56,068 bases of DNA from Rhodothermia bacterium. Lineage in GTDB: Bacteria; Bacteroidota; Rhodothermia; Rhodothermales; JAAAOL01. Of the stretch, positions 1-56,068 are shown piece by piece. Each line of letters opens with the position of its first letter. Position 1 is the stretch's first letter. A model generated the notes under the pieces. It saw only the letters and a program-made list of their open reading frames with translations, was not told where the DNA came from and did no database searches. The stretch spans positions 1-56,068 of the forward strand of contig JAUIDY010000027.1 in the NCBI GenBank assembly GCA_030428385.1, given 5' to 3'. A program made the translations under genes and the position numbers.

Positions 1-2706
1 TTCTTCCTTGCGGAACGTCTTGAGGGCCGCCTCTACCTCGCCCAGTTCGATGCGGTGGGCGCGGATCTTCACCTGGTTGTCGCGGCGGCCTGCGTATTCA
101 ATCGTCCCATCGGCCCGAAAGCGCCCGAGGTCGCCTGTGCGGTAGAGCCGCGTACCGGGCGCAAAGGGGTTGTCCACAAACCGTTCGGCGGTGAGGGCAG
201 GCAAGCCAAGGTATCCGCGTCCGACCCCTTTTCCACCGATGCAGATTTCACCCGTGAGCCCCATCGGCACCGGGGCATGGTCTTCATTGAGCAGGTAGAC
301 CTGGGTATGGGCAAGCGGCGTGCCGATAGGAACCGTTTCGTCATCGCCCAGGACGTCGGCGTCGGCCTCAAAGGCGAGGCTGTCTACACAACACTCGGCG
401 GTGCCATAGATATTGGTAACCACGGGCTTCGCGCCCTGCAGCTGTTCCCAGAAAGCCGCCAGCGTCTGCCGGTGCAAGGCTTCGCCGCCGATGATCAGGT
501 GTTTGAGGTGGGGTGCCGCCGGGGCGTGGCCCATGCTTGCTGCCAGCAGCTTCAGGTGCGCGGGCGTGCCGTCGGAGATGTGGATGTTGTGTGTTTGGAG
601 ATACGTCCACAGACGGCGGCCATCGAGCCGGTCTGCTTCGGGCACCACAAAAAGGGCATGTCCGCCCAAAAGCGCGGCAAAGATTTGCTGCACGGACGCA
701 TCAAACACAAGCGGTGCCACCAGCGCCACGTTCCGCCCGGCATCGTACCGCTGATAGATGCGCTGGTGCAACCCCTCGACGAGGTGCACCACCTGCTGAT
801 GCTCCACCAACACCCCTTTGGGCTGGCCCGTAGAACCCGACGTATAAATCACATAGGCCAGGTTGTCGCCCCCAAATCCGACATCGGGATTATGGTCGGG
901 CTCCTGTTCGATGGCCGAGGCTTCGGTATCGAGGCAAAGGACGGTGCCGCCAAAGGGCGGCATGGCCGCTTGCAGGTCGCTCTGGGTCAGCAACAGGTTG
1001 ATCTGCGCATCCTGCAAGATATACGCGAGGCGCTGCTTCGGGTAGGCCGGATCGAGCGGGACGTAAGCCCCGCCGGCCTTCATGATCCCGAGGATGGCGA
1101 CGATGGTCTCCGCCATCCGGTCCATGCAGAGCCCCACCGGGCGCTCTGGCCCTGCGCCGTGCCGGGTTAAATAATGCGCCAGACGGTTGGCGCGGGCGTT
1201 GAGTGCGCGGTAACTGAGGCGCTGGTCTTTCCCCACCACGGCCACCGCCTCGGGCTGCTGCGCCGCCTGTTGCTCGAAGCGCTCCACGATGGACAGGGCG
1301 TCGAGCGTCTCGGTTGCGGTGTCGTTGAAGGCCACCACCATCTGTTCGTGCTCGTCCGGCGTCATCAGGTCCACGCGCTGCACAGGCTGGTCGCGGTCCG
1401 CGATGAAGGCATCCAGCAACCGCAGGAAGTGCCCAATGGCCCGTTCCTGCTGGGCTTCCGGAAACACGGCGTCGTTAAAGTCGAACAGCAGCGTATACTG
1501 CCCCGTGGCGTCGAAGTCGTGGATCTGGAGCCGCAGGCTGTGGTTGCTGTCCACATGACCCGGGTGCTCCCACCGCGACTGCATCGGCACGCCGTTGAAG
1601 TCGGTGAACGAGGCGTTGATGAAGTTCAGGAGGACGCGGTAGGCGTGGCTGTGGTCGGGGTTGCTGGTGCCGGGGCGGGCATGGCGCATGAAGTCATACA
1701 CTTCGCGAATAACCCGCTTATGCAGTGAGACAAACGTGTCTTCCGGGTCAATCACCACGTGCATCGGAAAGACTTCAAAAAAAGCGCCGATGGTGGATCG
1801 AAAAGCGTCGGAGGTGCGGTTATGCACCAGGGTGCCCACGGTTAATTTGGTCGCCTCGCTGATGCGGTGCAGGAAGGCGTACACCAGCGTCGCAAAAAGA
1901 TTGAACAACGCCACATCGGTGGTGAGTGCCCGGAGGCCCGGCTCCTGCACCAACGCCCGCAGTTGTTCGCTGCGCGCTGCGCCGAGGTCTACATAATGCC
2001 GGTGGTTGCGCGTCGAGCGGGTGTGGGTCCGGCGGCCATAGAAACGCAGGGACTCCGCCGCCGTCAGTTCTTTGTTCTGCCAGTGGTGCCCGGCTTTTTG
2101 GCCGAGTTGCGTCTCCGCCATGCCCCGCTCATAGGTGACATAGTCCTGAAACGGCGGCAGCGTCGGTGCGGCGGACACATCGTCAGCATTAATCTGTGCG
2201 TATCGTGCGGCCACCTGCGCAAACACCTGTGCCACCGACCAGCCATCTGTAATGAGGTGATGCTGGTTGAGGTACCAGACATATTGGTCTTCCGCTACCT
2301 TGATGAGCGCCGTATGGTACAAGCACGCCGCGATATCCAGCGCCTGCGCCTGGTGTTCGTCGCGCCACGCCTGATAGCTTGCCAGCGGATCAGGCACCCC
2401 AGAGAAGTCGATCACCTGCAAGGGCTGGGGGGCGGTATCGAGCACCCGCTGCCGGGGCACGCCGCCGTCTTCCACAATCACCGAGCGCATCGCATCGCTG
2501 GCGGCCACCACGTCTGCAAAGGCCTGCTGAAACACCCTGGCCGCCACCGCCCCGTTGATGGTGAAACGCATCACCATGTTGTAGAGCGGGACACCGGGAT
2601 TCAGTTTTTGCCCCACCCACAGCATCATCTGGCTGCGGGTCAGATTGGTCTTCGCCATGACCTCGTCGGTCACGGTGGCGGAGTGATGGGACAAAGGATC
2701 AGGCAT
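1..2706 (-). CDS. Nonribosomal peptide synthetase, condensation + adenylation (C-terminal part outside window)
   Basis: Reading from 2706 down to the window edge gives 902 residues with no stop, so the gene continues beyond base 1. A condensation domain comes first: its catalytic HHxxxDG motif reads HHLITDG with the second His near residue 150. An adenylation domain follows, with YTSGSTGQPKG near residue 615, an FDAS box at about 668-671, and the late motif GRRDNQVKIRAHRIELGEVE close to the edge. Pocket residues read by alignment to GrsA numbering are D-A-Q-D-I-G-I-V-D; I remember DAQDLGVVDK as a glutamine code, so Gln is the likely substrate (inference; the tenth residue lies outside). Starting with a C domain means it accepts an acyl group from another carrier, probably the stand-alone carrier protein 63 bp upstream. 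No strong ribosome binding site; ATG at 2706 was chosen because it directly precedes the C domain. Confidence 0.95.
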   Translation of the reverse strand, partial: MPDPLSHHSATVTDEVMAKTNLTRSQMMLWVGQKLNPGVPLYNMVMRFTINGAVAARVFQQAFADVVAASDAMRSVIVEDGGVPRQRVLDTAPQPLQVIDFSGVPDPLASYQAWRDEHQAQALDIAACLYHTALIKVAEDQYVWYLNQHHLITDGWSVAQVFAQVAARYAQINADDVSAAPTLPPFQDYVTYERGMAETQLGQKAGHHWQNKELTAAESLRFYGRRTHTRSTRNHRHYVDLGAARSEQLRALVQEPGLRALTTDVALFNLFATLVYAFLHRISEATKLTVGTLVHNRTSDAFRSTIGAFFEVFPMHVVIDPEDTFVSLHKRVIREVYDFMRHARPGTSNPDHSHAYRVLLNFINASFTDFNGVPMQSRWEHPGHVDSNHSLRLQIHDFDATGQYTLLFDFNDAVFPEAQQERAIGHFLRLLDAFIADRDQPVQRVDLMTPDEHEQMVVAFNDTATETLDALSIVERFEQQAAQQPEAVAVVGKDQRLSYRALNARANRLAHYLTRHGAGPERPVGLCMDRMAETIVAILGIMKAGGAYVPLDPAYPKQRLAYILQDAQINLLLTQSDLQAAMPPFGGTVLCLDTEASAIEQEPDHNPDVGFGGDNLAYVIYTSGSTGQPKGVLVEHQQVVHLVEGLHQRIYQRYDAGRNVALVAPLVFDASVQQIFAALLGGHALFVVPEADRLDGRRLWTYLQTHNIHISDGTPAHLKLLAASMGHAPAAPHLKHLIIGGEALHRQTLAAFWEQLQGAKPVVTNIYGTAECCVDSLAFEADADVLGDDETVPIGTPLAHTQVYLLNEDHAPVPMGLTGEICIGGKGVGRGYLGLPALTAERFVDNPFAPGTRLYRTGDLGRFRADGTIEYAGRRDNQVKIRAHRIELGEVEAALKTFRKEE

Positions 2707-2768
2707 ACAGGGGAGCAGGGCGTTTAACAAGCGGAGAACAAACGCCTCATGAGCGAAACAACCACCCG

Positions 2769-3011
2769 TCAGGCGGCAACACGTGCTTCAAGGTACGTGG
2801 CAATGGTATCAATCGACAAAAAATGTTCGATGGTTACATCTTCGGGCGGCACTGCTACGCCAAAGGTTTCCTCAATAAAAAGCACCAGCGACATCATCCC
2901 GACGGAATCCACAAGACCACTGCCAAGCAGGTTCTCATCGTCCTGAACGGCATGAGGCGCACCATTTTCCAGAAGCGTTTCCTGAATATATTGTCGCAAC
3001 TGTGATTTCAT
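2769..3011 (-). CDS. Stand-alone acyl/peptidyl carrier protein
   Basis: An 80-residue acidic, helical protein with the carrier signature LGSGLVDSVGMM; Ser36 is the expected phosphopantetheine attachment site. Its start overlaps the stop of the adenylation enzyme by 4 bp, so the two are translationally coupled, and the NRPS follows 63 bp downstream. Known family context: in pyoluteorin (PltL) and prodiginine pathways a discrete carrier of this size holds proline while it is oxidised to pyrrole. Here it sits between the predicted proline-activating enzyme and a condensation-domain NRPS, which fits delivery of a carrier-bound starter acid. The cargo is inferred from the neighbours, not from the protein itself. 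Confidence 0.9.
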   Translation of the reverse strand: MKSQLRQYIQETLLENGAPHAVQDDENLLGSGLVDSVGMMSLVLFIEETFGVAVPPEDVTIEHFLSIDTIATYLEARVAA

Positions 3012-4615
3012 GCAGGGGGTTTGTTTGCTTCTTCGTGTTGATCCTTTCCTTCCAGCGCCTTGGCGCGCAAAGCAAGCCGGTCAATTTTGCCCGTGGAGGT
3101 TCGCGGAAAGGTATCCAATATCTTGATACGCTCGGGCACGGCGTAGGAAGGTAACAGCTTTTTGGCGTGTTGCACCAGTACGGTCTCCTCAAGGAGGGCG
3201 GGAGGTCTTCCGATGACAGCCGCTTCGATATGCTGGCTACCATGCTCGTCCGGCACGCCGTACACCGCCGCCGCTTCCACGTCGTCGTGTTGCAGCAAGG
3301 CGGCTTCCACTTCATCCAGTTCCACCCGGTAGCCTCGGGTTTTGATCTGACGGTCCTTGCGGCCCAGAAAATCGAACCCGCCCTCGGGGCGCTCCCGCAC
3401 CAGATCACCGGTGCGGTGAAACACATCCACATGGTGCCCAAAAACGGGACGGTGATAAAATGCCTTGGCATCCAGGTCGGGGCGCTGCCAATAGCCCCGC
3501 ATCATCGTGGGACTGCGGATGAGCAGTTCGCCGACGTCGCCCGGAGCCACGGGCGCGTCGTGGGCGTCCACCACCAGCGCCTCGGCATTGCCGTAGGTCC
3601 CGCCGATGGGCAGCGGCTCATCGGTTTCGGGAAGCGACGCGGGGATCATGTAATAGGTGCAGCCATTAACCTCGGTGGGGCCATACACATTACAGAAGCG
3701 GGCCGCAGGCAATGCCGCCATCAACGCCCGCAGGTGTTTCGGAGGAAAGGGTTCACCGCCGAAAAGCACCCACCGCACCCGGTGCAAATCGCGCTTGTCA
3801 AGGGCCCCGTGCAGCAGCAACTGAATGAGCGCAAACGGCACCGTATACAACACTGTCATCTGCTCATCTTCAATCAGCTTCGACAGGCTGGCGGGCAGCT
3901 TGGTGTACATCTCGGGGATGATCACCATGGTCGCCCCTGCTACCGCCGTGGAGAATAAGTCGAGGGTGGACAGGTCGAAGTGAAACGGCGCGTGGTTGCT
4001 CACCCGGTCGTTGGCGTGCAGGCCGTAGGTCTGGGCCGCAATTTCCGCCCAACTGAGCGCGCTGCGATGGGTATGCATCACCCCTTTGGGCACGCCCGTC
4101 GAGCCCGACGTGTAGAGGATATAGGCGAGGTCCTGCTCAATAACGCCCACGACAGGCTCATGGTGTGGTGCCGCTACGACGTCGTCCCACGAAAAACAGG
4201 CAACACGTGGTTCCACCTGGCTATCCACTCCAACCACGCTGTGCAGCGACACGCCCATGTTAAGCATTTCCTGCACGGCTTTAGCCTTGGCGTTTTCAGT
4301 CAGGAGGTGCCGGATCCCGCCATCCTGAACAATAAAGGCAATCCGGGCTACGGGCGCATTGGGGTCAAGCGGGACATAAGCGGCTCCGGCCTTCATAATC
4401 CCATACAGCGCCACCACCGCCTCCAGGCGCTTGTTCATCAGCAGGCCCACGCGGTCGCCGCGTCGTACCCCCTGTTCCCGAAGCAGGTGGGCCAGTTGGT
4501 TGGCCCGCATCACCAGTTCGCCATAACTCATCCGCTGACCGGCACAGCACACCGCTTCCGCGTCGGGATGGCGGGTGGCGGCCTGGTCGATGGTCTGTGA
4601 AAGGAGATATAGCAT
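3008..4615 (-). CDS. Stand-alone adenylation enzyme, probable L-prolyl-AMP ligase (PltF-like)
   Basis: A 535-residue ANL-family adenylating enzyme with no fused carrier. Core motifs: YTSGSTGVPKG (167-177), FDLS (213-216), YGPTEVNG (311-318), RTGDLV (401-406), GRKDRQIKTRGYRVELDEVE (418-437) and TSTGK with Lys510. Asp214, the residue that holds an alpha-amino group, is present. The ten pocket residues (D214 L215 L218 Y257 L284 G286 V310 G318 C319 K510) read DLLYLGVGCK; the proline code I recall for PltF/RedM-type enzymes is DLLYLALVCK, seven of ten identical including the first five. It probably charges proline, or a close analogue, onto the carrier protein at 2769-3011. It lies 11 bp downstream of the dehydrogenase. 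The three differing pocket positions leave room for a modified proline. Confidence 0.85.
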   Translation of the reverse strand: MLYLLSQTIDQAATRHPDAEAVCCAGQRMSYGELVMRANQLAHLLREQGVRRGDRVGLLMNKRLEAVVALYGIMKAGAAYVPLDPNAPVARIAFIVQDGGIRHLLTENAKAKAVQEMLNMGVSLHSVVGVDSQVEPRVACFSWDDVVAAPHHEPVVGVIEQDLAYILYTSGSTGVPKGVMHTHRSALSWAEIAAQTYGLHANDRVSNHAPFHFDLSTLDLFSTAVAGATMVIIPEMYTKLPASLSKLIEDEQMTVLYTVPFALIQLLLHGALDKRDLHRVRWVLFGGEPFPPKHLRALMAALPAARFCNVYGPTEVNGCTYYMIPASLPETDEPLPIGGTYGNAEALVVDAHDAPVAPGDVGELLIRSPTMMRGYWQRPDLDAKAFYHRPVFGHHVDVFHRTGDLVRERPEGGFDFLGRKDRQIKTRGYRVELDEVEAALLQHDDVEAAAVYGVPDEHGSQHIEAAVIGRPPALLEETVLVQHAKKLLPSYAVPERIKILDTFPRTSTGKIDRLALRAKALEGKDQHEEANKPPA

Positions 4616-4626
4616 AAAAAAGAGGC

Positions 4627-5775
4627 CTACAACCCCAACAACCGCGCAATGATGTTGCGTTGAATATCCGAGGTGCCTGCATACAACAGCCCCCCGATGG
4701 CATCGCGCAGGTCGCGTTCGACTTCGTTTTCTGTCAGATAGCCGCGTCCCCCGTGCACACGGATCGCATCCAGTCCCGAGGCCACAAAACTCTCGCTGAT
4801 GTAGAGCTTCAACAGCGCGGCCTCCAGCATGGCTGACTTGTTATTCTGTTTGAGCCATGCCACCTTATAAAGCAGCAGCCGGGCGGTTTCGAGGCGCAGC
4901 TTCATGTCGGTGATACGATGCGCTACCGACTGAAACTTACCAATGGCCTGCCCAAACTGCTTGCGTTCTCTGGCAAAGGCAATGGCCGTTTCGAGTTGCC
5001 GCTCCATGGCCCCCAGTTGGCTAGCCAGGATACAACAACGCTCCCATTCGAGCGAATGGGTAGAGATGCTCACGCCGGCACCTTCGGGTCCAATGCGGTT
5101 TTCGTCTGGCACAAAACAATCGTCAAAGGTGAATGCCCCAATGGGGACGGTACGCAGCCCCATCTTTTCCTGCACCGGTCCCGCATGAAACCCCGGTGTC
5201 CCTTTTTCCACAACAAACGCTGTGATGCCCCATTTCCCCAACGCGGGGTCCAGGGTCGCAAAGATGAGGGCAAGATCTGCAATTGGCGCGAAGGATACAA
5301 GACATTTGGCTCCATGCAACACATAGCCACCCTCTACCCGGCGCGCATGGGTTTGTAAATTAAAAATATCCGACCCGGCCTCGGGCTCCGTGATGGCGTG
5401 TGCCCCGATCCACTCCCCCCGACACAGGCGCGGCAGCCACCGCTCTTTCTGGGCGTTGGTGCCAAACCGAAGGAGAGGCAGTTGCACCGTCCAGAGCTGC
5501 GCATTTATTCCAAACGCCAGCCCATTCTCGCGGCACCCGTAGCCCAGCCCTTCCATTGCCAGCATGGCCGTAAGGAAATCGACATCGGGGGTGCCACTGT
5601 ATGCTTCGGGAACAGCCAAGCCTAACAGCCCGAAAGCCGCACACCGATCCCACAAGACGCGGGGAAAGGCCCCCTGCGCGTCCAGGGTGCGTAGGTCATC
5701 ATTCAGCGATTCGCGGGCAAAAGCAACGACGCGGTCTCGAAAGGCGCGTTGTTCGTCAGACCAGGAAAAATCCAT
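4627..5775 (-). CDS. Acyl-CoA dehydrogenase family flavoprotein, probable prolyl-carrier dehydrogenase (PltE-like)
   Basis: A 382-residue flavoprotein of the acyl-CoA dehydrogenase family: N-terminal helical domain, middle beta domain with ITEPEAGSD, and C-terminal domain with ERKQFGQAIGKFQ, VHGGRGYLTENEVERD and a final GTSDIQRNIIARLLGL. The start at 5775 (MDFSWSDEQ) matches where this family usually begins; an upstream in-frame Met at 5808 only adds an unlikely 11-residue leader. Several stretches, including APIAD, the SLEWERCC region and GAMERQLE, resemble what I remember of PltE, which oxidises L-prolyl-S-carrier to pyrrolyl-2-carboxyl-S-carrier. First gene of a four-gene minus-strand run (dehydrogenase, adenylation enzyme, carrier, NRPS) with gaps of 11 bp, -4 bp and 63 bp. 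The alternative, a catabolic acyl-CoA dehydrogenase, is less likely in this setting. Confidence 0.85.
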   Translation of the reverse strand: MDFSWSDEQRAFRDRVVAFARESLNDDLRTLDAQGAFPRVLWDRCAAFGLLGLAVPEAYSGTPDVDFLTAMLAMEGLGYGCRENGLAFGINAQLWTVQLPLLRFGTNAQKERWLPRLCRGEWIGAHAITEPEAGSDIFNLQTHARRVEGGYVLHGAKCLVSFAPIADLALIFATLDPALGKWGITAFVVEKGTPGFHAGPVQEKMGLRTVPIGAFTFDDCFVPDENRIGPEGAGVSISTHSLEWERCCILASQLGAMERQLETAIAFARERKQFGQAIGKFQSVAHRITDMKLRLETARLLLYKVAWLKQNNKSAMLEAALLKLYISESFVASGLDAIRVHGGRGYLTENEVERDLRDAIGGLLYAGTSDIQRNIIARLLGL

Positions 5776-5797
5776 ACGGTGAGGTTCATTCGAACTG

Positions 5798-5820
5798 TCC
5801 CCACGCAATGCCCGTGGGGA
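5798..5820. promoter_or_regulatory. Inverted repeat just upstream of the pyrrole-starter operon
   Basis: Perfect 8-bp arms, TCCCCACG and CGTGGGGA, flank a 7-base loop and end 23 bp upstream of the dehydrogenase start at 5775. The position fits an operator or a leader hairpin of the minus-strand operon. Function is inferred only from symmetry and location. Confidence 0.4.
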
Positions 5821-5996
5821 TCATGGACTACAGTACACAAGCAGGCGCCAATACCTCAGCCCTTTACAAAAAAAGCAGGGTTTCTTTGGCGAGGCAGCTA
5901 AAAAACGGGGTTCGTTGCACCAACATCAAGCCTCCATCCCTTCCCATGATGCTGTATCTTCTTTTTTTACCGGTTACCCTGCTTCGCCGTTAGTGT

Positions 5997-7634
5997 ATGG
6001 ACGCCTCCTCTTCGTCTGGCTCACTACCCTTCCCTCAGCGCCTGTCTCACGCAGGAGCGCTGGTTGCCCGCATGGGCCTCTTGCTTGTGTTGTTTGTGCT
6101 GCTCGATCGGGGCCTGGGACGCCTGGTGCGGCTCCCCGCCGCTGCCTTTGACCAACCTTTCCTGCTGGGCACGTGGCTGGGAACACTGCCGGTTCTGTAC
6201 AGCGGTGTCCTGCTCGTTGGAAGCGTTTTGCTGGCTCTGTTTGTGCGCACCCGTCCGCATCCCACCGGGTGGCAAGCCTTTGCGCACGCCATCACGCTGC
6301 GCCGCCTCGTGCTTTTGGCGGTGGGCCTGCTCGTGTGGATCTACGCCACCTACGACTACAACCTGTACCTCAACCAGGCCCACTTCCTCGACCGGCTGCT
6401 ATTAATAATTCTGGGCGTGCTGGTCTACCGCCACCCTGGGTTTCTCTTTCCCTTTCTGGTGGTGCTGCTGCTGTTGATGCGCCAGTTTGTGCTGCCCATC
6501 GGCGGCTACAACTGGACCATTCCCATGCTACCAGCACGGATGCTGATGATTGTGGGGGCTGGTTACATCGGCGCGGTGCTCACCCGGCGCGTCCGTACGC
6601 AGGAGGTGGTATTTCTGATCTGCACGCTTATCGCGGCCCAGTACTGGATACCGGGCTGGGGGAAGTTGGAGATTGGCTGGCTTCGTTATGAACAAGTCTC
6701 CTTCTTCCTGCCTGCCTCGTACCTCAACGGGTGGCTGGGCTTCCTGGAGCCTCCCACCATTGCCCAACTCACGCGGCTCCTCTCCGTGCTCAGCGAGCCG
6801 ATGAAAATCGCCACCGTGGTGTTTGAGTGTGGGGCCCTGGTGTGCCTGTGGCGACGCGGCGCGGTCCGCTTCTTCCTGATCGTGTGGCCGATGCTTCACC
6901 TGGGCATCTTCCTCGTCTCCGGCTTCTTTTTCTGGCTCTGGATGGTGCTGGATATCGGCGTGATGCTGCTTTCTTTCCGCAAACATGGCGCGCCAAGCCT
7001 GCCGATCTTCACCCCCGTGCATTTCGTCCTGTCGCTGATCCTGATTGCGGGCTCTCCGCTGTGGTTTCGCCCCGCCAAGCTGGCCTGGCACGACATCCGG
7101 GTGTCCCACGCCTATCGGTTCGAGGCGCGCCTTGCCAATGGGCAATCCTATCACCTGCCCCTGCACTTTTTCGATCCGTATCGCTATCCGTTCCGGTTGT
7201 CCATCTTCCATTACCTGACCGACACGCCGACGTTTGGGGGCATGTTGTCGCAAGGAGAGGTAGCGGCTGCCTTTGCGGCTTCCACCACCCCCGAGGACGT
7301 GTTTATGTTCGAGCAATCCCTGGGCAAAGACTCTTTTAACACCGCGCGGATCAAACGCTTCGACCACTTCATGCAGCGTTTTGCGGGTCACTGGAACGTG
7401 CAGCAGTCGCACCAAACGCCGTGGCACTGGCTGCAGCCACCGCCCAACTTTATCACCTTCAACGATCCACGGTTTCTTGAAAACCCCGCTCCCATCGAAG
7501 CCGTCAGTGTCTACCAGGTAACGTCGCTGTTTGACGACGCATCGTATCGGGAAATCCGTACGCGTCTGGTGCGCGAAATCCCGATTCCACCGCCCGACTC
7601 TATTCCGCCGTTGGCCTATCCGTCGCCGAATTGA
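5997..7634 (+). CDS. Polytopic membrane protein, HTTM/gamma-carboxylase-like
   Basis: A 545-residue protein whose first ~370 residues hold about ten hydrophobic segments; the rest is a soluble C-terminal domain rich in aromatic and charged residues, with PIPPPDSIPPLAYP at the end. The layout (YWIPGWGKLEIGW, then a later helix with HLGIFLVSGFFFWLWMVLDIG) recalls HTTM proteins, the membrane family related to vitamin-K-dependent gamma-carboxylase. This is a weak resemblance from memory. It is divergent from the pyrrole-starter operon and its 3' end overlaps the convergent ornithine-cyclodeaminase-like gene by 19 bp. It interrupts the run of minus-strand biosynthetic genes, so it may belong to the same locus, but nothing in the protein shows a biosynthetic role. 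A TATCTTC element lies 36 bp upstream of the start. Confidence 0.75.
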   Translation: MDASSSSGSLPFPQRLSHAGALVARMGLLLVLFVLLDRGLGRLVRLPAAAFDQPFLLGTWLGTLPVLYSGVLLVGSVLLALFVRTRPHPTGWQAFAHAITLRRLVLLAVGLLVWIYATYDYNLYLNQAHFLDRLLLIILGVLVYRHPGFLFPFLVVLLLLMRQFVLPIGGYNWTIPMLPARMLMIVGAGYIGAVLTRRVRTQEVVFLICTLIAAQYWIPGWGKLEIGWLRYEQVSFFLPASYLNGWLGFLEPPTIAQLTRLLSVLSEPMKIATVVFECGALVCLWRRGAVRFFLIVWPMLHLGIFLVSGFFFWLWMVLDIGVMLLSFRKHGAPSLPIFTPVHFVLSLILIAGSPLWFRPAKLAWHDIRVSHAYRFEARLANGQSYHLPLHFFDPYRYPFRLSIFHYLTDTPTFGGMLSQGEVAAAFAASTTPEDVFMFEQSLGKDSFNTARIKRFDHFMQRFAGHWNVQQSHQTPWHWLQPPPNFITFNDPRFLENPAPIEAVSVYQVTSLFDDASYREIRTRLVREIPIPPPDSIPPLAYPSPN

Positions 7635-8659
7635 TACGGGTTGTGCGGATCAGCAGGCAGGTGTTCCAGCCGCACCTTTTTCCCGATGTTATGCTCCGCC
7701 GCCAGGTCCATAAAAAGCATCAGGGCCACATGGTCTTCCAGTGCCCAACCGGTCGAGTCGAAGATGGTGGGGCGCTCTTGCAAAGGGGCGTAGCGTGCCG
7801 CGTCCTGCACCACCTCGTACAGGTCGGGCCCAATGGCTTCGGCGCATAGTTGCTGGCATTCGCCCTCGGCTACTGCCTGCTCGCGGAAGTCGGGACACAC
7901 AAAGCTGCGTTGCAGCAGCGCCGGGGGGATTTCGGTCTTGCCCGGAAAGTCGGAGCCAATGGCGTTGATATGCACCCACGAACGCGTCGCGATGTCGTCG
8001 AACACGGGCCCTTCGCCCACCGGCACCGATGTAGCGGTACACAACACATCCGCCGATTGCACCACTGCTTCGAGCGAGGCAGGCCGCAGGGCAATGTCTC
8101 CCAGCAGCGGCGCAACCCGCGCCGGAAACGTCGCCTGCACCGCCGGATTGGTATCGAAGAAAAACACCTCCTTCACGTCGAGCACCCGTGCGAGGGCATG
8201 AATCTGCGTAACCGCCTGTGCCCCGGCTCCGACCAGCCCCACCGTCTGTGCCCGGTCTGACGCCAGCAACCGCGTGGCGACCGCCGACGCCGCGCCGGTC
8301 CGCAGAGCTGTCGCCAGGTTGCCGTCCATCACACATTGCAAATGCCCGGAGGCGGTATCGTAGGCCGACATGGTGGAGACGATGGTGGGCAGGTTATGCG
8401 CCTCGGCATTGGTCGGATGATACCCCACCACCTTGATCGTCACCTGCTTGCCCGTCTCATAACACGGCATCCATTCCACCAATCCCATGACGGGGCAGCG
8501 GTAGGAGAAGCCGTTGCGCTTGGGAATGATGAGGTGCTCGGGATCGAAGGTGGCAAACGCCTCCGTGAGCCGCGCGATCATCAGATCCATCAGCGCATCC
8601 AGCCCAACGGCACGGACCAGATCGCGTATGTCATCCTGTGCAAGGAGGAGCGTTTCCAT
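7616..8659 (-). CDS. Ornithine cyclodeaminase / mu-crystallin family enzyme
   Basis: A 347-residue NAD(P)-binding protein from METLLLAQDD at 8659; an in-frame extension to 8770 lacks family similarity and overlaps the neighbour. Family features: a substrate-domain segment with IPKRNGF and KVVGYHP, then a GASAVATRLLA helix, a Rossmann loop VGLVGAGAQA, and HINAIGSDFPGKTE. Known members convert ornithine to proline, lysine to pipecolate, or make and reduce imino acids; the sequence alone does not decide between these. Proline supply for the prolyl-AMP ligase a few kilobases away would make sense (inference). It is 13 bp downstream of the HupE-like gene, so probably co-transcribed, and its end overlaps the convergent membrane-protein gene. 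Confidence 0.9.
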   Translation of the reverse strand: METLLLAQDDIRDLVRAVGLDALMDLMIARLTEAFATFDPEHLIIPKRNGFSYRCPVMGLVEWMPCYETGKQVTIKVVGYHPTNAEAHNLPTIVSTMSAYDTASGHLQCVMDGNLATALRTGAASAVATRLLASDRAQTVGLVGAGAQAVTQIHALARVLDVKEVFFFDTNPAVQATFPARVAPLLGDIALRPASLEAVVQSADVLCTATSVPVGEGPVFDDIATRSWVHINAIGSDFPGKTEIPPALLQRSFVCPDFREQAVAEGECQQLCAEAIGPDLYEVVQDAARYAPLQERPTIFDSTGWALEDHVALMLFMDLAAEHNIGKKVRLEHLPADPHNPYQFGDG

Positions 8660-8672
8660 AAACGAAGGGGGA

Positions 8673-9872
8673 TTATCGGAAGAGGAATCGCTTGGCGTAC
8701 CGAAGATATCGGTTCGGATACTGCGAAAGGGGCAGATTAAACGCCCGCTCCACAAACCAGAACAGCGCAATGGCCATCAACAGCATCGACCCATAGCGCA
8801 GCAGCACGGTGCTGTACCACGACTGGCGGCGCAGCATAAAGAGCACCGGGAAGACAACCACTATAATCGCCACCTGCCCCAGTTCCACGCCCAGGTTAAA
8901 CCCGAGCAAGGAAAGCACCAGCGCTCCGCCGCCCAGACCAATCTCGCCGAGGACGTTCGCAAAGCCAAACCCGTGAAACAGCCCAAACACGAACGCGATC
9001 ACCCAATCGCGCCCGGTAAAAATCGGGTAGATGTTGTGCAAGGCAGCGATGGCAATAGAGCCCGCGATGATGGACTCAACCAGCCGCGCGGGCAAGGTCA
9101 CCACTTCGAGCGCTGCCAGGGCCAGCGTGATGCTGTGGGCAATGGTAAAGAAGGTGATGATGGCGACAATGTTGTACAAGGCCGCCCGAAAGCGTGGCAC
9201 TGGCACCCACCGTTTGTCTTCGCGCCGCAGCACCGATGGCAGGATCAGGGCTATTAGAAACAGGATATGGTCAATCCCAATCCAGATATGCCACACGCCC
9301 AGCCAGATAAACGCCAGAAACGCCCGCCACTTCGACGGCGAAGCCAGGTCCACCTGCTGTTCAGGCGTGCTGGGACTGAAGATGAGCAGCGGCTGCTCAC
9401 TGTCGAACACCCCGGTTCGGGCGTTGTTTTCGATGACAAACAGGTTCCGGTGGGTCGGTATCTGGTCAAAAATGACGGAATAGGTGACATCCAGAAAACG
9501 CGGCGGCTCGGTATAACCCGTCAGGTCGAAGTCGAGCAGTACAAACTCCGCCACCTCAATATCACGCACGTCCATGTTGGTGAACGTCACGGTCAGGGGG
9601 CGGCCTTCGGAAGCAATGGCGAGGTGCTGGGCGACATACGCTTCGATCTGTGCGCGGTAGACTTCCAGGCTATCCAGCGGAAGACGCTCATCGACACCCC
9701 ATGGCACATCCATCACCCGGCTCAGGTCGGCGGTGGTTATTTCCAATCGCCCTTCAATCCCGTCGGTGTAGACGCTGATAAAGAGGTAGCTCTGCCCCAG
9801 GCTATGAGGCGCAGCAATCGTGGTGAGGGGAAAAAGACAGAAGAAGAGCGGGAGGTAGAGAAAACGCTTCAT
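8673..9872 (-). CDS. HupE/UreJ family membrane protein
   Basis: About 400 residues from MKRFLYLPLFF at 9872, with a signal peptide ending near TIAAPHS, an extracytoplasmic beta-rich domain of roughly 160 residues, then six or seven membrane helices containing the motifs GVWHIWIGIDHILFL, FTIAHSITL and GLFHGFGFANVL. The His/Asp-rich helix patterns are typical of the HupE/UreJ_2 family, whose better-studied relatives are linked to nickel or cobalt uptake. The N-terminal exported domain is longer than in classical hydrogenase HupE. No hydrogenase or urease genes are in the window, so the transported metal, if any, cannot be assigned. It lies 104 bp downstream of the phosphopantetheinyl transferase and 13 bp upstream of the cyclodeaminase-like gene. 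Confidence 0.9.
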   Translation of the reverse strand: MKRFLYLPLFFCLFPLTTIAAPHSLGQSYLFISVYTDGIEGRLEITTADLSRVMDVPWGVDERLPLDSLEVYRAQIEAYVAQHLAIASEGRPLTVTFTNMDVRDIEVAEFVLLDFDLTGYTEPPRFLDVTYSVIFDQIPTHRNLFVIENNARTGVFDSEQPLLIFSPSTPEQQVDLASPSKWRAFLAFIWLGVWHIWIGIDHILFLIALILPSVLRREDKRWVPVPRFRAALYNIVAIITFFTIAHSITLALAALEVVTLPARLVESIIAGSIAIAALHNIYPIFTGRDWVIAFVFGLFHGFGFANVLGEIGLGGGALVLSLLGFNLGVELGQVAIIVVVFPVLFMLRRQSWYSTVLLRYGSMLLMAIALFWFVERAFNLPLSQYPNRYLRYAKRFLFR

Positions 9873-9976
9873 GCACCGCATCTATTGGGTGGGGCTTTTT
9901 TCGGACGATCAAGGATAGAAAAAACACACAACATTATTCTACTCACCCTCCCAAGTACCTGTCTCTGGGCGAATGA

Positions 9977-10732
9977 CTACAGCGCGTCGAGAAAAGAGGA
10001 AGGCATCGTCCATTGCCATTGGCGCACCGGCCCACCGGGCTGTGCCACCACCAGCGCTGCCACATACGCGGGGCCCGCGTCGAGTGCTTGCAAGGCCCAC
10101 TGGTTGATCTCGGCGGGATCCCATTGGACCTCCAGCAATTGTGCGGGACGACCCGGTGTGAGCGACACGGAAAACTGATCCAGCGGCAGCGTCAGCCCTT
10201 GCCCGCGTGCCTTTATAAACGCCTCTTTGCGGGTCCATCCGTTCAGAAACGCTTCTTGCTGCAACGCCACCGGCAACGCCCGAAACGCCGCCACCTCACG
10301 CGGCGAAAAGAAGCGCTCTACGATCTCTGGCCCTCCCACCTCCCGGTTGCGCGGCTCAATGTCGATGCCCACGGCGGTGGCCCGGGTGACGGCCAGCAAG
10401 GCCACGCCGTCCGAATGGGTCAGGTTAAACCGCAGCCAATCGCCACCATCGTTTTTTATCAGCGACGGTTTGCCTTGTGGCCCGTACTGAAAAACCAGTG
10501 TTTCCGGGGCACGCCCTACGTACCGGCTCAGTACCTCGCGAAGGGCCCCGCGTGCCACGGTAAAATGTGCCCGGTGCGCGGCTTTCCGAAACCGGTCGGC
10601 CCGGGCTTGCTCCACGGGGTCCAGCACCTGTCGCAGTTGATGCACCTCCCCCTCGGGCACGTCCAGCGCGATGCGCCACACCTGCACCTCGTCGGCAACA
10701 AGTTGAAGTTGAGAAGGGGGCAAATTCCACAT
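9977..10732 (-). CDS. Sfp-type 4'-phosphopantetheinyl transferase
   Basis: A 251-residue protein starting at MWNLPPSQLQ (10732). Family motifs are complete: the Mg-binding VGIDIEPR, then FFSPREVAAFRALP, and WTRKEAFIKARGQGL with its conserved Trp, Lys and Glu. It transfers the phosphopantetheine arm of CoA to carrier-protein serines, here most likely Ser36 of the stand-alone carrier, the T domains of the NRPS, and Ser542 of the A-T-TE synthetase at 21615-24134. Length and motif spacing are those of the broad-specificity Sfp/EntD group rather than the small AcpS group. First gene of the minus-strand set leading through HupE and the cyclodeaminase-like gene. Confidence 0.95.
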   Translation of the reverse strand: MWNLPPSQLQLVADEVQVWRIALDVPEGEVHQLRQVLDPVEQARADRFRKAAHRAHFTVARGALREVLSRYVGRAPETLVFQYGPQGKPSLIKNDGGDWLRFNLTHSDGVALLAVTRATAVGIDIEPRNREVGGPEIVERFFSPREVAAFRALPVALQQEAFLNGWTRKEAFIKARGQGLTLPLDQFSVSLTPGRPAQLLEVQWDPAEINQWALQALDAGPAYVAALVVAQPGGPVRQWQWTMPSSFLDAL

Positions 10733-10908
10733 AGCGAAGCAGGCGTACCCGGTTGGAGCACGCACAAAGGGTATGGATGTCTGTATTACCGGCGAGAGGA
10801 GTTCAATTTACTCTGGAGGCTGTCCGTTCCATACGGCTTGGTTACAAGTAGAACGCCTGTGTTTGTTATCTTCCGCCCCTGCCTTTTTCAAACCCACCAA
10901 CCAACCGA

Positions 10909-11418
10909 ATGCCCCAAATCGCACTGCTAGACTATGGAACCCTCCAGGGTGGCCTCGTCCGCATGATGGAACGCTACAAAACCGAAGGCACCCTCACGGG
11001 CGACGCCGAGGCCGATGCCTACCTTTCCGAAAACCCGAATGCCGCCTTGCTAGGCTTACTCTACGACCAGCGTGTACGGGCCGAATATGCCTTCACGGGC
11101 CCCCACCGCCTACGCGACAAACTGGGCCATCTAGACATGCCACAAATCGCGACTATGGATGCGGAGGCTTTCCTTTCCCATTTTGCGGAACCGCCAGCGG
11201 TCCACCGTTTCACCAACAAGATGGCAGAGACTACCCAGAAAATTGCCCGCATTCTGACGGACCAATACGACGGGAATGCGGCCAACCTGTGGAACGATGG
11301 TGCCGACGCCGTTACCATCGGCAAGCGCGTCCAGAAACTCCCTGGTTTCGGCGTTCAGAAGGCCGCCAAAATGAAGTTCGTGCTCCACTATTTCGGCTAC
11401 CGCGACTTCAGCACATGA
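10909..11418 (+). CDS. HhH-GPD family protein, short at the C-terminus
   Basis: 169 residues. The body (EADAYLSENPNAALLGLLYD, then the TGPHRLRDKLG region, AVHRF, and the helix-hairpin-helix KLPGFGVQKAAKM) matches a small HhH-GPD family related to base-excision DNA glycosylases. As I recall, actinobacterial members run about 40 residues further after the hairpin with a KxxVRPxGW segment; here the protein stops at GYRDFST, so the end may be lost or replaced. The N-terminus has an extra ~30 residues (MPQIALLDYG) before the family start. Substrate unknown. Divergent from the phosphopantetheinyl transferase gene; a TTATCTT element is 36 bp upstream and a terminator-like hairpin about 210 bp downstream. 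Confidence 0.75.
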   Translation: MPQIALLDYGTLQGGLVRMMERYKTEGTLTGDAEADAYLSENPNAALLGLLYDQRVRAEYAFTGPHRLRDKLGHLDMPQIATMDAEAFLSHFAEPPAVHRFTNKMAETTQKIARILTDQYDGNAANLWNDGADAVTIGKRVQKLPGFGVQKAAKMKFVLHYFGYRDFST

Positions 11419-11626
11419 GCCCTCAACAGGGCCGTTTGGGGGAGTATGGTTAAGCTGCGCAAGCACCTCTAGGCGCCATTTCCACCCTGAACAATGGCTT
11501 TAATCAGGGATGTGCCTACATTTAGGAATAAGTTATATTATCTATCACTTTTAATTAATTGAACCCTTTTATTTCTATTGACTTAGCTGTTCGTTTTTAT
11601 TAATCATCCATTATAAGCACATCGTT

Positions 11627-11659
11627 AAGGCAGCTATGGGGATAGCTGAATGCCTTTTT
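11627..11659 (+). terminator. Rho-independent terminator-like hairpin
   Basis: Outer arms AAGGCA and TGCCTT enclose a perfect inner hairpin, CAGCTAT-GGGG-ATAGCTG, and the 3' arm runs into five T residues. It lies about 210 bp beyond the HhH-GPD gene, after an AT-rich stretch (11500-11620) in which I see no gene. Confidence 0.6.
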
Positions 11660-11801
11660 GATGGTAGGGAGCGCCGGCGTTCAGAGGCGGACGTCGGCGC
11701 ATTTTTTTGTTTCCATTTTTTGTTCGAAGGAATATATTGGGGCAGCTATCCCTAGCTGCCCGGAGGCCCGGATCGGTGCACTGCGGTAGCTCCCTACCAT
11801 C
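11660..11801. repeat. Inverted repeats in the 685-bp gap before queG
   Basis: GATGGTAGGGAGC at 11660-11672 has an exact inverted copy at 11789-11801. Inside lie the T-tailed hairpin at 11671-11708 and the palindrome GGCAGCTA-TCCC-TAGCTGCC at 11741-11760, whose arms echo the hairpin at 11631-11648. No reading frame with coding character was seen between 11419 and 12103. It may be a structured RNA or the remnant of a small non-coding mobile element. Confidence 0.5.
11671..11708 (+). terminator. Second hairpin with T-tract
   Basis: Near-perfect 10-bp arms (GCGCCGGCGT / ACGTCGGCGC, one mismatch) around a 10-base loop are followed by seven T residues at 11702-11708. This is a stronger intrinsic-terminator shape than the hairpin just before it; two in a row suggest a transcribed element in this gap. 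Confidence 0.6.
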
Positions 11802-12103
11802 CACCGATGGTTTTGTGCGAACAGTAACTGGTCCGGCCTCTGGTATTTGCCCCTCCTCCATTCTGCGCCCTCTTTTCGTCGATCTTCCAAGTCACCCCTT
11901 TGCCGCACCCGGGTCAGCGACCAAACGTCTTCCCCAACCCCGCCGGTGCTTGTGATGCCGTGCAATCATCTCTCGGCGAAAGGCCTGCTGTGATTTCTAT
12001 TCTTGAGGAACCTCTCGGACGTAGCCTCTTCCTAGGCCCGAATCATTACTCCCCGCTTACTGGTTGCTTGACGCCTATCACGTATACCCAACCGCTTTCC
12101 TCC

Positions 12104-13075
12104 ATGCCCGGCTTTGACACATCAGCCCAGGCCCGCATTGCCCACGCGTTGAAGGCCGAAGCCCGGCGACTCGGCTTCGATGCCTGTGGGCTGGCGCAGG
12201 CAACCCGGCTGGACGACGAAGCCCGGCGACTGGAACAATGGCTCACCGAAGGCCGCCACGCGTCGATGCGCTGGATGGAAAACCACTTCGAAAAACGGGT
12301 AGATCCGCGACGGCTGGTGGACGGAGCCCAAACCGTCGTCTCGCTGATCCATACGTACTACCAGCCCATCGATATGCCCGACGACCCGGCGGTGGGCAAA
12401 ATCAGCCGTTATGCCTGGGGCGACGACTACCATACGGTGCTCAAAGAAAAACTGTTTGCCCTTTACCATTGGCTGGACGAGCGCGTGGGCGGCATCGCGG
12501 GGCGGGTGTTTGTAGACTCGGCTCCGGTGCTTGACAAGGTGTGGGCGCAACGCAGCGGCCTCGGGTGGATCGGGAAACACACCAACCTGATCAACCAGCG
12601 GATCGGGTCGTTCTTTTTTATTGCGGAGATGATCATCGACGTGCCGCTGCCTGCCGACGGCCCCGCCACGGACCACTGTGGCTCCTGCACCCGCTGCATC
12701 GACGCCTGCCCCACTGATGCCATCTATCAGCCTTACGCCGTGGATGCCAACCGCTGCATCTCGTACTGGACCATTGAACATCGTGGCGACACCCTGCCTG
12801 AGGATCCCGGTGCGCAGTTTGGATCGTGGATCTTCGGATGCGACATCTGCCAGGATGTGTGCCCGTGGAACAAGTTTAAGCAACCCACCACCGAAAACCG
12901 TTTTGCCCCGCGTGCAAACGTCAGCGACACTCCGCTGCATGAGTGGTTAGAGCTTGACCTCGATGCCTTCCGCCAGCGCTTTCGCAACACCCCGGTGAAA
13001 CGCGCCAAATACGAGGGGTTTATGCGCAACGTCAAACGGGCAGCCGCCAACCTACAGGCTTTACCGGATGCCTAG
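12104..13075 (+). CDS. queG: Epoxyqueuosine reductase QueG
   Basis: 323 residues from MPGFDTSAQA at 12104; upstream in-frame sequence back to 11900 is not family-like. QueG performs the last step of queuosine synthesis, reducing epoxyqueuosine in tRNA with cobalamin and two 4Fe-4S clusters. Seen here: an N-terminal domain with LGFDACGLAQA, SRYAWGDDYH, FVDSAPVLDK and SGLGWIGKHTN; cluster ligands in CGSCTRCIDACPTDAI; a second cysteine set in FGCDICQDVCPWN; and the usual C-terminal segment ending in KRAKYEGFMRNVK. Length is normal but lacks the HEAT extension of longer homologues. Its stop is 2 bp from the convergent histidine kinase stop. No linked queuosine genes are visible. Confidence 0.97.
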   Translation: MPGFDTSAQARIAHALKAEARRLGFDACGLAQATRLDDEARRLEQWLTEGRHASMRWMENHFEKRVDPRRLVDGAQTVVSLIHTYYQPIDMPDDPAVGKISRYAWGDDYHTVLKEKLFALYHWLDERVGGIAGRVFVDSAPVLDKVWAQRSGLGWIGKHTNLINQRIGSFFFIAEMIIDVPLPADGPATDHCGSCTRCIDACPTDAIYQPYAVDANRCISYWTIEHRGDTLPEDPGAQFGSWIFGCDICQDVCPWNKFKQPTTENRFAPRANVSDTPLHEWLELDLDAFRQRFRNTPVKRAKYEGFMRNVKRAAANLQALPDA

Positions 13076-13077
13076 CG

Positions 13078-15888
13078 TCACACCTTCTGTGCAGCAGGGG
13101 AAGACGTGGCCACCTGCACTTTTACGGTGCTGTCTTCCCCATCGCCCCGCCCGGCTTCTGCGGGAAAAAACACCCGAAACGTAGCCCCAAAGCCTTTTTC
13201 GCTCTCGACGACAATACGGCCTTGCATGAGGTCGGTGAGCCGCTTGACCAGCGCCAGCCCCAGGCCCGTGCCTTCGTAGTTGCGGTTCAGGCGGTTGTCT
13301 TCTTGCAAGAACGGGGTAAAGAGTTGGGGCAGGTGTTCTTCGGCGATGCCCACGCCGGTATCCGCAACCTCCACCATCACCTCACCCTCTACGTGCTGCG
13401 TACGCACCTGGATCAATCCTTCGTTCGTAAACTTCACCGCGTTGCGCATCAGTTCGGCCACCACCTGCCGGAAGCGGGTAGGATCGACCATGGCGACCGG
13501 GTTGGCGGGGTCCAGTTCGACGCGTAGCCCGATGCCTTTTTCGGACAGCGGGAACGTCATTTTGCCCGCCTCTTCCCGAATCAGTTGATTAACCAACACA
13601 GGCGACTGCTCCACCCGCATCGTTCCAATTTCGATATTGGAGAGCACGAAGAGGTTGTCGGCGAGGGTGAGCAGCTTGCGGGCATTTTCCTGCACTGCTT
13701 CGGTGAACTCGTGTACTTCGGGCGGCAGTTCGTCTTCTACCTTTTCTTCCCACTCGGCCAGTTCGTGAGACAGCAATTCCGAAAATCCCTGTATTGCACC
13801 GAGGGGCGTGCGCAGTTCGTGGCTCATCGTGGCCACAAACGCACTCTTGAGGCGGTTCTGCGATTCGGCTTCTTCCTTGGCCCGCCGTAGCATCACTTCG
13901 GCCTGTTTCTGCTCGGTCACGTCCATCAGGATCCCACTCACCGTCACGTGCCCCATCGCATCGGTAACCGGGTAGGCGTGCTCCATAATCCAGCGCTCCG
14001 AGCCATCGCGGTGCAAGACCCGAAACGTGAGGTGGTGTTCTTCGCCCTTGCGCAACGCAACGTCGTGGTCGTTCAGGCGGGCTACATCATCGGGATCGAG
14101 CAGGACTTCTTCCCACGAGATGCCATTACGCCCTGCTTCCAGCAACCCCTCTGCGGTATACCCGGTGAGGGCTTCTACCTGTGGGGTGATAAAGAGATAA
14201 CGCCGCAAGTCGCCATCGGTGTAGGCGTACGTGAACAGACAATCGTCGATGGTAGAAATGGTGAGGCGGTACCGGTGGCCCACCTGCACCCACGCCCACA
14301 GGGTTTCGAACAGCCGCACCAGTTGGTTGATGAGGTTGAGTTCGTTGATGGGCCAGAACCGCGTGCCTTCATCGGGCAGCAGGGCGGTGCGTTCGAGCAA
14401 TACAAAGCCGCCTGCGTGTTCGTCGGTGTTAAAAAACGGCGCCCAGATGGCCTCGGCGGCCCCGGTCAGGTCGAGCAGGGTCCGGTTGATACGCGAGATG
14501 CGGTCGCGGTGCAGGTACAAGCTGCGGCGGCTGCCAAATCCTTTGCTCAGGGCGGGGTGGGCATGGGCCTTGATCTGGAACGGCACGGGGCGATCGGCCA
14601 CAGTGCTCGACCACACGGCCCGGGTGGTACACACGCCGTTGCCTTCGCGCTGTACGAGAAGTTGCACCCGGTCAGAGCGGGTTGTTTCGCCGAGGATGGC
14701 GGCGGCACGTTGCAAGAAGACCGTCCCGCTCAAATCGGGGTCGGTCAGCACGGCGGCCCGTAGGTTGGCCTCGGCTTTTTCGTAGCGGTCGCGCAGCTTT
14801 AATTCATCTTCGCGCCGCCGCTGCTCCGTCACATCCTCTACCATCAACACGCCCCCAACGATGATGTCGCCGGGTTGGCGGATGGGTGAGCCGTGGACGA
14901 CGAGGTGGACCGGCGCTTCGCCGGGGCGTTTGCGGTACGTTGCCGACGCGCTCCGCAGCGGCACGCCTTCGGTCAGCATCTGCACCACCTTGCCCCGGAA
15001 GTTGGCATCGAGGCCCGTCACTTCTTCGATTTTGCGACCGATCCAGGCGTCTTCTACCCGCTCCCCAACGATCTGACGGAACGGATGGTTTTCGAAGGTG
15101 ATGACGCCGAGGTTGTCGAGGTGCAGCACCCCCATCGGGCTTTGTTCGAGGAAGGTGCGGTAGAGCGCCTCGCTCTGGAGCAGCGCCGCTTCCACCGCGT
15201 GTTGCTTCGTCACATCGAAGACCAGCACCTGCAATTCGGTGATGCGCTTGCCCCGAGGCGGCAAGAGATGCAGATCGGCGAGACGGATCTCCTGGCGCGG
15301 TGTCAGGAACCGCACCGTGACAGCGGTTTTGCGCCCGCCTTTTGCCACGCGCAGCGCCTCGGTCAGCTTCCAGCGGTCTTCAGGGTGTACCACCTCTTCC
15401 CAGAACGGGCGATCGAGGATTTCGCTGGCGCTATATCCGGTGATGCGGGCCGCCTCGTCATCAGCTTCGAGCACAAATCCTTCCAGCGTCATCCGCATGA
15501 GCAGGACCGGCACCTTCTCGATGAGAGACTTAAACGTAGACGCCCGGGCCACCAGTTGACGGCGGTTGATGTGCCCCACAATGAGCCAGCCTCGGTCCGG
15601 CTTGAGCGAAACGCCCACCAGTGCCAGCCCGCCTTGTTGCACCGGCAGGGCATGGGCGGCCCCCCGGTCGACGGCATCCAACGCACTCAGCGCCTGGAGG
15701 GCACTCATCATGCTAGACGGGACCCGTTTGCCTTTTTTCCACTCCCAGCGCCGTTCGGCCACCTGATTGATGGTCCGCAACACCCCCAACGCATCCACTT
15801 CCGCCAGCGCCAACCCTTCGACATCCGGCAGGTGGGGCGACTGGCTGAGGCCGAACGAATCAATAATTTTCCACACCGATCGGATCAT
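13078..15888 (-). CDS. Cytoplasmic PAS/GAF sensor histidine kinase
   Basis: 936 residues with no clear membrane segment or signal peptide, so probably a soluble sensor. Order: N-terminal region of ~115 residues; PAS at about 120-235; PAS at about 240-365 ending in VEDVTEQRRRE; a GAF-like region at about 380-530; PAS at about 555-680 ending in MDVTEQKQAE; then the dimerisation domain SHELRTPLGAIQGF with phospho-acceptor His690; then an ATPase domain with the N box (ELMRNAVKFTNEG), VADTGVGI and GTGLGLAL. No receiver domain and no response regulator next door, so its partner is elsewhere. It sits between two halves of the biosynthetic region but nothing shows that it regulates them. Confidence 0.95.
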   Translation of the reverse strand: MIRSVWKIIDSFGLSQSPHLPDVEGLALAEVDALGVLRTINQVAERRWEWKKGKRVPSSMMSALQALSALDAVDRGAAHALPVQQGGLALVGVSLKPDRGWLIVGHINRRQLVARASTFKSLIEKVPVLLMRMTLEGFVLEADDEAARITGYSASEILDRPFWEEVVHPEDRWKLTEALRVAKGGRKTAVTVRFLTPRQEIRLADLHLLPPRGKRITELQVLVFDVTKQHAVEAALLQSEALYRTFLEQSPMGVLHLDNLGVITFENHPFRQIVGERVEDAWIGRKIEEVTGLDANFRGKVVQMLTEGVPLRSASATYRKRPGEAPVHLVVHGSPIRQPGDIIVGGVLMVEDVTEQRRREDELKLRDRYEKAEANLRAAVLTDPDLSGTVFLQRAAAILGETTRSDRVQLLVQREGNGVCTTRAVWSSTVADRPVPFQIKAHAHPALSKGFGSRRSLYLHRDRISRINRTLLDLTGAAEAIWAPFFNTDEHAGGFVLLERTALLPDEGTRFWPINELNLINQLVRLFETLWAWVQVGHRYRLTISTIDDCLFTYAYTDGDLRRYLFITPQVEALTGYTAEGLLEAGRNGISWEEVLLDPDDVARLNDHDVALRKGEEHHLTFRVLHRDGSERWIMEHAYPVTDAMGHVTVSGILMDVTEQKQAEVMLRRAKEEAESQNRLKSAFVATMSHELRTPLGAIQGFSELLSHELAEWEEKVEDELPPEVHEFTEAVQENARKLLTLADNLFVLSNIEIGTMRVEQSPVLVNQLIREEAGKMTFPLSEKGIGLRVELDPANPVAMVDPTRFRQVVAELMRNAVKFTNEGLIQVRTQHVEGEVMVEVADTGVGIAEEHLPQLFTPFLQEDNRLNRNYEGTGLGLALVKRLTDLMQGRIVVESEKGFGATFRVFFPAEAGRGDGEDSTVKVQVATSSPAAQKV

Positions 15889-15996
15889 CGTGGGCGTTGA
15901 TTTTGGGCAACGTTAAATAAGCAGTTGGCGCAATCCTTTTATTTCCCTCAAATACAACGCCAGTCTCACATTGGAGCCCTTTTTCCGTGGACTTTC

Positions 15997-17334
15997 TCAG
16001 CCCGTTCCCACCTCTTCTTGCTCCACCGTGTGTAATCGTTCCCGGGGGACCACGAGTAGCAGCCAAGCCAACCCGCAAAGAATTTGAACCCATGCAAAGA
16101 CCCACACCGCCGTGCGAAGATCCAACCACCCCGCTTCTAATAACAACGCCGCCAACAGAATGGACACGGTTTCGGGCACCATCAGCAGCAGCCACTCTGT
16201 CGCAAAGACACGCCCCCGATAGCGGTCGGCGGTGCGCTTTTGTAGCAAGACCGAGGTGAGCACCCAGTTGGCTCCGCTGGCACCGTGGGCCATCACCACC
16301 AGCACAATCACCAGCAGCAGGCTATAGGTTGCCACGTTCCACGGCAACCAGGGAAGAAAAGAAACGATGCCATAACACACCCCGCTGACCATCACACAGG
16401 CGCCCATCACGGCAGGCCAGTGCCGCTCGTCCTCGAACACCGCCCGCGCCACAATCGGCCCGATGCCGGTGCCAATGCCCCGTGCCATAAACAGCAGCCC
16501 GATGCCCGCTGCCAGCGCCGTCTCGGTAAACCGGTCGCCCATCAGTGCCAGCGTAAACACCAGCGCCCCGCCACCCACGGCCCAACTGGCTTTCGAGAGG
16601 GCGATGCGCCCGATGGGGGGATGCGTGCGCAGGTGCTGCCAGCCATCGAGGATCTCGCGGTAGGCGGTTTTGAACAGGGGTTCGTCGCTGGCGGTGGTAT
16701 CCTGCGGGATGGTGGCCCGGTAGATAAAAAAGCCCGACACAAGGTAGGTGCAGGCATCGAGCAAAAACACGGGCCGCACGCCCAGCCATGCCGTTGCAAA
16801 CCCACCGAGGGCCGCCCCAATGGCGAGCATTGACGACCACGTCGCCGCCGAGAGGGCGTTGGCCGTCAATAGCTCATGCGGGGCAGTGATGTTGGGCAGC
16901 GAGGCACTTTTGGCCGGAATAAATACCGCGCCCACCACCACCTGCAACGTGATGAGCACATACAACCAGGGCAGTTCACTCGGCGTGTCGATGAACAGGA
17001 AACACAACACGATGAGCGCCCGCAGCACGTCTGACCCGATCATCAGCCAGCGGCGGTTGTAGCGATCCACCAGCACCCCGGCCAGCGGCGACGCCAGGGC
17101 CCAGGGCAACAGCTTAAAAATAAACACCCCCGCCAACGCCAGCGGCGACCCGGCCTCGCTGTTGTTTCCCGTAAGCTCGAACACCAGCGTATACAACGCA
17201 ATGGTGTTGAACCAATCGCCGAGCAGCGACACCGTATTGCCCGCCCAAAGCCGCCGAAAGTTGACGTTGGTACGTACGAGCGCCAGATACCCAATGGAGC
17301 GAGGCGCAGAGGACGTCTTGGCAGGAGCTGACAT
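15997..17334 (-). CDS. MFS transporter, MFS_3/DHA3-like exporter
   Basis: About 445 residues from MSAPAKTSSAP at 17334, with twelve predicted membrane helices. FRRLWAGNTVSLLGDWFNTIAL at the first helix and LVDRYNRRWLMIGSDVLRA in the loop between helices 2 and 3 are typical of the MFS_3 group, which includes the enterobactin exporter EntS and several antibiotic exporters. It starts 146 bp from the divergently transcribed isopropylmalate-dehydrogenase-like gene that begins the plus-strand biosynthetic unit, so it may export that product (inference from position). The substrate cannot be read from the sequence. Confidence 0.92.
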   Translation of the reverse strand: MSAPAKTSSAPRSIGYLALVRTNVNFRRLWAGNTVSLLGDWFNTIALYTLVFELTGNNSEAGSPLALAGVFIFKLLPWALASPLAGVLVDRYNRRWLMIGSDVLRALIVLCFLFIDTPSELPWLYVLITLQVVVGAVFIPAKSASLPNITAPHELLTANALSAATWSSMLAIGAALGGFATAWLGVRPVFLLDACTYLVSGFFIYRATIPQDTTASDEPLFKTAYREILDGWQHLRTHPPIGRIALSKASWAVGGGALVFTLALMGDRFTETALAAGIGLLFMARGIGTGIGPIVARAVFEDERHWPAVMGACVMVSGVCYGIVSFLPWLPWNVATYSLLLVIVLVVMAHGASGANWVLTSVLLQKRTADRYRGRVFATEWLLLMVPETVSILLAALLLEAGWLDLRTAVWVFAWVQILCGLAWLLLVVPRERLHTVEQEEVGTG

Positions 17335-17480
17335 GCAGACGGGAATCGGTACAAAAGCTGCATGCACGCGCAACAGCCTCAGATGTGTCGGACAGGTTAA
17401 GAATGTCTCGTTTCTTTTTCTTTTCTTCCCAGATTCAAGTAAATTCGGCTTTCTTTATCTTCTCCCCTGTTTCAATATCC

Positions 17481-18641
17481 ATGTCTTCTTCTGTCTGCTG
17501 GCGGTCGTGTATTACCCCGGATGTCTCATCCGCTGCCGCCCATTCTCCCTACCTCATCGGGGTGCTTGAAGGCGAGGGGATTGGCCCCGACATCGTTCCT
17601 GCGTCCTTGCAGGTGCTGGAGGCCGTCGCTCAAATCACCGGAGATGTGTTCACCATCGAGCACGGCGGGGCGATTGGCCGCGATGCCGAACGGGTGCACG
17701 GCGTCCCGCTCTCTGAGGAAGTCGCCGCGTTTTGTGAAGGGGTTTTTGCACAGAACGGGGCCATTCTTGCGGGTGCAGGCGGCGGTCGGTTTGTGTATGA
17801 CCTGCGGCGGCAGTTCGATATGTTTTGCAAGTTCAGCCCGCTCGTTTCCTCACGTACGCTTGCTGGGGCTGGTTGCCTGAAGCCCGAGCACCGGGAAGGC
17901 CTCGATCTCGTGATTGTGCGCGAAAACACCGGGGGCATTTATCAAGGCGCATGGACGTTGGATGAACCGACACCGGACGACCGCTCTGCTTCCCACTCCT
18001 TCGCCTACTCAGCCCAACAGGTTACCCGCATCCTGGAGGTAGCCGCCCGCCTCGCCCAACAACGCCGGGGCGAACTGGCCGTCATCCACAAAGAAGCGGG
18101 CCTGCCCTCGGTGAGCACGCTCTGGAAGCTATGCGGCGACCCTGTCGCCGACGCCTACGGCATTGCTGTGCGGTATGTAGACATCGACCTCGCGGCCTAT
18201 CAACTTATCCAGCACCCCCGCTCGTTCGATGTGATTGTGACGCCCAACCTGTTCGGCGACATCATGAGTGATGTGGGTGCCGTGCTGGTGGGCTCGCGCG
18301 GACTCACCTTCTCGGGCAACTTCACGCCGGAAGGGCATGGCGTTTATCAAACCAACCACGGAGCGGCCTACGACCTCGTGGGCAAAGACGTGGGCAACCC
18401 GGTGGGACAAATCCTGTCGCTGGCGATGCTCCTGCGGGAAAGTTTTGGGCTTCTCTACGCTGCCTCCTTGATCGAAGCCGCCGTAGAACAGGTCTGGAAA
18501 GACGGATGGCGGACCGCTGACCTCGCCGAACCCAACTGCCAGACAATTGGCACCCGTCACCTGACCGACCTGATTACCGAAGCCGTGCCGAGGGTTCACC
18601 AACAGTTCCGCCCCCATGACCCCCTTGCTGCTACTGGTTGA
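17481..18641 (+). CDS. Isocitrate/isopropylmalate dehydrogenase family enzyme, divergent
   Basis: 386 residues from MSSSVCWRSC at 17481. Family features: GEGIGPDIVPA at the start, VRENTGGIYQG in the middle, VTPNLFGDIMSDVGAVLVGSRG with metal-binding Asp, and the NAD loop GHGVYQTNHGAAYDLVGKDVGNP. These enzymes oxidise and usually decarboxylate 2-hydroxy acids. Substrate-contact positions differ from LeuB: the usual LRxxLxLxxNLRP segment reads LRRQFDMFCKFSP, losing one Arg, and the usual VDKANVL-type segment reads IHKEAGLP. It is therefore probably neither LeuB nor Icd but a pathway-specific dehydrogenase. Its 3' end overlaps the next gene by 26 bp, indicating one operon through 24134. A TTATCTT element lies 19 bp upstream of the start. 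Confidence 0.88.
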   Translation: MSSSVCWRSCITPDVSSAAAHSPYLIGVLEGEGIGPDIVPASLQVLEAVAQITGDVFTIEHGGAIGRDAERVHGVPLSEEVAAFCEGVFAQNGAILAGAGGGRFVYDLRRQFDMFCKFSPLVSSRTLAGAGCLKPEHREGLDLVIVRENTGGIYQGAWTLDEPTPDDRSASHSFAYSAQQVTRILEVAARLAQQRRGELAVIHKEAGLPSVSTLWKLCGDPVADAYGIAVRYVDIDLAAYQLIQHPRSFDVIVTPNLFGDIMSDVGAVLVGSRGLTFSGNFTPEGHGVYQTNHGAAYDLVGKDVGNPVGQILSLAMLLRESFGLLYAASLIEAAVEQVWKDGWRTADLAEPNCQTIGTRHLTDLITEAVPRVHQQFRPHDPLAATG

Positions 18642-20592
18642 CCTCCAGCAGGATTACCTCGCTCATCCGCGCCTGGAAGCGCCAGCCCTTCTCGTCGCAC
18701 GGGCCGCCGACGTGTTGCAAGGGTTTCGCGAGCGCGCCTGGCCTATTGTTCATGCCTGGACTACCGTCCGCCCCGCACCCGACCAGCGTATGCCCCACTG
18801 GAAAGTCGCTGATCGGTGGCATTGTGTAGAAGGCACACCGGGCCACCAGCCGCCCCCAGCACTGCGCCCCCTCTCCACCGAGCCCGTCGTACACAAAACC
18901 TTTTTCAGCGCCTTCGAAGATCCGGCCCTCGATCAGTTTCTTGCGACACATTCCATTGACACGGTGGTGCTGGCGGGCGTCCACCTGCATGCCTGCATTC
19001 GTGCTACGGCGCTAGACGCCTATGCCCGAGGCTTTGCGGTGCACATCGTGGCAGATGCGGTGGGCAGCTACGACCCTGTGCATGCGGCTATCACGCGTCA
19101 CTATCTTGAAGACCGCACCGTCGTCTTTCAAACGGCAGAGGCACTGTTCCAGCACACACAACCCACCGCCGAGAACGCCGCACTGCTGCCTGCGGCCGTC
19201 ATTAACCACCACCCTCGAACCGACACGGCGGCGGGCGTGGTGCGCCACGCCTCGCCCCGCCAGCCAGACACCGTATGGCACATCCCTCATGCCTCCGCAT
19301 CCCGCATCGACGAGGCGGTGCAACACACCCGAACCGCACAAGCCGACTGGAAAAAAACCACGCCCGCTGAACGCCAACAGGTGCTGGAACAACTGGCCGG
19401 CCTGATCGAAACCAACGCCGACGCCCTGACTACCCACCTCGCCGACACCATCGGCAAACCCGTTCGGGCCGGGCAGGGCGAGGTGGCCGCCACGGCGGCG
19501 ATGCTACGGGCCGTGGCGGCACGCACGCACCAGATCCCTGCCCCCCACCAACAGCCCGTGCGGCGGGTGCCGCTGGGTGTGGTCGCGCTGATCACGCCGT
19601 GGAACAACCCGCTGTACATCCCGCTGGGTAAGATGGCGCCGGCGCTGTTGTTTGGCAATGGCGTGGTCTGGAAACCCGCTCCGGCAGGTTATCCCACCGC
19701 CGTTCGGGTGATGGCGTTGCTAGCGCAGAGCGGGGTACCCACAGGCCTCATCAACCTGGTGGGCGGTGGCATTGCGGCGAGCCGCACCTTGATGACGCAC
19801 CCCCATATCGACGCTGTTACGCTCACGGGCTCGGAGCAGGCCGGAGCCGCCGCACAGGTCCTCTGTGCCCAACAGCCCCGCCCCTTGCAGGCCGAACTGG
19901 GCGGCAACAACGCCGCTATCGTGTGGCGCGACGCCCACCTACCGGACGCTGCCCACGCCGTTGTTGCCGGTGCCTTCGGCATGGCCGGCCAACGCTGCAC
20001 TGCCAACCGCCGCGTCATTGTGGATGCCTCTTGTTATGACGCCTTCATCCCCCTGCTGCGACACGAAATGCAAGCCCTCGTCTGGGGTGACCCGCTGGAC
20101 CCCGCCACCGACGTCGGCCCGCTGATTCATGCTACCCAGCTTCGGCGCGTGGCGGCGTTCGTCGAGCAAGCCCGCTGCGATGGACATGCCGTGGTTTCCC
20201 TCCACCAACAACCGCTGGGTGATCAACCAGACGGGGCTTCGTATTATCCACCCACGCTTGTTTTGTGCGACGATGCCACCCACGACCTCGTTCAGAACGA
20301 AACGTTTGGCCCCGTGCTGGTGGTGCAACGCGCCGAGGACTGGGACCACGCCCTATCGCTGTGCAACGGGGTGCGCCAGGGTCTCGCCGCCGCTTTGTTT
20401 TCTTCTTCGGAGCCCCGCCAGCAACAGTTCCTTGACCGGGCACAGGCGGGCATCCTGAAGCTCAACCAGTCGACGGCAGGCGCCGCAGTAGATCGTCCGT
20501 TCGGGGGATGGAAAGCCACCGGGATTGGCCCGCCTGAGCATGGCGACAGCGACCTTGACTTTTACACCCGCATTCAGGCGGTTTATGCTTGA
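18616..20592 (+). CDS. Isochorismatase-like hydrolase fused to aldehyde dehydrogenase
   Basis: 658 residues, two enzymes in one chain. Residues 1-185 are an isochorismatase/cysteine-hydrolase domain with the catalytic triad Asp9 (LLLVDLQQD), Lys94 (VVHKTFF) and Cys127 (GVHLHACIRATALDAY). Residues ~205-658 are an aldehyde dehydrogenase with Asn330 (PWNNP), Lys353 (WKPAP), Glu427 (ELGG), catalytic Cys461 (GQRCTANR) and the C-terminal NETFGPVLVV. Both active sites look intact. There is no stop or obvious linker between them, and the frame is continuous, so this is a fusion, not two genes. One reading is that the hydrolase releases an amine or carboxylic acid while the other half oxidises an aldehyde of the same pathway. 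Start overlaps the previous gene by 26 bp; the oxygenase follows after 26 bp. Confidence 0.9.
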   Translation: MTPLLLLVDLQQDYLAHPRLEAPALLVARAADVLQGFRERAWPIVHAWTTVRPAPDQRMPHWKVADRWHCVEGTPGHQPPPALRPLSTEPVVHKTFFSAFEDPALDQFLATHSIDTVVLAGVHLHACIRATALDAYARGFAVHIVADAVGSYDPVHAAITRHYLEDRTVVFQTAEALFQHTQPTAENAALLPAAVINHHPRTDTAAGVVRHASPRQPDTVWHIPHASASRIDEAVQHTRTAQADWKKTTPAERQQVLEQLAGLIETNADALTTHLADTIGKPVRAGQGEVAATAAMLRAVAARTHQIPAPHQQPVRRVPLGVVALITPWNNPLYIPLGKMAPALLFGNGVVWKPAPAGYPTAVRVMALLAQSGVPTGLINLVGGGIAASRTLMTHPHIDAVTLTGSEQAGAAAQVLCAQQPRPLQAELGGNNAAIVWRDAHLPDAAHAVVAGAFGMAGQRCTANRRVIVDASCYDAFIPLLRHEMQALVWGDPLDPATDVGPLIHATQLRRVAAFVEQARCDGHAVVSLHQQPLGDQPDGASYYPPTLVLCDDATHDLVQNETFGPVLVVQRAEDWDHALSLCNGVRQGLAAALFSSSEPRQQQFLDRAQAGILKLNQSTAGAAVDRPFGGWKATGIGPPEHGDSDLDFYTRIQAVYA

Positions 20593-20618
20593 CAATCGCT
20601 CTTTAATCTTCAACTTCG

Positions 20619-21602
20619 ATGTTAAAAAAACGGATCGACACCCTGGTTAAACCCCTCGCGAACAAGCTGCAACAAGGCCCGATGGCCACGTTGGGCATCA
20701 ACAAGACGATGCGGCTGGCCAAACGGTATAACCGCTGGCAATATGGCGACCACCACCGCCACCGCGAACAGCTTTTTCAGCAGCGGTTCGAGGAACTCCT
20801 CCAGAGCAACGGCGGCCTGCAACAACCCGCCCTCACCATGGAAGACGGCTGGGTGCTGGATACGTCGGGCACCCTCCCTTTTCTTGATGAACTCCTTGCC
20901 GAAGCGGAGCAGGTGATTGACGAACGGGGTGGCAAAAGCGACGCCGACGCCCGCTACCGGGCCTTCTTCCGCAACCTGATCTCCGTGCCCGACCTGTATG
21001 ACTACCCGTCATTCCTGAACTTCGCGCTCTCGTCCGAGGTCTTGTCTACCGCCTCGCAATACCTCGGCTTTGTGCCCACCCTGTCGAAAACCCTGCCGCC
21101 GGGCGTCCGGTTTGTGGAATCGCACAAGGCACTCGACGCGCAGGCGCACCTGCCGCCCCGCGACAGCCAGCTTTTCCACATCGACCCGTACGACACGCCG
21201 ATGGTGTATGTGATTGTGCTGCTCAAAGACGTCACGCCGAAATGCGGCCCCTTCACCTGGCTTTCGGCTTCGGTGTCGCAGCGGGCCAAGGCACAGTTGA
21301 ACTACCACACCAAAGGACGCCCCTACCGACTCAGCGATGAGGAAATCTACAGCGTGGTGGACCCCGAGGAAACGCAGGTGCTGGCGTATCCGCGCGGAAC
21401 GGTGCTGTTCATCGATCCGAGCCAGTGTTTCCACTACGGCAGCCGCGACGCCGTCCAGCCACGGTACCAGATGATGTATGGCTTTGTCTCGCCTTGCCGC
21501 GCCGACTTCAGCGAGACCATCATGGAAACGGCTCCCTTTCCCCAAAACGACACCGATTCAGCGCTGCGGCGGTTGGTACTCGACAAAACCTACACGATCT
21601 GA
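20619..21602 (+). CDS. Phytanoyl-CoA dioxygenase-like Fe(II)/2-oxoglutarate oxygenase
   Basis: 327 residues. The iron-binding triad can be read as His187-x-Asp189 (SQLFHIDPYD) and His272 (SQCFHYGSR), with Arg282 placed to bind 2-oxoglutarate. The segment VYVIVLLKDVTPKCGPFTWL after the HxD is typical of the PhyH group. Such enzymes hydroxylate, halogenate or desaturate small molecules, sometimes on carrier proteins; Cl-enzymes lack the Asp, so this one is more likely a hydroxylase or desaturase. It lies 26 bp after the fusion gene and 12 bp before the A-T-TE synthetase, so tailoring of that synthetase's substrate or product is the natural guess. About 80 N-terminal residues precede the catalytic fold and are not recognised. 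Confidence 0.85.
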   Translation: MLKKRIDTLVKPLANKLQQGPMATLGINKTMRLAKRYNRWQYGDHHRHREQLFQQRFEELLQSNGGLQQPALTMEDGWVLDTSGTLPFLDELLAEAEQVIDERGGKSDADARYRAFFRNLISVPDLYDYPSFLNFALSSEVLSTASQYLGFVPTLSKTLPPGVRFVESHKALDAQAHLPPRDSQLFHIDPYDTPMVYVIVLLKDVTPKCGPFTWLSASVSQRAKAQLNYHTKGRPYRLSDEEIYSVVDPEETQVLAYPRGTVLFIDPSQCFHYGSRDAVQPRYQMMYGFVSPCRADFSETIMETAPFPQNDTDSALRRLVLDKTYTI

Positions 21603-21614
21603 CCACGGGTTTTC

Positions 21615-24134
21615 ATGTCCTGGGCTTCTGCCTCCTTTCTGACGATACCTGACCGGTTTGCCCACCTCGTGGCTGCGCATCCGGACCGGATGGCGGTGCA
21701 AACGGACACGCACCATCTGACCTATGCCGCCCTCGACGCCCTGTCCAACCGCTTTGCCCACGCCATTGCCGCCCACGCCGACCCGTCGTCTCTGCCTGTC
21801 GCGGTATGGATGCGCCCAGATGCCCCGCTTGTTGCAGCCATCCTCGGTATTTTGAAAACGGGGCGGCCCTATGTGTACCTCGATGCCCGGTACCCACCGG
21901 CCCGCTCCGAAGCCTTGCTGACCGATACCGGAGCGACCGTCCTCATCCGCGACGAGGAAAAGGCAACCGCTGGGCTTGCCTATGCAGGTGCTGTGGTAGA
22001 TGCGGACCGACTCCCGGCGGCCGAGGCGTTTCGCCCGACCTCCCTCGCCCCTACCGATATAGCCGCCCTGTTTTACACCTCGGGCTCTACGGGACATCCC
22101 AAAGGCGTGCTCCGCAGCCACCAGACCATCTTGCACGCCACCCAACACTGGACCACCACGCTGCATCTCACCTGCGAAGATCGCCTTTCTTTGCTCAGTT
22201 CGCTCAGCTTTGGCGCGTCGTGTTTCAGCACCTTTGGGGCGCTGCTTAATGGGGCCTGTCTGTTTCCGTTTGATACCCAACAACTCGCCAATCTGCCCAC
22301 CTGGCTGGACGAACAGGGCATCACCGGCTTTCATGCAGTGCCCACGGTCTTCCGTTATCTGGCGCAGCAGCTACCCAACGGAGATAACCTGCCTGCCCTG
22401 CGTTTTGTGCGGCTCGGCGGCGAGGCGGTGTATCCCGACGATGTGGCGCTTTTTCGCAGCCGCTTTGCGCCATCGTGTAGGCTCGTAAATAGCTTCAGCA
22501 TGACCGAGGCCGGAGGCTGCATTTCGTATTTTGTGATCTCCCATGACACGCCGCTCTCCGGCGCTCGGATTCCGATCGGGCAGCCTTGCACCGGCAAAGA
22601 AATTGTCCTGGTTGACGAAGCAAACAACCCCGTGCCCGATGGCGAAGTGGGGGAGATCACTGTCCGTGGTCACCATCTGGGCGCAGGCTACTGGAACGCC
22701 CCTGAACAAACGGCCCGCCGCTTTGAACCCCTTGCCGATGGGCAGACGCGCCTGCGCACCGGCGAGCGCGGACGCGTTCGACCGGATGGCCTCCTGGAAC
22801 ACCGGGGACGGAACGATCATCTGGTTAAGGTGCGGGGCTTCCGCGTCGAACTAGGCGACATCGAGGCGGTCCTGGTGACCCACCCGGAGGTGCAGGACGT
22901 AGCCGTGGTGGTCCCGCATCAGGCACCAGATCAACTCGTGGCGTACGTCACCTCCACCTCGCCCCACGTGTCTCCGCGCGCCCTTCGTGCGCATGCCCAA
23001 AAACGGCTTCCCAACTACATGGTACCGGTGGTTATCCAACAAGCCGAGCTGCCCCGCACGGCGAACGGCAAGCTTGACCGGAAGGCGCTTGCTGCGCAAC
23101 CCGCGGTGCGTGCATCGACCCGCCACGAACCTCCACAGACCGACACTGAGCGTCATCTGGCAGCCCTTTTGGAAGAAATCTTGGGCATCCAGCCCATCGG
23201 ACGGAACGATCATTTTTACGATGACCTGGGCGGTCATTCCGTCCACGTCGCCCGCCTGGTGGTGCGCCTTGAACAATGGCGGGGCAAGCCGTTCTCCATG
23301 CTCACCTTCTTCAAAGCACCGACGGTGGCCCTGCTGGCGCAAAGCCTGGACCATACCCCGACAACCACACCGCCCCTTGTGCCCCTGCAAACGGAAGGAA
23401 CCAACCCTCCGCTTTTCCTGATTCACCCGATGGGGGGCCACCTGCATGAATTGTACCTCTTGACCTCCTACCTGCCACCGACGCGCCCGATTTGGGGGTT
23501 CGAAGCCATCGGGCTATCCCGTGCGCGGCCGCAACAGTCCATCCGGCGGATGGCGCGGCGGTACCTGAAGGCGATGCTGTCGGTGCAAGCCACCGGGCCG
23601 TGGTACCTCGGCGGCTACTCGTTTGGCGGGCTGGTGGCGTATGAAATGGCCCTGCAGTTGCAACGCCAGGGAAAGGACGTGGAGCTTGTCCTGCTGCTCG
23701 ACACCCGCCTTCCGCGTCCGCTGCGCACGGTTGTTGAACCTGTTGTGTCCCGGAAGCCACTTGCACGTATTCGCCAGTTGCGGCGGTGGGCGGGACGGTG
23801 GTACCGTCGGATGACCCTACGCCTCTACCCCTCCCGCGACCGCTTTCGCGCCGTCAAGACCACCAACCGGCGCATCGCCAACCGCTACCACGTGCGCCCC
23901 AGCACGTTGCCGGTGGTGCTGTTCCATTCGGGCTCGCTGAAATCGGCGCATTTGGTAGAGGACTGGCGCGCAGCCATTGGACCGCATGTACAAGCCATCC
24001 TTGCCGCCGGTGACCACGAGACAATGCTCGCCGAACCGCACGTCAAAGCCCTTGCCACGCAAATCGATGACGTCCTCAGCAATGTGCAGGCCGCCGTGTT
24101 GCAAGATCAGGAACGGGCCGCCACCCGCTCATGA
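21615..24134 (+). CDS. A-T-TE synthetase: adenylation, carrier and thioesterase domains, no condensation domain
   Basis: 839 residues. Adenylation domain ~1-490: FYTSGSTGHPKG (153-164), GRNDHLVKVRGFRVELGDIE (398-417), TANGK with Lys486. Carrier domain ~510-580: DDLGGHS with Ser542. Thioesterase ~598-825: GGYSFGG with Ser669, Asp696 and His801. The position that normally carries the Asp holding the alpha-amino group is Gly200, and the pocket reads G-A-F-H-R-G-S-G-C-K, so an ordinary amino acid is unlikely; the Arg may hold a carboxylate or oxo group. A-T-TE enzymes without this Asp include the furanone/quinone synthetases that join two alpha-keto acids (established for RalA- and atromentin-type enzymes), which is one possible role. 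It ends a four-gene operon and overlaps the convergent gene after it by 28 bp. Confidence 0.92.
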   Translation: MSWASASFLTIPDRFAHLVAAHPDRMAVQTDTHHLTYAALDALSNRFAHAIAAHADPSSLPVAVWMRPDAPLVAAILGILKTGRPYVYLDARYPPARSEALLTDTGATVLIRDEEKATAGLAYAGAVVDADRLPAAEAFRPTSLAPTDIAALFYTSGSTGHPKGVLRSHQTILHATQHWTTTLHLTCEDRLSLLSSLSFGASCFSTFGALLNGACLFPFDTQQLANLPTWLDEQGITGFHAVPTVFRYLAQQLPNGDNLPALRFVRLGGEAVYPDDVALFRSRFAPSCRLVNSFSMTEAGGCISYFVISHDTPLSGARIPIGQPCTGKEIVLVDEANNPVPDGEVGEITVRGHHLGAGYWNAPEQTARRFEPLADGQTRLRTGERGRVRPDGLLEHRGRNDHLVKVRGFRVELGDIEAVLVTHPEVQDVAVVVPHQAPDQLVAYVTSTSPHVSPRALRAHAQKRLPNYMVPVVIQQAELPRTANGKLDRKALAAQPAVRASTRHEPPQTDTERHLAALLEEILGIQPIGRNDHFYDDLGGHSVHVARLVVRLEQWRGKPFSMLTFFKAPTVALLAQSLDHTPTTTPPLVPLQTEGTNPPLFLIHPMGGHLHELYLLTSYLPPTRPIWGFEAIGLSRARPQQSIRRMARRYLKAMLSVQATGPWYLGGYSFGGLVAYEMALQLQRQGKDVELVLLLDTRLPRPLRTVVEPVVSRKPLARIRQLRRWAGRWYRRMTLRLYPSRDRFRAVKTTNRRIANRYHVRPSTLPVVLFHSGSLKSAHLVEDWRAAIGPHVQAILAAGDHETMLAEPHVKALATQIDDVLSNVQAAVLQDQERAATRS

Positions 24135-24307
24135 CAGCTCTTGCACACCTGATCGGTGGCGAAGTGCTCGCGTGAGGGGAAATAGTTACCGCACAGGGTA
24201 CACCGCAGATTGATGGCCTGCCCCGACGCCGAAGCGGGCTTTTGGAAGAGAAATAACCGAATGCCAATCCCAACAGCCAGCACCAGCAAGAGTATCCAAA
24301 ACGTCAT
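24107..24307 (-). CDS. Small membrane-anchored zinc-ribbon protein (PP0621-like)
   Basis: 66 residues: one N-terminal membrane helix (ILLLVLAVGIGIRLFLF), then a short cytoplasmic tail with CTLCG and CKSCH, a four-ligand zinc-ribbon pattern, around YFPSREHF. The layout resembles the PP0621 family of small single-pass proteins; function unknown. It begins 13 bp after the lysS stop, so it is probably the second gene of that transcript, and its end overlaps the A-T-TE gene on the other strand by 28 bp. Confidence 0.75.
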   Translation of the reverse strand: MTFWILLLVLAVGIGIRLFLFQKPASASGQAINLRCTLCGNYFPSREHFATDQVCKSCHERVAARS

Positions 24308-24320
24308 GGCAATGCCCTTA

Positions 24321-25883
24321 TTAAGCCTCTGGTGATGACTTCTCCTCCGACTCAGTTTCGTCGGCGGGGGCCTCGGGCCGGAGTAGCGGGAACAGGATCA
24401 CGTCGCGGATAGAAGTCTGGTTGATCATCAGCATCGCCAGGCGGTCGATGCCGATGCCGATGCCTGCCGTGGGCGGCATCCCGTATTCCAGCGCCCGCAG
24501 GTAATCCTCGTCGATGGTGTTCAGCGCCTCGTCGTCGCCTGCTTGGGCCAAGGCGACCTGCGCCTCAAAACGCCCGCGTTGGTCCAGCGGGTCGTTCAGT
24601 TCGCTAAAGGCGTTGCAAACTTCCTTTCCGTTGCAGATGACCTCGAAGCGCTCCACCAACCCGTCTACCTCGCGGTGCCGCTTGGCGAGCGGACTGAGCG
24701 CCACCGGGTAGTCGATGATAAACGTCGGCTGGATGAGGTGCGGCTCCACAAACTCGCCGAAGATTTCGTCCAGCAGCTTGCCTTCGCCCATCGTGTCATC
24801 TACGTGAACGTGCAGCTTCCGCGCCACGTCGGCGATTTCTTCGCGGCTTTTGCCCAGCAACTGGTGCCCCGTTTTCTCGGCGATGGCGTCGAAGAACGGC
24901 AGGCGTCGCCACGGGCTGGCGAACGAGATGGTGTAATCGCCTACCTGCACCTCGGGCGTGCCGTGTAGTTCGGTGGCCACCTTGGCAATAAGCGCCTCGG
25001 TGAAGTCCATCATCCAGTGGTAGTCCTTGTACGCGACGTAGAACTCCAGCATGGTGAACTCGGGGTTGTGGAACCGGCTCAGCCCTTCGTTGCGGAAGTC
25101 CTTCGAGATCTCGTACACGCCATCGAAGCCGCCCACGATGAGCCGCTTCAGGTACAACTCGTCGGCGATGCGCAGGTACAGCGGCATGTCGAGCGCGTTG
25201 TGGTGGGTGATAAACGGACGCGCCGCCGCGCCACCGTAGAGCGGCTGCAACACCGGCGTCTCCACCTCCAGGATGTTGTGGTCGTCGAGGAACCGCCGGA
25301 TCGTCGAGATCATCTTCGCACGCTGCCGGAAGACATGCCTCACCTCGGGGTTGATGGTCAGATCGACGTAGCGCTGGCGGTACCGAAATTCTTTGTCGGT
25401 GACTTCGTTGTAGCTCTTGCCCTCGGCTTCTTTGACGACGGGCAGCGGCCGCAGCGCCTTCGACAGCAGTTCGAGCCGTTCGGCGTGCAGCGTCACCTCG
25501 CCCATGCGGGTCTTGAAGATGAAGCCTTCGACGCCCACGATGTCGCCGATGTCGAGCAGGCGCTTGAAGACTTCGTTGTAGAACCCGTCCGGCAGGTCGT
25601 CGCGGCGGGCGTAGACTTGCAGCTTGCCGCTGCTGTCGTGCAGGTCAAAAAAGGCCGCTTTGCCCATCACCCGCTTTGTCATGATCCGCCCCGCCAGCGA
25701 CACGCGGTAGACTTCCTTGCCGTCTTCGCCCGGCACGCCGTGTTTTTCTTCGTCGTAGCCTGCCAGCACATCGGCGGCGTGGGCGGTGACGTTCCAGGTG
25801 TAGGGATAGGGATTGATGCCGCGTTCTACGAGTGCCGCATGGGCCTCGTGGCGAACCTGTTCTTGTTCAGACAGCGGATGCAT
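24321..25883 (-). CDS. lysS: Lysyl-tRNA synthetase, class II
   Basis: 520 residues from MHPLSEQEQV at 25883. N-terminal OB-fold anticodon-binding domain (~60-170) is followed by the class II catalytic core: motif 1 around FLDDHNILEVETPVLQP, motif 2 EISKDFRNEGLSRFHNPEFT, and motif 3 GIGIGIDRLAMLMINQTSIR. It charges tRNA-Lys with lysine. Length and motifs are those of a normal bacterial LysS. The C-terminal ~20 residues are an acidic, low-complexity tail (ADETESEEKSSPEA). It marks the border between the biosynthetic region and the accessory region; downstream on the same strand is the small zinc-ribbon gene. Confidence 0.98.
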   Translation of the reverse strand: MHPLSEQEQVRHEAHAALVERGINPYPYTWNVTAHAADVLAGYDEEKHGVPGEDGKEVYRVSLAGRIMTKRVMGKAAFFDLHDSSGKLQVYARRDDLPDGFYNEVFKRLLDIGDIVGVEGFIFKTRMGEVTLHAERLELLSKALRPLPVVKEAEGKSYNEVTDKEFRYRQRYVDLTINPEVRHVFRQRAKMISTIRRFLDDHNILEVETPVLQPLYGGAAARPFITHHNALDMPLYLRIADELYLKRLIVGGFDGVYEISKDFRNEGLSRFHNPEFTMLEFYVAYKDYHWMMDFTEALIAKVATELHGTPEVQVGDYTISFASPWRRLPFFDAIAEKTGHQLLGKSREEIADVARKLHVHVDDTMGEGKLLDEIFGEFVEPHLIQPTFIIDYPVALSPLAKRHREVDGLVERFEVICNGKEVCNAFSELNDPLDQRGRFEAQVALAQAGDDEALNTIDEDYLRALEYGMPPTAGIGIGIDRLAMLMINQTSIRDVILFPLLRPEAPADETESEEKSSPEA

Positions 25884-26066
25884 GAATACGCGCAAACGGT
25901 TGGTGATTCGGAAGCCTGCAAGTTAATCAAAAGTCATCGCCGAACGGAGCACGGGCTTCGGAAAATGGACGAAGAATGGGTGATGGGGTATAGGGGTTTG
26001 GGAATAGACTGCCGCAACCACCGAACAAGTGCTTGTTCCTTTAGCAACCTTATGCTATTTTGATCT

Positions 26067-26130
26067 GCGTGATATACGGCACTCTGACAATTTTTGACAC
26101 GTCATATTGATAGATAATCATAGGTTAGGC
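26067..26130 (+). repeat. 64-bp cassette-border element, copy 1
   Basis: This stretch aligns without gaps to 32687-32750, with 52 of 64 bases the same, and both end in CATAGGTTAGGC. Each stands just upstream of an AT-rich accessory gene. GTTAGGC fits the GTTRRRY insertion core of integron sites. A TTGACA-like box inside (TTTTTGACAC at 26091-26100) may serve as promoter. The 280-bp gap from 25884 to this element holds nothing else recognised. Confidence 0.6.
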
Positions 26131-26174
26131 ACCAGTGCGTCTTAGATAACACCTCTTACAAATCCTTCTCGTAA

Positions 26175-27086
26175 ATGGCTACAGCAAAATACTATTTGGG
26201 CAGAGTATTGAAGCTTGGAAACCTAACGCATGAAGGTATGATCAAGGCAATTCAGGACCCTGCCACAATTCAAAGAGGAAATTACCTATTCACATTCACT
26301 GACATCAGCTATGTCAAAGGAGTTGCTGACTACGATTTCGTTTTTGCTAAGCTGGCGAAGTTTGCTCCTGAAGGAGAAATAGAAGTTGTCGAACCAGAAA
26401 AGCATGTAGCTACAGCAGTAGATGCTCCCAATCTCCTGTATGCATCAAGTCCCTTCGTTTATATCCCAGAGTATTCAGGGATAGCATACCAGCATATTTG
26501 GAATAAACTACCAAGTGAGCAATTCGAGAAAGCCTTTGCTGGTCTCATCGAAGAGAAATATGAAGGGTTCTTTGTCGAAGCCAAGGTAGAGCCTATTGCT
26601 GACCTTCAAACATTCATTCAACGTGTTTCCACGCTTGAAGTCGTCTACAAGATGGACGCTAGGGTACATCCTCCGAATCCACTTTTTGGTGCTGCTTGGA
26701 GATCACTGCGCAGCTACATACAACGGCGGAAACTTGGAGAGATACAAATGAAGGAAGAAGCAGAAACTGACGCAGGAATCGCTACAAACCTTCCTCGAAT
26801 TGCCGACTTGGTACTGAAGCAGCCTAAAGTTGATGAAAGTGAAATACAGCGCCTACTTGAACCTTTCGAGAGCGGAATCGGGGATGCAGCAGTATTAATG
26901 GCAGCTGACGGATATGGGCGAGCCAAAGTCGAAGGAAGGAGAAATGAACAACGTATCGTTGTGCGCACCAAAGAAAACCAAATCGCCTTTGATTTTGACA
27001 GGGATCCTGATCCTGTCGAACTCGCATCTGAGGCAATAAAAATTCTAAAACGCATCAACGACGACCGTTACCTGGATCATCCATGA
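26175..27086 (+). CDS. Unknown protein, first gene of an AT-rich two-gene unit
   Basis: 303 residues, not recognised with confidence. It has no membrane helix or signal peptide. The middle reads as an alpha/beta fold (VDAPNLLYASSPFVYIPEYSG, then FFVEAKVEPIADLQTFIQRV), followed by a region where two possible beta strands flank DGYGRAKVEGRRNEQRIVV. There is faint resemblance to DUF4747-type proteins of mobile elements, from memory only. Base composition is clearly lower in GC than the genes on either side, and its start is 44 bp after the GTTAGGC element, both signs of acquisition. The stop overlaps the start of the membrane-protein gene (ATGA at 27083), so the two are made together; a soluble sensor with a membrane effector is a common defence layout (inference). 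Confidence 0.8.
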   Translation: MATAKYYLGRVLKLGNLTHEGMIKAIQDPATIQRGNYLFTFTDISYVKGVADYDFVFAKLAKFAPEGEIEVVEPEKHVATAVDAPNLLYASSPFVYIPEYSGIAYQHIWNKLPSEQFEKAFAGLIEEKYEGFFVEAKVEPIADLQTFIQRVSTLEVVYKMDARVHPPNPLFGAAWRSLRSYIQRRKLGEIQMKEEAETDAGIATNLPRIADLVLKQPKVDESEIQRLLEPFESGIGDAAVLMAADGYGRAKVEGRRNEQRIVVRTKENQIAFDFDRDPDPVELASEAIKILKRINDDRYLDHP

Positions 27087-27547
27087 AGCGATTTGCTGAC
27101 TGGCTTAGAATCATTTTCTGGTCTCCAGAATTTGCCAGCATACTTATTGTTGCAGGTGTAACCTACAAATGGCCACAGCTATTGCATCGGATTGGGAAGT
27201 ATTTCATCGTTGACGAATTAGGCATAGAGACATCCATTTTGAGCTTACCAATAATCCTAACCGTGGCCACTTACAAAATGGGACGTGATTTACTCAACCC
27301 TGAAGATAAGCGAGAGATTCTGACTGAATGGCCAGAGTATTGGCTCTTGAAAAACCGAGTACGTGCTGCTCTCGCTTTCTCGGCAGGGTCATGTGTGGGT
27401 TTTATTGTGGGATGGTTTTTGATCCAAGAAGGCGAGGTGGAAATTGGAGCAGCCACCAGTATGGCCTCCATATTGGTGGGAGCGTTTTCTTTGGTTACAG
27501 TTGCTATGGCAAAAATTGATGGAAGAGATGTGCTTGACGGAATGTGA
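27083..27547 (+). CDS. Small polytopic membrane protein, second gene of the AT-rich unit
   Basis: 154 residues with about four hydrophobic segments: FASILIVAGVTYKW, ILSLPIILTVATY, ALAFSAGSCVGFIVGWFLI and AATSMASILVGAFSLVTVAMA, with a charged loop DLLNPEDKREILTEWPEYW between the second and third. No known family recognised. Translationally coupled to the upstream gene through an ATGA overlap and sharing its low GC. A membrane partner of this size next to a soluble protein could act as a pore-forming or depolarising effector, but there is no direct evidence. GCATAAC at 27555-27561, just after the stop, may be the decayed first box of the cassette's own recombination site. Confidence 0.75.
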   Translation: MKRFADWLRIIFWSPEFASILIVAGVTYKWPQLLHRIGKYFIVDELGIETSILSLPIILTVATYKMGRDLLNPEDKREILTEWPEYWLLKNRVRAALAFSAGSCVGFIVGWFLIQEGEVEIGAATSMASILVGAFSLVTVAMAKIDGRDVLDGM

Positions 27548-27633
27548 GGATGGTGCATAACAACCGGTCTCACACATCGATCAACCACACTTACCCCATC
27601 ACCCCCAATCTCAACCCCTCACACACCCAACTA

Positions 27634-27705
27634 CCCACTTTCAATCGCGGCTTCGTCCAGCACAAACCGGGGCGTGGCGTGCTTATGAGCGCGTAACTGC
27701 GCGAA
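27634..27705 (-). pseudogene. Remnant of a polysaccharide-deacetylase C-terminus
   Basis: Read on the minus strand this stretch encodes HATPRFVLDEAAIESG, nearly the same as the ATPRFVLDAAGIESE tail of the deacetylase at 28417-29373. The rest of that gene is missing here. It is a tail from a second copy or paralogue, left at the edge of the toxin-antitoxin insertion. Confidence 0.6.
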
Positions 27706-27799
27706 TGGCCAACACATGGGGCGCAATTCAATCGTAGGGCAGCGCAAGGCAAACCGCACCTCTCAAAGCCTCAGGAACCCTTGCGCAAAAACATCATTC

Positions 27800-27818
27800 T
27801 GTACAGCAACCCTGTACT
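27800..27818 (+). promoter_or_regulatory. Probable YefM operator
   Basis: TGTACA at 27800-27805 and TGTACT at 27813-27818 lie 13 bp apart, just upstream of the antitoxin start. YefM of E. coli is known to bind paired TGTACA hexamers at its own promoter, with about 12 bp between centres, so this fits autoregulation of the module. Confidence 0.5.
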
Positions 27819-27831
27819 ACACGGAATGAGC

Positions 27832-28116
27832 ATGGCAATCGACGTAACCTACACCCAAGCCCGCGCCAACCTCGCCAAACTTTGGGATGAGGCCCTCAGT
27901 AACCGCGAGCCGATCATTATTCACCGGCGCGGCAAAGAAGACATGGCGATGATTCCCGCCGATGAACTCGCAGGACTTATGGAGACAGCCCACCTGTTAC
28001 GCTCTCCCCGCAACGCCGAGCGCCTACTCGTGGCCCTTGCACGTTCCAGACAAGGAGAAGGCCAACCTCAAAGCCTCGATGACTTAAAAGAGAGCATAGG
28101 CTTTGGCGAAAAGTAA
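27832..28116 (+). CDS. yefM: YefM/Phd family antitoxin
   Basis: 94 residues from MAIDVTYTQARANLAKLWDE at 27832, which has a GGA box six bases upstream; ATG at 27826 is an alternative. The N-terminal dimerisation and DNA-binding domain is typical of the family (TYTQARANL, IIIHRRGKEDMAMIPADEL), and the C-terminal part (LLRSPRNAERLLVALARS) would wrap the toxin. It should neutralise the YoeB-like toxin encoded next and repress the pair through the TGTACA hexamers upstream. Overlaps the toxin gene by 14 bp. The module sits between accessory genes with a deacetylase-tail remnant on its upstream side. Confidence 0.92.
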   Translation: MAIDVTYTQARANLAKLWDEALSNREPIIIHRRGKEDMAMIPADELAGLMETAHLLRSPRNAERLLVALARSRQGEGQPQSLDDLKESIGFGEK

Positions 28117-28387
28117 AAAGTCAAAACCTGAATGGAAGGCCGTTTTTCAGCCGGAGTTCCGAGAGGACCTGCGCTATTGGGTCAAGGTAGACCGGAAGGT
28201 GGCTTTGCGCGCGTTCGACATAATAGAAGCAATCCTGCGAGACCCGTTCAAGGGCATCGGTAAACCAGAGCCTTTGAAATACCTTGGGGCAGGGGTGTGG
28301 TCACGAAGGCTGACACAAGAGCATCGGGTCGTGTATGTAGTCAAGCAAAGACGGATTGATTTTCTTCAGGCGCGATACCACTACTGA
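28103..28387 (+). CDS. yoeB: YoeB-like ribosome-dependent mRNA interferase toxin
   Basis: 94 residues from a TTG codon at 28103. Similarity to E. coli YoeB covers the whole length: GKPEPLKYLGAGVWSRRL followed by TQEHRVVYVV and the terminal RYHY, whose His and Tyr are catalytic in YoeB. The family cuts mRNA on the ribosome during starvation and is held inactive by YefM. An N-terminal lysine-rich extension of about 12 residues (AKSKKSKPEWK) precedes the usual start. Gene order antitoxin then toxin with a 14-bp overlap is standard. Toxin appears intact. Confidence 0.93.
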   Translation: MAKSKKSKPEWKAVFQPEFREDLRYWVKVDRKVALRAFDIIEAILRDPFKGIGKPEPLKYLGAGVWSRRLTQEHRVVYVVKQRRIDFLQARYHY

Positions 28388-28416
28388 GGCCAACGCTTCA
28401 CCTGTACTTCAACTCG

Positions 28417-29373
28417 TCACTCACTTTCAATCCCGGCGGCGTCCAGCACAAAGCGGGGCGTGGCGGGTTCGTCTGCGAAGAAGTCGCCGCGGCGTCCGGC
28501 AGTAAGCGCCCAGCGGTGGAGCCAGGAGATGCCAGCCGGTCCGGCATAGGTGTCCGGCATCGCATAGGCCGGATCGGTGAGGGCGTCTTCGAGGGTGATG
28601 AACCGGTAGCCTCGCTTGCGCATCATCGCCACGAGTGCATCGAAAGTATCGGCGTTGAGGCGGTTGGCGTGGAGAAGCAGCGTGTGTTTCATCGTGCGCC
28701 CCAGGAAGTCCTGCTCCTGCTGCTCAAAATAGGCGAATTTGGCGTCCATGTACGGAATGTATGCCTCGGCGATGCGCGCCATCTGGGCGGTGTCGCCGCG
28801 CTGGGCGGCGCGTTCGTAGGCGCTGGCAAAGATCCACTCGGAGTTGTCGATGGACACCGGCGCAACTTCGTAGCCATGCGCCCCGAGGAAGGCATGCAGG
28901 CTGTCGCGCTTGCCCAGCGTCTCGCCGGTGCGCAGGTACGGATGGCGGAAGTAGCGCACGGTCTGCCCAGCGTCTTCCATGAGTTGCCGCGTCACCTGTT
29001 CGCCGCGCAGGATGCCTTGCTGATACGTCGCGAGCGGCGTCCGGTGTAGGTTGGCGTGGGCATACTGGTGGTTGCCCAGTTCCAGCCCCGCGTCGATCCA
29101 CTGCTGCAACAGCGCCACGCGCTCCGGTACCAACTCGCCGTCGGCGTACAACTTGCCCTCGTTCACAAACCCGATGGCGGGCACCTCGTGGCGCACCACC
29201 GCCGCCACCAGCTTTTCCGTGATCCACCCGTGCGCCTCGGGTGCGCCGTTGACGGGCAAGTCGTCAATCGTAATCGCCACCTGCCGATCGATGGGCGTCG
29301 TGGTGGCGGTCTGTGCGTGTACGGTCGTCACCGCCACCAGGCAAGCAAACAGCAGGATACAAAGGTTGGTCAT
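28417..29373 (-). CDS. Exported polysaccharide deacetylase (NodB-like)
   Basis: 318 residues from MTNLCILLFACLVAV at 29373, with a signal peptide ending near VHAQT; a longer frame to 29496 has no export signal. NodB features: AITIDDLPVNG with the catalytic/metal Asp pair, GNHQYAHANLH with the metal-binding His pair, the YFRHPYLRTGET segment, and LLLHANRLNAD with the late His. The family removes acetyl groups from chitin, peptidoglycan or other N-acetylated glycans outside the cytoplasm. The upstream region carries a strong palindrome shared with the Xaa-Pro peptidase gene at 47835. Its last codons are duplicated at 27634-27705. Confidence 0.93.
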   Translation of the reverse strand: MTNLCILLFACLVAVTTVHAQTATTTPIDRQVAITIDDLPVNGAPEAHGWITEKLVAAVVRHEVPAIGFVNEGKLYADGELVPERVALLQQWIDAGLELGNHQYAHANLHRTPLATYQQGILRGEQVTRQLMEDAGQTVRYFRHPYLRTGETLGKRDSLHAFLGAHGYEVAPVSIDNSEWIFASAYERAAQRGDTAQMARIAEAYIPYMDAKFAYFEQQEQDFLGRTMKHTLLLHANRLNADTFDALVAMMRKRGYRFITLEDALTDPAYAMPDTYAGPAGISWLHRWALTAGRRGDFFADEPATPRFVLDAAGIESE

Positions 29374-29424
29374 GTTTTTCAGGTCTATCAATTTGGCAAG
29401 GCTTTTCGATTCGTGCTGCGGCGC

Positions 29425-29453
29425 TTCCGGGCACGACGCGCCACGGCGCGTCG
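29425..29453. repeat. Palindromic repeat element, copy 1
   Basis: TTCCGGGCACGACGCGCC begins a stretch with 9-bp palindromic arms (CGACGCGCC / GGCGCGTCG, 29434-29453). A 26-bp part recurs at 47865-47890 with one difference. Both copies lie 30-55 bp upstream of minus-strand genes, and a shared TTGATAGACC stands between element and start. Confidence 0.6.
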
Positions 29454-29573
29454 CCACAGGTGCCACGGCACATCGCAACAGATACATCATCAACAAACAA
29501 ATACCCCCATTCCCTACTCACTATTCCCTATTTTCAACAACCCTCTCTTCCCCAAAACCCCTTCCCCCTTCCC

Positions 29574-31685
29574 TCAAAACCCCTGCTGGGCGGTAAGATA
29601 CGTATACCGCTCCTCCGAGCGCCCCGTTTTTATCCGCAGCGTCTCGTTGTTTTGCAGCGTGGGATCGCGCTTGGGTGGGTTTTCAGGGTCTTCGATGATC
29701 GGCAGGCCGCTAATGAACATGTCCTCGTTGAGTTCGCCAATGGGGAGTTTGACGAAGTAGCTTTTCGGCGCGGCGACGAAGCGCATGCCCTCCACGCGGC
29801 GGCTCTCGGGCAGGTACGGCACCAGCCAGCGGTTCGCCCACGCGGTGGGGAGCGGGTACCATGAGGGCTGGCGGCGCGTCACGCCGCTGCGCTGCACGCG
29901 CTGGTGGTTGATGCCACTGCCCGCAGCAAAACGCGGCTTGCGAATGATGCCAATGAGGTACCACAGCAGCACCAGCAACACCAACGCACATACCAAAAGC
30001 AGGCCCCACTTCGCCCAGAACCCGATGTCGTGGATGGTGAACGAGAGCGTCTGGCGGGCCGGTGTTTCGCGGGCATCTTTCGTGCGCGCTTCCACCGTTA
30101 CCTCGAAGGTGCCCGTCGGCGTGAGTTGCCACAGCGGGCGGCTCCGGCGGGGCTTGAGCGTCCAGCCGGTTGCATCGCGTTCCACGTTTAGGTTGAGGCC
30201 ATCGTCGTCCACCACGTCCAGCGACCACTGCTCAAAATCGTGCGGCATGACGGGTTGTCCATCGGCGGTGGGCGTAAGCGTGAGCGGAGCGGTATCAGGG
30301 ACCTTGTCGAGGTCGGCTTCCCACGACGGCGGGGTGCTCAGATCGAGCGCACGCGGCGGGGCGCAGAAGACGCCCCGCACGGTGTAGACGCTCGACAGGT
30401 AGTTGAAATAACCGGGATACACAGCAGACACCGACGCCGTCGTGGCGCTGTCGGGCACGGCGAGCAGCCGCTCGAAGCGCGTGCGCGAGGGATGCAGTGT
30501 CATCGCCTGCTCCTGGGCGCTGAGGCGCAGCCGCACGTCGAGGTCGTTGGGACGCTGGATCTGCTGCGTCAGCGTGTCGCCTTCGGGGCTGATCAGGGCG
30601 GCTTCGATGCGAAATGAACTGCCCCGGCACGGCTCCACCAACCCGCCCTGCACGGCAATCGGAATCCCTTCAGCATCCACAAAGCGCACGGCGAGGCGGG
30701 CGGCGACTTCGGGCAGCACGTCCAGTTCGTTCGTCGCGACGTTGCGGTCCAGCCGCACGTCGATGGTACCGGCGGGGATGGTGCGCCCTTCGGCGGTGCG
30801 CGACAGGTGGGTGAGGCGTCCGTACAGATCCAGAATGCTCGGCTCCGGGAAGGCGGCGTCCAGCACACTCGGCGCACGCAGCCCTTGTCCGTCTACCGAC
30901 GCCGACGTAAACCCGACCAGCGGCTCTGGCTGCGGGTCTTGCTGCAACAGCGTCAGCCGACGCAGCGGCAATTCGGTTTCCACCCGCACGCGGTCGCCCT
31001 GCACGACGATGCGCGGTCCCTGCCCAAACGTGCGCGCCGTGATGTCGGCGGCGATGCGCTGCATCTGGGCGATGATGTCTTGCGGCCCCAGGGCGCGGTA
31101 GATGCTGGCCTGCGCCTCCTCGCGCCACACCGCCACGGCAGGCTGATCGGCAAAGCCCTGCACCTCCGCGTCGTTCTCGCCGATGAGCAGGAACAGGACG
31201 CGCGCGCCCGTGCGCTCCATAAACGTCCGCACGCGGGGCTGGATAAAATCGACGGGCGGGGCGTCGTTGAACTCGCCGTCGGTGATGATGAGCATCCAGT
31301 TGTCGGTGCCCCCGCTGGCTTCCAGCGCCTGCATCGCCGTGGCGACGGAGCCGTACGGCGTCGGCGAGCCGTCGACGGGCATCGGAAGCTGCCGCATCGA
31401 GTCGATGGCGGCGGCCTGCTGCGCCAGCATCATCGCTTCCGCCTGCGCCGCCGTGCTCATCTGCACCACAAAAAGCTGGTCTTCTTCGGACAGCATCCCC
31501 GTGAGCATCTGGAGGGCATAGTTGGCATACACCCACCGCCGCCCGACGGCCTCGTTGCCACTCAGCATACTGCCCGAGTCGTCATACACCACCGCCACGG
31601 TCCGGTGCTGCGCCGATGCCGGGAGCGCGGCGTACAGCCCACCCAGGAGCAGCAGCCAGGCATAAAAAAACGAGCGGGGTGACAT
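29574..31685 (-). CDS. Exported von Willebrand factor A domain protein with one membrane anchor
   Basis: About 703 residues. ATG at 31685 (MSPRSFFYAWLLLLGG) is preferred because it lies exactly 12 bp after the duplicated leader element, as does the start of the neighbouring lipoprotein gene. A signal peptide is followed by a vWA domain at ~30-210 with the metal-ion site DDSGSM and a second Asp/Thr site near ITDGEFND. A long beta-rich region with probable Ig-like modules follows, then one membrane helix near residue 570 (WGLLLVCALVLLVLLWYLIG) and a ~110-residue tail. If the signal peptide is used, the vWA part faces the periplasm. vWA domains bind protein partners through the metal site; the partner is unknown. 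Confidence 0.85.
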   Translation of the reverse strand: MSPRSFFYAWLLLLGGLYAALPASAQHRTVAVVYDDSGSMLSGNEAVGRRWVYANYALQMLTGMLSEEDQLFVVQMSTAAQAEAMMLAQQAAAIDSMRQLPMPVDGSPTPYGSVATAMQALEASGGTDNWMLIITDGEFNDAPPVDFIQPRVRTFMERTGARVLFLLIGENDAEVQGFADQPAVAVWREEAQASIYRALGPQDIIAQMQRIAADITARTFGQGPRIVVQGDRVRVETELPLRRLTLLQQDPQPEPLVGFTSASVDGQGLRAPSVLDAAFPEPSILDLYGRLTHLSRTAEGRTIPAGTIDVRLDRNVATNELDVLPEVAARLAVRFVDAEGIPIAVQGGLVEPCRGSSFRIEAALISPEGDTLTQQIQRPNDLDVRLRLSAQEQAMTLHPSRTRFERLLAVPDSATTASVSAVYPGYFNYLSSVYTVRGVFCAPPRALDLSTPPSWEADLDKVPDTAPLTLTPTADGQPVMPHDFEQWSLDVVDDDGLNLNVERDATGWTLKPRRSRPLWQLTPTGTFEVTVEARTKDARETPARQTLSFTIHDIGFWAKWGLLLVCALVLLVLLWYLIGIIRKPRFAAGSGINHQRVQRSGVTRRQPSWYPLPTAWANRWLVPYLPESRRVEGMRFVAAPKSYFVKLPIGELNEDMFISGLPIIEDPENPPKRDPTLQNNETLRIKTGRSEERYTYLTAQQGF

Positions 31686-31697
31686 GGGCACAGGATC

Positions 31698-31747
31698 GGT
31701 TGCGGTTCGCCGTTGAATATCGGAGGCGCAACGGATTTTAGCGAATG
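31698..31747 (-). promoter_or_regulatory. 50-bp promoter/leader element, copy 1
   Basis: Matches 32403-32452 at 48 of 50 bases. On the minus strand it contains CCGTTG and CAACGG arms 13 bases apart and a CGCTAAAATCC box, and ends 12 bp before the ATG of the vWA gene. The identical spacing in both copies suggests a functional promoter and leader. Confidence 0.55.
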
Positions 31748-31826
31748 GCAGAGCGGATTTGTGTCGAGATCATCGCTGCGGCATGTTCATCATGAAGAAA
31801 CAGGACTGCCACGGGGAATACCCGTT

Positions 31827-32390
31827 TTAATCCGCTAACCTCGCAAACTCATACACGAGGCCAGGGCCTCCGCCTCCTGCCCCAACGGGCATCACGATAA
31901 AAAACATCACGCCGGATGTAGAACGATACACACTCAGGTTGCCCTCCCCCGTCACTCCCACGGCAAACCCGTCTTTCACGAAGAACCAGAAAACAACGGA
32001 CTTCGTCGTGCTAAAGGCTGTTCGGGTTTTAAGTTCAAGTATGGTGTCGCGGTCTTGCACAGGATAGGAACGGGTATCAACAACCAGCCCATCCACTTCG
32101 CGCGCGAGGTGCAGCCGATCCTCGACCACGTTGAGCAAGATGACATCGTTGGAGCCTGAGTATTCCTTTGTCAAAAGCGTCCACAGCCATTCGGTGTCGG
32201 GCACCGACTCTTCATCGAGATAGCCCTCCGGAAGGGTATTGATGTTTTTGTACCGCCCCTCGACCAGCTTTACCGGATGTAGCGTGTCGCCCCATTGACG
32301 CAGGTACTTGGCATGGTGTGGTGAACACGCCGCGCACAGAAACAAGCTGGCAAGAATCAGCCATCGGGGGAACACCAAGCGTGTCGACAT
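31827..32390 (-). CDS. Putative lipoprotein of unknown function
   Basis: 187 residues from MSTRLVFPRWLILASLFLCAAC at 32390. The signal peptide ends in a lipobox (LCAAC), so the mature protein is probably lipid-anchored. The remaining ~165 residues are predicted mixed alpha/beta with a glycine-rich patch near the C-terminus (PVGAGGGGPG); no family recognised. It shares a near-identical 50-bp leader with the vWA gene downstream on the same strand, so the two are likely co-regulated. Confidence 0.75.
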   Translation of the reverse strand: MSTRLVFPRWLILASLFLCAACSPHHAKYLRQWGDTLHPVKLVEGRYKNINTLPEGYLDEESVPDTEWLWTLLTKEYSGSNDVILLNVVEDRLHLAREVDGLVVDTRSYPVQDRDTILELKTRTAFSTTKSVVFWFFVKDGFAVGVTGEGNLSVYRSTSGVMFFIVMPVGAGGGGPGLVYEFARLAD

Positions 32391-32402
32391 GAGCAAGAAA
32401 TA

Positions 32403-32452
32403 GGTTGTGGTTCGCCGTTGAATATCGGAGGCACAACGGATTTTAGCGAATG
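32403..32452 (-). promoter_or_regulatory. 50-bp promoter/leader element, copy 2
   Basis: Second copy of the element at 31698-31747, 12 bp before the lipoprotein start. The CCGTTG/CAACGG arms are conserved between the copies, which favours a protein-binding site or leader hairpin over chance. Confidence 0.55.
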
Positions 32453-32502
32453 ACGGCGTGAAATTGTGATCGTATGGCCAATTTCGTGCTTCGCGCGTGC
32501 CG

Positions 32503-32532
32503 TTGACTTACGTTTGGTCGGTGCGTATGCTG
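32503..32532 (+). repeat. 30-bp direct repeat, copy 1
   Basis: Identical over all 30 bases to 36889-36918, same orientation. It can be read as a sigma-70-like promoter: TTGACT, a 17-base spacer, TATGCT. The two copies bracket the second cassette and the GH9 gene. Confidence 0.6.
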
Positions 32533-32686
32533 CAGTGTCGCATGCCGTGTGAACCTGTTTGAGCAGTTTGGGGACCTGAGATACGGAAGGCAAAACTTGT
32601 GGGACTTAGTCGTCACAATGACGTGTTTTCGCGACCCATTTTTTGCTTAACCTGATTAAAGAAACCACTTACACGATGTCGGCACC

Positions 32687-32750
32687 GCGTGTTATGCGTC
32701 ACCCTGACGGTTTTTAACACATCAGGTTGCTAGATAAGCATAGGTTAGGC
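32687..32750 (+). repeat. 64-bp cassette-border element, copy 2
   Basis: Gap-free 52/64 match to 26067-26130, ending in the GTTAGGC core at 32744-32750. It is 20 bp upstream of the cassette gene. Short complementary arms (CCTGA / TCAGG at 32703-32725) are replaced by different pairing bases (TGAC / GTCA) in copy 1. The rest of the 380-bp gap from 32391 holds the two repeat elements listed separately. Confidence 0.6.
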
Positions 32751-32770
32751 GTACAAATTGGACTTGGAAG

Positions 32771-33832
32771 ATGTCAAAACCGAGAGCTTTTGTTCTTATG
32801 CCATTTGATGCCAGTTTCGATGAGATCTACAATCTCTTCATTGCAGATGCACTTGTCGAAGCTGGATATGAAGTATTCCGAGCAGACGATATTCAGAACC
32901 AGAGAAGCATCTTAAAAGATATAATAGAACCAATTTTCACTTTTGATCTAGTAGTTGCTGATCTGACTACCAATAACCCAAATGTCTTTTATGAGCTCGG
33001 GATTGCCCATGCACTCGGAAAGAAAGTGGTCCTTCTGACTCAAGACGTAAATGATCTCCCCTTCGATCTACGTTCATATAGAGTGGTAGCCTATAGTACA
33101 CATTTTGCGCTGATGAGGCAGGCTAAGGATGAGTTGACACAATTAGCAATTGGTGCAAAAGACAACTCTATTCTTTTTGGAAGTCCCGTATCCGATTATC
33201 TGAGCTTATCTGGGAAGACACCTCTTTTTCCCACGAGAATACACGAAGTATCTTTGTCAGATTCTGAGGAAAAAGGTTTTCTTGATTACTTGGCAGACTT
33301 TGAGGAAGCAACAGCAGAGATGACAGAAATCGTTGCAGGAATCGCGACTAATCTCAGTGATATCAATAAGAAGACTCGTAAAACATCTTCAGATATCGAA
33401 AGTGCCAAGGCTAATCCTTCGTCAGGGACATTGACTCATATTCGTCGACTTGCTCGTAAACTTGCCAAAGATTTAGATGTCTTCAACATCAAGCTCAACA
33501 AAGCAAATATCAGTTATCAGGGCACTCTCTCAAGAATCGAAGATGGTCTTGAGTTTATGATAACCCATCATGAATCTGTGACTGATAAGGATCAAGATGA
33601 TCTGCGGGCTTTCTTGAATACTCTATCCAATGCTGAGATTACTATGCAAGAAGCAAGAGATACCTTTTCAGACCTAGGTGGAACAATTGTTGGTATTGAA
33701 GGAACCGAAAGATTCTTGACACGCTCTGCACGTGAAGGTCGAGATCAAATTAGACAGCTCGTAGATAACATTGATCAAACTCTGGCAATATTCGAGCGCG
33801 CTAGACTGATGGGAAGAGGTAAAATTGAATAG
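32771..33832 (+). CDS. TIR/nucleoside-deoxyribosyltransferase-like protein with C-terminal helical region, cassette gene
   Basis: 353 residues, clearly lower GC than flanking genes. Residues ~1-125 form a Rossmann-like domain: RAFVLMPFDASFDEIYN, then FRADDIQ, VVADLTTNNPNVFYELGIAH and KKVVLLTQDVNDLPFDLR. This pattern, with Glu in FYELG, is shared by the TIR and nucleoside 2-deoxyribosyltransferase-like fold seen in many bacterial defence proteins that split NAD or nucleosides. Residues ~165-350 are mainly helical and heptad-like, probably a coiled coil for oligomerisation or sensing. The gene lies between a GTTAGGC core and an attC-like site, as expected for an integron cassette. A role in phage defence is inference; catalytic activity cannot be proved from the sequence. 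Confidence 0.8.
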   Translation: MSKPRAFVLMPFDASFDEIYNLFIADALVEAGYEVFRADDIQNQRSILKDIIEPIFTFDLVVADLTTNNPNVFYELGIAHALGKKVVLLTQDVNDLPFDLRSYRVVAYSTHFALMRQAKDELTQLAIGAKDNSILFGSPVSDYLSLSGKTPLFPTRIHEVSLSDSEEKGFLDYLADFEEATAEMTEIVAGIATNLSDINKKTRKTSSDIESAKANPSSGTLTHIRRLARKLAKDLDVFNIKLNKANISYQGTLSRIEDGLEFMITHHESVTDKDQDDLRAFLNTLSNAEITMQEARDTFSDLGGTIVGIEGTERFLTRSAREGRDQIRQLVDNIDQTLAIFERARLMGRGKIE

Positions 33833-33841
33833 AGTGGGTAC

Positions 33842-33964
33842 GCCTAACCACCGCTTCAGCCGACAATGGGCGTGTCGGTCTTGCCTGATACATCCATTGC
33901 GTCCACATTACTTCGAGTAATTGCTTTGCCGTTTGCCCATTGCGGCTGATCGCTACCGTTGTGC
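33842..33964 (+). other. Integron attC-like recombination site
   Basis: First box GCCTAAC (33842-33848) is the exact complement of GTTAGGC at 32744-32750, the 5' border of the same cassette. Inner arms CAGCCGACAATGGGC and GCCCATTGCGGCTG pair fully except one bulged base, with unpaired spacers outside them and a long variable loop that includes ATTACT-TCG-AGTAAT. The insertion core at the end is GTTGTGC (33958-33964), one base off the GTTRRRY consensus. Size of about 120 bp and bulge are typical of attC sites. Confidence 0.7.
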
Positions 33965-34002
33965 AGCCACGCGACGTCCCGATGAGGGTTGCGGATAGGC
34001 TC

Positions 34003-36552
34003 TTAGTAGGCTCCTCTGAGTAAGTCCTTAAAAGCCAGTCCAAAAATCAAGTAACCGGTATTCCCCCCAATGGTGCCTTCGTTTTGTCCCCAAAGGAAGG
34101 GCCAGTCATCGTAATTCTCGAAGTGGTCGGGTTGCCTGAACAAGAGACCAGGAGCGACATTGCCCGGTATGAACGAGAAATCAGCCCTGTTATTTCCATA
34201 AAACACTTCCTTCGGGCGAGCGGCACCCACCGTAGCCACTAGCGAATAATTGTGATAGGGATGGTTTCCAAACAGCCAATCGGTGGTCTTGAACGCATGT
34301 TTGGCGTCAATAAGGTCCGGGAAATGCGCATGGGCAAGCGTGATGTTCGTGCCAAAGTTAACAATCGTTCCGGCCCCTGCCCAGTTACCCAGACCGATGG
34401 GTACGCCATAGGGATTATCCTTTTCAAGCTCGTCGATATACGCTTTATACTGCACCACATACGGGCGGAGTTTTTCCTTGAAGGATGCGTCCATATGAGG
34501 TATGCCTTGCAGCCCAACCGAAATAACGAAGGTGACGTTGCGGTCTAGAATAGGCCACAACAATTCCTGGTACGTATCGGCGTATTGCTGCTCCCCGGTG
34601 GAGATATACAGCTGGAGATTGGTCGACAAATCCCCCACGCGCCTCCACCATTGCCCGCCGGATTCATCCTGCGGCTGATTGGCAAGTAGTTCTGTCGCCT
34701 CTTCCAGTAGCTTCTTCGACTGATACAACGCCCGTTCAGCAAGATCGTCGTTGTATCCCCTCAACGCCCGGCTTACTGCGGCAAACATGGCGGCAGCCCG
34801 GAGGTCGCGACCCGCATTGCGGCTTGTGAACGCCCACATATCATCCTTGACTCCGCTCGACCGCCCGTCAGGAGCCACTTCGTAAGGGCTGAGGTCCGGA
34901 TTATAAGGAAGGCCGTCTGTCAGTGAAGCGGCGTCACCAAGGTGATGGTAGTTGTAGAGCACCGAGTTGGAGAGTGTATGGGCCATATGGCCAATGATCT
35001 CCGCCTGCGCTACCAGTTGCAGGGTTCCATGCTCTATGAACTGCAATATATCTGGCTTTCCATCCGGGCGATGAAGCTCCACATAACGTTGTTCTTGATC
35101 GACAAACGTTTGATCGCGCAAGGGTTCAAAAGACTCCCATGCCCGGACGAAATTTTGCACCACGCTGATGTTTGATCCGGTCTCGATATCAAAGTCTCCA
35201 GCGTCAAAAAAGCCGCCTACGTTTAATCCGGGGATCAATTCTAGCGCTTCATACTCCGTATCGGTTGTTGGGCCCTGCCAGTGAAGGTCGAAATGATCCG
35301 TGTTTGGCGGAGCCTGAAGATAGCCCTCTTTAAACGGCTCGCCATGCCAGACCCTGTACCCTTCCCTCACAAACATGTGATTCATATGGATTGGAATCCA
35401 TATATCGCTGGTGGCGTCGGTGATACCGTCATAGACATCATGGTTTATAATAAAGTTATTCGTCCTGTTATCGCCATACTGTATGTAGTATATGCCAGGA
35501 GCCTCAACGGAGGTAAAATCAAACTTGGCGTAATGATACTTATAATAATCACCCCAGGGCACGACATCCCCACTGAATACCTCGGCCGTTGTACCGTCGT
35601 CGTTCACACGGTACAAGGATGCTTTTTCAAGCGGCACATCATGCTTGTCAAGTTCGATAACAGATACTTTGGGCTGCGCTGGCAGATAGCCCACCTGAGA
35701 GAAGCCTATATTCGGCGCTCGAATCCAGTCGTTGATAGCATTTGGCTCCACGGTCCAACTCAACACCTTACCTGTTTTTCCTGCCGGAAGGACGGTGCGA
35801 ACTACATACCAGCCGTTTTGGGCCAATACACGACCGTCGAAAAGCATGAGATCACCCTCAGCCGAGGTGATCTTCACCATGCGTTCGGGATCCTCAGGCG
35901 CCAGTATTAGACTACGACCGGTCTCGAGAGGAAGCGGATCTATAAAGCTGTCCGTTCCCCTGTCGTCGTAGGTCCTGTACCCTTTGAACTGTTTCAGTTT
36001 CTCGGCATTAGGTCTCGTTCTAGTTTGACCGACCACATAGCGCGGCAATCGATTGATACGCCCGTCCATCAAATAGGTCTTTGCCCAATATTGCGAGGGA
36101 AGAAACTCAAGATTAAACCCCGCGTCGCCTTCAAGCTCAGCGGGAACGGGCTCGTCCAGGTAAACGGATATCTCCACACTGCTCCCCTTGGCCGTAACAA
36201 CCACGCGCGAATCAAAATCGTACTCCTCATATCTAAGCGTAGACTCAATGGTGTCCGAATCACGGTCTACTGTTCGAGAGGGGATGCTAGGAACCAGGTC
36301 CCATTGCTCGGGCGTATTGGAAAGCCGCACCGCACCCCCCTGTGCCGTTCTGACACCATGGTGAATCAATTCTATACCAGCGTTCTTTTCATCATTGAAA
36401 CCTCCGGTAAACTGATTATTGTACACAAGGACATTGACACCCCGCGCCTCGAAATACTCAAGATCATTTAGGGTCAAGTCCTGGCACCAACCAATGTTGG
36501 ACGCCGCTAGCAATAGCACTACCAATGACAGGAATACTCTGATCATGTGCAT
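34003..36552 (-). CDS. Glycoside hydrolase family 9 enzyme with N-terminal beta domains
   Basis: 849 residues from MHMIRVFLSLVV at 36552, preceded by AAAGGA; a signal peptide ends near GWCQD. Layout: an unassigned beta-rich domain (~25-280), a cellulase N-terminal Ig-like domain (~283-375, GFSQVGYLPAQPKVSVIELD), then the GH9 catalytic barrel. Catalytic Asp pair lies in GGFFDAGDFD (D450, D453), the late His region is NHPYHNYSLVATVG, and the general acid is probably the Glu in LWGQNEGTIGGN. GH9 enzymes cut beta-1,4-glucans or act as exo-glucosidases/glucosaminidases; the large extra N-terminal domain and divergent last motif make the exact substrate uncertain. Exported. Its stop is 39 bp from the attC-like site. 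Confidence 0.92.
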   Translation of the reverse strand: MHMIRVFLSLVVLLLAASNIGWCQDLTLNDLEYFEARGVNVLVYNNQFTGGFNDEKNAGIELIHHGVRTAQGGAVRLSNTPEQWDLVPSIPSRTVDRDSDTIESTLRYEEYDFDSRVVVTAKGSSVEISVYLDEPVPAELEGDAGFNLEFLPSQYWAKTYLMDGRINRLPRYVVGQTRTRPNAEKLKQFKGYRTYDDRGTDSFIDPLPLETGRSLILAPEDPERMVKITSAEGDLMLFDGRVLAQNGWYVVRTVLPAGKTGKVLSWTVEPNAINDWIRAPNIGFSQVGYLPAQPKVSVIELDKHDVPLEKASLYRVNDDGTTAEVFSGDVVPWGDYYKYHYAKFDFTSVEAPGIYYIQYGDNRTNNFIINHDVYDGITDATSDIWIPIHMNHMFVREGYRVWHGEPFKEGYLQAPPNTDHFDLHWQGPTTDTEYEALELIPGLNVGGFFDAGDFDIETGSNISVVQNFVRAWESFEPLRDQTFVDQEQRYVELHRPDGKPDILQFIEHGTLQLVAQAEIIGHMAHTLSNSVLYNYHHLGDAASLTDGLPYNPDLSPYEVAPDGRSSGVKDDMWAFTSRNAGRDLRAAAMFAAVSRALRGYNDDLAERALYQSKKLLEEATELLANQPQDESGGQWWRRVGDLSTNLQLYISTGEQQYADTYQELLWPILDRNVTFVISVGLQGIPHMDASFKEKLRPYVVQYKAYIDELEKDNPYGVPIGLGNWAGAGTIVNFGTNITLAHAHFPDLIDAKHAFKTTDWLFGNHPYHNYSLVATVGAARPKEVFYGNNRADFSFIPGNVAPGLLFRQPDHFENYDDWPFLWGQNEGTIGGNTGYLIFGLAFKDLLRGAY

Positions 36553-36996
36553 ACGGATTTCCTTTTTTTCGGGTGGCCCGTGTTCAAGGTAATTCATCGG
36601 CATGGCACTCGCGCGGCTGTGATGTCGACAAATATTGAAGATGGATCAAATAGTGCGGAAGAGATCCACACAATACTTGATAGTTTTGTACAGGCGTAAA
36701 TGAGAAAGGAGTGAGGTGCAGCAATGCTGCATCGGGATTAGATGGGACCGCAGTACTCGAGCACGACGGATGTGAAGCCTATGTTCGAGCTGCAGAAGGC
36801 TGTTAGTTCAAGGCGCAAAGTCTCGGAAACTGTCTGGTATGTCGATTTGGGGCTGCGCCGGTCGCTTTTCCGCCCATCGCCCCTATCATTGACTTACGTT
36901 TGGTCGGTGCGTATGCTGTAGGATTGTCTTGTATCCATGTATCTATAGCCGTTATGTGGTGGACGAATGATGATCAGCAAACTACGGAGAAGCAGC
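36553..36996. other. Divergent intergenic region between GH9 and the alpha/beta hydrolase
   Basis: 444 bp with no gene seen. It contains the second copy of the 30-bp repeat (36889-36918) and, before the hydrolase start, a GGAGAAGC ribosome-binding-like site. Both flanking promoters should lie here. Confidence 0.5.
36889..36918 (+). repeat. 30-bp direct repeat, copy 2
   Basis: Identical to 32503-32532. Here its promoter-like boxes (TTGACT, 17-base spacer, TATGCT) face the alpha/beta hydrolase gene and end about 80 bp before its start. Confidence 0.6.
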
Positions 36997-37923
36997 ATGA
37001 AGGAATCAAAAGTTATCCTCTTGCTGATGGCTGTCCTACTCGCCTTTCCGATTGACTCGCGGGCCCAGCAGGATAGCACGTTTAGCATGACAGCCCTCGG
37101 ACCTGAAGCCTTTGAGGTTATGCGTCACTTCTTCGCATACGACCCGGGCGTTCCCCTGGAGGCCCGCGTGATTGACCGGATTGAAGAAGCCGAATACGTT
37201 CGGGAAAAGATCGTTTTTCGTGGTATCCGGAATAGCCGTGTCCCTGGTTATTTAGCCCTCCCCTCCCACGGGACAGCCCCTTATCCCTGTGTGCTCCTCT
37301 TGCATGGCATTGGCAGTTCAAAAGATGATTGGTGGGAAGAGGATAGTTTTGCATCAGGGGGCCAACTCACGCAGAGCCTCCTTGCGTCAGGCGTTGCGGT
37401 ACTGGCCCTCGACGCGGAATATCATGGGGAACGCCTGATGAATAATGATTTCGAATCGTCGATGGTTTTCACCTTCCAGAAAGGGTGGATACAACGGGCC
37501 AGAGACATGACTGTGCAATCCACCATTGAGTATCGACGGGCCATCGATTACCTGGACACCCGAACCGAAATTGACACCTCCAGCATCGGGGTAATCGGCT
37601 ATAGTATGGGGGGCATGATGACCTTTCATTTGACGGCTGTTGACCCCCGCATCAAAGCGGCCGTAGCCAGCGTAACGCCAATTCTAAAAGAACCCTATTC
37701 GGCGCTCGCCGTCCATAATTTTGCTTCCGCCATCCACCGCCCCGCGTTTCTTATGTTGATGGGCCGAGAGGACGAACAGAACTACACTCCAGAAGAAGCG
37801 CAACAACTGTATACGTTGGTCAACAGCGACGCGAAAGAACTCGTGTTCTATGAAAGCGGGCATCAACTACCGACATCGTGGACCCGTACTGCCACCGAGT
37901 GGATTGTGGAGCATTTGAGATAG
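36997..37923 (+). CDS. Exported alpha/beta hydrolase (dienelactone-hydrolase-like)
   Basis: 308 residues from MKESKVILLLMAVLLAF at 36997, chosen for the GGAGAAGC site eight bases upstream; a signal peptide ends near SRAQQ. Alpha/beta-hydrolase features: LLLHGIGSSKDDWW (oxyanion region), nucleophile elbow GYSMGG, Asp in LMGREDEQN, and His in YESGHQLP. The 30-residue strand-rich start VREKIVFRGIRNSRVPGYLALP is typical of acetyl-esterase/dienelactone-hydrolase-like exported enzymes. Substrate unknown. Divergent from the GH9 gene, with which it may share a degradation role. Confidence 0.9.
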   Translation: MKESKVILLLMAVLLAFPIDSRAQQDSTFSMTALGPEAFEVMRHFFAYDPGVPLEARVIDRIEEAEYVREKIVFRGIRNSRVPGYLALPSHGTAPYPCVLLLHGIGSSKDDWWEEDSFASGGQLTQSLLASGVAVLALDAEYHGERLMNNDFESSMVFTFQKGWIQRARDMTVQSTIEYRRAIDYLDTRTEIDTSSIGVIGYSMGGMMTFHLTAVDPRIKAAVASVTPILKEPYSALAVHNFASAIHRPAFLMLMGREDEQNYTPEEAQQLYTLVNSDAKELVFYESGHQLPTSWTRTATEWIVEHLR

Positions 37924-38061
37924 TCATTCGCCTGTCCCCAAGCGGGAATAAGTGCTTTGGCGGGTTCGTTGCGCCCGGCTTGATGATTCGATAGCTTTTG
38001 GAGGTAAGACCGCTCCAACGGCTTCGCTTCACCGTGCGTATAACCCTCCTTCACCCCTGCA

Positions 38062-38529
38062 TTGCCTTCTTTTGAACCGCGTGACCCCGACTTCGAGACG
38101 CGCATCCGCGACAGCTTTGCGCAGCAACAGATGATGCATACGCTCGGAGCCCGCCTCGCTGCCGTCCGTCCCGGTGAGGTCGAGATTGCACTCCCGTTCC
38201 ACAACGCTCTCACGCAGCAACACGGCTACCTGCACGCCGCCGCCGTAACCGCCATCGCCGACAGCGCGTGTGGCTACGCGGCGCTCTCGCTGATGGAGCC
38301 CGGACGGGAGGTGCTCTCGGTGGAGTTTAAAATCAACCTCGTTGCACCTGCGAAAGGAGAGCACTTTGTCGCCGTGGGCCGGGTGCTCCGGCCCGGCCGG
38401 ACGCTGACGGTGTGCACCGCTGAAGTCCATGCCGAACAAGACGGGGCAAGCACGTTGATCGCTGTGATGCAGGCCACGATGATCGCGGTGTCTCGTCCCA
38501 AGAACCAGATCGTAGAAAAGCGCGCATGA
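38062..38529 (+). CDS. PaaI-type hotdog-fold thioesterase
   Basis: 155 residues starting at a TTG codon (38062). Hotdog-fold features: QQHGYLHAAAVTAIADSACGYAA, where the His-Gly turn and the Asp on the long helix are the usual catalytic area, and SVEFKINLVAPAKGE, the standard strand pair. The PaaI group hydrolyses acyl- or aryl-CoA thioesters in the cytoplasm. No signal peptide. It stands alone between exported-protein genes, so its pathway is not shown. About 140 bp of non-coding sequence follow, including a GGGTGT-AGAA-ACACCC hairpin near 38566. Confidence 0.88.
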   Translation: MPSFEPRDPDFETRIRDSFAQQQMMHTLGARLAAVRPGEVEIALPFHNALTQQHGYLHAAAVTAIADSACGYAALSLMEPGREVLSVEFKINLVAPAKGEHFVAVGRVLRPGRTLTVCTAEVHAEQDGASTLIAVMQATMIAVSRPKNQIVEKRA

Positions 38530-38672
38530 GCCGGGCATCATCACCTTTCTGGTAAGCCAACCTGCAACGGTGAAAAGGGTGTAGAAACACCCCCATCATA
38601 TCCGCTTTGCGCAACACGCGCGACTCCTGTTCGTATCGTTGTAGGTATGTGTAAGCGTTCTAGGAGGTCAGC

Positions 38673-39329
38673 ATGAAAATGCACGCGATCACACCATGGA
38701 ACACGCACGTTGGGCGACTTATTACCGCTTTTCTTCTCCTTCTCGTCCCCGCCACGTCGGCGCTTGCCCAGCATCAAACGGGTTACCTGGAACCCCCTCC
38801 ATCTTACCTCAGCGATGTATGGACGATAGGCAGCCAGGAAGAGATGCCGAAACCACCTGCCCTACCTTGGGAATCGAAAGCGACAATAAATATCACGGTG
38901 CGTAGCCGTGACTCTACGGTTGCGACAGAGGACGGCCCGCTTTCTTATCCGGAATTGGGAATCACCTCTTCCTTGAGCCTCCTCCATCCAAGCATTGGGT
39001 ACTGGTGGAACCGAAGAGGCATTCGACTTTCAGGGATGTATCTAAAGAAGGACCAGCATGTGTTCCATCTCAATTTCGGTTATGCGGTATTTGACTCGAA
39101 AAAAGTGCAGCATAGCATCAATCTTTTAACAAGCAGGATCTCGGGCAGTGATCCCGGTGCCGATTACAGGTATTGGTCAACTGGAATCGCCTATGGTGTT
39201 AATTACAGGGGTTTTTTTCTTGAACTAGGGCTTGCCCATCCATGGAAAGATGAGCTTGGCAACCTTGACGATGATCCGGTTATTCCCTGCGGCTATCTTG
39301 GATATATCTATCGCTTCAGGCCGGATTAA
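38673..39329 (+). CDS. Exported protein with beta-barrel character, unknown function
   Basis: 218 residues with an AGGAGG ribosome site seven bases before ATG, the clearest in the window. A signal peptide with hydrophobic core LITAFLLLLVPATSALA ends near AQHQ. The mature part is rich in alternating polar/hydrophobic strands (SIGYWWNRRGIRLSGMYL, then DYRYWSTGIAYG, then FFLELGLAHPW) and ends in an aromatic residue near the C-terminus (YLGYIYRFRPD), which suggests a small outer-membrane barrel. No family recognised. Confidence 0.75.
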   Translation: MKMHAITPWNTHVGRLITAFLLLLVPATSALAQHQTGYLEPPPSYLSDVWTIGSQEEMPKPPALPWESKATINITVRSRDSTVATEDGPLSYPELGITSSLSLLHPSIGYWWNRRGIRLSGMYLKKDQHVFHLNFGYAVFDSKKVQHSINLLTSRISGSDPGADYRYWSTGIAYGVNYRGFFLELGLAHPWKDELGNLDDDPVIPCGYLGYIYRFRPD

Positions 39330-39476
39330 GCGATGATGGACGTTTTGAATCCGTCTTAGGGATCGACTGCATGGGCTAGATTCTCCAGACTTTTTGCCTA
39401 ACAAACCAATGGGTCAGCTTTCGCGGAACTGCTCATCCCTGCGTACGTCGTTCCTGCATAATGTGTCTGTAGCAGC

Positions 39477-41225
39477 ATGATTTCCTTTCGCCTTTCCAGC
39501 GCCCTCGTCGGTAGCTTGTTCTTAGCCCTTACGCTGTCCTGTCAACGTCCCAGCGACGAAGGCGCAACACAAGCCATCTTTTCCGCCGCCCAGCAAGGCG
39601 ATCTCGAAACGCTGCGCACGCTGTTGCAGCAGCAACCGGCATGGGTCAATGCACAAAACGAGGAGGGCGCGTCTCTGGTACACCTGGCCGTCGGAGCAGG
39701 CCATGCGGAAGTCCTCTCGTTGTTGATTGCGTCCGGGGCCGATGTCAACGCCACGTTACCTAACGGAAGAACCGCGCTGCACCTGACGGATGACCCCACG
39801 CTGATTCAATTCCTCCTATCCAGCGGGGCCGATGCCCATCTGCAAGATAGCAGAGGACGCTCACCGCTCCGGGCGACGCTTAATGTGGCGTGGCGCTTTG
39901 CAGGGCTTCGCGCGCAAAAGATGCAAGCCCTGACGGCGTTCCTTGACGCCGGGGTGCTTTTCCCCACCGAGGGCGAAGAAGGCCGCTACTTTCTGCATAC
40001 CGCGTCCATGATTGGTCTTGCCCCACTTACCGCGCACCTGATTGAAAACGGAGCCGACGTGCAGACGCTGAATGATTCAGGCGGGACGTTGCTGCATTCC
40101 GTAGCGGCGGGCGGACTGGCCCAACAGGCAGTGCTGCTTCTCCAGGATGGATTTGAGGCTGATGCCAAAAACAGGTACGGATTAACGCCCCTTTTTCTCG
40201 CCGCCATGGAAGGCCATCCACAGGTGGTGCAGAACCTGCTCGAAGAGGGAGCCACCGCTGCGATCGAAAGCCCCGCTGGGAAAAATGCAGCAGATTTTGC
40301 TTCTGTTTTTGGACATGAGGAAATCGCCCAGCTTCTCCAACGTTTTGATGTCCGACCCAACCCACGGAAAAGAACCACACTGAGCGGGGCCTACCTCGGC
40401 ATGACACCTCCCGGATTAACGCCCGAGTTGTTTGCTCCGGGCGTGGTATCCACGGTGCATTACGACCATAGCGCGCCGGTTTTCTCGGCCCAAAACGACG
40501 AAGTCTACTGGTCGCCCGTGTACACCAGCCGGGGCGACTACATCCTCTCGATGAAGCAGCAGGCCGGGACATGGTCTGCGCCGCAGATTGAGCCGTTTTG
40601 TGAGGTGGGCGGCACGTATATGTATCCCACGCTCTCCCCGGATGGCACGAAGCTGTTTTTCACCAGCGACCGACCAGTGCCGCGACACACCGGCGATCCA
40701 GAAATGAACATCTGGTTTGTGGAACGAAAGCCCGACGGTTGGTCTGAGCCCCAGTTGGTTGGGTTTACAGGGGGTCATGAATATGGCCTCTCCATCTCCG
40801 GCAATGGCGCGCTCTATTTTATGGCCGATTACGACGGTGGCGAAGGATCGACGGACCTGTATCGTGCGCCGTTGGTGGACGGGCAGTACACCGCTCCAGA
40901 AAACCTGGGCCCCGTCATCAACTCGGCCTCCTATGAAGACGAACCCTTTATTGCCCCGGACGAAAGCTATTTGCTTTTTGCGTCCTTGCGGCCCCAACCG
41001 CCCGGCACGGGCACCCTCTACCTGAGCCTCCGAAACGAGGACACGTCCTGGACACCACCCGTAAATATTTCTTCGCGGCTCAACATGACGGGCGACCTGC
41101 GCTTCCCGCGTGTATCGCCCGATGGCAACTATTTCTTCTTCGGCAGCAACCAAAACGGCAACTGGGATATCTACTGGGTGGATGTCGCCGTGCTCTCGGA
41201 CTTGCTAGAGGGACCCAGCCGATAG
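39477..41225 (+). CDS. Lipoprotein with ankyrin repeats and a PD40 beta-propeller
   Basis: 582 residues. Signal peptide with lipobox (LALTLSC) predicts lipid attachment at Cys22. Residues ~30-295 hold ankyrin repeats such as EEGASLVHLAVGAGHAEVL, GRTALHLTDDP and GLTPLFLAAMEGHPQVV, each followed by ASGADVN-like turns. Residues ~330-575 are a TolB/PD40-type propeller with SPDGTKLFFTSDRPVP and SPDGNYFFFGSNQNG. Ankyrin repeats and PD40 propellers both bind partners, so this is probably a scaffold or sensor at the membrane; no catalytic domain is visible. The combination in one lipoprotein is unusual to me. Confidence 0.88.
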   Translation: MISFRLSSALVGSLFLALTLSCQRPSDEGATQAIFSAAQQGDLETLRTLLQQQPAWVNAQNEEGASLVHLAVGAGHAEVLSLLIASGADVNATLPNGRTALHLTDDPTLIQFLLSSGADAHLQDSRGRSPLRATLNVAWRFAGLRAQKMQALTAFLDAGVLFPTEGEEGRYFLHTASMIGLAPLTAHLIENGADVQTLNDSGGTLLHSVAAGGLAQQAVLLLQDGFEADAKNRYGLTPLFLAAMEGHPQVVQNLLEEGATAAIESPAGKNAADFASVFGHEEIAQLLQRFDVRPNPRKRTTLSGAYLGMTPPGLTPELFAPGVVSTVHYDHSAPVFSAQNDEVYWSPVYTSRGDYILSMKQQAGTWSAPQIEPFCEVGGTYMYPTLSPDGTKLFFTSDRPVPRHTGDPEMNIWFVERKPDGWSEPQLVGFTGGHEYGLSISGNGALYFMADYDGGEGSTDLYRAPLVDGQYTAPENLGPVINSASYEDEPFIAPDESYLLFASLRPQPPGTGTLYLSLRNEDTSWTPPVNISSRLNMTGDLRFPRVSPDGNYFFFGSNQNGNWDIYWVDVAVLSDLLEGPSR

Positions 41226-41315
41226 GGCTCACCGTCATGCCGCAAGCTCACACTACCGCTCAACACATTGCGTTGTAACACCAGCAGGAATGATCCATTA
41301 ATCGAGAATGATGCC

Positions 41316-41993
41316 ATGAAATGGCCGCTAATAGTACTTCTGAGTGTGATTATCTCGCTGTGGGCTGATCATTCCCAGGCCCAGGCTACGGATTACTTCG
41401 CTGGATGGTACGGCGGCGTCGAAATCGGAACGGTCAGTTATAATACCCAGATCAATTTCGATGGCGTGGATGATCCGGCCGGGCGAGGCGGCTTCCTGTA
41501 CGGTGCTTTTGTGGGCTACAACCAGCCCTTCGGAAAGATGGTGGTGGGCGCTGAGTTGCTCGTTCATGCCGCCTCGGTTCCAGACCCCTATACGTTCGAC
41601 CCCCGCGTGGTGGGGTTTGCCGCATTGGACCTACGGCGCGGAACCAGCGTCGGCCTTGATGCGCGGGCTGGGTATCTTGTCCACCAGCGGCTGCTCCTCT
41701 ATGGAAACGTCGGGTTTTCTGTCAACGAGCAGTCCGTGCGCATCGATGGCGTACCGCTCGAACAAATCGCGGGGGGTGCGGCCGACAAACAATTTGGTGC
41801 CTTTCAGTACGGTGCAGGCCTTGCGTTCGCCGCCCATCGCAAGCTGCGCGTTCGTTTCTCGTTTCGAACGCTTGCCGGTCACGACCTGTCCGCCATCGAT
41901 TTCGGCACGATCCCCCAAGACGCGGCGCTAACCCACCTCGACGTAGCGCCGCGTCAGCAGCAGTTCCTGACAGGCCTGCTGTTTCGTTTTTGA
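41316..41993 (+). CDS. Outer-membrane beta-barrel protein
   Basis: 225 residues from MKWPLIVLLSVIISLW at 41316, with a signal peptide ending near SQAQA. Alternating strands (YFAGWYGGVEIGTVSYN, LYGAFVGYNQPFGKMVVGAELL, LLLYGNVGFSV, FQYGAGLAFAAHRKLRVRFSFR) and the terminal FLTGLLFRF, ending in Phe, are the pattern of OmpA/OmpW-like eight-stranded barrels inserted by BamA. Substrate or role unknown. It follows the ankyrin lipoprotein by 90 bp. Confidence 0.85.
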   Translation: MKWPLIVLLSVIISLWADHSQAQATDYFAGWYGGVEIGTVSYNTQINFDGVDDPAGRGGFLYGAFVGYNQPFGKMVVGAELLVHAASVPDPYTFDPRVVGFAALDLRRGTSVGLDARAGYLVHQRLLLYGNVGFSVNEQSVRIDGVPLEQIAGGAADKQFGAFQYGAGLAFAAHRKLRVRFSFRTLAGHDLSAIDFGTIPQDAALTHLDVAPRQQQFLTGLLFRF

Positions 41994-42152
41994 CCTGCAT
42001 AGGACATCCGTACGATGTCCCTAATCAACAATCAGCGCCACCTCTGCAGATTGCTTCCACGATTACGTTGCTGTAGCTTCGAGAACAACGGGCGGGGCTT
42101 GCTGCGCCTACATTCTATCATTCCTCCACGTACAAAAGACGCTCCCCTCTGT

Positions 42153-43070
42153 ATGCATCCGCGCCTCAGTGTTTTCCTGCTGCTTGTGGCCTTCCTGCTA
42201 CCCTGTTCGGCCTTGTCTCAAAACCTCGACGCCCTCACCGGGGCGTACCCCGACTCCCTCTGTGGAAGCTGCGCCTCCTGGAACGCCCCGCAAGAACCCT
42301 TTCGGCTCTACCACAACAGCTATTTCGTGGGGACGCATGGCCTCAGCGCCATCCTCATCACCGATCCAGCGGGACACATATTGTTGGATGGCGGCCTTCC
42401 AAACTCGGCCCCGCTTATCCTGGAAAACATCCAAACCCTGGGCTTCGACCCCGGCGATATTGCACTGATTCTCAACTCGCATGTGCACTACGACCACGCC
42501 GGGGGCATCGCGGCGATTCAGCGGGTTTCGGGGGCTCGGGTGGCAGCAGGCCCCGCCAGTGCTCCGGTGCTGGAACGCGGAACCAGCGGCCCCGACGACC
42601 CGCAATACGGCGTTCTGTTCGACATTCCTGCCATCCCTGATGTGGAAGTCTTTACGCCCGGCGATACGCTGCGGGTTGGATCGCTCGAAGTGGTGTCGCA
42701 CGCAACGGCGGGCCACACACCCGGCGGTACGACGTGGTCATGGCAGTCCTGCGACGCGGACCGTTGCCTTAACCTCGTGTATGCCGACAGCCAGACCCCC
42801 GTGTCGGCGAACGACTTCCGGTACACGGACAGCGCAGCATATCCGACCGCGCTGGATGACTTTGAGCAAGGCTTCGAAACGCTAGAGACCATGCCCTGTG
42901 ATATCCTGATCACCACCCACCCCGGCGCATCCTCGGTGTGGGAACGATGGGCGAAGGGGCCGGAAGGTCTTATCGACCCGACCGCGTGCCAGCAGTACGC
43001 CGCGCGGGCACGGCAACAACTTGAAGAACGAATCCGCCAGGAAACAGCCGGCTCTCAAAACGGCGAGTGA
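42153..43070 (+). CDS. Subclass B3-like metallo-beta-lactamase
   Basis: 305 residues from MHPRLSVFLLL at 42153, with a signal peptide ending near ALSQN. Zinc ligands are in HVHYDH (H110, H112, D114, H115), HATAGHTPGG and ITTHPGAS. The N-terminal segment WNAPQEPFRLYHNSYFVGTH followed by GLSAILI and DGGLP is the pattern I know from subclass B3 enzymes (GOB, FEZ, THIN types), not from glyoxalase II or RNase Z. The gene probably encodes a periplasmic carbapenem- and penicillin-hydrolysing enzyme, though B3-like proteins with lactonase or other activity also exist. No mobile element touches it, so it is likely an intrinsic chromosomal gene. Confidence 0.9.
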   Translation: MHPRLSVFLLLVAFLLPCSALSQNLDALTGAYPDSLCGSCASWNAPQEPFRLYHNSYFVGTHGLSAILITDPAGHILLDGGLPNSAPLILENIQTLGFDPGDIALILNSHVHYDHAGGIAAIQRVSGARVAAGPASAPVLERGTSGPDDPQYGVLFDIPAIPDVEVFTPGDTLRVGSLEVVSHATAGHTPGGTTWSWQSCDADRCLNLVYADSQTPVSANDFRYTDSAAYPTALDDFEQGFETLETMPCDILITTHPGASSVWERWAKGPEGLIDPTACQQYAARARQQLEERIRQETAGSQNGE

Positions 43071-43095
43071 GCAGCTAAATGAAAACCATATAGGA

Positions 43096-43398
43096 CGCCC
43101 CGTTCTGCTCGTGGAGTTGGGACGGGCCTTGTGCGAGCAAGAACGTGCTCCCGGAGCAAAACCGATGCTCCGCGAAGTGCAAACAATCCTGCTGGAGCAC
43201 TCCCCCGAAGGCCATGCGGACGTGGCCGAGGCGCAGGCCGTGCTGAAACTGGCCTTGGTAGCCAAAGGCGACCTCGAAGAAGCGGCCCCTTGCCAATGTG
43301 CTGGTGCTCCCGTGTTCGAATCCAGCCACCCCGTCGACGACCCACTGGTGCTCGCCGTCCCCGACGCGCTAGCACCTCGCACCGGGCAGGTTTTCTAA
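43096..43398 (+). pseudogene. Tetratricopeptide-repeat gene fragment
   Basis: The frame reads VLLVELGRALCEQERAPGAK and then LREVQTILLEHSPEGHADVA followed by EAQAVLKLALVAKGDLEEA, a pair of TPR units like those at the end of large TPR or Ser/Thr-kinase-TPR proteins. There is no start or upstream TPR region; an in-frame TTG at 43021 lies inside the metallo-beta-lactamase gene. It looks like a leftover 3' end. Confidence 0.55.
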
Positions 43399-43476
43399 AG
43401 GTGGCGCCTCAGAACACCTGCATCCTTTCTTTTTGGCTTCCCGTAGCGTTGTCTTTTTCAGCCTCCCCCTTCTTAG

Positions 43477-44220
43477 ATGACCGCTTCACCCCCAAGCGAA
43501 ACCACGCCTTCTTCCCCTCCAGCGACCGCACCCCTTTCCAAAGTACGATGGGCCACCGCCCTGCTTCTGGGCATCGTGCTCGCGGTGAGCGCCGACGTGG
43601 CGGCGCAGTTTATCCCCTTGGTGCTGCTCGACCTTCCGCCGGAAGGACGCACGTTTGCACTCGTCGGTGTCCTCAAACTAACCCTCGGCCTGACAGCCGT
43701 AGCACTGGGGCTTCGGCTCGTGCGGCTGCGGTTTCGCGACGTCGGCTTCGTGGCCGATCATTGGCGCAGCGACGTGTGGGTCGGCTTCGCCGTTGCCGCG
43801 GTGTTTGCGCTGGTGCAGTTCATCGTGATTATCCCGCTTACGGGCGGTGCCGAACGCAGCGACATCGTGGTGGAGAGCGCCCGCATCGGAGACTCCCTCG
43901 CAGGGGTGGTGGGCTTGCTGACGCTCTCGTGGATGGGTGTTTTTTTCGAAGAGCTTTTCTTCCGGGGGCTCATTTTTAACACCCTGCGCGGTGTGCTCGG
44001 CCCTTCCCGCTTGGCCTTATATGCTGTGGTTGCCGTCACCACGCTGCTTTTTGCTGCCGGGCATGGATACCAGGGCTGGGCAGGCGTGCTCGATACCGGG
44101 TTCTACGGCGGCCTGACGCTAACGCTGCTGTACGTGTGGCGCGGGCGCCTGACGGCCTGCATCGTGGCGCACGCCCTGTGGAATACCTTCGCGGTGGTGG
44201 GGATTTATCTGTGGTATTGA
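43477..44220 (+). CDS. CPBP family intramembrane metalloprotease
   Basis: 247 residues with about seven membrane helices after a Ser/Thr/Pro-rich N-terminus. The CPBP (Abi) motifs are present: EELFFRG (Glu-Glu and Arg) in GVFFEELFFRGLIFN, then FAAGHGYQG with the His, and a late helix IVAHALWNTFAV with the His-Asn pair. Relatives include CAAX-processing and bacteriocin-immunity proteases. Substrate unknown. A long imperfect hairpin follows directly at 44221-44277. Confidence 0.9.
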   Translation: MTASPPSETTPSSPPATAPLSKVRWATALLLGIVLAVSADVAAQFIPLVLLDLPPEGRTFALVGVLKLTLGLTAVALGLRLVRLRFRDVGFVADHWRSDVWVGFAVAAVFALVQFIVIIPLTGGAERSDIVVESARIGDSLAGVVGLLTLSWMGVFFEELFFRGLIFNTLRGVLGPSRLALYAVVAVTTLLFAAGHGYQGWAGVLDTGFYGGLTLTLLYVWRGRLTACIVAHALWNTFAVVGIYLWY

Positions 44221-44277
44221 CGGTCATTTTCTCTCCACTGCCTCATCCTTGACTGTGGTGAGAAGAGAATGAGACCG
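44221..44277 (+). terminator. Long imperfect hairpin after the CPBP gene
   Basis: CGGTC...TTCTCT..CAC pairs with GTG..AGAAGAGAA..GACCG in a stem of roughly 20 bp with small bulges. No T-run follows, so it may slow transcription or protect the 3' end rather than end transcription by itself. Confidence 0.4.
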
Positions 44278-44320
44278 TGGCCTATTACTGTCAGGGCTAA
44301 TCTGATCCGACCTTCGTATC

Positions 44321-44653
44321 ATGGCGATCATGAAACCAGCCTCACATACCGTGTCTGACCATTATCGCTACTACGTCCTCGGGCTACTGGTGGCAGTGGG
44401 CGTATGCAGTTGGGTCGACCGCAATATTTTCTCCATTCTCCTTGAGCCCATCAAGAGTGAATTCGGCTTCTCTGACACGCAGATCGGCCTGTTGGGGGGC
44501 ATCGCCTTTGGGCTGTTTTATGCCACCGTCGGTCTCCCCGTCGCATGGTTTGCCGACCGCTATAACCGCAGCAAGATTCTCGCTACGTCGGTGGCGGTGT
44601 GGAGTGTGATGACAGCGCTTTGTGGGTTGGCAACGGTGACCTTCTCCCCGTAG
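44321..44653 (+). pseudogene. Truncated MFS transporter (spinster-like N-terminal part)
   Basis: 110 residues cover the start of a spinster/ACS-type MFS protein: YVLGLLVAVGVCSWVDRNIF then SILLEPIKSEFGFSDTQIGL and the loop AWFADRYNRSKILATSVAVWS. It stops after two to three helices of the usual twelve, at TVTFSP, and no continuation in another frame was seen in the next 150 bases. Truncated remnant. Confidence 0.75.
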
Positions 44654-44808
44654 TTCAGCCAGTCAGAGGTAGAGAATCGGCGGTGTTGACCTATCAAAAT
44701 GCCTCGGCTGACGTCTACGACGGCAACTGAGTTTTCTAGTTATACCGCGCTGGTAGTCGCTTCGCGGCTGAATCTCCATCTTTGCCCCGATGTTCTGGCT
44801 TCTTCGGA

Positions 44809-46230
44809 TCAGGGAGCGCAGTTGCTCTGAATGCAACTACAGGCAGCGCCTAGGTTGTGTCTAACATCCTGGTAGCGGGCTGCGACCTCCACTGGGCTCC
44901 ATATTCGACGGGCGATCTCTACCTCATCGAGGAGGCCGTCGAAGGGGAGGCTACCGGAGGCTGGCGGGAGGTAGGAAGGCAAGGACCGGGCTCCGATGTG
45001 CAAAGCACCGTCGGATCGCGTCTCCCAAGTGGCTGTGCGGGCACCTGAGTCGCACGAGCGACGGAAGGCACGTTCCTCTCCGTCGACATAGAAACGGAAG
45101 TCCGTCTTGCACTCGGTATCGGAAGGATTCCGAGCGGCTGTCACCACCATGTAGTGACATGAACCGGGTTCCAGGGTTGGCATGGGGAGGTAGGCGCCAT
45201 ACCCGTATTTCCCCCTCGTATCGGCGAGGTTGAACCACAACGAGCCGGGTGCCTCGCGAGGCTGGTCAGCGCGCCATGACATCGCGTAGTTGTTCGCCTT
45301 CTCGAGGATCGCCATTCCATCGTTGAAAGAGCCGGTGCGCGGTACTTCGTCGAAGCGAACCCAGACTCCAATCGAAAGGGCGTCTACAGCGCGGAGACTC
45401 TCTCGGTGAGCCACATGAACGTAGTCGTCGATGCCGTCGAAGTAGAAGGATGGACCCACGATCCCGGGTGTGTACGTCGCGCCATTCCTCAGCGTGCCAT
45501 CAATTGGGCTGACGGGCCCCTCAGAAGTCTCCGATGTTGGCTCTTCGGGCGGTATCGGAGGAGACACCTCTTCTGGAGGGAGGGGTGTAGGCTGCGGGTT
45601 ATCCTGCCATTCGTAGACGAAGGTGCGTTTTGTGGTCCCCTGCGTCGTGCACTGCGTGGAAATCATCACGTAGAGCATCTTATGCGTGTTGTCGATGGAC
45701 CAGCGCACCGATTCCTCCACTTCCAGAGCCTGTGGCGGTCGGACGTTGAGACTCACGGGCTGACCCATCTGCTCATTGCTGATAATTGGTCCTCCCCTAT
45801 CTGAGTCAACCCGGAGGCGTGTCGATGCCGTGATGCCGAGGGCCCGGCCTGTCGCTCGGAGTACCTGTGTTCTCAACGTGAGTTGGGTCGCTACCTCCAC
45901 ATTGGGCCGGACCACGGAAGGCGGTGGGCTCCAGGTGTGAAGGCACAAGAACTCTTGATCGACCTCGCGATACGTCGGGTTGTAGAACGTGTGTCTGAAG
46001 GTAGCACTCGTGTTGTTGAAGACCTCAAGGCGGGTTGTGTTTGGGGTTTCATGCTCCTCGTGATTGGTATCAACGAGGACATAGGCACCTCGTTCGGCCT
46101 TGGTGCTACTCTGCCCTATAGCGGGTGCCGCCAAACCCAGCGACAGGGAGGCGGTGAGGACAAGGAGTGTTCCCCTCGTCCAGTACCTGAGCATGGGGGG
46201 AATAATCGTGTCGAACTTCTGTCGTTGCAT
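44809..46230 (-). CDS. Exported LamG-domain protein
   Basis: 473 residues from MQRQKFDTIIPPM at 46230, which has GGAGGG seven bases upstream. A signal-anchor or signal peptide (GTLLVLTASLSLGLAAPAIG) leads to a domain of ~200 unassigned residues, a Pro/Glu linker (TPLPPEEVSPPIPPEEP), and a C-terminal LamG/concanavalin-like domain: GPSFYFDGIDDYVHVAH, LSIGVWVRFDEV, then FRFYVDGEERAF and FDGLLDEVEIARRIWSP. LamG domains bind glycans or proteins at the cell surface. Ends with a Cys-containing tail (CSCIQSNCAP). Confidence 0.85.
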   Translation of the reverse strand: MQRQKFDTIIPPMLRYWTRGTLLVLTASLSLGLAAPAIGQSSTKAERGAYVLVDTNHEEHETPNTTRLEVFNNTSATFRHTFYNPTYREVDQEFLCLHTWSPPPSVVRPNVEVATQLTLRTQVLRATGRALGITASTRLRVDSDRGGPIISNEQMGQPVSLNVRPPQALEVEESVRWSIDNTHKMLYVMISTQCTTQGTTKRTFVYEWQDNPQPTPLPPEEVSPPIPPEEPTSETSEGPVSPIDGTLRNGATYTPGIVGPSFYFDGIDDYVHVAHRESLRAVDALSIGVWVRFDEVPRTGSFNDGMAILEKANNYAMSWRADQPREAPGSLWFNLADTRGKYGYGAYLPMPTLEPGSCHYMVVTAARNPSDTECKTDFRFYVDGEERAFRRSCDSGARTATWETRSDGALHIGARSLPSYLPPASGSLPFDGLLDEVEIARRIWSPVEVAARYQDVRHNLGAACSCIQSNCAP

Positions 46231-46446
46231 AGCAGTCCCTCCGGTCAGCAGACCTTCGTGGGAAGAAAATCTTACCCTGACAGAATGGGATAGGAAGCGG
46301 CTATGAATGACAGGAAAGATCCGAGCGTGTCTGTAGGACAACACCATCTCCTGCTGAAAGGAAAGGCACGACCGGAGAGAGGGTTGAGGCTATTTATCTA
46401 ACGCTGAGCTTGCTTTGAACTTCCTACCAAGGTGCTGCAGGTGACA

Positions 46447-47835
46447 TTATCCCGCCATCACCGCTTCCACCTCGTCCGCCGTCTTAGGAATGGGCGGGCC
46501 GAGGACGCGGTAGCCGTCGGCGGTGACTAGCACGTCGTCCTCAATGCGGATGCCGCCGAAGTCGCGGTAATCATCCAGCGCGTCGTAGTTGATGAAGTCG
46601 GCGTGGATGCCCTCAGCTTTCCACTGGTCGATGAGCAGCGGGATGAAGTACAACCCCGGCTCCACGGTGACGACAAAACCCGGCTGGAGCGCCTTCGCTA
46701 GCCGCAGGTAGGCCGTGCCAAACTGATCGCTTCGCTTCACGCTGGCGTCGTAGCCCACGCGGTCCTCGCCCAGCCCCTCCATGTCGTGTACGTCCATCCC
46801 CATCATGTGTCCCAAGCCATGCGGCATAAACAGCGCGTGCGCCCCGGCAGCTACGGCTTCATCCACATCGCCCCGCATCAGCCCCGCGTCTTTGAGCCCG
46901 CTCGCCAAAACGCGGCAGGCCAACAGATGCACGTCTTTGTAGCGCACGCCCGGCTTCATCGCGGCGATGGCTTGTAGCTGCGCTTCCAGCACAAGATCAT
47001 AAAGCGGGCGTTGCTGCGCGGTGAAGCGCCCACCGACAGGGATGGTGCGGGTAATATCGCTGGCATAATGGTTCGGCGAGGTTGTGCCGGAGTCGTGCAC
47101 GATCAGGTCGCCCGCCGCCATGCGGTTGTCGTAGTGGTGGTTGTGCAACGTCTCGCCGTGAATGGAGAAAATCATCGGAAACGAGAAGTGCCCGCCGCCC
47201 GTGCGCATGATGCCCGTCACCGCGCCCACCACCTCTTGCTCCAGCATTCCCGGCTTCGCTGCCTGCATCGCGCCCGTGTGCATGGCATGACTGAGCGCTA
47301 TCGCCTGCTCGATTTCAGCCACTTCTTCGTCCGTTTTGATCTCCCGCTGGGCCACCACGGCGTCGATCAGCGGAAGCGACACGTACTGATCCACCCAGCC
47401 CGCCCGGATGCCGAACAACGCCTCTAGTTTAAGCCGCTGGTTGCCCCGGTATGGCGGCAGAAAATGCACGGTGCGGCCTCGCTGACGCTCGGTCGCCACC
47501 ACGTCGGCCAAAGCCGATTGCGGCGCGGTTTCGGTGATGCCTACGCCCCGCGCCTGCTCCACGAGCGTTGGCTGCGGCCCAGTCCACACCACGTCATCTA
47601 TAGTTAGTTCGTCGCCAAACAACACCACCCGGTCGTTGTCCACGTCGATGATGGCCGCCAAACCTGGCTGATTCAGGCCGATGTAATACAGAAATGAGCT
47701 GTCCTGCCAGAACGGGTACAGGTTGGCGGGATAGTTCATTGGGCTTTCGTCGTTGCCCAGCAAAAGCACCACCCCAGCGCCCAGCATGCGCTTGAGCTGC
47801 GCCCGGCGCAGGATATAGGTTTTTCGTTCGAACAT
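46447..47835 (-). CDS. Xaa-Pro aminopeptidase (M24B)
   Basis: 462 residues from MFERKTYILRRAQL at 47835. N-terminal creatinase-like domain is followed by the pita-bread metallopeptidase fold with the five metal ligands: Asp in VHDSGTT, Asp in SDITRTIP, His in PHGLGHMMGMDVHD, Glu in VTVEPGLY and Glu in GGIRIEDDVLVT. It removes the first residue of peptides with proline in second position, and acts in the cytoplasm (no signal peptide). Its upstream region carries copy 2 of the palindromic repeat shared with the deacetylase gene. Confidence 0.96.
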   Translation of the reverse strand: MFERKTYILRRAQLKRMLGAGVVLLLGNDESPMNYPANLYPFWQDSSFLYYIGLNQPGLAAIIDVDNDRVVLFGDELTIDDVVWTGPQPTLVEQARGVGITETAPQSALADVVATERQRGRTVHFLPPYRGNQRLKLEALFGIRAGWVDQYVSLPLIDAVVAQREIKTDEEVAEIEQAIALSHAMHTGAMQAAKPGMLEQEVVGAVTGIMRTGGGHFSFPMIFSIHGETLHNHHYDNRMAAGDLIVHDSGTTSPNHYASDITRTIPVGGRFTAQQRPLYDLVLEAQLQAIAAMKPGVRYKDVHLLACRVLASGLKDAGLMRGDVDEAVAAGAHALFMPHGLGHMMGMDVHDMEGLGEDRVGYDASVKRSDQFGTAYLRLAKALQPGFVVTVEPGLYFIPLLIDQWKAEGIHADFINYDALDDYRDFGGIRIEDDVLVTADGYRVLGPPIPKTADEVEAVMAG

Positions 47836-47864
47836 GGTTGGTTGGTCTATCAAGTCGGTGGTAT

Positions 47865-47893
47865 TTCCGAGCACGACGCGCCACGGCGCGCCG
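47865..47893. repeat. Palindromic repeat element, copy 2
   Basis: Same core as 29425-29453: TTCCGAGCACGACGCGCC begins the stretch, with the GCGCCACGGCGC palindrome at its centre. It lies 30 bp upstream of the peptidase start. The following pyrimidine-rich stretch to 47970 is similar in style to that after the first copy but not identical. Confidence 0.55.
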
Positions 47894-47974
47894 GTACCAG
47901 ATGTATTTTCAACAGATGATTTCCTATTCCCCACTCCCTATTCCCCATCCCCACTCACAATCCCCTCTTCCCGC

Positions 47975-48892
47975 TCACCCCTTCCCTCCTCCCTCAAACA
48001 CCGCATAGCCCTGCTCCGCCGTTTCTTGCTGATATAGGGCGCTCATCCGCTGCGTCATCGATCCCACGGTACCATCACCGATGATGCGACCGTCGAGTTC
48101 AAGTACACCCGCGAGTTCACCCATCGTGCCTGTGCAGAACATTTCGTCGGCGCGGTAGGCTTCGGTGAGCGAGAGCCGCCGCACGTCGTACGCAATGCTG
48201 TGGCGCTGGCACAGGTTCAGCACGGTGGCGCGGGTGATGCCTTCGGGGCAGGCATCGGTGTGACTCGTAACGATGGTTTCGCCTTCGACGATAAACACAT
48301 GCGTCCCGTTGGCTTCCGCAATAAAGCCTTGTTTATCAAGCATTAGCGCCGAATCACAACCCGCCACGTTGGCCTCGATCTTGGCGAGGATGGATTGCAG
48401 CAGGTTGTTGTGATGGATCTTGGGATCAAGGCAGTCGGGCGGAAAGCGACGCACCGAACTGGTGATAAAACGCAGCCCCCCCTTGGTGTAAACGGGCGGC
48501 TTAAACTCGGGCAAAATGATGAGCGTTGGGCCAAACTGGTTCAGGCGTGGATCCATTCCCGACGTCACCTTTTCACCCCGCGTGAGCGTGAGGCGGATAT
48601 GCACGCCGTCGGTCATCTCGTTGGCTTCCAGCGTGCGCCGCAGTTCATGGATGATTGTGTCGTGCGAGGGGATGTCAGTAAACGCCAACGCTTTGGCGGA
48701 ACCCCGCAGCCGATCCAGGTGCTCGATCAGTTTAAAGATGCGGCCCTGATACAGGCGCAGGCCCTCCCACACGCCGTCACCCCCTTGCACAACGCTGTCG
48801 AAGGGGCTAATGCGGGCTTGATCGCGGTGCACCAGCGCCCCGTTGATATTAACAATGAGAGTGCGGTTGCGTTCGTCGAAGGTTTGAAGCAT
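47975..48892 (-). CDS. Class IV PLP aminotransferase (branched-chain/D-amino-acid type)
   Basis: 305 residues from MLQTFDERNRTLIV at 48892 (MLPML at 48901 also possible). The fold-IV signature is clear: SVVQGGDGVWEGLRLYQGRI near the start, PLP-binding Lys in LDPKIHHNNLLQSILAKIE, and the second half EITEANGTHVF-like segment (FIAEANGTHVFIV) with PEGITRATVL. The sequence is close to what I remember of the C-terminal half of the plant proteins called branched-chain-amino-acid aminotransferase-like 1/2, including LTRGEKVTSGMDPRLNQFG and GTMGELAGV. The other half of those plant proteins corresponds to the gene at 49878-50624. Specific substrate is not known. Confidence 0.92.
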   Translation of the reverse strand: MLQTFDERNRTLIVNINGALVHRDQARISPFDSVVQGGDGVWEGLRLYQGRIFKLIEHLDRLRGSAKALAFTDIPSHDTIIHELRRTLEANEMTDGVHIRLTLTRGEKVTSGMDPRLNQFGPTLIILPEFKPPVYTKGGLRFITSSVRRFPPDCLDPKIHHNNLLQSILAKIEANVAGCDSALMLDKQGFIAEANGTHVFIVEGETIVTSHTDACPEGITRATVLNLCQRHSIAYDVRRLSLTEAYRADEMFCTGTMGELAGVLELDGRIIGDGTVGSMTQRMSALYQQETAEQGYAVFEGGGKG

Positions 48893-49063
48893 AGGCAACA
48901 TCGGGTTACAGTCGTGGAAAAAGGAGGCCCCCAAAACGAGCGTGCAACAATGGAGGGAAATGTCGGTAGAGGTGTTAAAAAATTAACACACCCACCCTCC
49001 TGCAGCACGCCTTGCCGTGCGGGCAGGCCCCAATATATTCATTAACCACCACTTGCCAAGCCA

Positions 49064-49873
49064 ATGTCCGTTCTTCGTGCCCCCATCCTCCTTTTTTTAC
49101 TCCTCCTCACCGCCTGCCAGCCCAACGAAGCGCCCGCCCCGGTCGATGCGGCAACAACCCCCGACGTCCCCGCTGCTCCCGAAGTCGTGGAGATCACCGT
49201 TCAGACAATAGACAGCGTCCAAGTCTACGGGGACCTACATCGCGTCAACACCGATCAGGATGCGCCTCTGATCTTGCTTTTCCATCAGGGCGGCTCCAAC
49301 ACACGCGGCGAATACCCCAACATTCTGCCTCGGCTTCTGGATAGTGGCTATCACGTCTTGGCGATTGATCAGCGGCGCGGCGGCGAACGCTACGGCAGCC
49401 ATAACCGTACTGTGGCCGCACTCGACAGCACAATAGAATACGGCTACTGCGACGCCTACCCTGACCTTGAGGCGGCCTTGCAGTATGTGAAGGAGGCCGG
49501 TTTCACGGGACCCCGCGTTGCCTGGGGAAGCAGCTACAGCGGTGGTTTGGTGCTACGCCTGGGCGCAGAATATCCGGATGACTTGGCGGGCGTGCTTGCT
49601 TTTTCTCCTGCCGCCAGCGGGCCGATGGAGCCGTGCGCACCCAACGACTTTATTCCTGCGCTCTCGCAACCGGCCCTCGCATTGCGTCCCGGCTCGGAGA
49701 TGGAGATCGAATCTAGTCAGCAGCAGCTTGCGCTTTTTGAGCAGCACGGCCATCAAACGTTTGTCGCACCTGATGGCGTCCACGGCTCGTCGATGCTCGA
49801 TTCTACCCGCGCCACGGGGGACGTAGAAGCCACCTGGAACGTGGTGCTTTCTTTCCTCAACGACACCTTGTAA
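49064..49873 (+). CDS. Lipoprotein alpha/beta hydrolase
   Basis: 269 residues; signal peptide with lipobox LLTAC predicts lipid attachment at Cys18, followed by an Ala/Pro-rich linker. Alpha/beta-hydrolase features: LLFHQGGSNTRGEY near the start, nucleophile elbow GSSYSGG, and a late His in APDGVHGSSML. The family contains esterases and dipeptidyl-type hydrolases; no substrate can be assigned. It lies between the aminotransferase and sulfotransferase-like genes but on the opposite strand, 4 bp from the latter's stop, so it may have been inserted between once-adjacent partners. Confidence 0.85.
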   Translation: MSVLRAPILLFLLLLTACQPNEAPAPVDAATTPDVPAAPEVVEITVQTIDSVQVYGDLHRVNTDQDAPLILLFHQGGSNTRGEYPNILPRLLDSGYHVLAIDQRRGGERYGSHNRTVAALDSTIEYGYCDAYPDLEAALQYVKEAGFTGPRVAWGSSYSGGLVLRLGAEYPDDLAGVLAFSPAASGPMEPCAPNDFIPALSQPALALRPGSEMEIESSQQQLALFEQHGHQTFVAPDGVHGSSMLDSTRATGDVEATWNVVLSFLNDTL

Positions 49874-49877
49874 GCTG

Positions 49878-50624
49878 CTATTTTTCTATTTGGAGCCGGT
49901 AGGCATACAGCTTCTCGTACAGCGTTTGTGCCTCGGCATAAACATCCTCTAGGTGGGAAGGCACCACATCGGGCTTGGGCTGATAGGCGTGAAAACCTGT
50001 CGAGCGCTCGACGCTGGCGTACCAGTACTTGGCCCACACGCCATCGGTGGGGCGGCGTCCTGGCTTCCAAGCGAGCATGGCATCCTGAAACGGTACTTCC
50101 AACCGCTGGCACAGCGCCGCCAGCATCGCCCGGGGATTTTCGAGCACATCGCGTGCATCCAGCACGGGAGGAGGCCCCACCTGCTGCTTGCCGAGGCGTT
50201 CAAACAAGGCCCTTTGCTGAGGCAGGCCGGTGTCTTCGAGGGTGGGGTGTGGAATCACCTTCACCAGTGAGGTGAGCATCTCGCGGGGGTCGCGGATCAG
50301 GAAGACATGGGATAACGCGTCCAGCCAGTCTCCGTCCATGTTGGGCAAGAAGTGGTGTGCCATGTGTTTTTGATAGAACACCGTTTTCCCATCCGGGATG
50401 GGTCCGGTCAGCCAGGCTGCCACCTTCTTCCAGTCGGCCTCATGATGCACCAGCACTTCTTGCCTTCCGGGGTGATCTCGGCCAGTGGTTTTTAGAAAAT
50501 GCGCATAAAAGGGTTCATCACACACCACCGTATCAGACCGGCTGTCCCACGAGCGCATGAGGGCCGTAGAAATGTTGCGTGGCCCCGACCACGTGGCAAT
50601 GCGTATCCCCGTTGTTTCTGTCAT
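49878..50624 (-). CDS. Sulfotransferase-like protein (partner domain of plant BCAT-like proteins)
   Basis: 248 residues. ATWSGPRNISTALMRSWDSR at the start is a PAPS/phosphate-loop-like segment, followed by VVCDEPFYAHFLKTTG, FLIRDPREMLTSLVKV and DARDVLENPRAMLAALC. Strong resemblance, from memory, to the N-terminal half of plant branched-chain-aminotransferase-like proteins: the stretch DGVWAKYWYASVERSTGFHA has a near-identical counterpart there. Its biochemical role is not settled; sulfotransferase or kinase-like transfer is possible. It is separated from the matching class IV aminotransferase gene by one inserted plus-strand gene. Confidence 0.85.
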   Translation of the reverse strand: MTETTGIRIATWSGPRNISTALMRSWDSRSDTVVCDEPFYAHFLKTTGRDHPGRQEVLVHHEADWKKVAAWLTGPIPDGKTVFYQKHMAHHFLPNMDGDWLDALSHVFLIRDPREMLTSLVKVIPHPTLEDTGLPQQRALFERLGKQQVGPPPVLDARDVLENPRAMLAALCQRLEVPFQDAMLAWKPGRRPTDGVWAKYWYASVERSTGFHAYQPKPDVVPSHLEDVYAEAQTLYEKLYAYRLQIEK

Positions 50625-50745
50625 AGCGGTTGTATCAGGATGAAGCGGGCCTTAAGATAGCAGCCTCTTTCCAAAATGACATTCCGCTGGGCAAACAACT
50701 GCATGGATCCAGCCACCTGTTGCATCTTTTCATTTTTCTGATCGC

Positions 50746-53700
50746 ATGGCCTCCCACCGTCCTTCCTTTTTGTGTGCCGACGCAGAACAGTTGGCCCGTG
50801 AACACTACGACCTGCACGGCACTGCCAAAGAACTACCTAGCTATGCCGACCAGAACTTTTTGCTTCACATGCCAGACGGCACCCGGTACGTGCTAAAAAT
50901 AGCCAATGCTGAAGAGTCGGATGAGACCCTATCCTTACAAAATGACGTCCTTCACCATCTCTCGGAGCATGACCAAAACCGCTTCTACCCCAAAGTGCTC
51001 CCTTCCCGACATGGCAACAAAACCGAAAGGGTAAACCACAACGAGAAGACGTGGCGCGTGCGTCTCGTCACCTACCTGTCAGGCATTCCCCTTGCTCATG
51101 TCAATCCGCAAGAAACAAGGCTGATACATCAATTGGGGATCATTCTGGGTCAAGTCGATCATACCCTCTTCAATCTTGACCACCCCGGAGCACACCGAAC
51201 GCTTGACTGGGACATCCTTCGTGCTCCCACAACAATCGAGCGTTTACTCCCTGCTGTTGGCGACACAAGTCGCACCCAACTCCTGCGACACCACCTGTCC
51301 TGGTTCGAACTAAATGTGGCGGACGTGCTCCCATCGCTGCGTACCGGCATCGTCCACAACGATGCCAATGATTTTAATGTGCTGGTGAGCGCTCCTTCAT
51401 CACCCCAGCGACACATCACAGGACTGATTGATTGGGGCGACGTGCTCCATACGTGCGTCATTGCTGAGCTAGCAATTGCTTCGGCCTATTTGATGCTGGA
51501 CAAACCCGATCCGCTGTCGACGATCACTCCGCTTATTGCGGGGTATCATGCTGCCTATCCGCTCGAAGAGGCAGAGGTGGCGGCCTTGTTTGGCCTTATC
51601 ACCATGCGGCTGTGTACCAGCGCGGTGATGGCGGCCCGGCAGCTACAAATGGACCCGGACAACACCTATCTCCGTACGCACGCAGATCCAGCATGGCGTA
51701 TGCTGGAGCACCTTCAAAGCGTGAGTCCGGCGTTTGCTCACTACACCTTTCGCCACGCCTGCGGATGGGAGCCGTGCCCCCAGACCCCTCGCCTGAGAAC
51801 ATGGTTACAGGAGCATGCCTCTTCATTTGCTCCCGTCGTACATCCCGATCCGCGACAAAGCCCGGTAACCGTCTTTGACTTCAGCGTGAGCAGCACCGAA
51901 TGGTCGCCCAACGCTCTCATGCTCCCCGGACATGCTGCCGATCAACTTGCGCAGCATATGCGAACAAAGGGGGTCCAAGTTGGCGTTGGTCGCTATGATG
52001 AAGCGCGCATGGTGTATCAGGCCGAGCAGTTTGGAATGCCTGATTCCGTCGAACAGCGCACCATTCACATTGGCATTGACCTATTTCAACCCTCTGGTGC
52101 TCCCATTTTTGCCCCACTAGACGGGGTGGTGCACAGCTTGCAAGACAACAACCAACTACTGGATTACGGCCCTACGATTATTCTGGAGCATGAAGCCGAT
52201 GACCGTTCGTTTTACACCCTCTACGGTCACTTGAGTCACGAATCGCTGCATTGGGAGCCAGGAACCCTGGTTTCCGCTGGCACGCAAATCGCCACGCTTG
52301 GTACCGCCGACGTGAATGGCGGATGGGCACCGCACCTTCATTTCCAGATCATCGCCGACCTTCTCGGCAAGCAGGGCGATTTTCCTGGCGTTGCCCCGGC
52401 CCAGACACGCTCCATCTGGAAAAGTCTGTGTCCTGACCCCAACTTGATCCTGCAAATCCCGGAGCGTCACTTCCCGCCTCTTCCTCTAGATGCTCCCACC
52501 ATTCAAGCCAAGCGAAAAAACCGCCTCAACCCCGCTCTCAGTCTCTCGTATCAAAAGCCGCTGCATATTGTGCGCGGCGTGGGAGCACGTCTTTTTGACA
52601 ACAATGCGACTGCGTATCTCGACTGCGTAAACAACGTGGCGCATGTCGGACATGGACACTCCGCCGTTGTCGCTGCAGCCCAACGGCAAATCCCTGTTCT
52701 CAATACCAACACCCGGTATTTACACGAAAACATCGTGCGCTACGCCGAGCGGTTGACCAATCTGCTTCCGGCTCCTCTGTCCATGTGCTTTTTTGTAAAT
52801 AGTGGTAGTGAAGCCAACGACCTGGCCCTTCGGATGGCACGCACGTATACCGGAGCACGCGACCTGCTGGTGCTGGATGGGGCGTATCACGGCCACACAC
52901 AGGCGCTCATCGAGGCAAGCCCTTACAAACACGATGGCCCGGGCGGCAAGGGTGCTCCGTCGTATGTACACCCGCTTGCCATGCCCGACGATTACCGAGG
53001 CGCATTCAAACGAGGCGAGACCCATGTGGGACGCCGCTACGCAGAAGCCGTGGCGAAGCAGATCGAGAAACTTCAGCGTCAAAAGACCCGCCTTGCAGGC
53101 TTCATCCATGAATCGCTGCTGAGTTGTGGCGGGCAAATTGTGTTGCCGGACGGGTATCTAGCAAATGTCTATCAAACCGTTCAGGCCGCGGGCGGCGTAT
53201 GCATCGCTGATGAGGTGCAGGTGGGGTTTGGACGCGTAGGCACCCACTTCTGGGGCTTTGAAACCCAAGGCGTCATCCCCGACATCGTGACCATGGGCAA
53301 ACCCATTGGAAACGGGCATCCGCTGGCGGCGGTTGTTACCACGCCCGAGATCGCGGGGGCGTTTGCGAATGGGATGGAGTATTTCAACACGTTCGGGGGC
53401 AATCCCGTGTCGTGTGCGGTGGGGCTCGCGGTCCTCGATGTGATCGAACAAGAAGGCTTACAGGCCCACGCGCTCGACGTGGGCACCCACCTGAAACAAC
53501 GGCTGGCGCGTCTCATGGAACAGCATGCCATCATCGGGGATGTGCGCGGCCTGGGGCTGTTTCTCGGCATCGAGTTGGTCCGGGACCGCACCACCTTGGA
53601 GCCCGCCGCCGAAGCGGCTCGCTACCTTGTCAACAGAATGAAGGACCACCGTATCCTCCTCAGCACCGACGGCCCGCTCCACAACGTCATCAAGATCAAA

Positions 53701-53799
53701 CCGCCGCTGGTGTTCTCCGAAGCTGACGCCAACCGGCTCGTAGACACGCTGGATCGGGTACTGGGCGAAGACTTCATTCAGGCCCACGTCATCAAATAG
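50746..53799 (+). CDS. Three-domain protein: APH-like kinase, M23 peptidase, class III aminotransferase/phospho-lyase
   Basis: 1017 residues in one frame. ~1-350: aminoglycoside-phosphotransferase/hydroxylysine-kinase-like domain with the catalytic loop GIVHNDANDFNVLV and GLIDWGDV (catalytic and metal Asp). ~370-570: M23/LytM-like zinc peptidase fold with HIGIDLFQP (His/Asp), LYGHLS and PHLHFQI (His-x-His). ~590-1017: class III aminotransferase fold with SGSEANDLALRMAR, YHGHTQ, DEVQVGFGRVG and the PLP Lys in TMGKPIGNGHP. In animals an APH-like kinase phosphorylates hydroxylysine or ethanolamine and a class III phospho-lyase removes phosphate and ammonia, so kinase and lyase in one chain suggest a two-step breakdown of an amino alcohol (inference). 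The role of the M23 part in the middle is unclear. ogt follows 2 bp later. Confidence 0.93.
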   Translation: MASHRPSFLCADAEQLAREHYDLHGTAKELPSYADQNFLLHMPDGTRYVLKIANAEESDETLSLQNDVLHHLSEHDQNRFYPKVLPSRHGNKTERVNHNEKTWRVRLVTYLSGIPLAHVNPQETRLIHQLGIILGQVDHTLFNLDHPGAHRTLDWDILRAPTTIERLLPAVGDTSRTQLLRHHLSWFELNVADVLPSLRTGIVHNDANDFNVLVSAPSSPQRHITGLIDWGDVLHTCVIAELAIASAYLMLDKPDPLSTITPLIAGYHAAYPLEEAEVAALFGLITMRLCTSAVMAARQLQMDPDNTYLRTHADPAWRMLEHLQSVSPAFAHYTFRHACGWEPCPQTPRLRTWLQEHASSFAPVVHPDPRQSPVTVFDFSVSSTEWSPNALMLPGHAADQLAQHMRTKGVQVGVGRYDEARMVYQAEQFGMPDSVEQRTIHIGIDLFQPSGAPIFAPLDGVVHSLQDNNQLLDYGPTIILEHEADDRSFYTLYGHLSHESLHWEPGTLVSAGTQIATLGTADVNGGWAPHLHFQIIADLLGKQGDFPGVAPAQTRSIWKSLCPDPNLILQIPERHFPPLPLDAPTIQAKRKNRLNPALSLSYQKPLHIVRGVGARLFDNNATAYLDCVNNVAHVGHGHSAVVAAAQRQIPVLNTNTRYLHENIVRYAERLTNLLPAPLSMCFFVNSGSEANDLALRMARTYTGARDLLVLDGAYHGHTQALIEASPYKHDGPGGKGAPSYVHPLAMPDDYRGAFKRGETHVGRRYAEAVAKQIEKLQRQKTRLAGFIHESLLSCGGQIVLPDGYLANVYQTVQAAGGVCIADEVQVGFGRVGTHFWGFETQGVIPDIVTMGKPIGNGHPLAAVVTTPEIAGAFANGMEYFNTFGGNPVSCAVGLAVLDVIEQEGLQAHALDVGTHLKQRLARLMEQHAIIGDVRGLGLFLGIELVRDRTTLEPAAEAARYLVNRMKDHRILLSTDGPLHNVIKIKPPLVFSEADANRLVDTLDRVLGEDFIQAHVIK

Positions 53800-53801
53800 C
53801 C

Positions 53802-54317
53802 ATGCTCCTCATCGCGCAATGTCTCCTCGAAAGCCCCGTGGGTGTGCTGACGCTGGCGGCCTCGGCGCAGGGACTCGCCGCACTCGCCTGGGGCGACCAA
53901 CGGGCACGGGTTGCCGCCCCCAACGACGCCGAGCACCCGATTTTGCAACAAGCCAACGACGAACTCGACGCCTATTTCCACCGTCGCCGTACAGATTTTA
54001 CCGTCCCGCTGGATATACAAGGCACGGCGTTTCAATTGGAGGTGTGGGCGTTGCTTCGGGAAATCCCGTACGGCAAAACCACAAGTTATGGCGACCTCGC
54101 ACGCACGCTGGGCAGTCCCGGCAAAGCGCAGGCGGTGGGCCTCGCCACCTCTCAAAATCCCGTTGGTATTGTCGTTCCGTGTCACCGCGTCATTGGGAAA
54201 TCGGGCGCATTAACGGGGTTTGCAGGTGGGCTGAAAACCAAAGCGTTCCTGCTTGAACATGAGCGCGGCCCGGATACACCCTCCGCCTTTGCCCCACAAG
54301 GTCGTCTTTTTGGATAA
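53802..54317 (+). CDS. ogt: Methylated-DNA--protein-cysteine methyltransferase
   Basis: 171 residues with the full MGMT/Ogt layout: N-terminal ribonuclease-like domain, then the helix-turn-helix FQLEVWALLREIPYGKTTSYGD, the alkyl-acceptor Cys in NPVGIVVPCHRVIG and the Asn-hinge region, and GFAGGLKTKAFLLEHE. It removes methyl groups from O6-methylguanine by irreversible transfer to its own Cys. Starts 2 bp after the kinase-M23-aminotransferase gene, so it is probably translated from the same mRNA. Confidence 0.96.
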   Translation: MLLIAQCLLESPVGVLTLAASAQGLAALAWGDQRARVAAPNDAEHPILQQANDELDAYFHRRRTDFTVPLDIQGTAFQLEVWALLREIPYGKTTSYGDLARTLGSPGKAQAVGLATSQNPVGIVVPCHRVIGKSGALTGFAGGLKTKAFLLEHERGPDTPSAFAPQGRLFG

Positions 54318-54370
54318 GGAGCTTGGCGACTCCTTGGTCGGTTGCCGTGGTTGGACCATTGTTCGGGAGG

Positions 54371-56068
54371 CTATTTCGTGAGCGTTACCTGACGGGTGGC
54401 AACGAAATGCTCACCTTCAACGCGAAGCAGATACAACCCACTCGCCTGGCCTCGCGCTTCCCATACCAGCCCCCGGCTTCGGTCGGCCGCCAACTCACCA
54501 TCGAAGAGCAGTGCCACCCGTCGGCCCAGCACATCATACACGGCTACCCGCACGTTCTGCGTACGTCCTACCGCCAGCGAAAACTGCGTCTGTGCCCGAA
54601 ACGGATTCGGATAGACCGACGAAAGCTCATATGCACCCGTCACGCCGATGGTCACTTCCACCTGCGGGCTGTAGGCGAACGTGCCGTCGTAGTCCACCTG
54701 CCGCAACCGGAATGTGTAAAGCCCCGGTTCCAGTGCCGCCGCATCGAATGTGTAGGTCTGCGGCACGATCGTTGTCCCGACGCCATCGACAAAACCGAGT
54801 ACCTGCCATCCCGCGTCCCGCGTCGCACTTCTGTCTTCCCGTACCTGTACCTCAAACCCGGCGTTATTGGTCTCTGAAGCGGTTTCCCACAGAAGCATAA
54901 CGGTGTTGCCGTCGCGCAGCGCCTCGAACGCGACGAGTTCGACAGGGAGTTCGCCGGGCGACTGTGCCTCCACCGCGCCGATGTCACAACCCGAATCGGT
55001 GAGGTCGACGGGGCGGGACAAGCCGCGCTGGTCGGTGGCGAAGGTCGTGCCACAGCCCAACGCCGAGGTCTTGCTGCCGCCGTCGGCGGGGATCGCATCG
55101 ATGGCAGGAGAACCGACACGGAGCATGTGGGTGGCTGTAGGGCCACCATTGTTGGCAAGCGGCCAGAGAACATGTGTGAAGACGGTGGCCGGATCGACGG
55201 TGGCGTCGGTGGAACCATCCGAAGGGCAGCCCGTGCCGGTGCCAAAGAGGTTGTAGCCTGCAGTAAACAGGGGCTCCGATTCAAAGCCGAAACAATCCTC
55301 CCCGCCTACACTCCCCGAATTGCCCGCGATGATGCTCCCACTCGCTGTCGTCGTGCCCGAACCAAACGTGAAGACCCCGCCGCCATCATTGATGGCCGTG
55401 TTGTCCGTAATGGTCGACTGCTCAATGGTCGTCGTACCAAAGAGCGTGTAAACCCCTCCCCCAAAGGTCGCCGTATTGCCACTAACGGTGGATTGCCGGA
55501 GAAACAAGGAGCCACTTACTGCTACGACACCGCCACCCGCTGTTCCACTATTTCCAATAACGGTAACTCCTTCTAACACAGCCATATCCCCATCAAGTCT
55601 GACTCCCCCTGCTCCGGCACCACTTGCTCCTCCGGTGAGCGTGAGGCTACGCAACGTGGCCGTGTTGCTCTCGGAGATCTGAATGATGGTCCGGGTGCCG
55701 TCGCCGTGCAGCGTGAGGCCGTCAGGAAGCGTCGAAGCATCGAGCGTGAGGTCCTTGTCGATGACGAGATGAAAAAAGTCACTGGCTCCCAGGCTCAGGT
55801 TGATCGTTTGTCCGTTCAGGGCCGTGTCGAAGAGGATGAGGCTACCCGCACTACTGAGTGCTATCGCATCGCGGAGGGAACAATCGCCATCGGCGCAGGA
55901 GCCGTCCGCCTCATCCAAGGTGGTTGTAACGATAGAAAGGGGCGCAACGCACTCAATCGTTATCGCTCCAGGCTGTTCGCTACTCCCATTCGTCACACCG
56001 GCGAGCGCGCTTAGGACCGTGCCATTTGCCACGCTTGTATTGACAAAGGAGTTACCCCCCTGCCCCCC
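54371..56068 (-). CDS. CSLREA/parallel-beta-helix surface protein with T9SS sorting domain (5' end outside window)
   Basis: The frame is open to the window edge (codons at 56033-56068 read GQGGNSFVNTSV), so the N-terminus is missing. Seen in order: a CSLREA-type segment with CSLRDAI; repeats typical of a right-handed beta helix (SGNTATFGGGVY, DNTAINDGGGVF and similar); the choice-of-anchor-like region ending GAVEAQ; a fibronectin-like module ELVAFEALRDGNTVMLLWET; and a C-terminal type IX secretion sorting domain with VYPNPF, VYDVLGRRVALLFDGEL and GLYLLRVEGE. The sorting domain is evidence that this genome encodes a T9SS. Likely an adhesin-like cell-surface protein. Confidence 0.92.
   Translation of the reverse strand, partial: GGQGGNSFVNTSVANGTVLSALAGVTNGSSEQPGAITIECVAPLSIVTTTLDEADGSCADGDCSLRDAIALSSAGSLILFDTALNGQTINLSLGASDFFHLVIDKDLTLDASTLPDGLTLHGDGTRTIIQISESNTATLRSLTLTGGASGAGAGGVRLDGDMAVLEGVTVIGNSGTAGGGVVAVSGSLFLRQSTVSGNTATFGGGVYTLFGTTTIEQSTITDNTAINDGGGVFTFGSGTTTASGSIIAGNSGSVGGEDCFGFESEPLFTAGYNLFGTGTGCPSDGSTDATVDPATVFTHVLWPLANNGGPTATHMLRVGSPAIDAIPADGGSKTSALGCGTTFATDQRGLSRPVDLTDSGCDIGAVEAQSPGELPVELVAFEALRDGNTVMLLWETASETNNAGFEVQVREDRSATRDAGWQVLGFVDGVGTTIVPQTYTFDAAALEPGLYTFRLRQVDYDGTFAYSPQVEVTIGVTGAYELSSVYPNPFRAQTQFSLAVGRTQNVRVAVYDVLGRRVALLFDGELAADRSRGLVWEARGQASGLYLLRVEGEHFVATRQVTLTK

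Follow-up and report, generated by a model that had tools for sequence, protein, structure and literature searches.

A probable orphan integron platform with a single attC-closed cassette in a genome of the Rhodothermia

Positions 32642-33964 of the window (the whole stretch of 56,068 nucleotides analyzed here, from a Rhodothermia bacterium) are best explained as an orphan integron platform, that is, an attI site with one cassette closed by an attC site, which would have arisen when an intI-attI region was copied or re-acquired and intI was then lost. We put the probability of this reading at roughly 0.7. An attI site is usually regarded as one site beside one intI. The first-pass annotation of this DNA had recognized the attC site and the cassette, and both of these stand; it overlooked the attI upstream, a second unit of attI and cassette in the same window, the missing intI and the family of orphan sites elsewhere. 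The locus is called unit B here, and the second unit, which spans 26021-27561, is called unit A. The coordinates of the features are given in Table 1.

Table 1. Integron-related features of the window.
Feature	Coordinates	Strand	Details
attI copy A, without intI	26021..26130	+	palindrome GAACAAGTGCTTGTTC at 26023-26038; crossover between G26124 and T26125
Cassette A	26125..27561	+	truncated attC, reduced to R'' GCATAAC (27555-27561) and a few bases after it
Cassette A ORF 1, 303 aa	26175..27086	+	no Pfam, PADLOC or NCBIfam match
Cassette A ORF 2, 154 aa	27083..27547	+	no significant family match
Probable remnant of the first intI codons	32530..32590	-	PKLLKQVHTACDTA...; left boundary at a 30-nt repeat; DNA similarity to C75 17040-17085
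attI copy B, without intact intI	32642..32750	+	conserved core 32687-32750; crossover between G32744 and T32745; ends in GTTAGGC
Gene cassette B	32745..33958	+	insert between G32744 and T33959; GTTAGGC / GCCTAAC complementarity; attC at 3' end
Cassette B ORF, 353 aa	32771..33832	+	N-terminal TIR / nucleoside 2-deoxyribosyltransferase-like Rossmann domain (1-130); C-terminal long helices
attC	33842..33964	+	R'' 33842-33848; L'' 33857-33871 with bulged A33863; L' 33935-33948; R' 33958-33964

The attC Site and Cassette B

The first-pass annotation had described a near-textbook attC site closing a single-gene cassette, with GTTAGGC and GCCTAAC as exact complements and inner arms of 14 bp interrupted by one bulged base, spacers and a long loop. 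Sequence, fold and covariance bear this out. The 5' border GTTAGGC (32744-32750) is the exact reverse complement of the GCCTAAC of R'', and the inner arms CAGCCG-A-CAATGGGC and GCCCATTG-CGGCTG form 14 bp with A33863 bulged, together with unpaired spacers and a 63-nt loop. The R'' and R' boxes follow the RYYYAAC and GTTRRRY patterns around a G^TT crossover. The R' box in place at the 3' side, which was absent from the earlier description, is GTTGTGC, one base off GTTRRRY; GCCTAAC pairs perfectly with the 5' border rather than with this box, as is to be expected of an inserted cassette, in which the R' half is that of the target. A scan of both strands of the 56-kb window for R boxes with pairing arms found exactly one site, the attC.

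The covariance search that had been proposed as a check on the site gave high scores and no refutation. A model made from the window attC, two sites on contig C75 of the same genome and two from other genomes of the order (R1) scored the site at 57.7 bits, with the window attC included in the training set. A model made from 18 other sites of the genome, gathered with R1 and with the window attC left out (R3), scored it at 65.7 bits (E 1.1e-17), which on this own-genome model is comparable with other attC sites; the next-best place in the window reached 10.0 bits. Thirteen of the 19 pairs were altered on both sides and 91% of cells were paired, against at most 38% in slid versions, in an alignment that was fitted to the structure; a smaller MAFFT alignment agrees. 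When R' of the circular form was rebuilt from the 5' border, the bottom strand of the site had a folding energy of -27.0 kcal/mol (z = -3.8), which none of 200 shuffles equalled; the strand in place with its flanks folds more weakly (z = -1.3). The bottom-strand hairpin, also proposed as a check, has the extrahelical bases, spacers and variable terminal loop of attC sites, and its bulge/spacer pattern and bulge position are common to other attC sites of the genome, including those beside its intI. An Rfam scan of the window gave no match. By these features 33842-33964 is a true attC site, at which recombination is predicted.

Cassette B has a GC content of ~41% (58.6% for the window) and is the lowest 1-kb interval of the stretch. 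It resembles the gene cassettes of chromosomal integrons in its G^TT borders, R''/R' boxes, L arms with a conserved bulge, single ORF and GC content lower than that of its surroundings. Nothing in the cassette itself sets it apart from them; it differs in standing alone, outside a complete integron. Cassette B itself is a new member of an already known class, the integron gene cassettes.

The suggestion that the cargo resembles a TIR or deoxyribosyltransferase protein fits the matches of the 353-aa product. These include the PADLOC TIR effector at E 2e-9 and Pfam Nuc_deoxyrib_tr at 25.1 bits, below the cut-off of 28.8. In the AlphaFold model (mean pLDDT 83.9), long helices lie behind the N-terminal domain, which Foldseek placed between DNPH1 and TIR domains (SPARTA, SARM1) at E ~4e-3, with none below 1e-3. 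These fold matches and the NPNVFYELG motif, in which NPNV, Y and E are invariant, point to a TIR/NDT-like fold with a catalytic Glu. The protein shares the Rossmann-like N-terminal domain and the motif with its conserved Glu with the TIR / DNPH1-type N-glycosidase superfamily, but its helical C-terminal half belongs to no assigned family. We regard the cargo as a probable effector of the TIR/DNPH1 superfamily that consumes nucleotides or NAD, and infer a role for it in defence. At L095:3001-3510, in Pseudacidovorax intermedius, an attC site (35.4 bits) directly follows a 122-aa relative of the TIR-like domain, and the domain therefore travels in cassettes elsewhere too.

attI Copies and the Missing intI in the Window

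The 64 nt that end in GTTAGGC before cassette B recur 6.6 kb upstream, at 26067-26130, with 81% identity, and in both places GTTAGGC, a core of the GTTRRRY type, stands directly before a cassette (32744-32750 and 26124-26130). Copies A and B aligned with a score of 81 (shuffle maximum 34), and the window copies are homologous to the attI that lies beside intI in the same genome, on contig C75. Against this C75 attI, copy A with its palindrome GAACAAGTGCTTGTT included scored 54 (maximum of 41 in 1000 shuffles); copy B alone scored 38, which was reached by 1 of 1000 shuffles and is only marginally above them. Copy A reached 86.9 bits with a model that includes copy A (R2), and copy B 74.5 bits with a five-copy model that includes copy B. 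The truncated attC of cassette A gave no match with the R1 or R3 covariance models. Cassette A is the second-lowest GC stretch of the window, the two cassettes being the two lowest.

No full intI was found in the 56-kb window, and the units lack the functional intI in cis of a complete integron. Taken at face value, the matches of a tblastn search of the window with IntI were all noise; a family profile later singled out one spot. With this profile, made from the IntI N-termini of this genome and of 29 loci of the order, the best of 2092 six-frame pieces of the window was 32507-32572 on the minus strand, exactly where the start of intI is expected beside attI copy B; with a whole-window E of 0.5, it is this place and strand that support the remnant. 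Unit B perhaps keeps about 14-22 codons of the start of intI, and no intI remnant was seen at unit A.

attI Copies Elsewhere in the Genome

The genome (6.19 Mb in 245 contigs) has only one full intI, at C75:16115-17053, which scored 462.9 bits with TIGR02249 (cut-off 265). It is followed by attI and by attC sites with the same CCGAC..GCGG arms and bulge as the window type. Further attC sites were found on contigs C120, C136, C172, C117 and C141, and CALIN-like clusters (clusters of attC sites lacking an integron integrase) occur elsewhere in the genome. At C75:9311-9424 (L014), 7 kb away from the intact intI, the 3' part of a second intI remains; it contains a stop codon and matches the intact gene at 89% identity.

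A profile trained on the C75 attI and the two window copies independently found a copy on C136 (77 bits, E 1e-22). Over 165 bp this copy shares 90% identity with the intI-attI region of C75; it lacks intI, yet a long attC array is present. The homology begins at G^TTTAAAACA, at the intI start codon. The 64 nt beside the crossover are identical in the two, and the 16 differences are confined to the remaining 101 nt (p ~2e-4 if they were placed at random), which suggests constraint or conversion of the recombination core. A fifth copy, on C141, lies without intI before a DUF1780 gene and has a decayed crossover site, and a sixth, weaker candidate was found on C95 before a HAD phosphatase gene. 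The strong copies scored 74-101 bits with the attI profile. Matches of 16-22 bits on C7, C14 and C46 sit before ordinary genes and are likely to reflect promoter resemblance; part of the attI region may resemble native promoters.

The attI palindrome (RAACAAGNNCTTGTTY) occurs five times in 6.19 Mb, four of these within attI copies, and with this distribution its interpretation as a general SOS (LexA) box is unsupported. At C14:35699-35714 (L083/L086) it lies before a secreted esterase-like gene without cassette features.

Orphan attI Sites in a Relative

A DNA search of attI across the order found copies only in its own genome, and queries made per genome were therefore used. A closed genome in one contig, from another family of the same order (G020), has one intI match at the same threshold and seven copies of a 196-bp intI-attI region, six of which are orphans, mostly before one cassette. 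attC sites follow the attI copies in L140, L141, L142 (two) and L144; in the cassettes that were read, the start coincides with the expected GTTA or lies close to it. At least two orphans, in L141 and L142, still have a truncated 5' end of intI, and the two L142 copies have a common left boundary and different cassettes. The multiple copies in this one-contig genome argue that orphan copies are not an assembly artefact. No orphan copy was found in the intI-bearing genomes G065 and G033. One orphan attI cassette of G020 has its attC interrupted by an insertion sequence (L144:6448-7900).

Origin of the Orphan Units

On the sequence evidence, the best reading of the orphan units is that they are duplicated platforms without intI, which may now be frozen or may still be acted on in trans by the IntI that is left. 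The intI-attI platform would have been copied or re-acquired, giving several copies in the genome, and intI would then have been lost from the copies, with its first codons perhaps kept at unit B. The first cassette would have been retained and read from a promoter region carried in attI, and the intact C75 IntI may, judging by conservation, still recognize the orphan attI and attC in trans. The intI remnant at unit B, the 3' fragment of intI on C75 and the intI stubs of the G020 copies together favour copied platforms that lost intI. A tentative extension is a distributed integron, in which one integrase would serve many orphan attI docks in trans, each bearing a promoter and one cassette, and the units of attI and cassette would multiply.

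The main rival, which we regard as rather unlikely, is that a block composed of an intI 5' stub, attI, the first cassette and attC was moved by IntI in trans. A cryptic G^TT within or close to the start of intI would recombine with attC, and the resulting circle would enter genomic sites, in effect as a cassette carrying its own attI. Most orphan units do hold one cassette, the paired copies of G020 share a left boundary before different cassettes, the stretch that C136 shares with C75 begins at the start codon of intI, and IntI is known to act at secondary GTT sites (PMC10127599). However, a clear G^TT is lacking at the left ends of the G020 copies, the window units are too decayed for a left boundary to be defined, C136 carries a long array, and local duplication also accounts for the common boundaries. 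Off-target action of IntI, inserting a single cassette into an ordinary genomic site of the attG type, would agree with one cassette without intI in cis, and such insertions have been reported (PMC10127599, PMC2426708), but it is very improbable here because the 5' flank is an attI homologue over ~64-110 nt, twice in the window, and not an arbitrary GTT. Least probable of all is that the upstream repeat is a mere shared promoter module and GTTAGGC a coincidence. The weak profile matches before ordinary genes would agree with such a module, but they score far below the strong copies, and GTTRKRY is found at a matching position, followed by cassettes or attC sites, in C75, the two window copies, C95 and several G020 copies.

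Comparison with Known Systems

In having an attC without a neighbouring intI, the window locus resembles a CALIN as defined in IntegronFinder. It has, however, one attC instead of a cluster of two or more, and this is preceded by a recognizable attI, which is absent from the CALIN definition. Many intI pseudogenes have been reported, some of them produced by intragenomic duplication (PMC2426708). The orphan units are like these pseudo-integrons in their decayed integrase and in their probable origin by duplication; a broken intI is the marker of the pseudo-integrons, whereas here intI is nearly gone and attI with one cassette is found at several dispersed loci. In the DeltaattI-type cassettes of mobile integrons (PMC12901181), attI is likewise duplicated away from its usual place and used there by IntI, but in those cassettes, which lie inside an array, the 3' end has a partial attI in place of attC. 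The orphan units, unlike these, have a long attI 5' of a cassette with a normal attC and lie at separate chromosomal loci. No description of dispersed attI sites without intI was found in the literature, among open-licence papers. Dispersed orphan attI units, mostly with one cassette each, thus differ from CALINs, pseudo-integrons and DeltaattI-type cassettes and look like a new form of a known kind of locus.

The orphan sites would show either how captured genes come to be fixed in the chromosome under a promoter derived from attI, or that several docks can be served by a single integrase. Since the attI core is identical in one copy with intI and one without, the question of action in trans is directly testable. 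Annotation tools that seek intI or clusters of attC sites would miss or misname such loci.

Repeats Beside the Units

Several other repeats lie near the two units. An identical 30-nt sequence, promoter-like (TTGACT-17-TATGCT), occurs at 32503-32532 and 36889-36918, and its first copy abuts the intI remnant of unit B. A repeat of ~67 bp (31681-31747 and 32386-32452, 90%) flanks a small minus-strand ORF. Downstream of unit A, at 27633-28465, a YefM/YoeB toxin-antitoxin pair (27781-28387) lies between 47-bp direct repeats (27633-27679 and 28419-28465, 89%), which are the 3' end of a polysaccharide deacetylase gene, as if the pair had been inserted with a duplicated gene end. A 56-bp repeat is shared by the window (36826-36881) and contig C75 (L015:2180-2235) with 91% identity; on C75 it flanks cassette-like genes and has inverted ends, and it is perhaps a small non-autonomous element.
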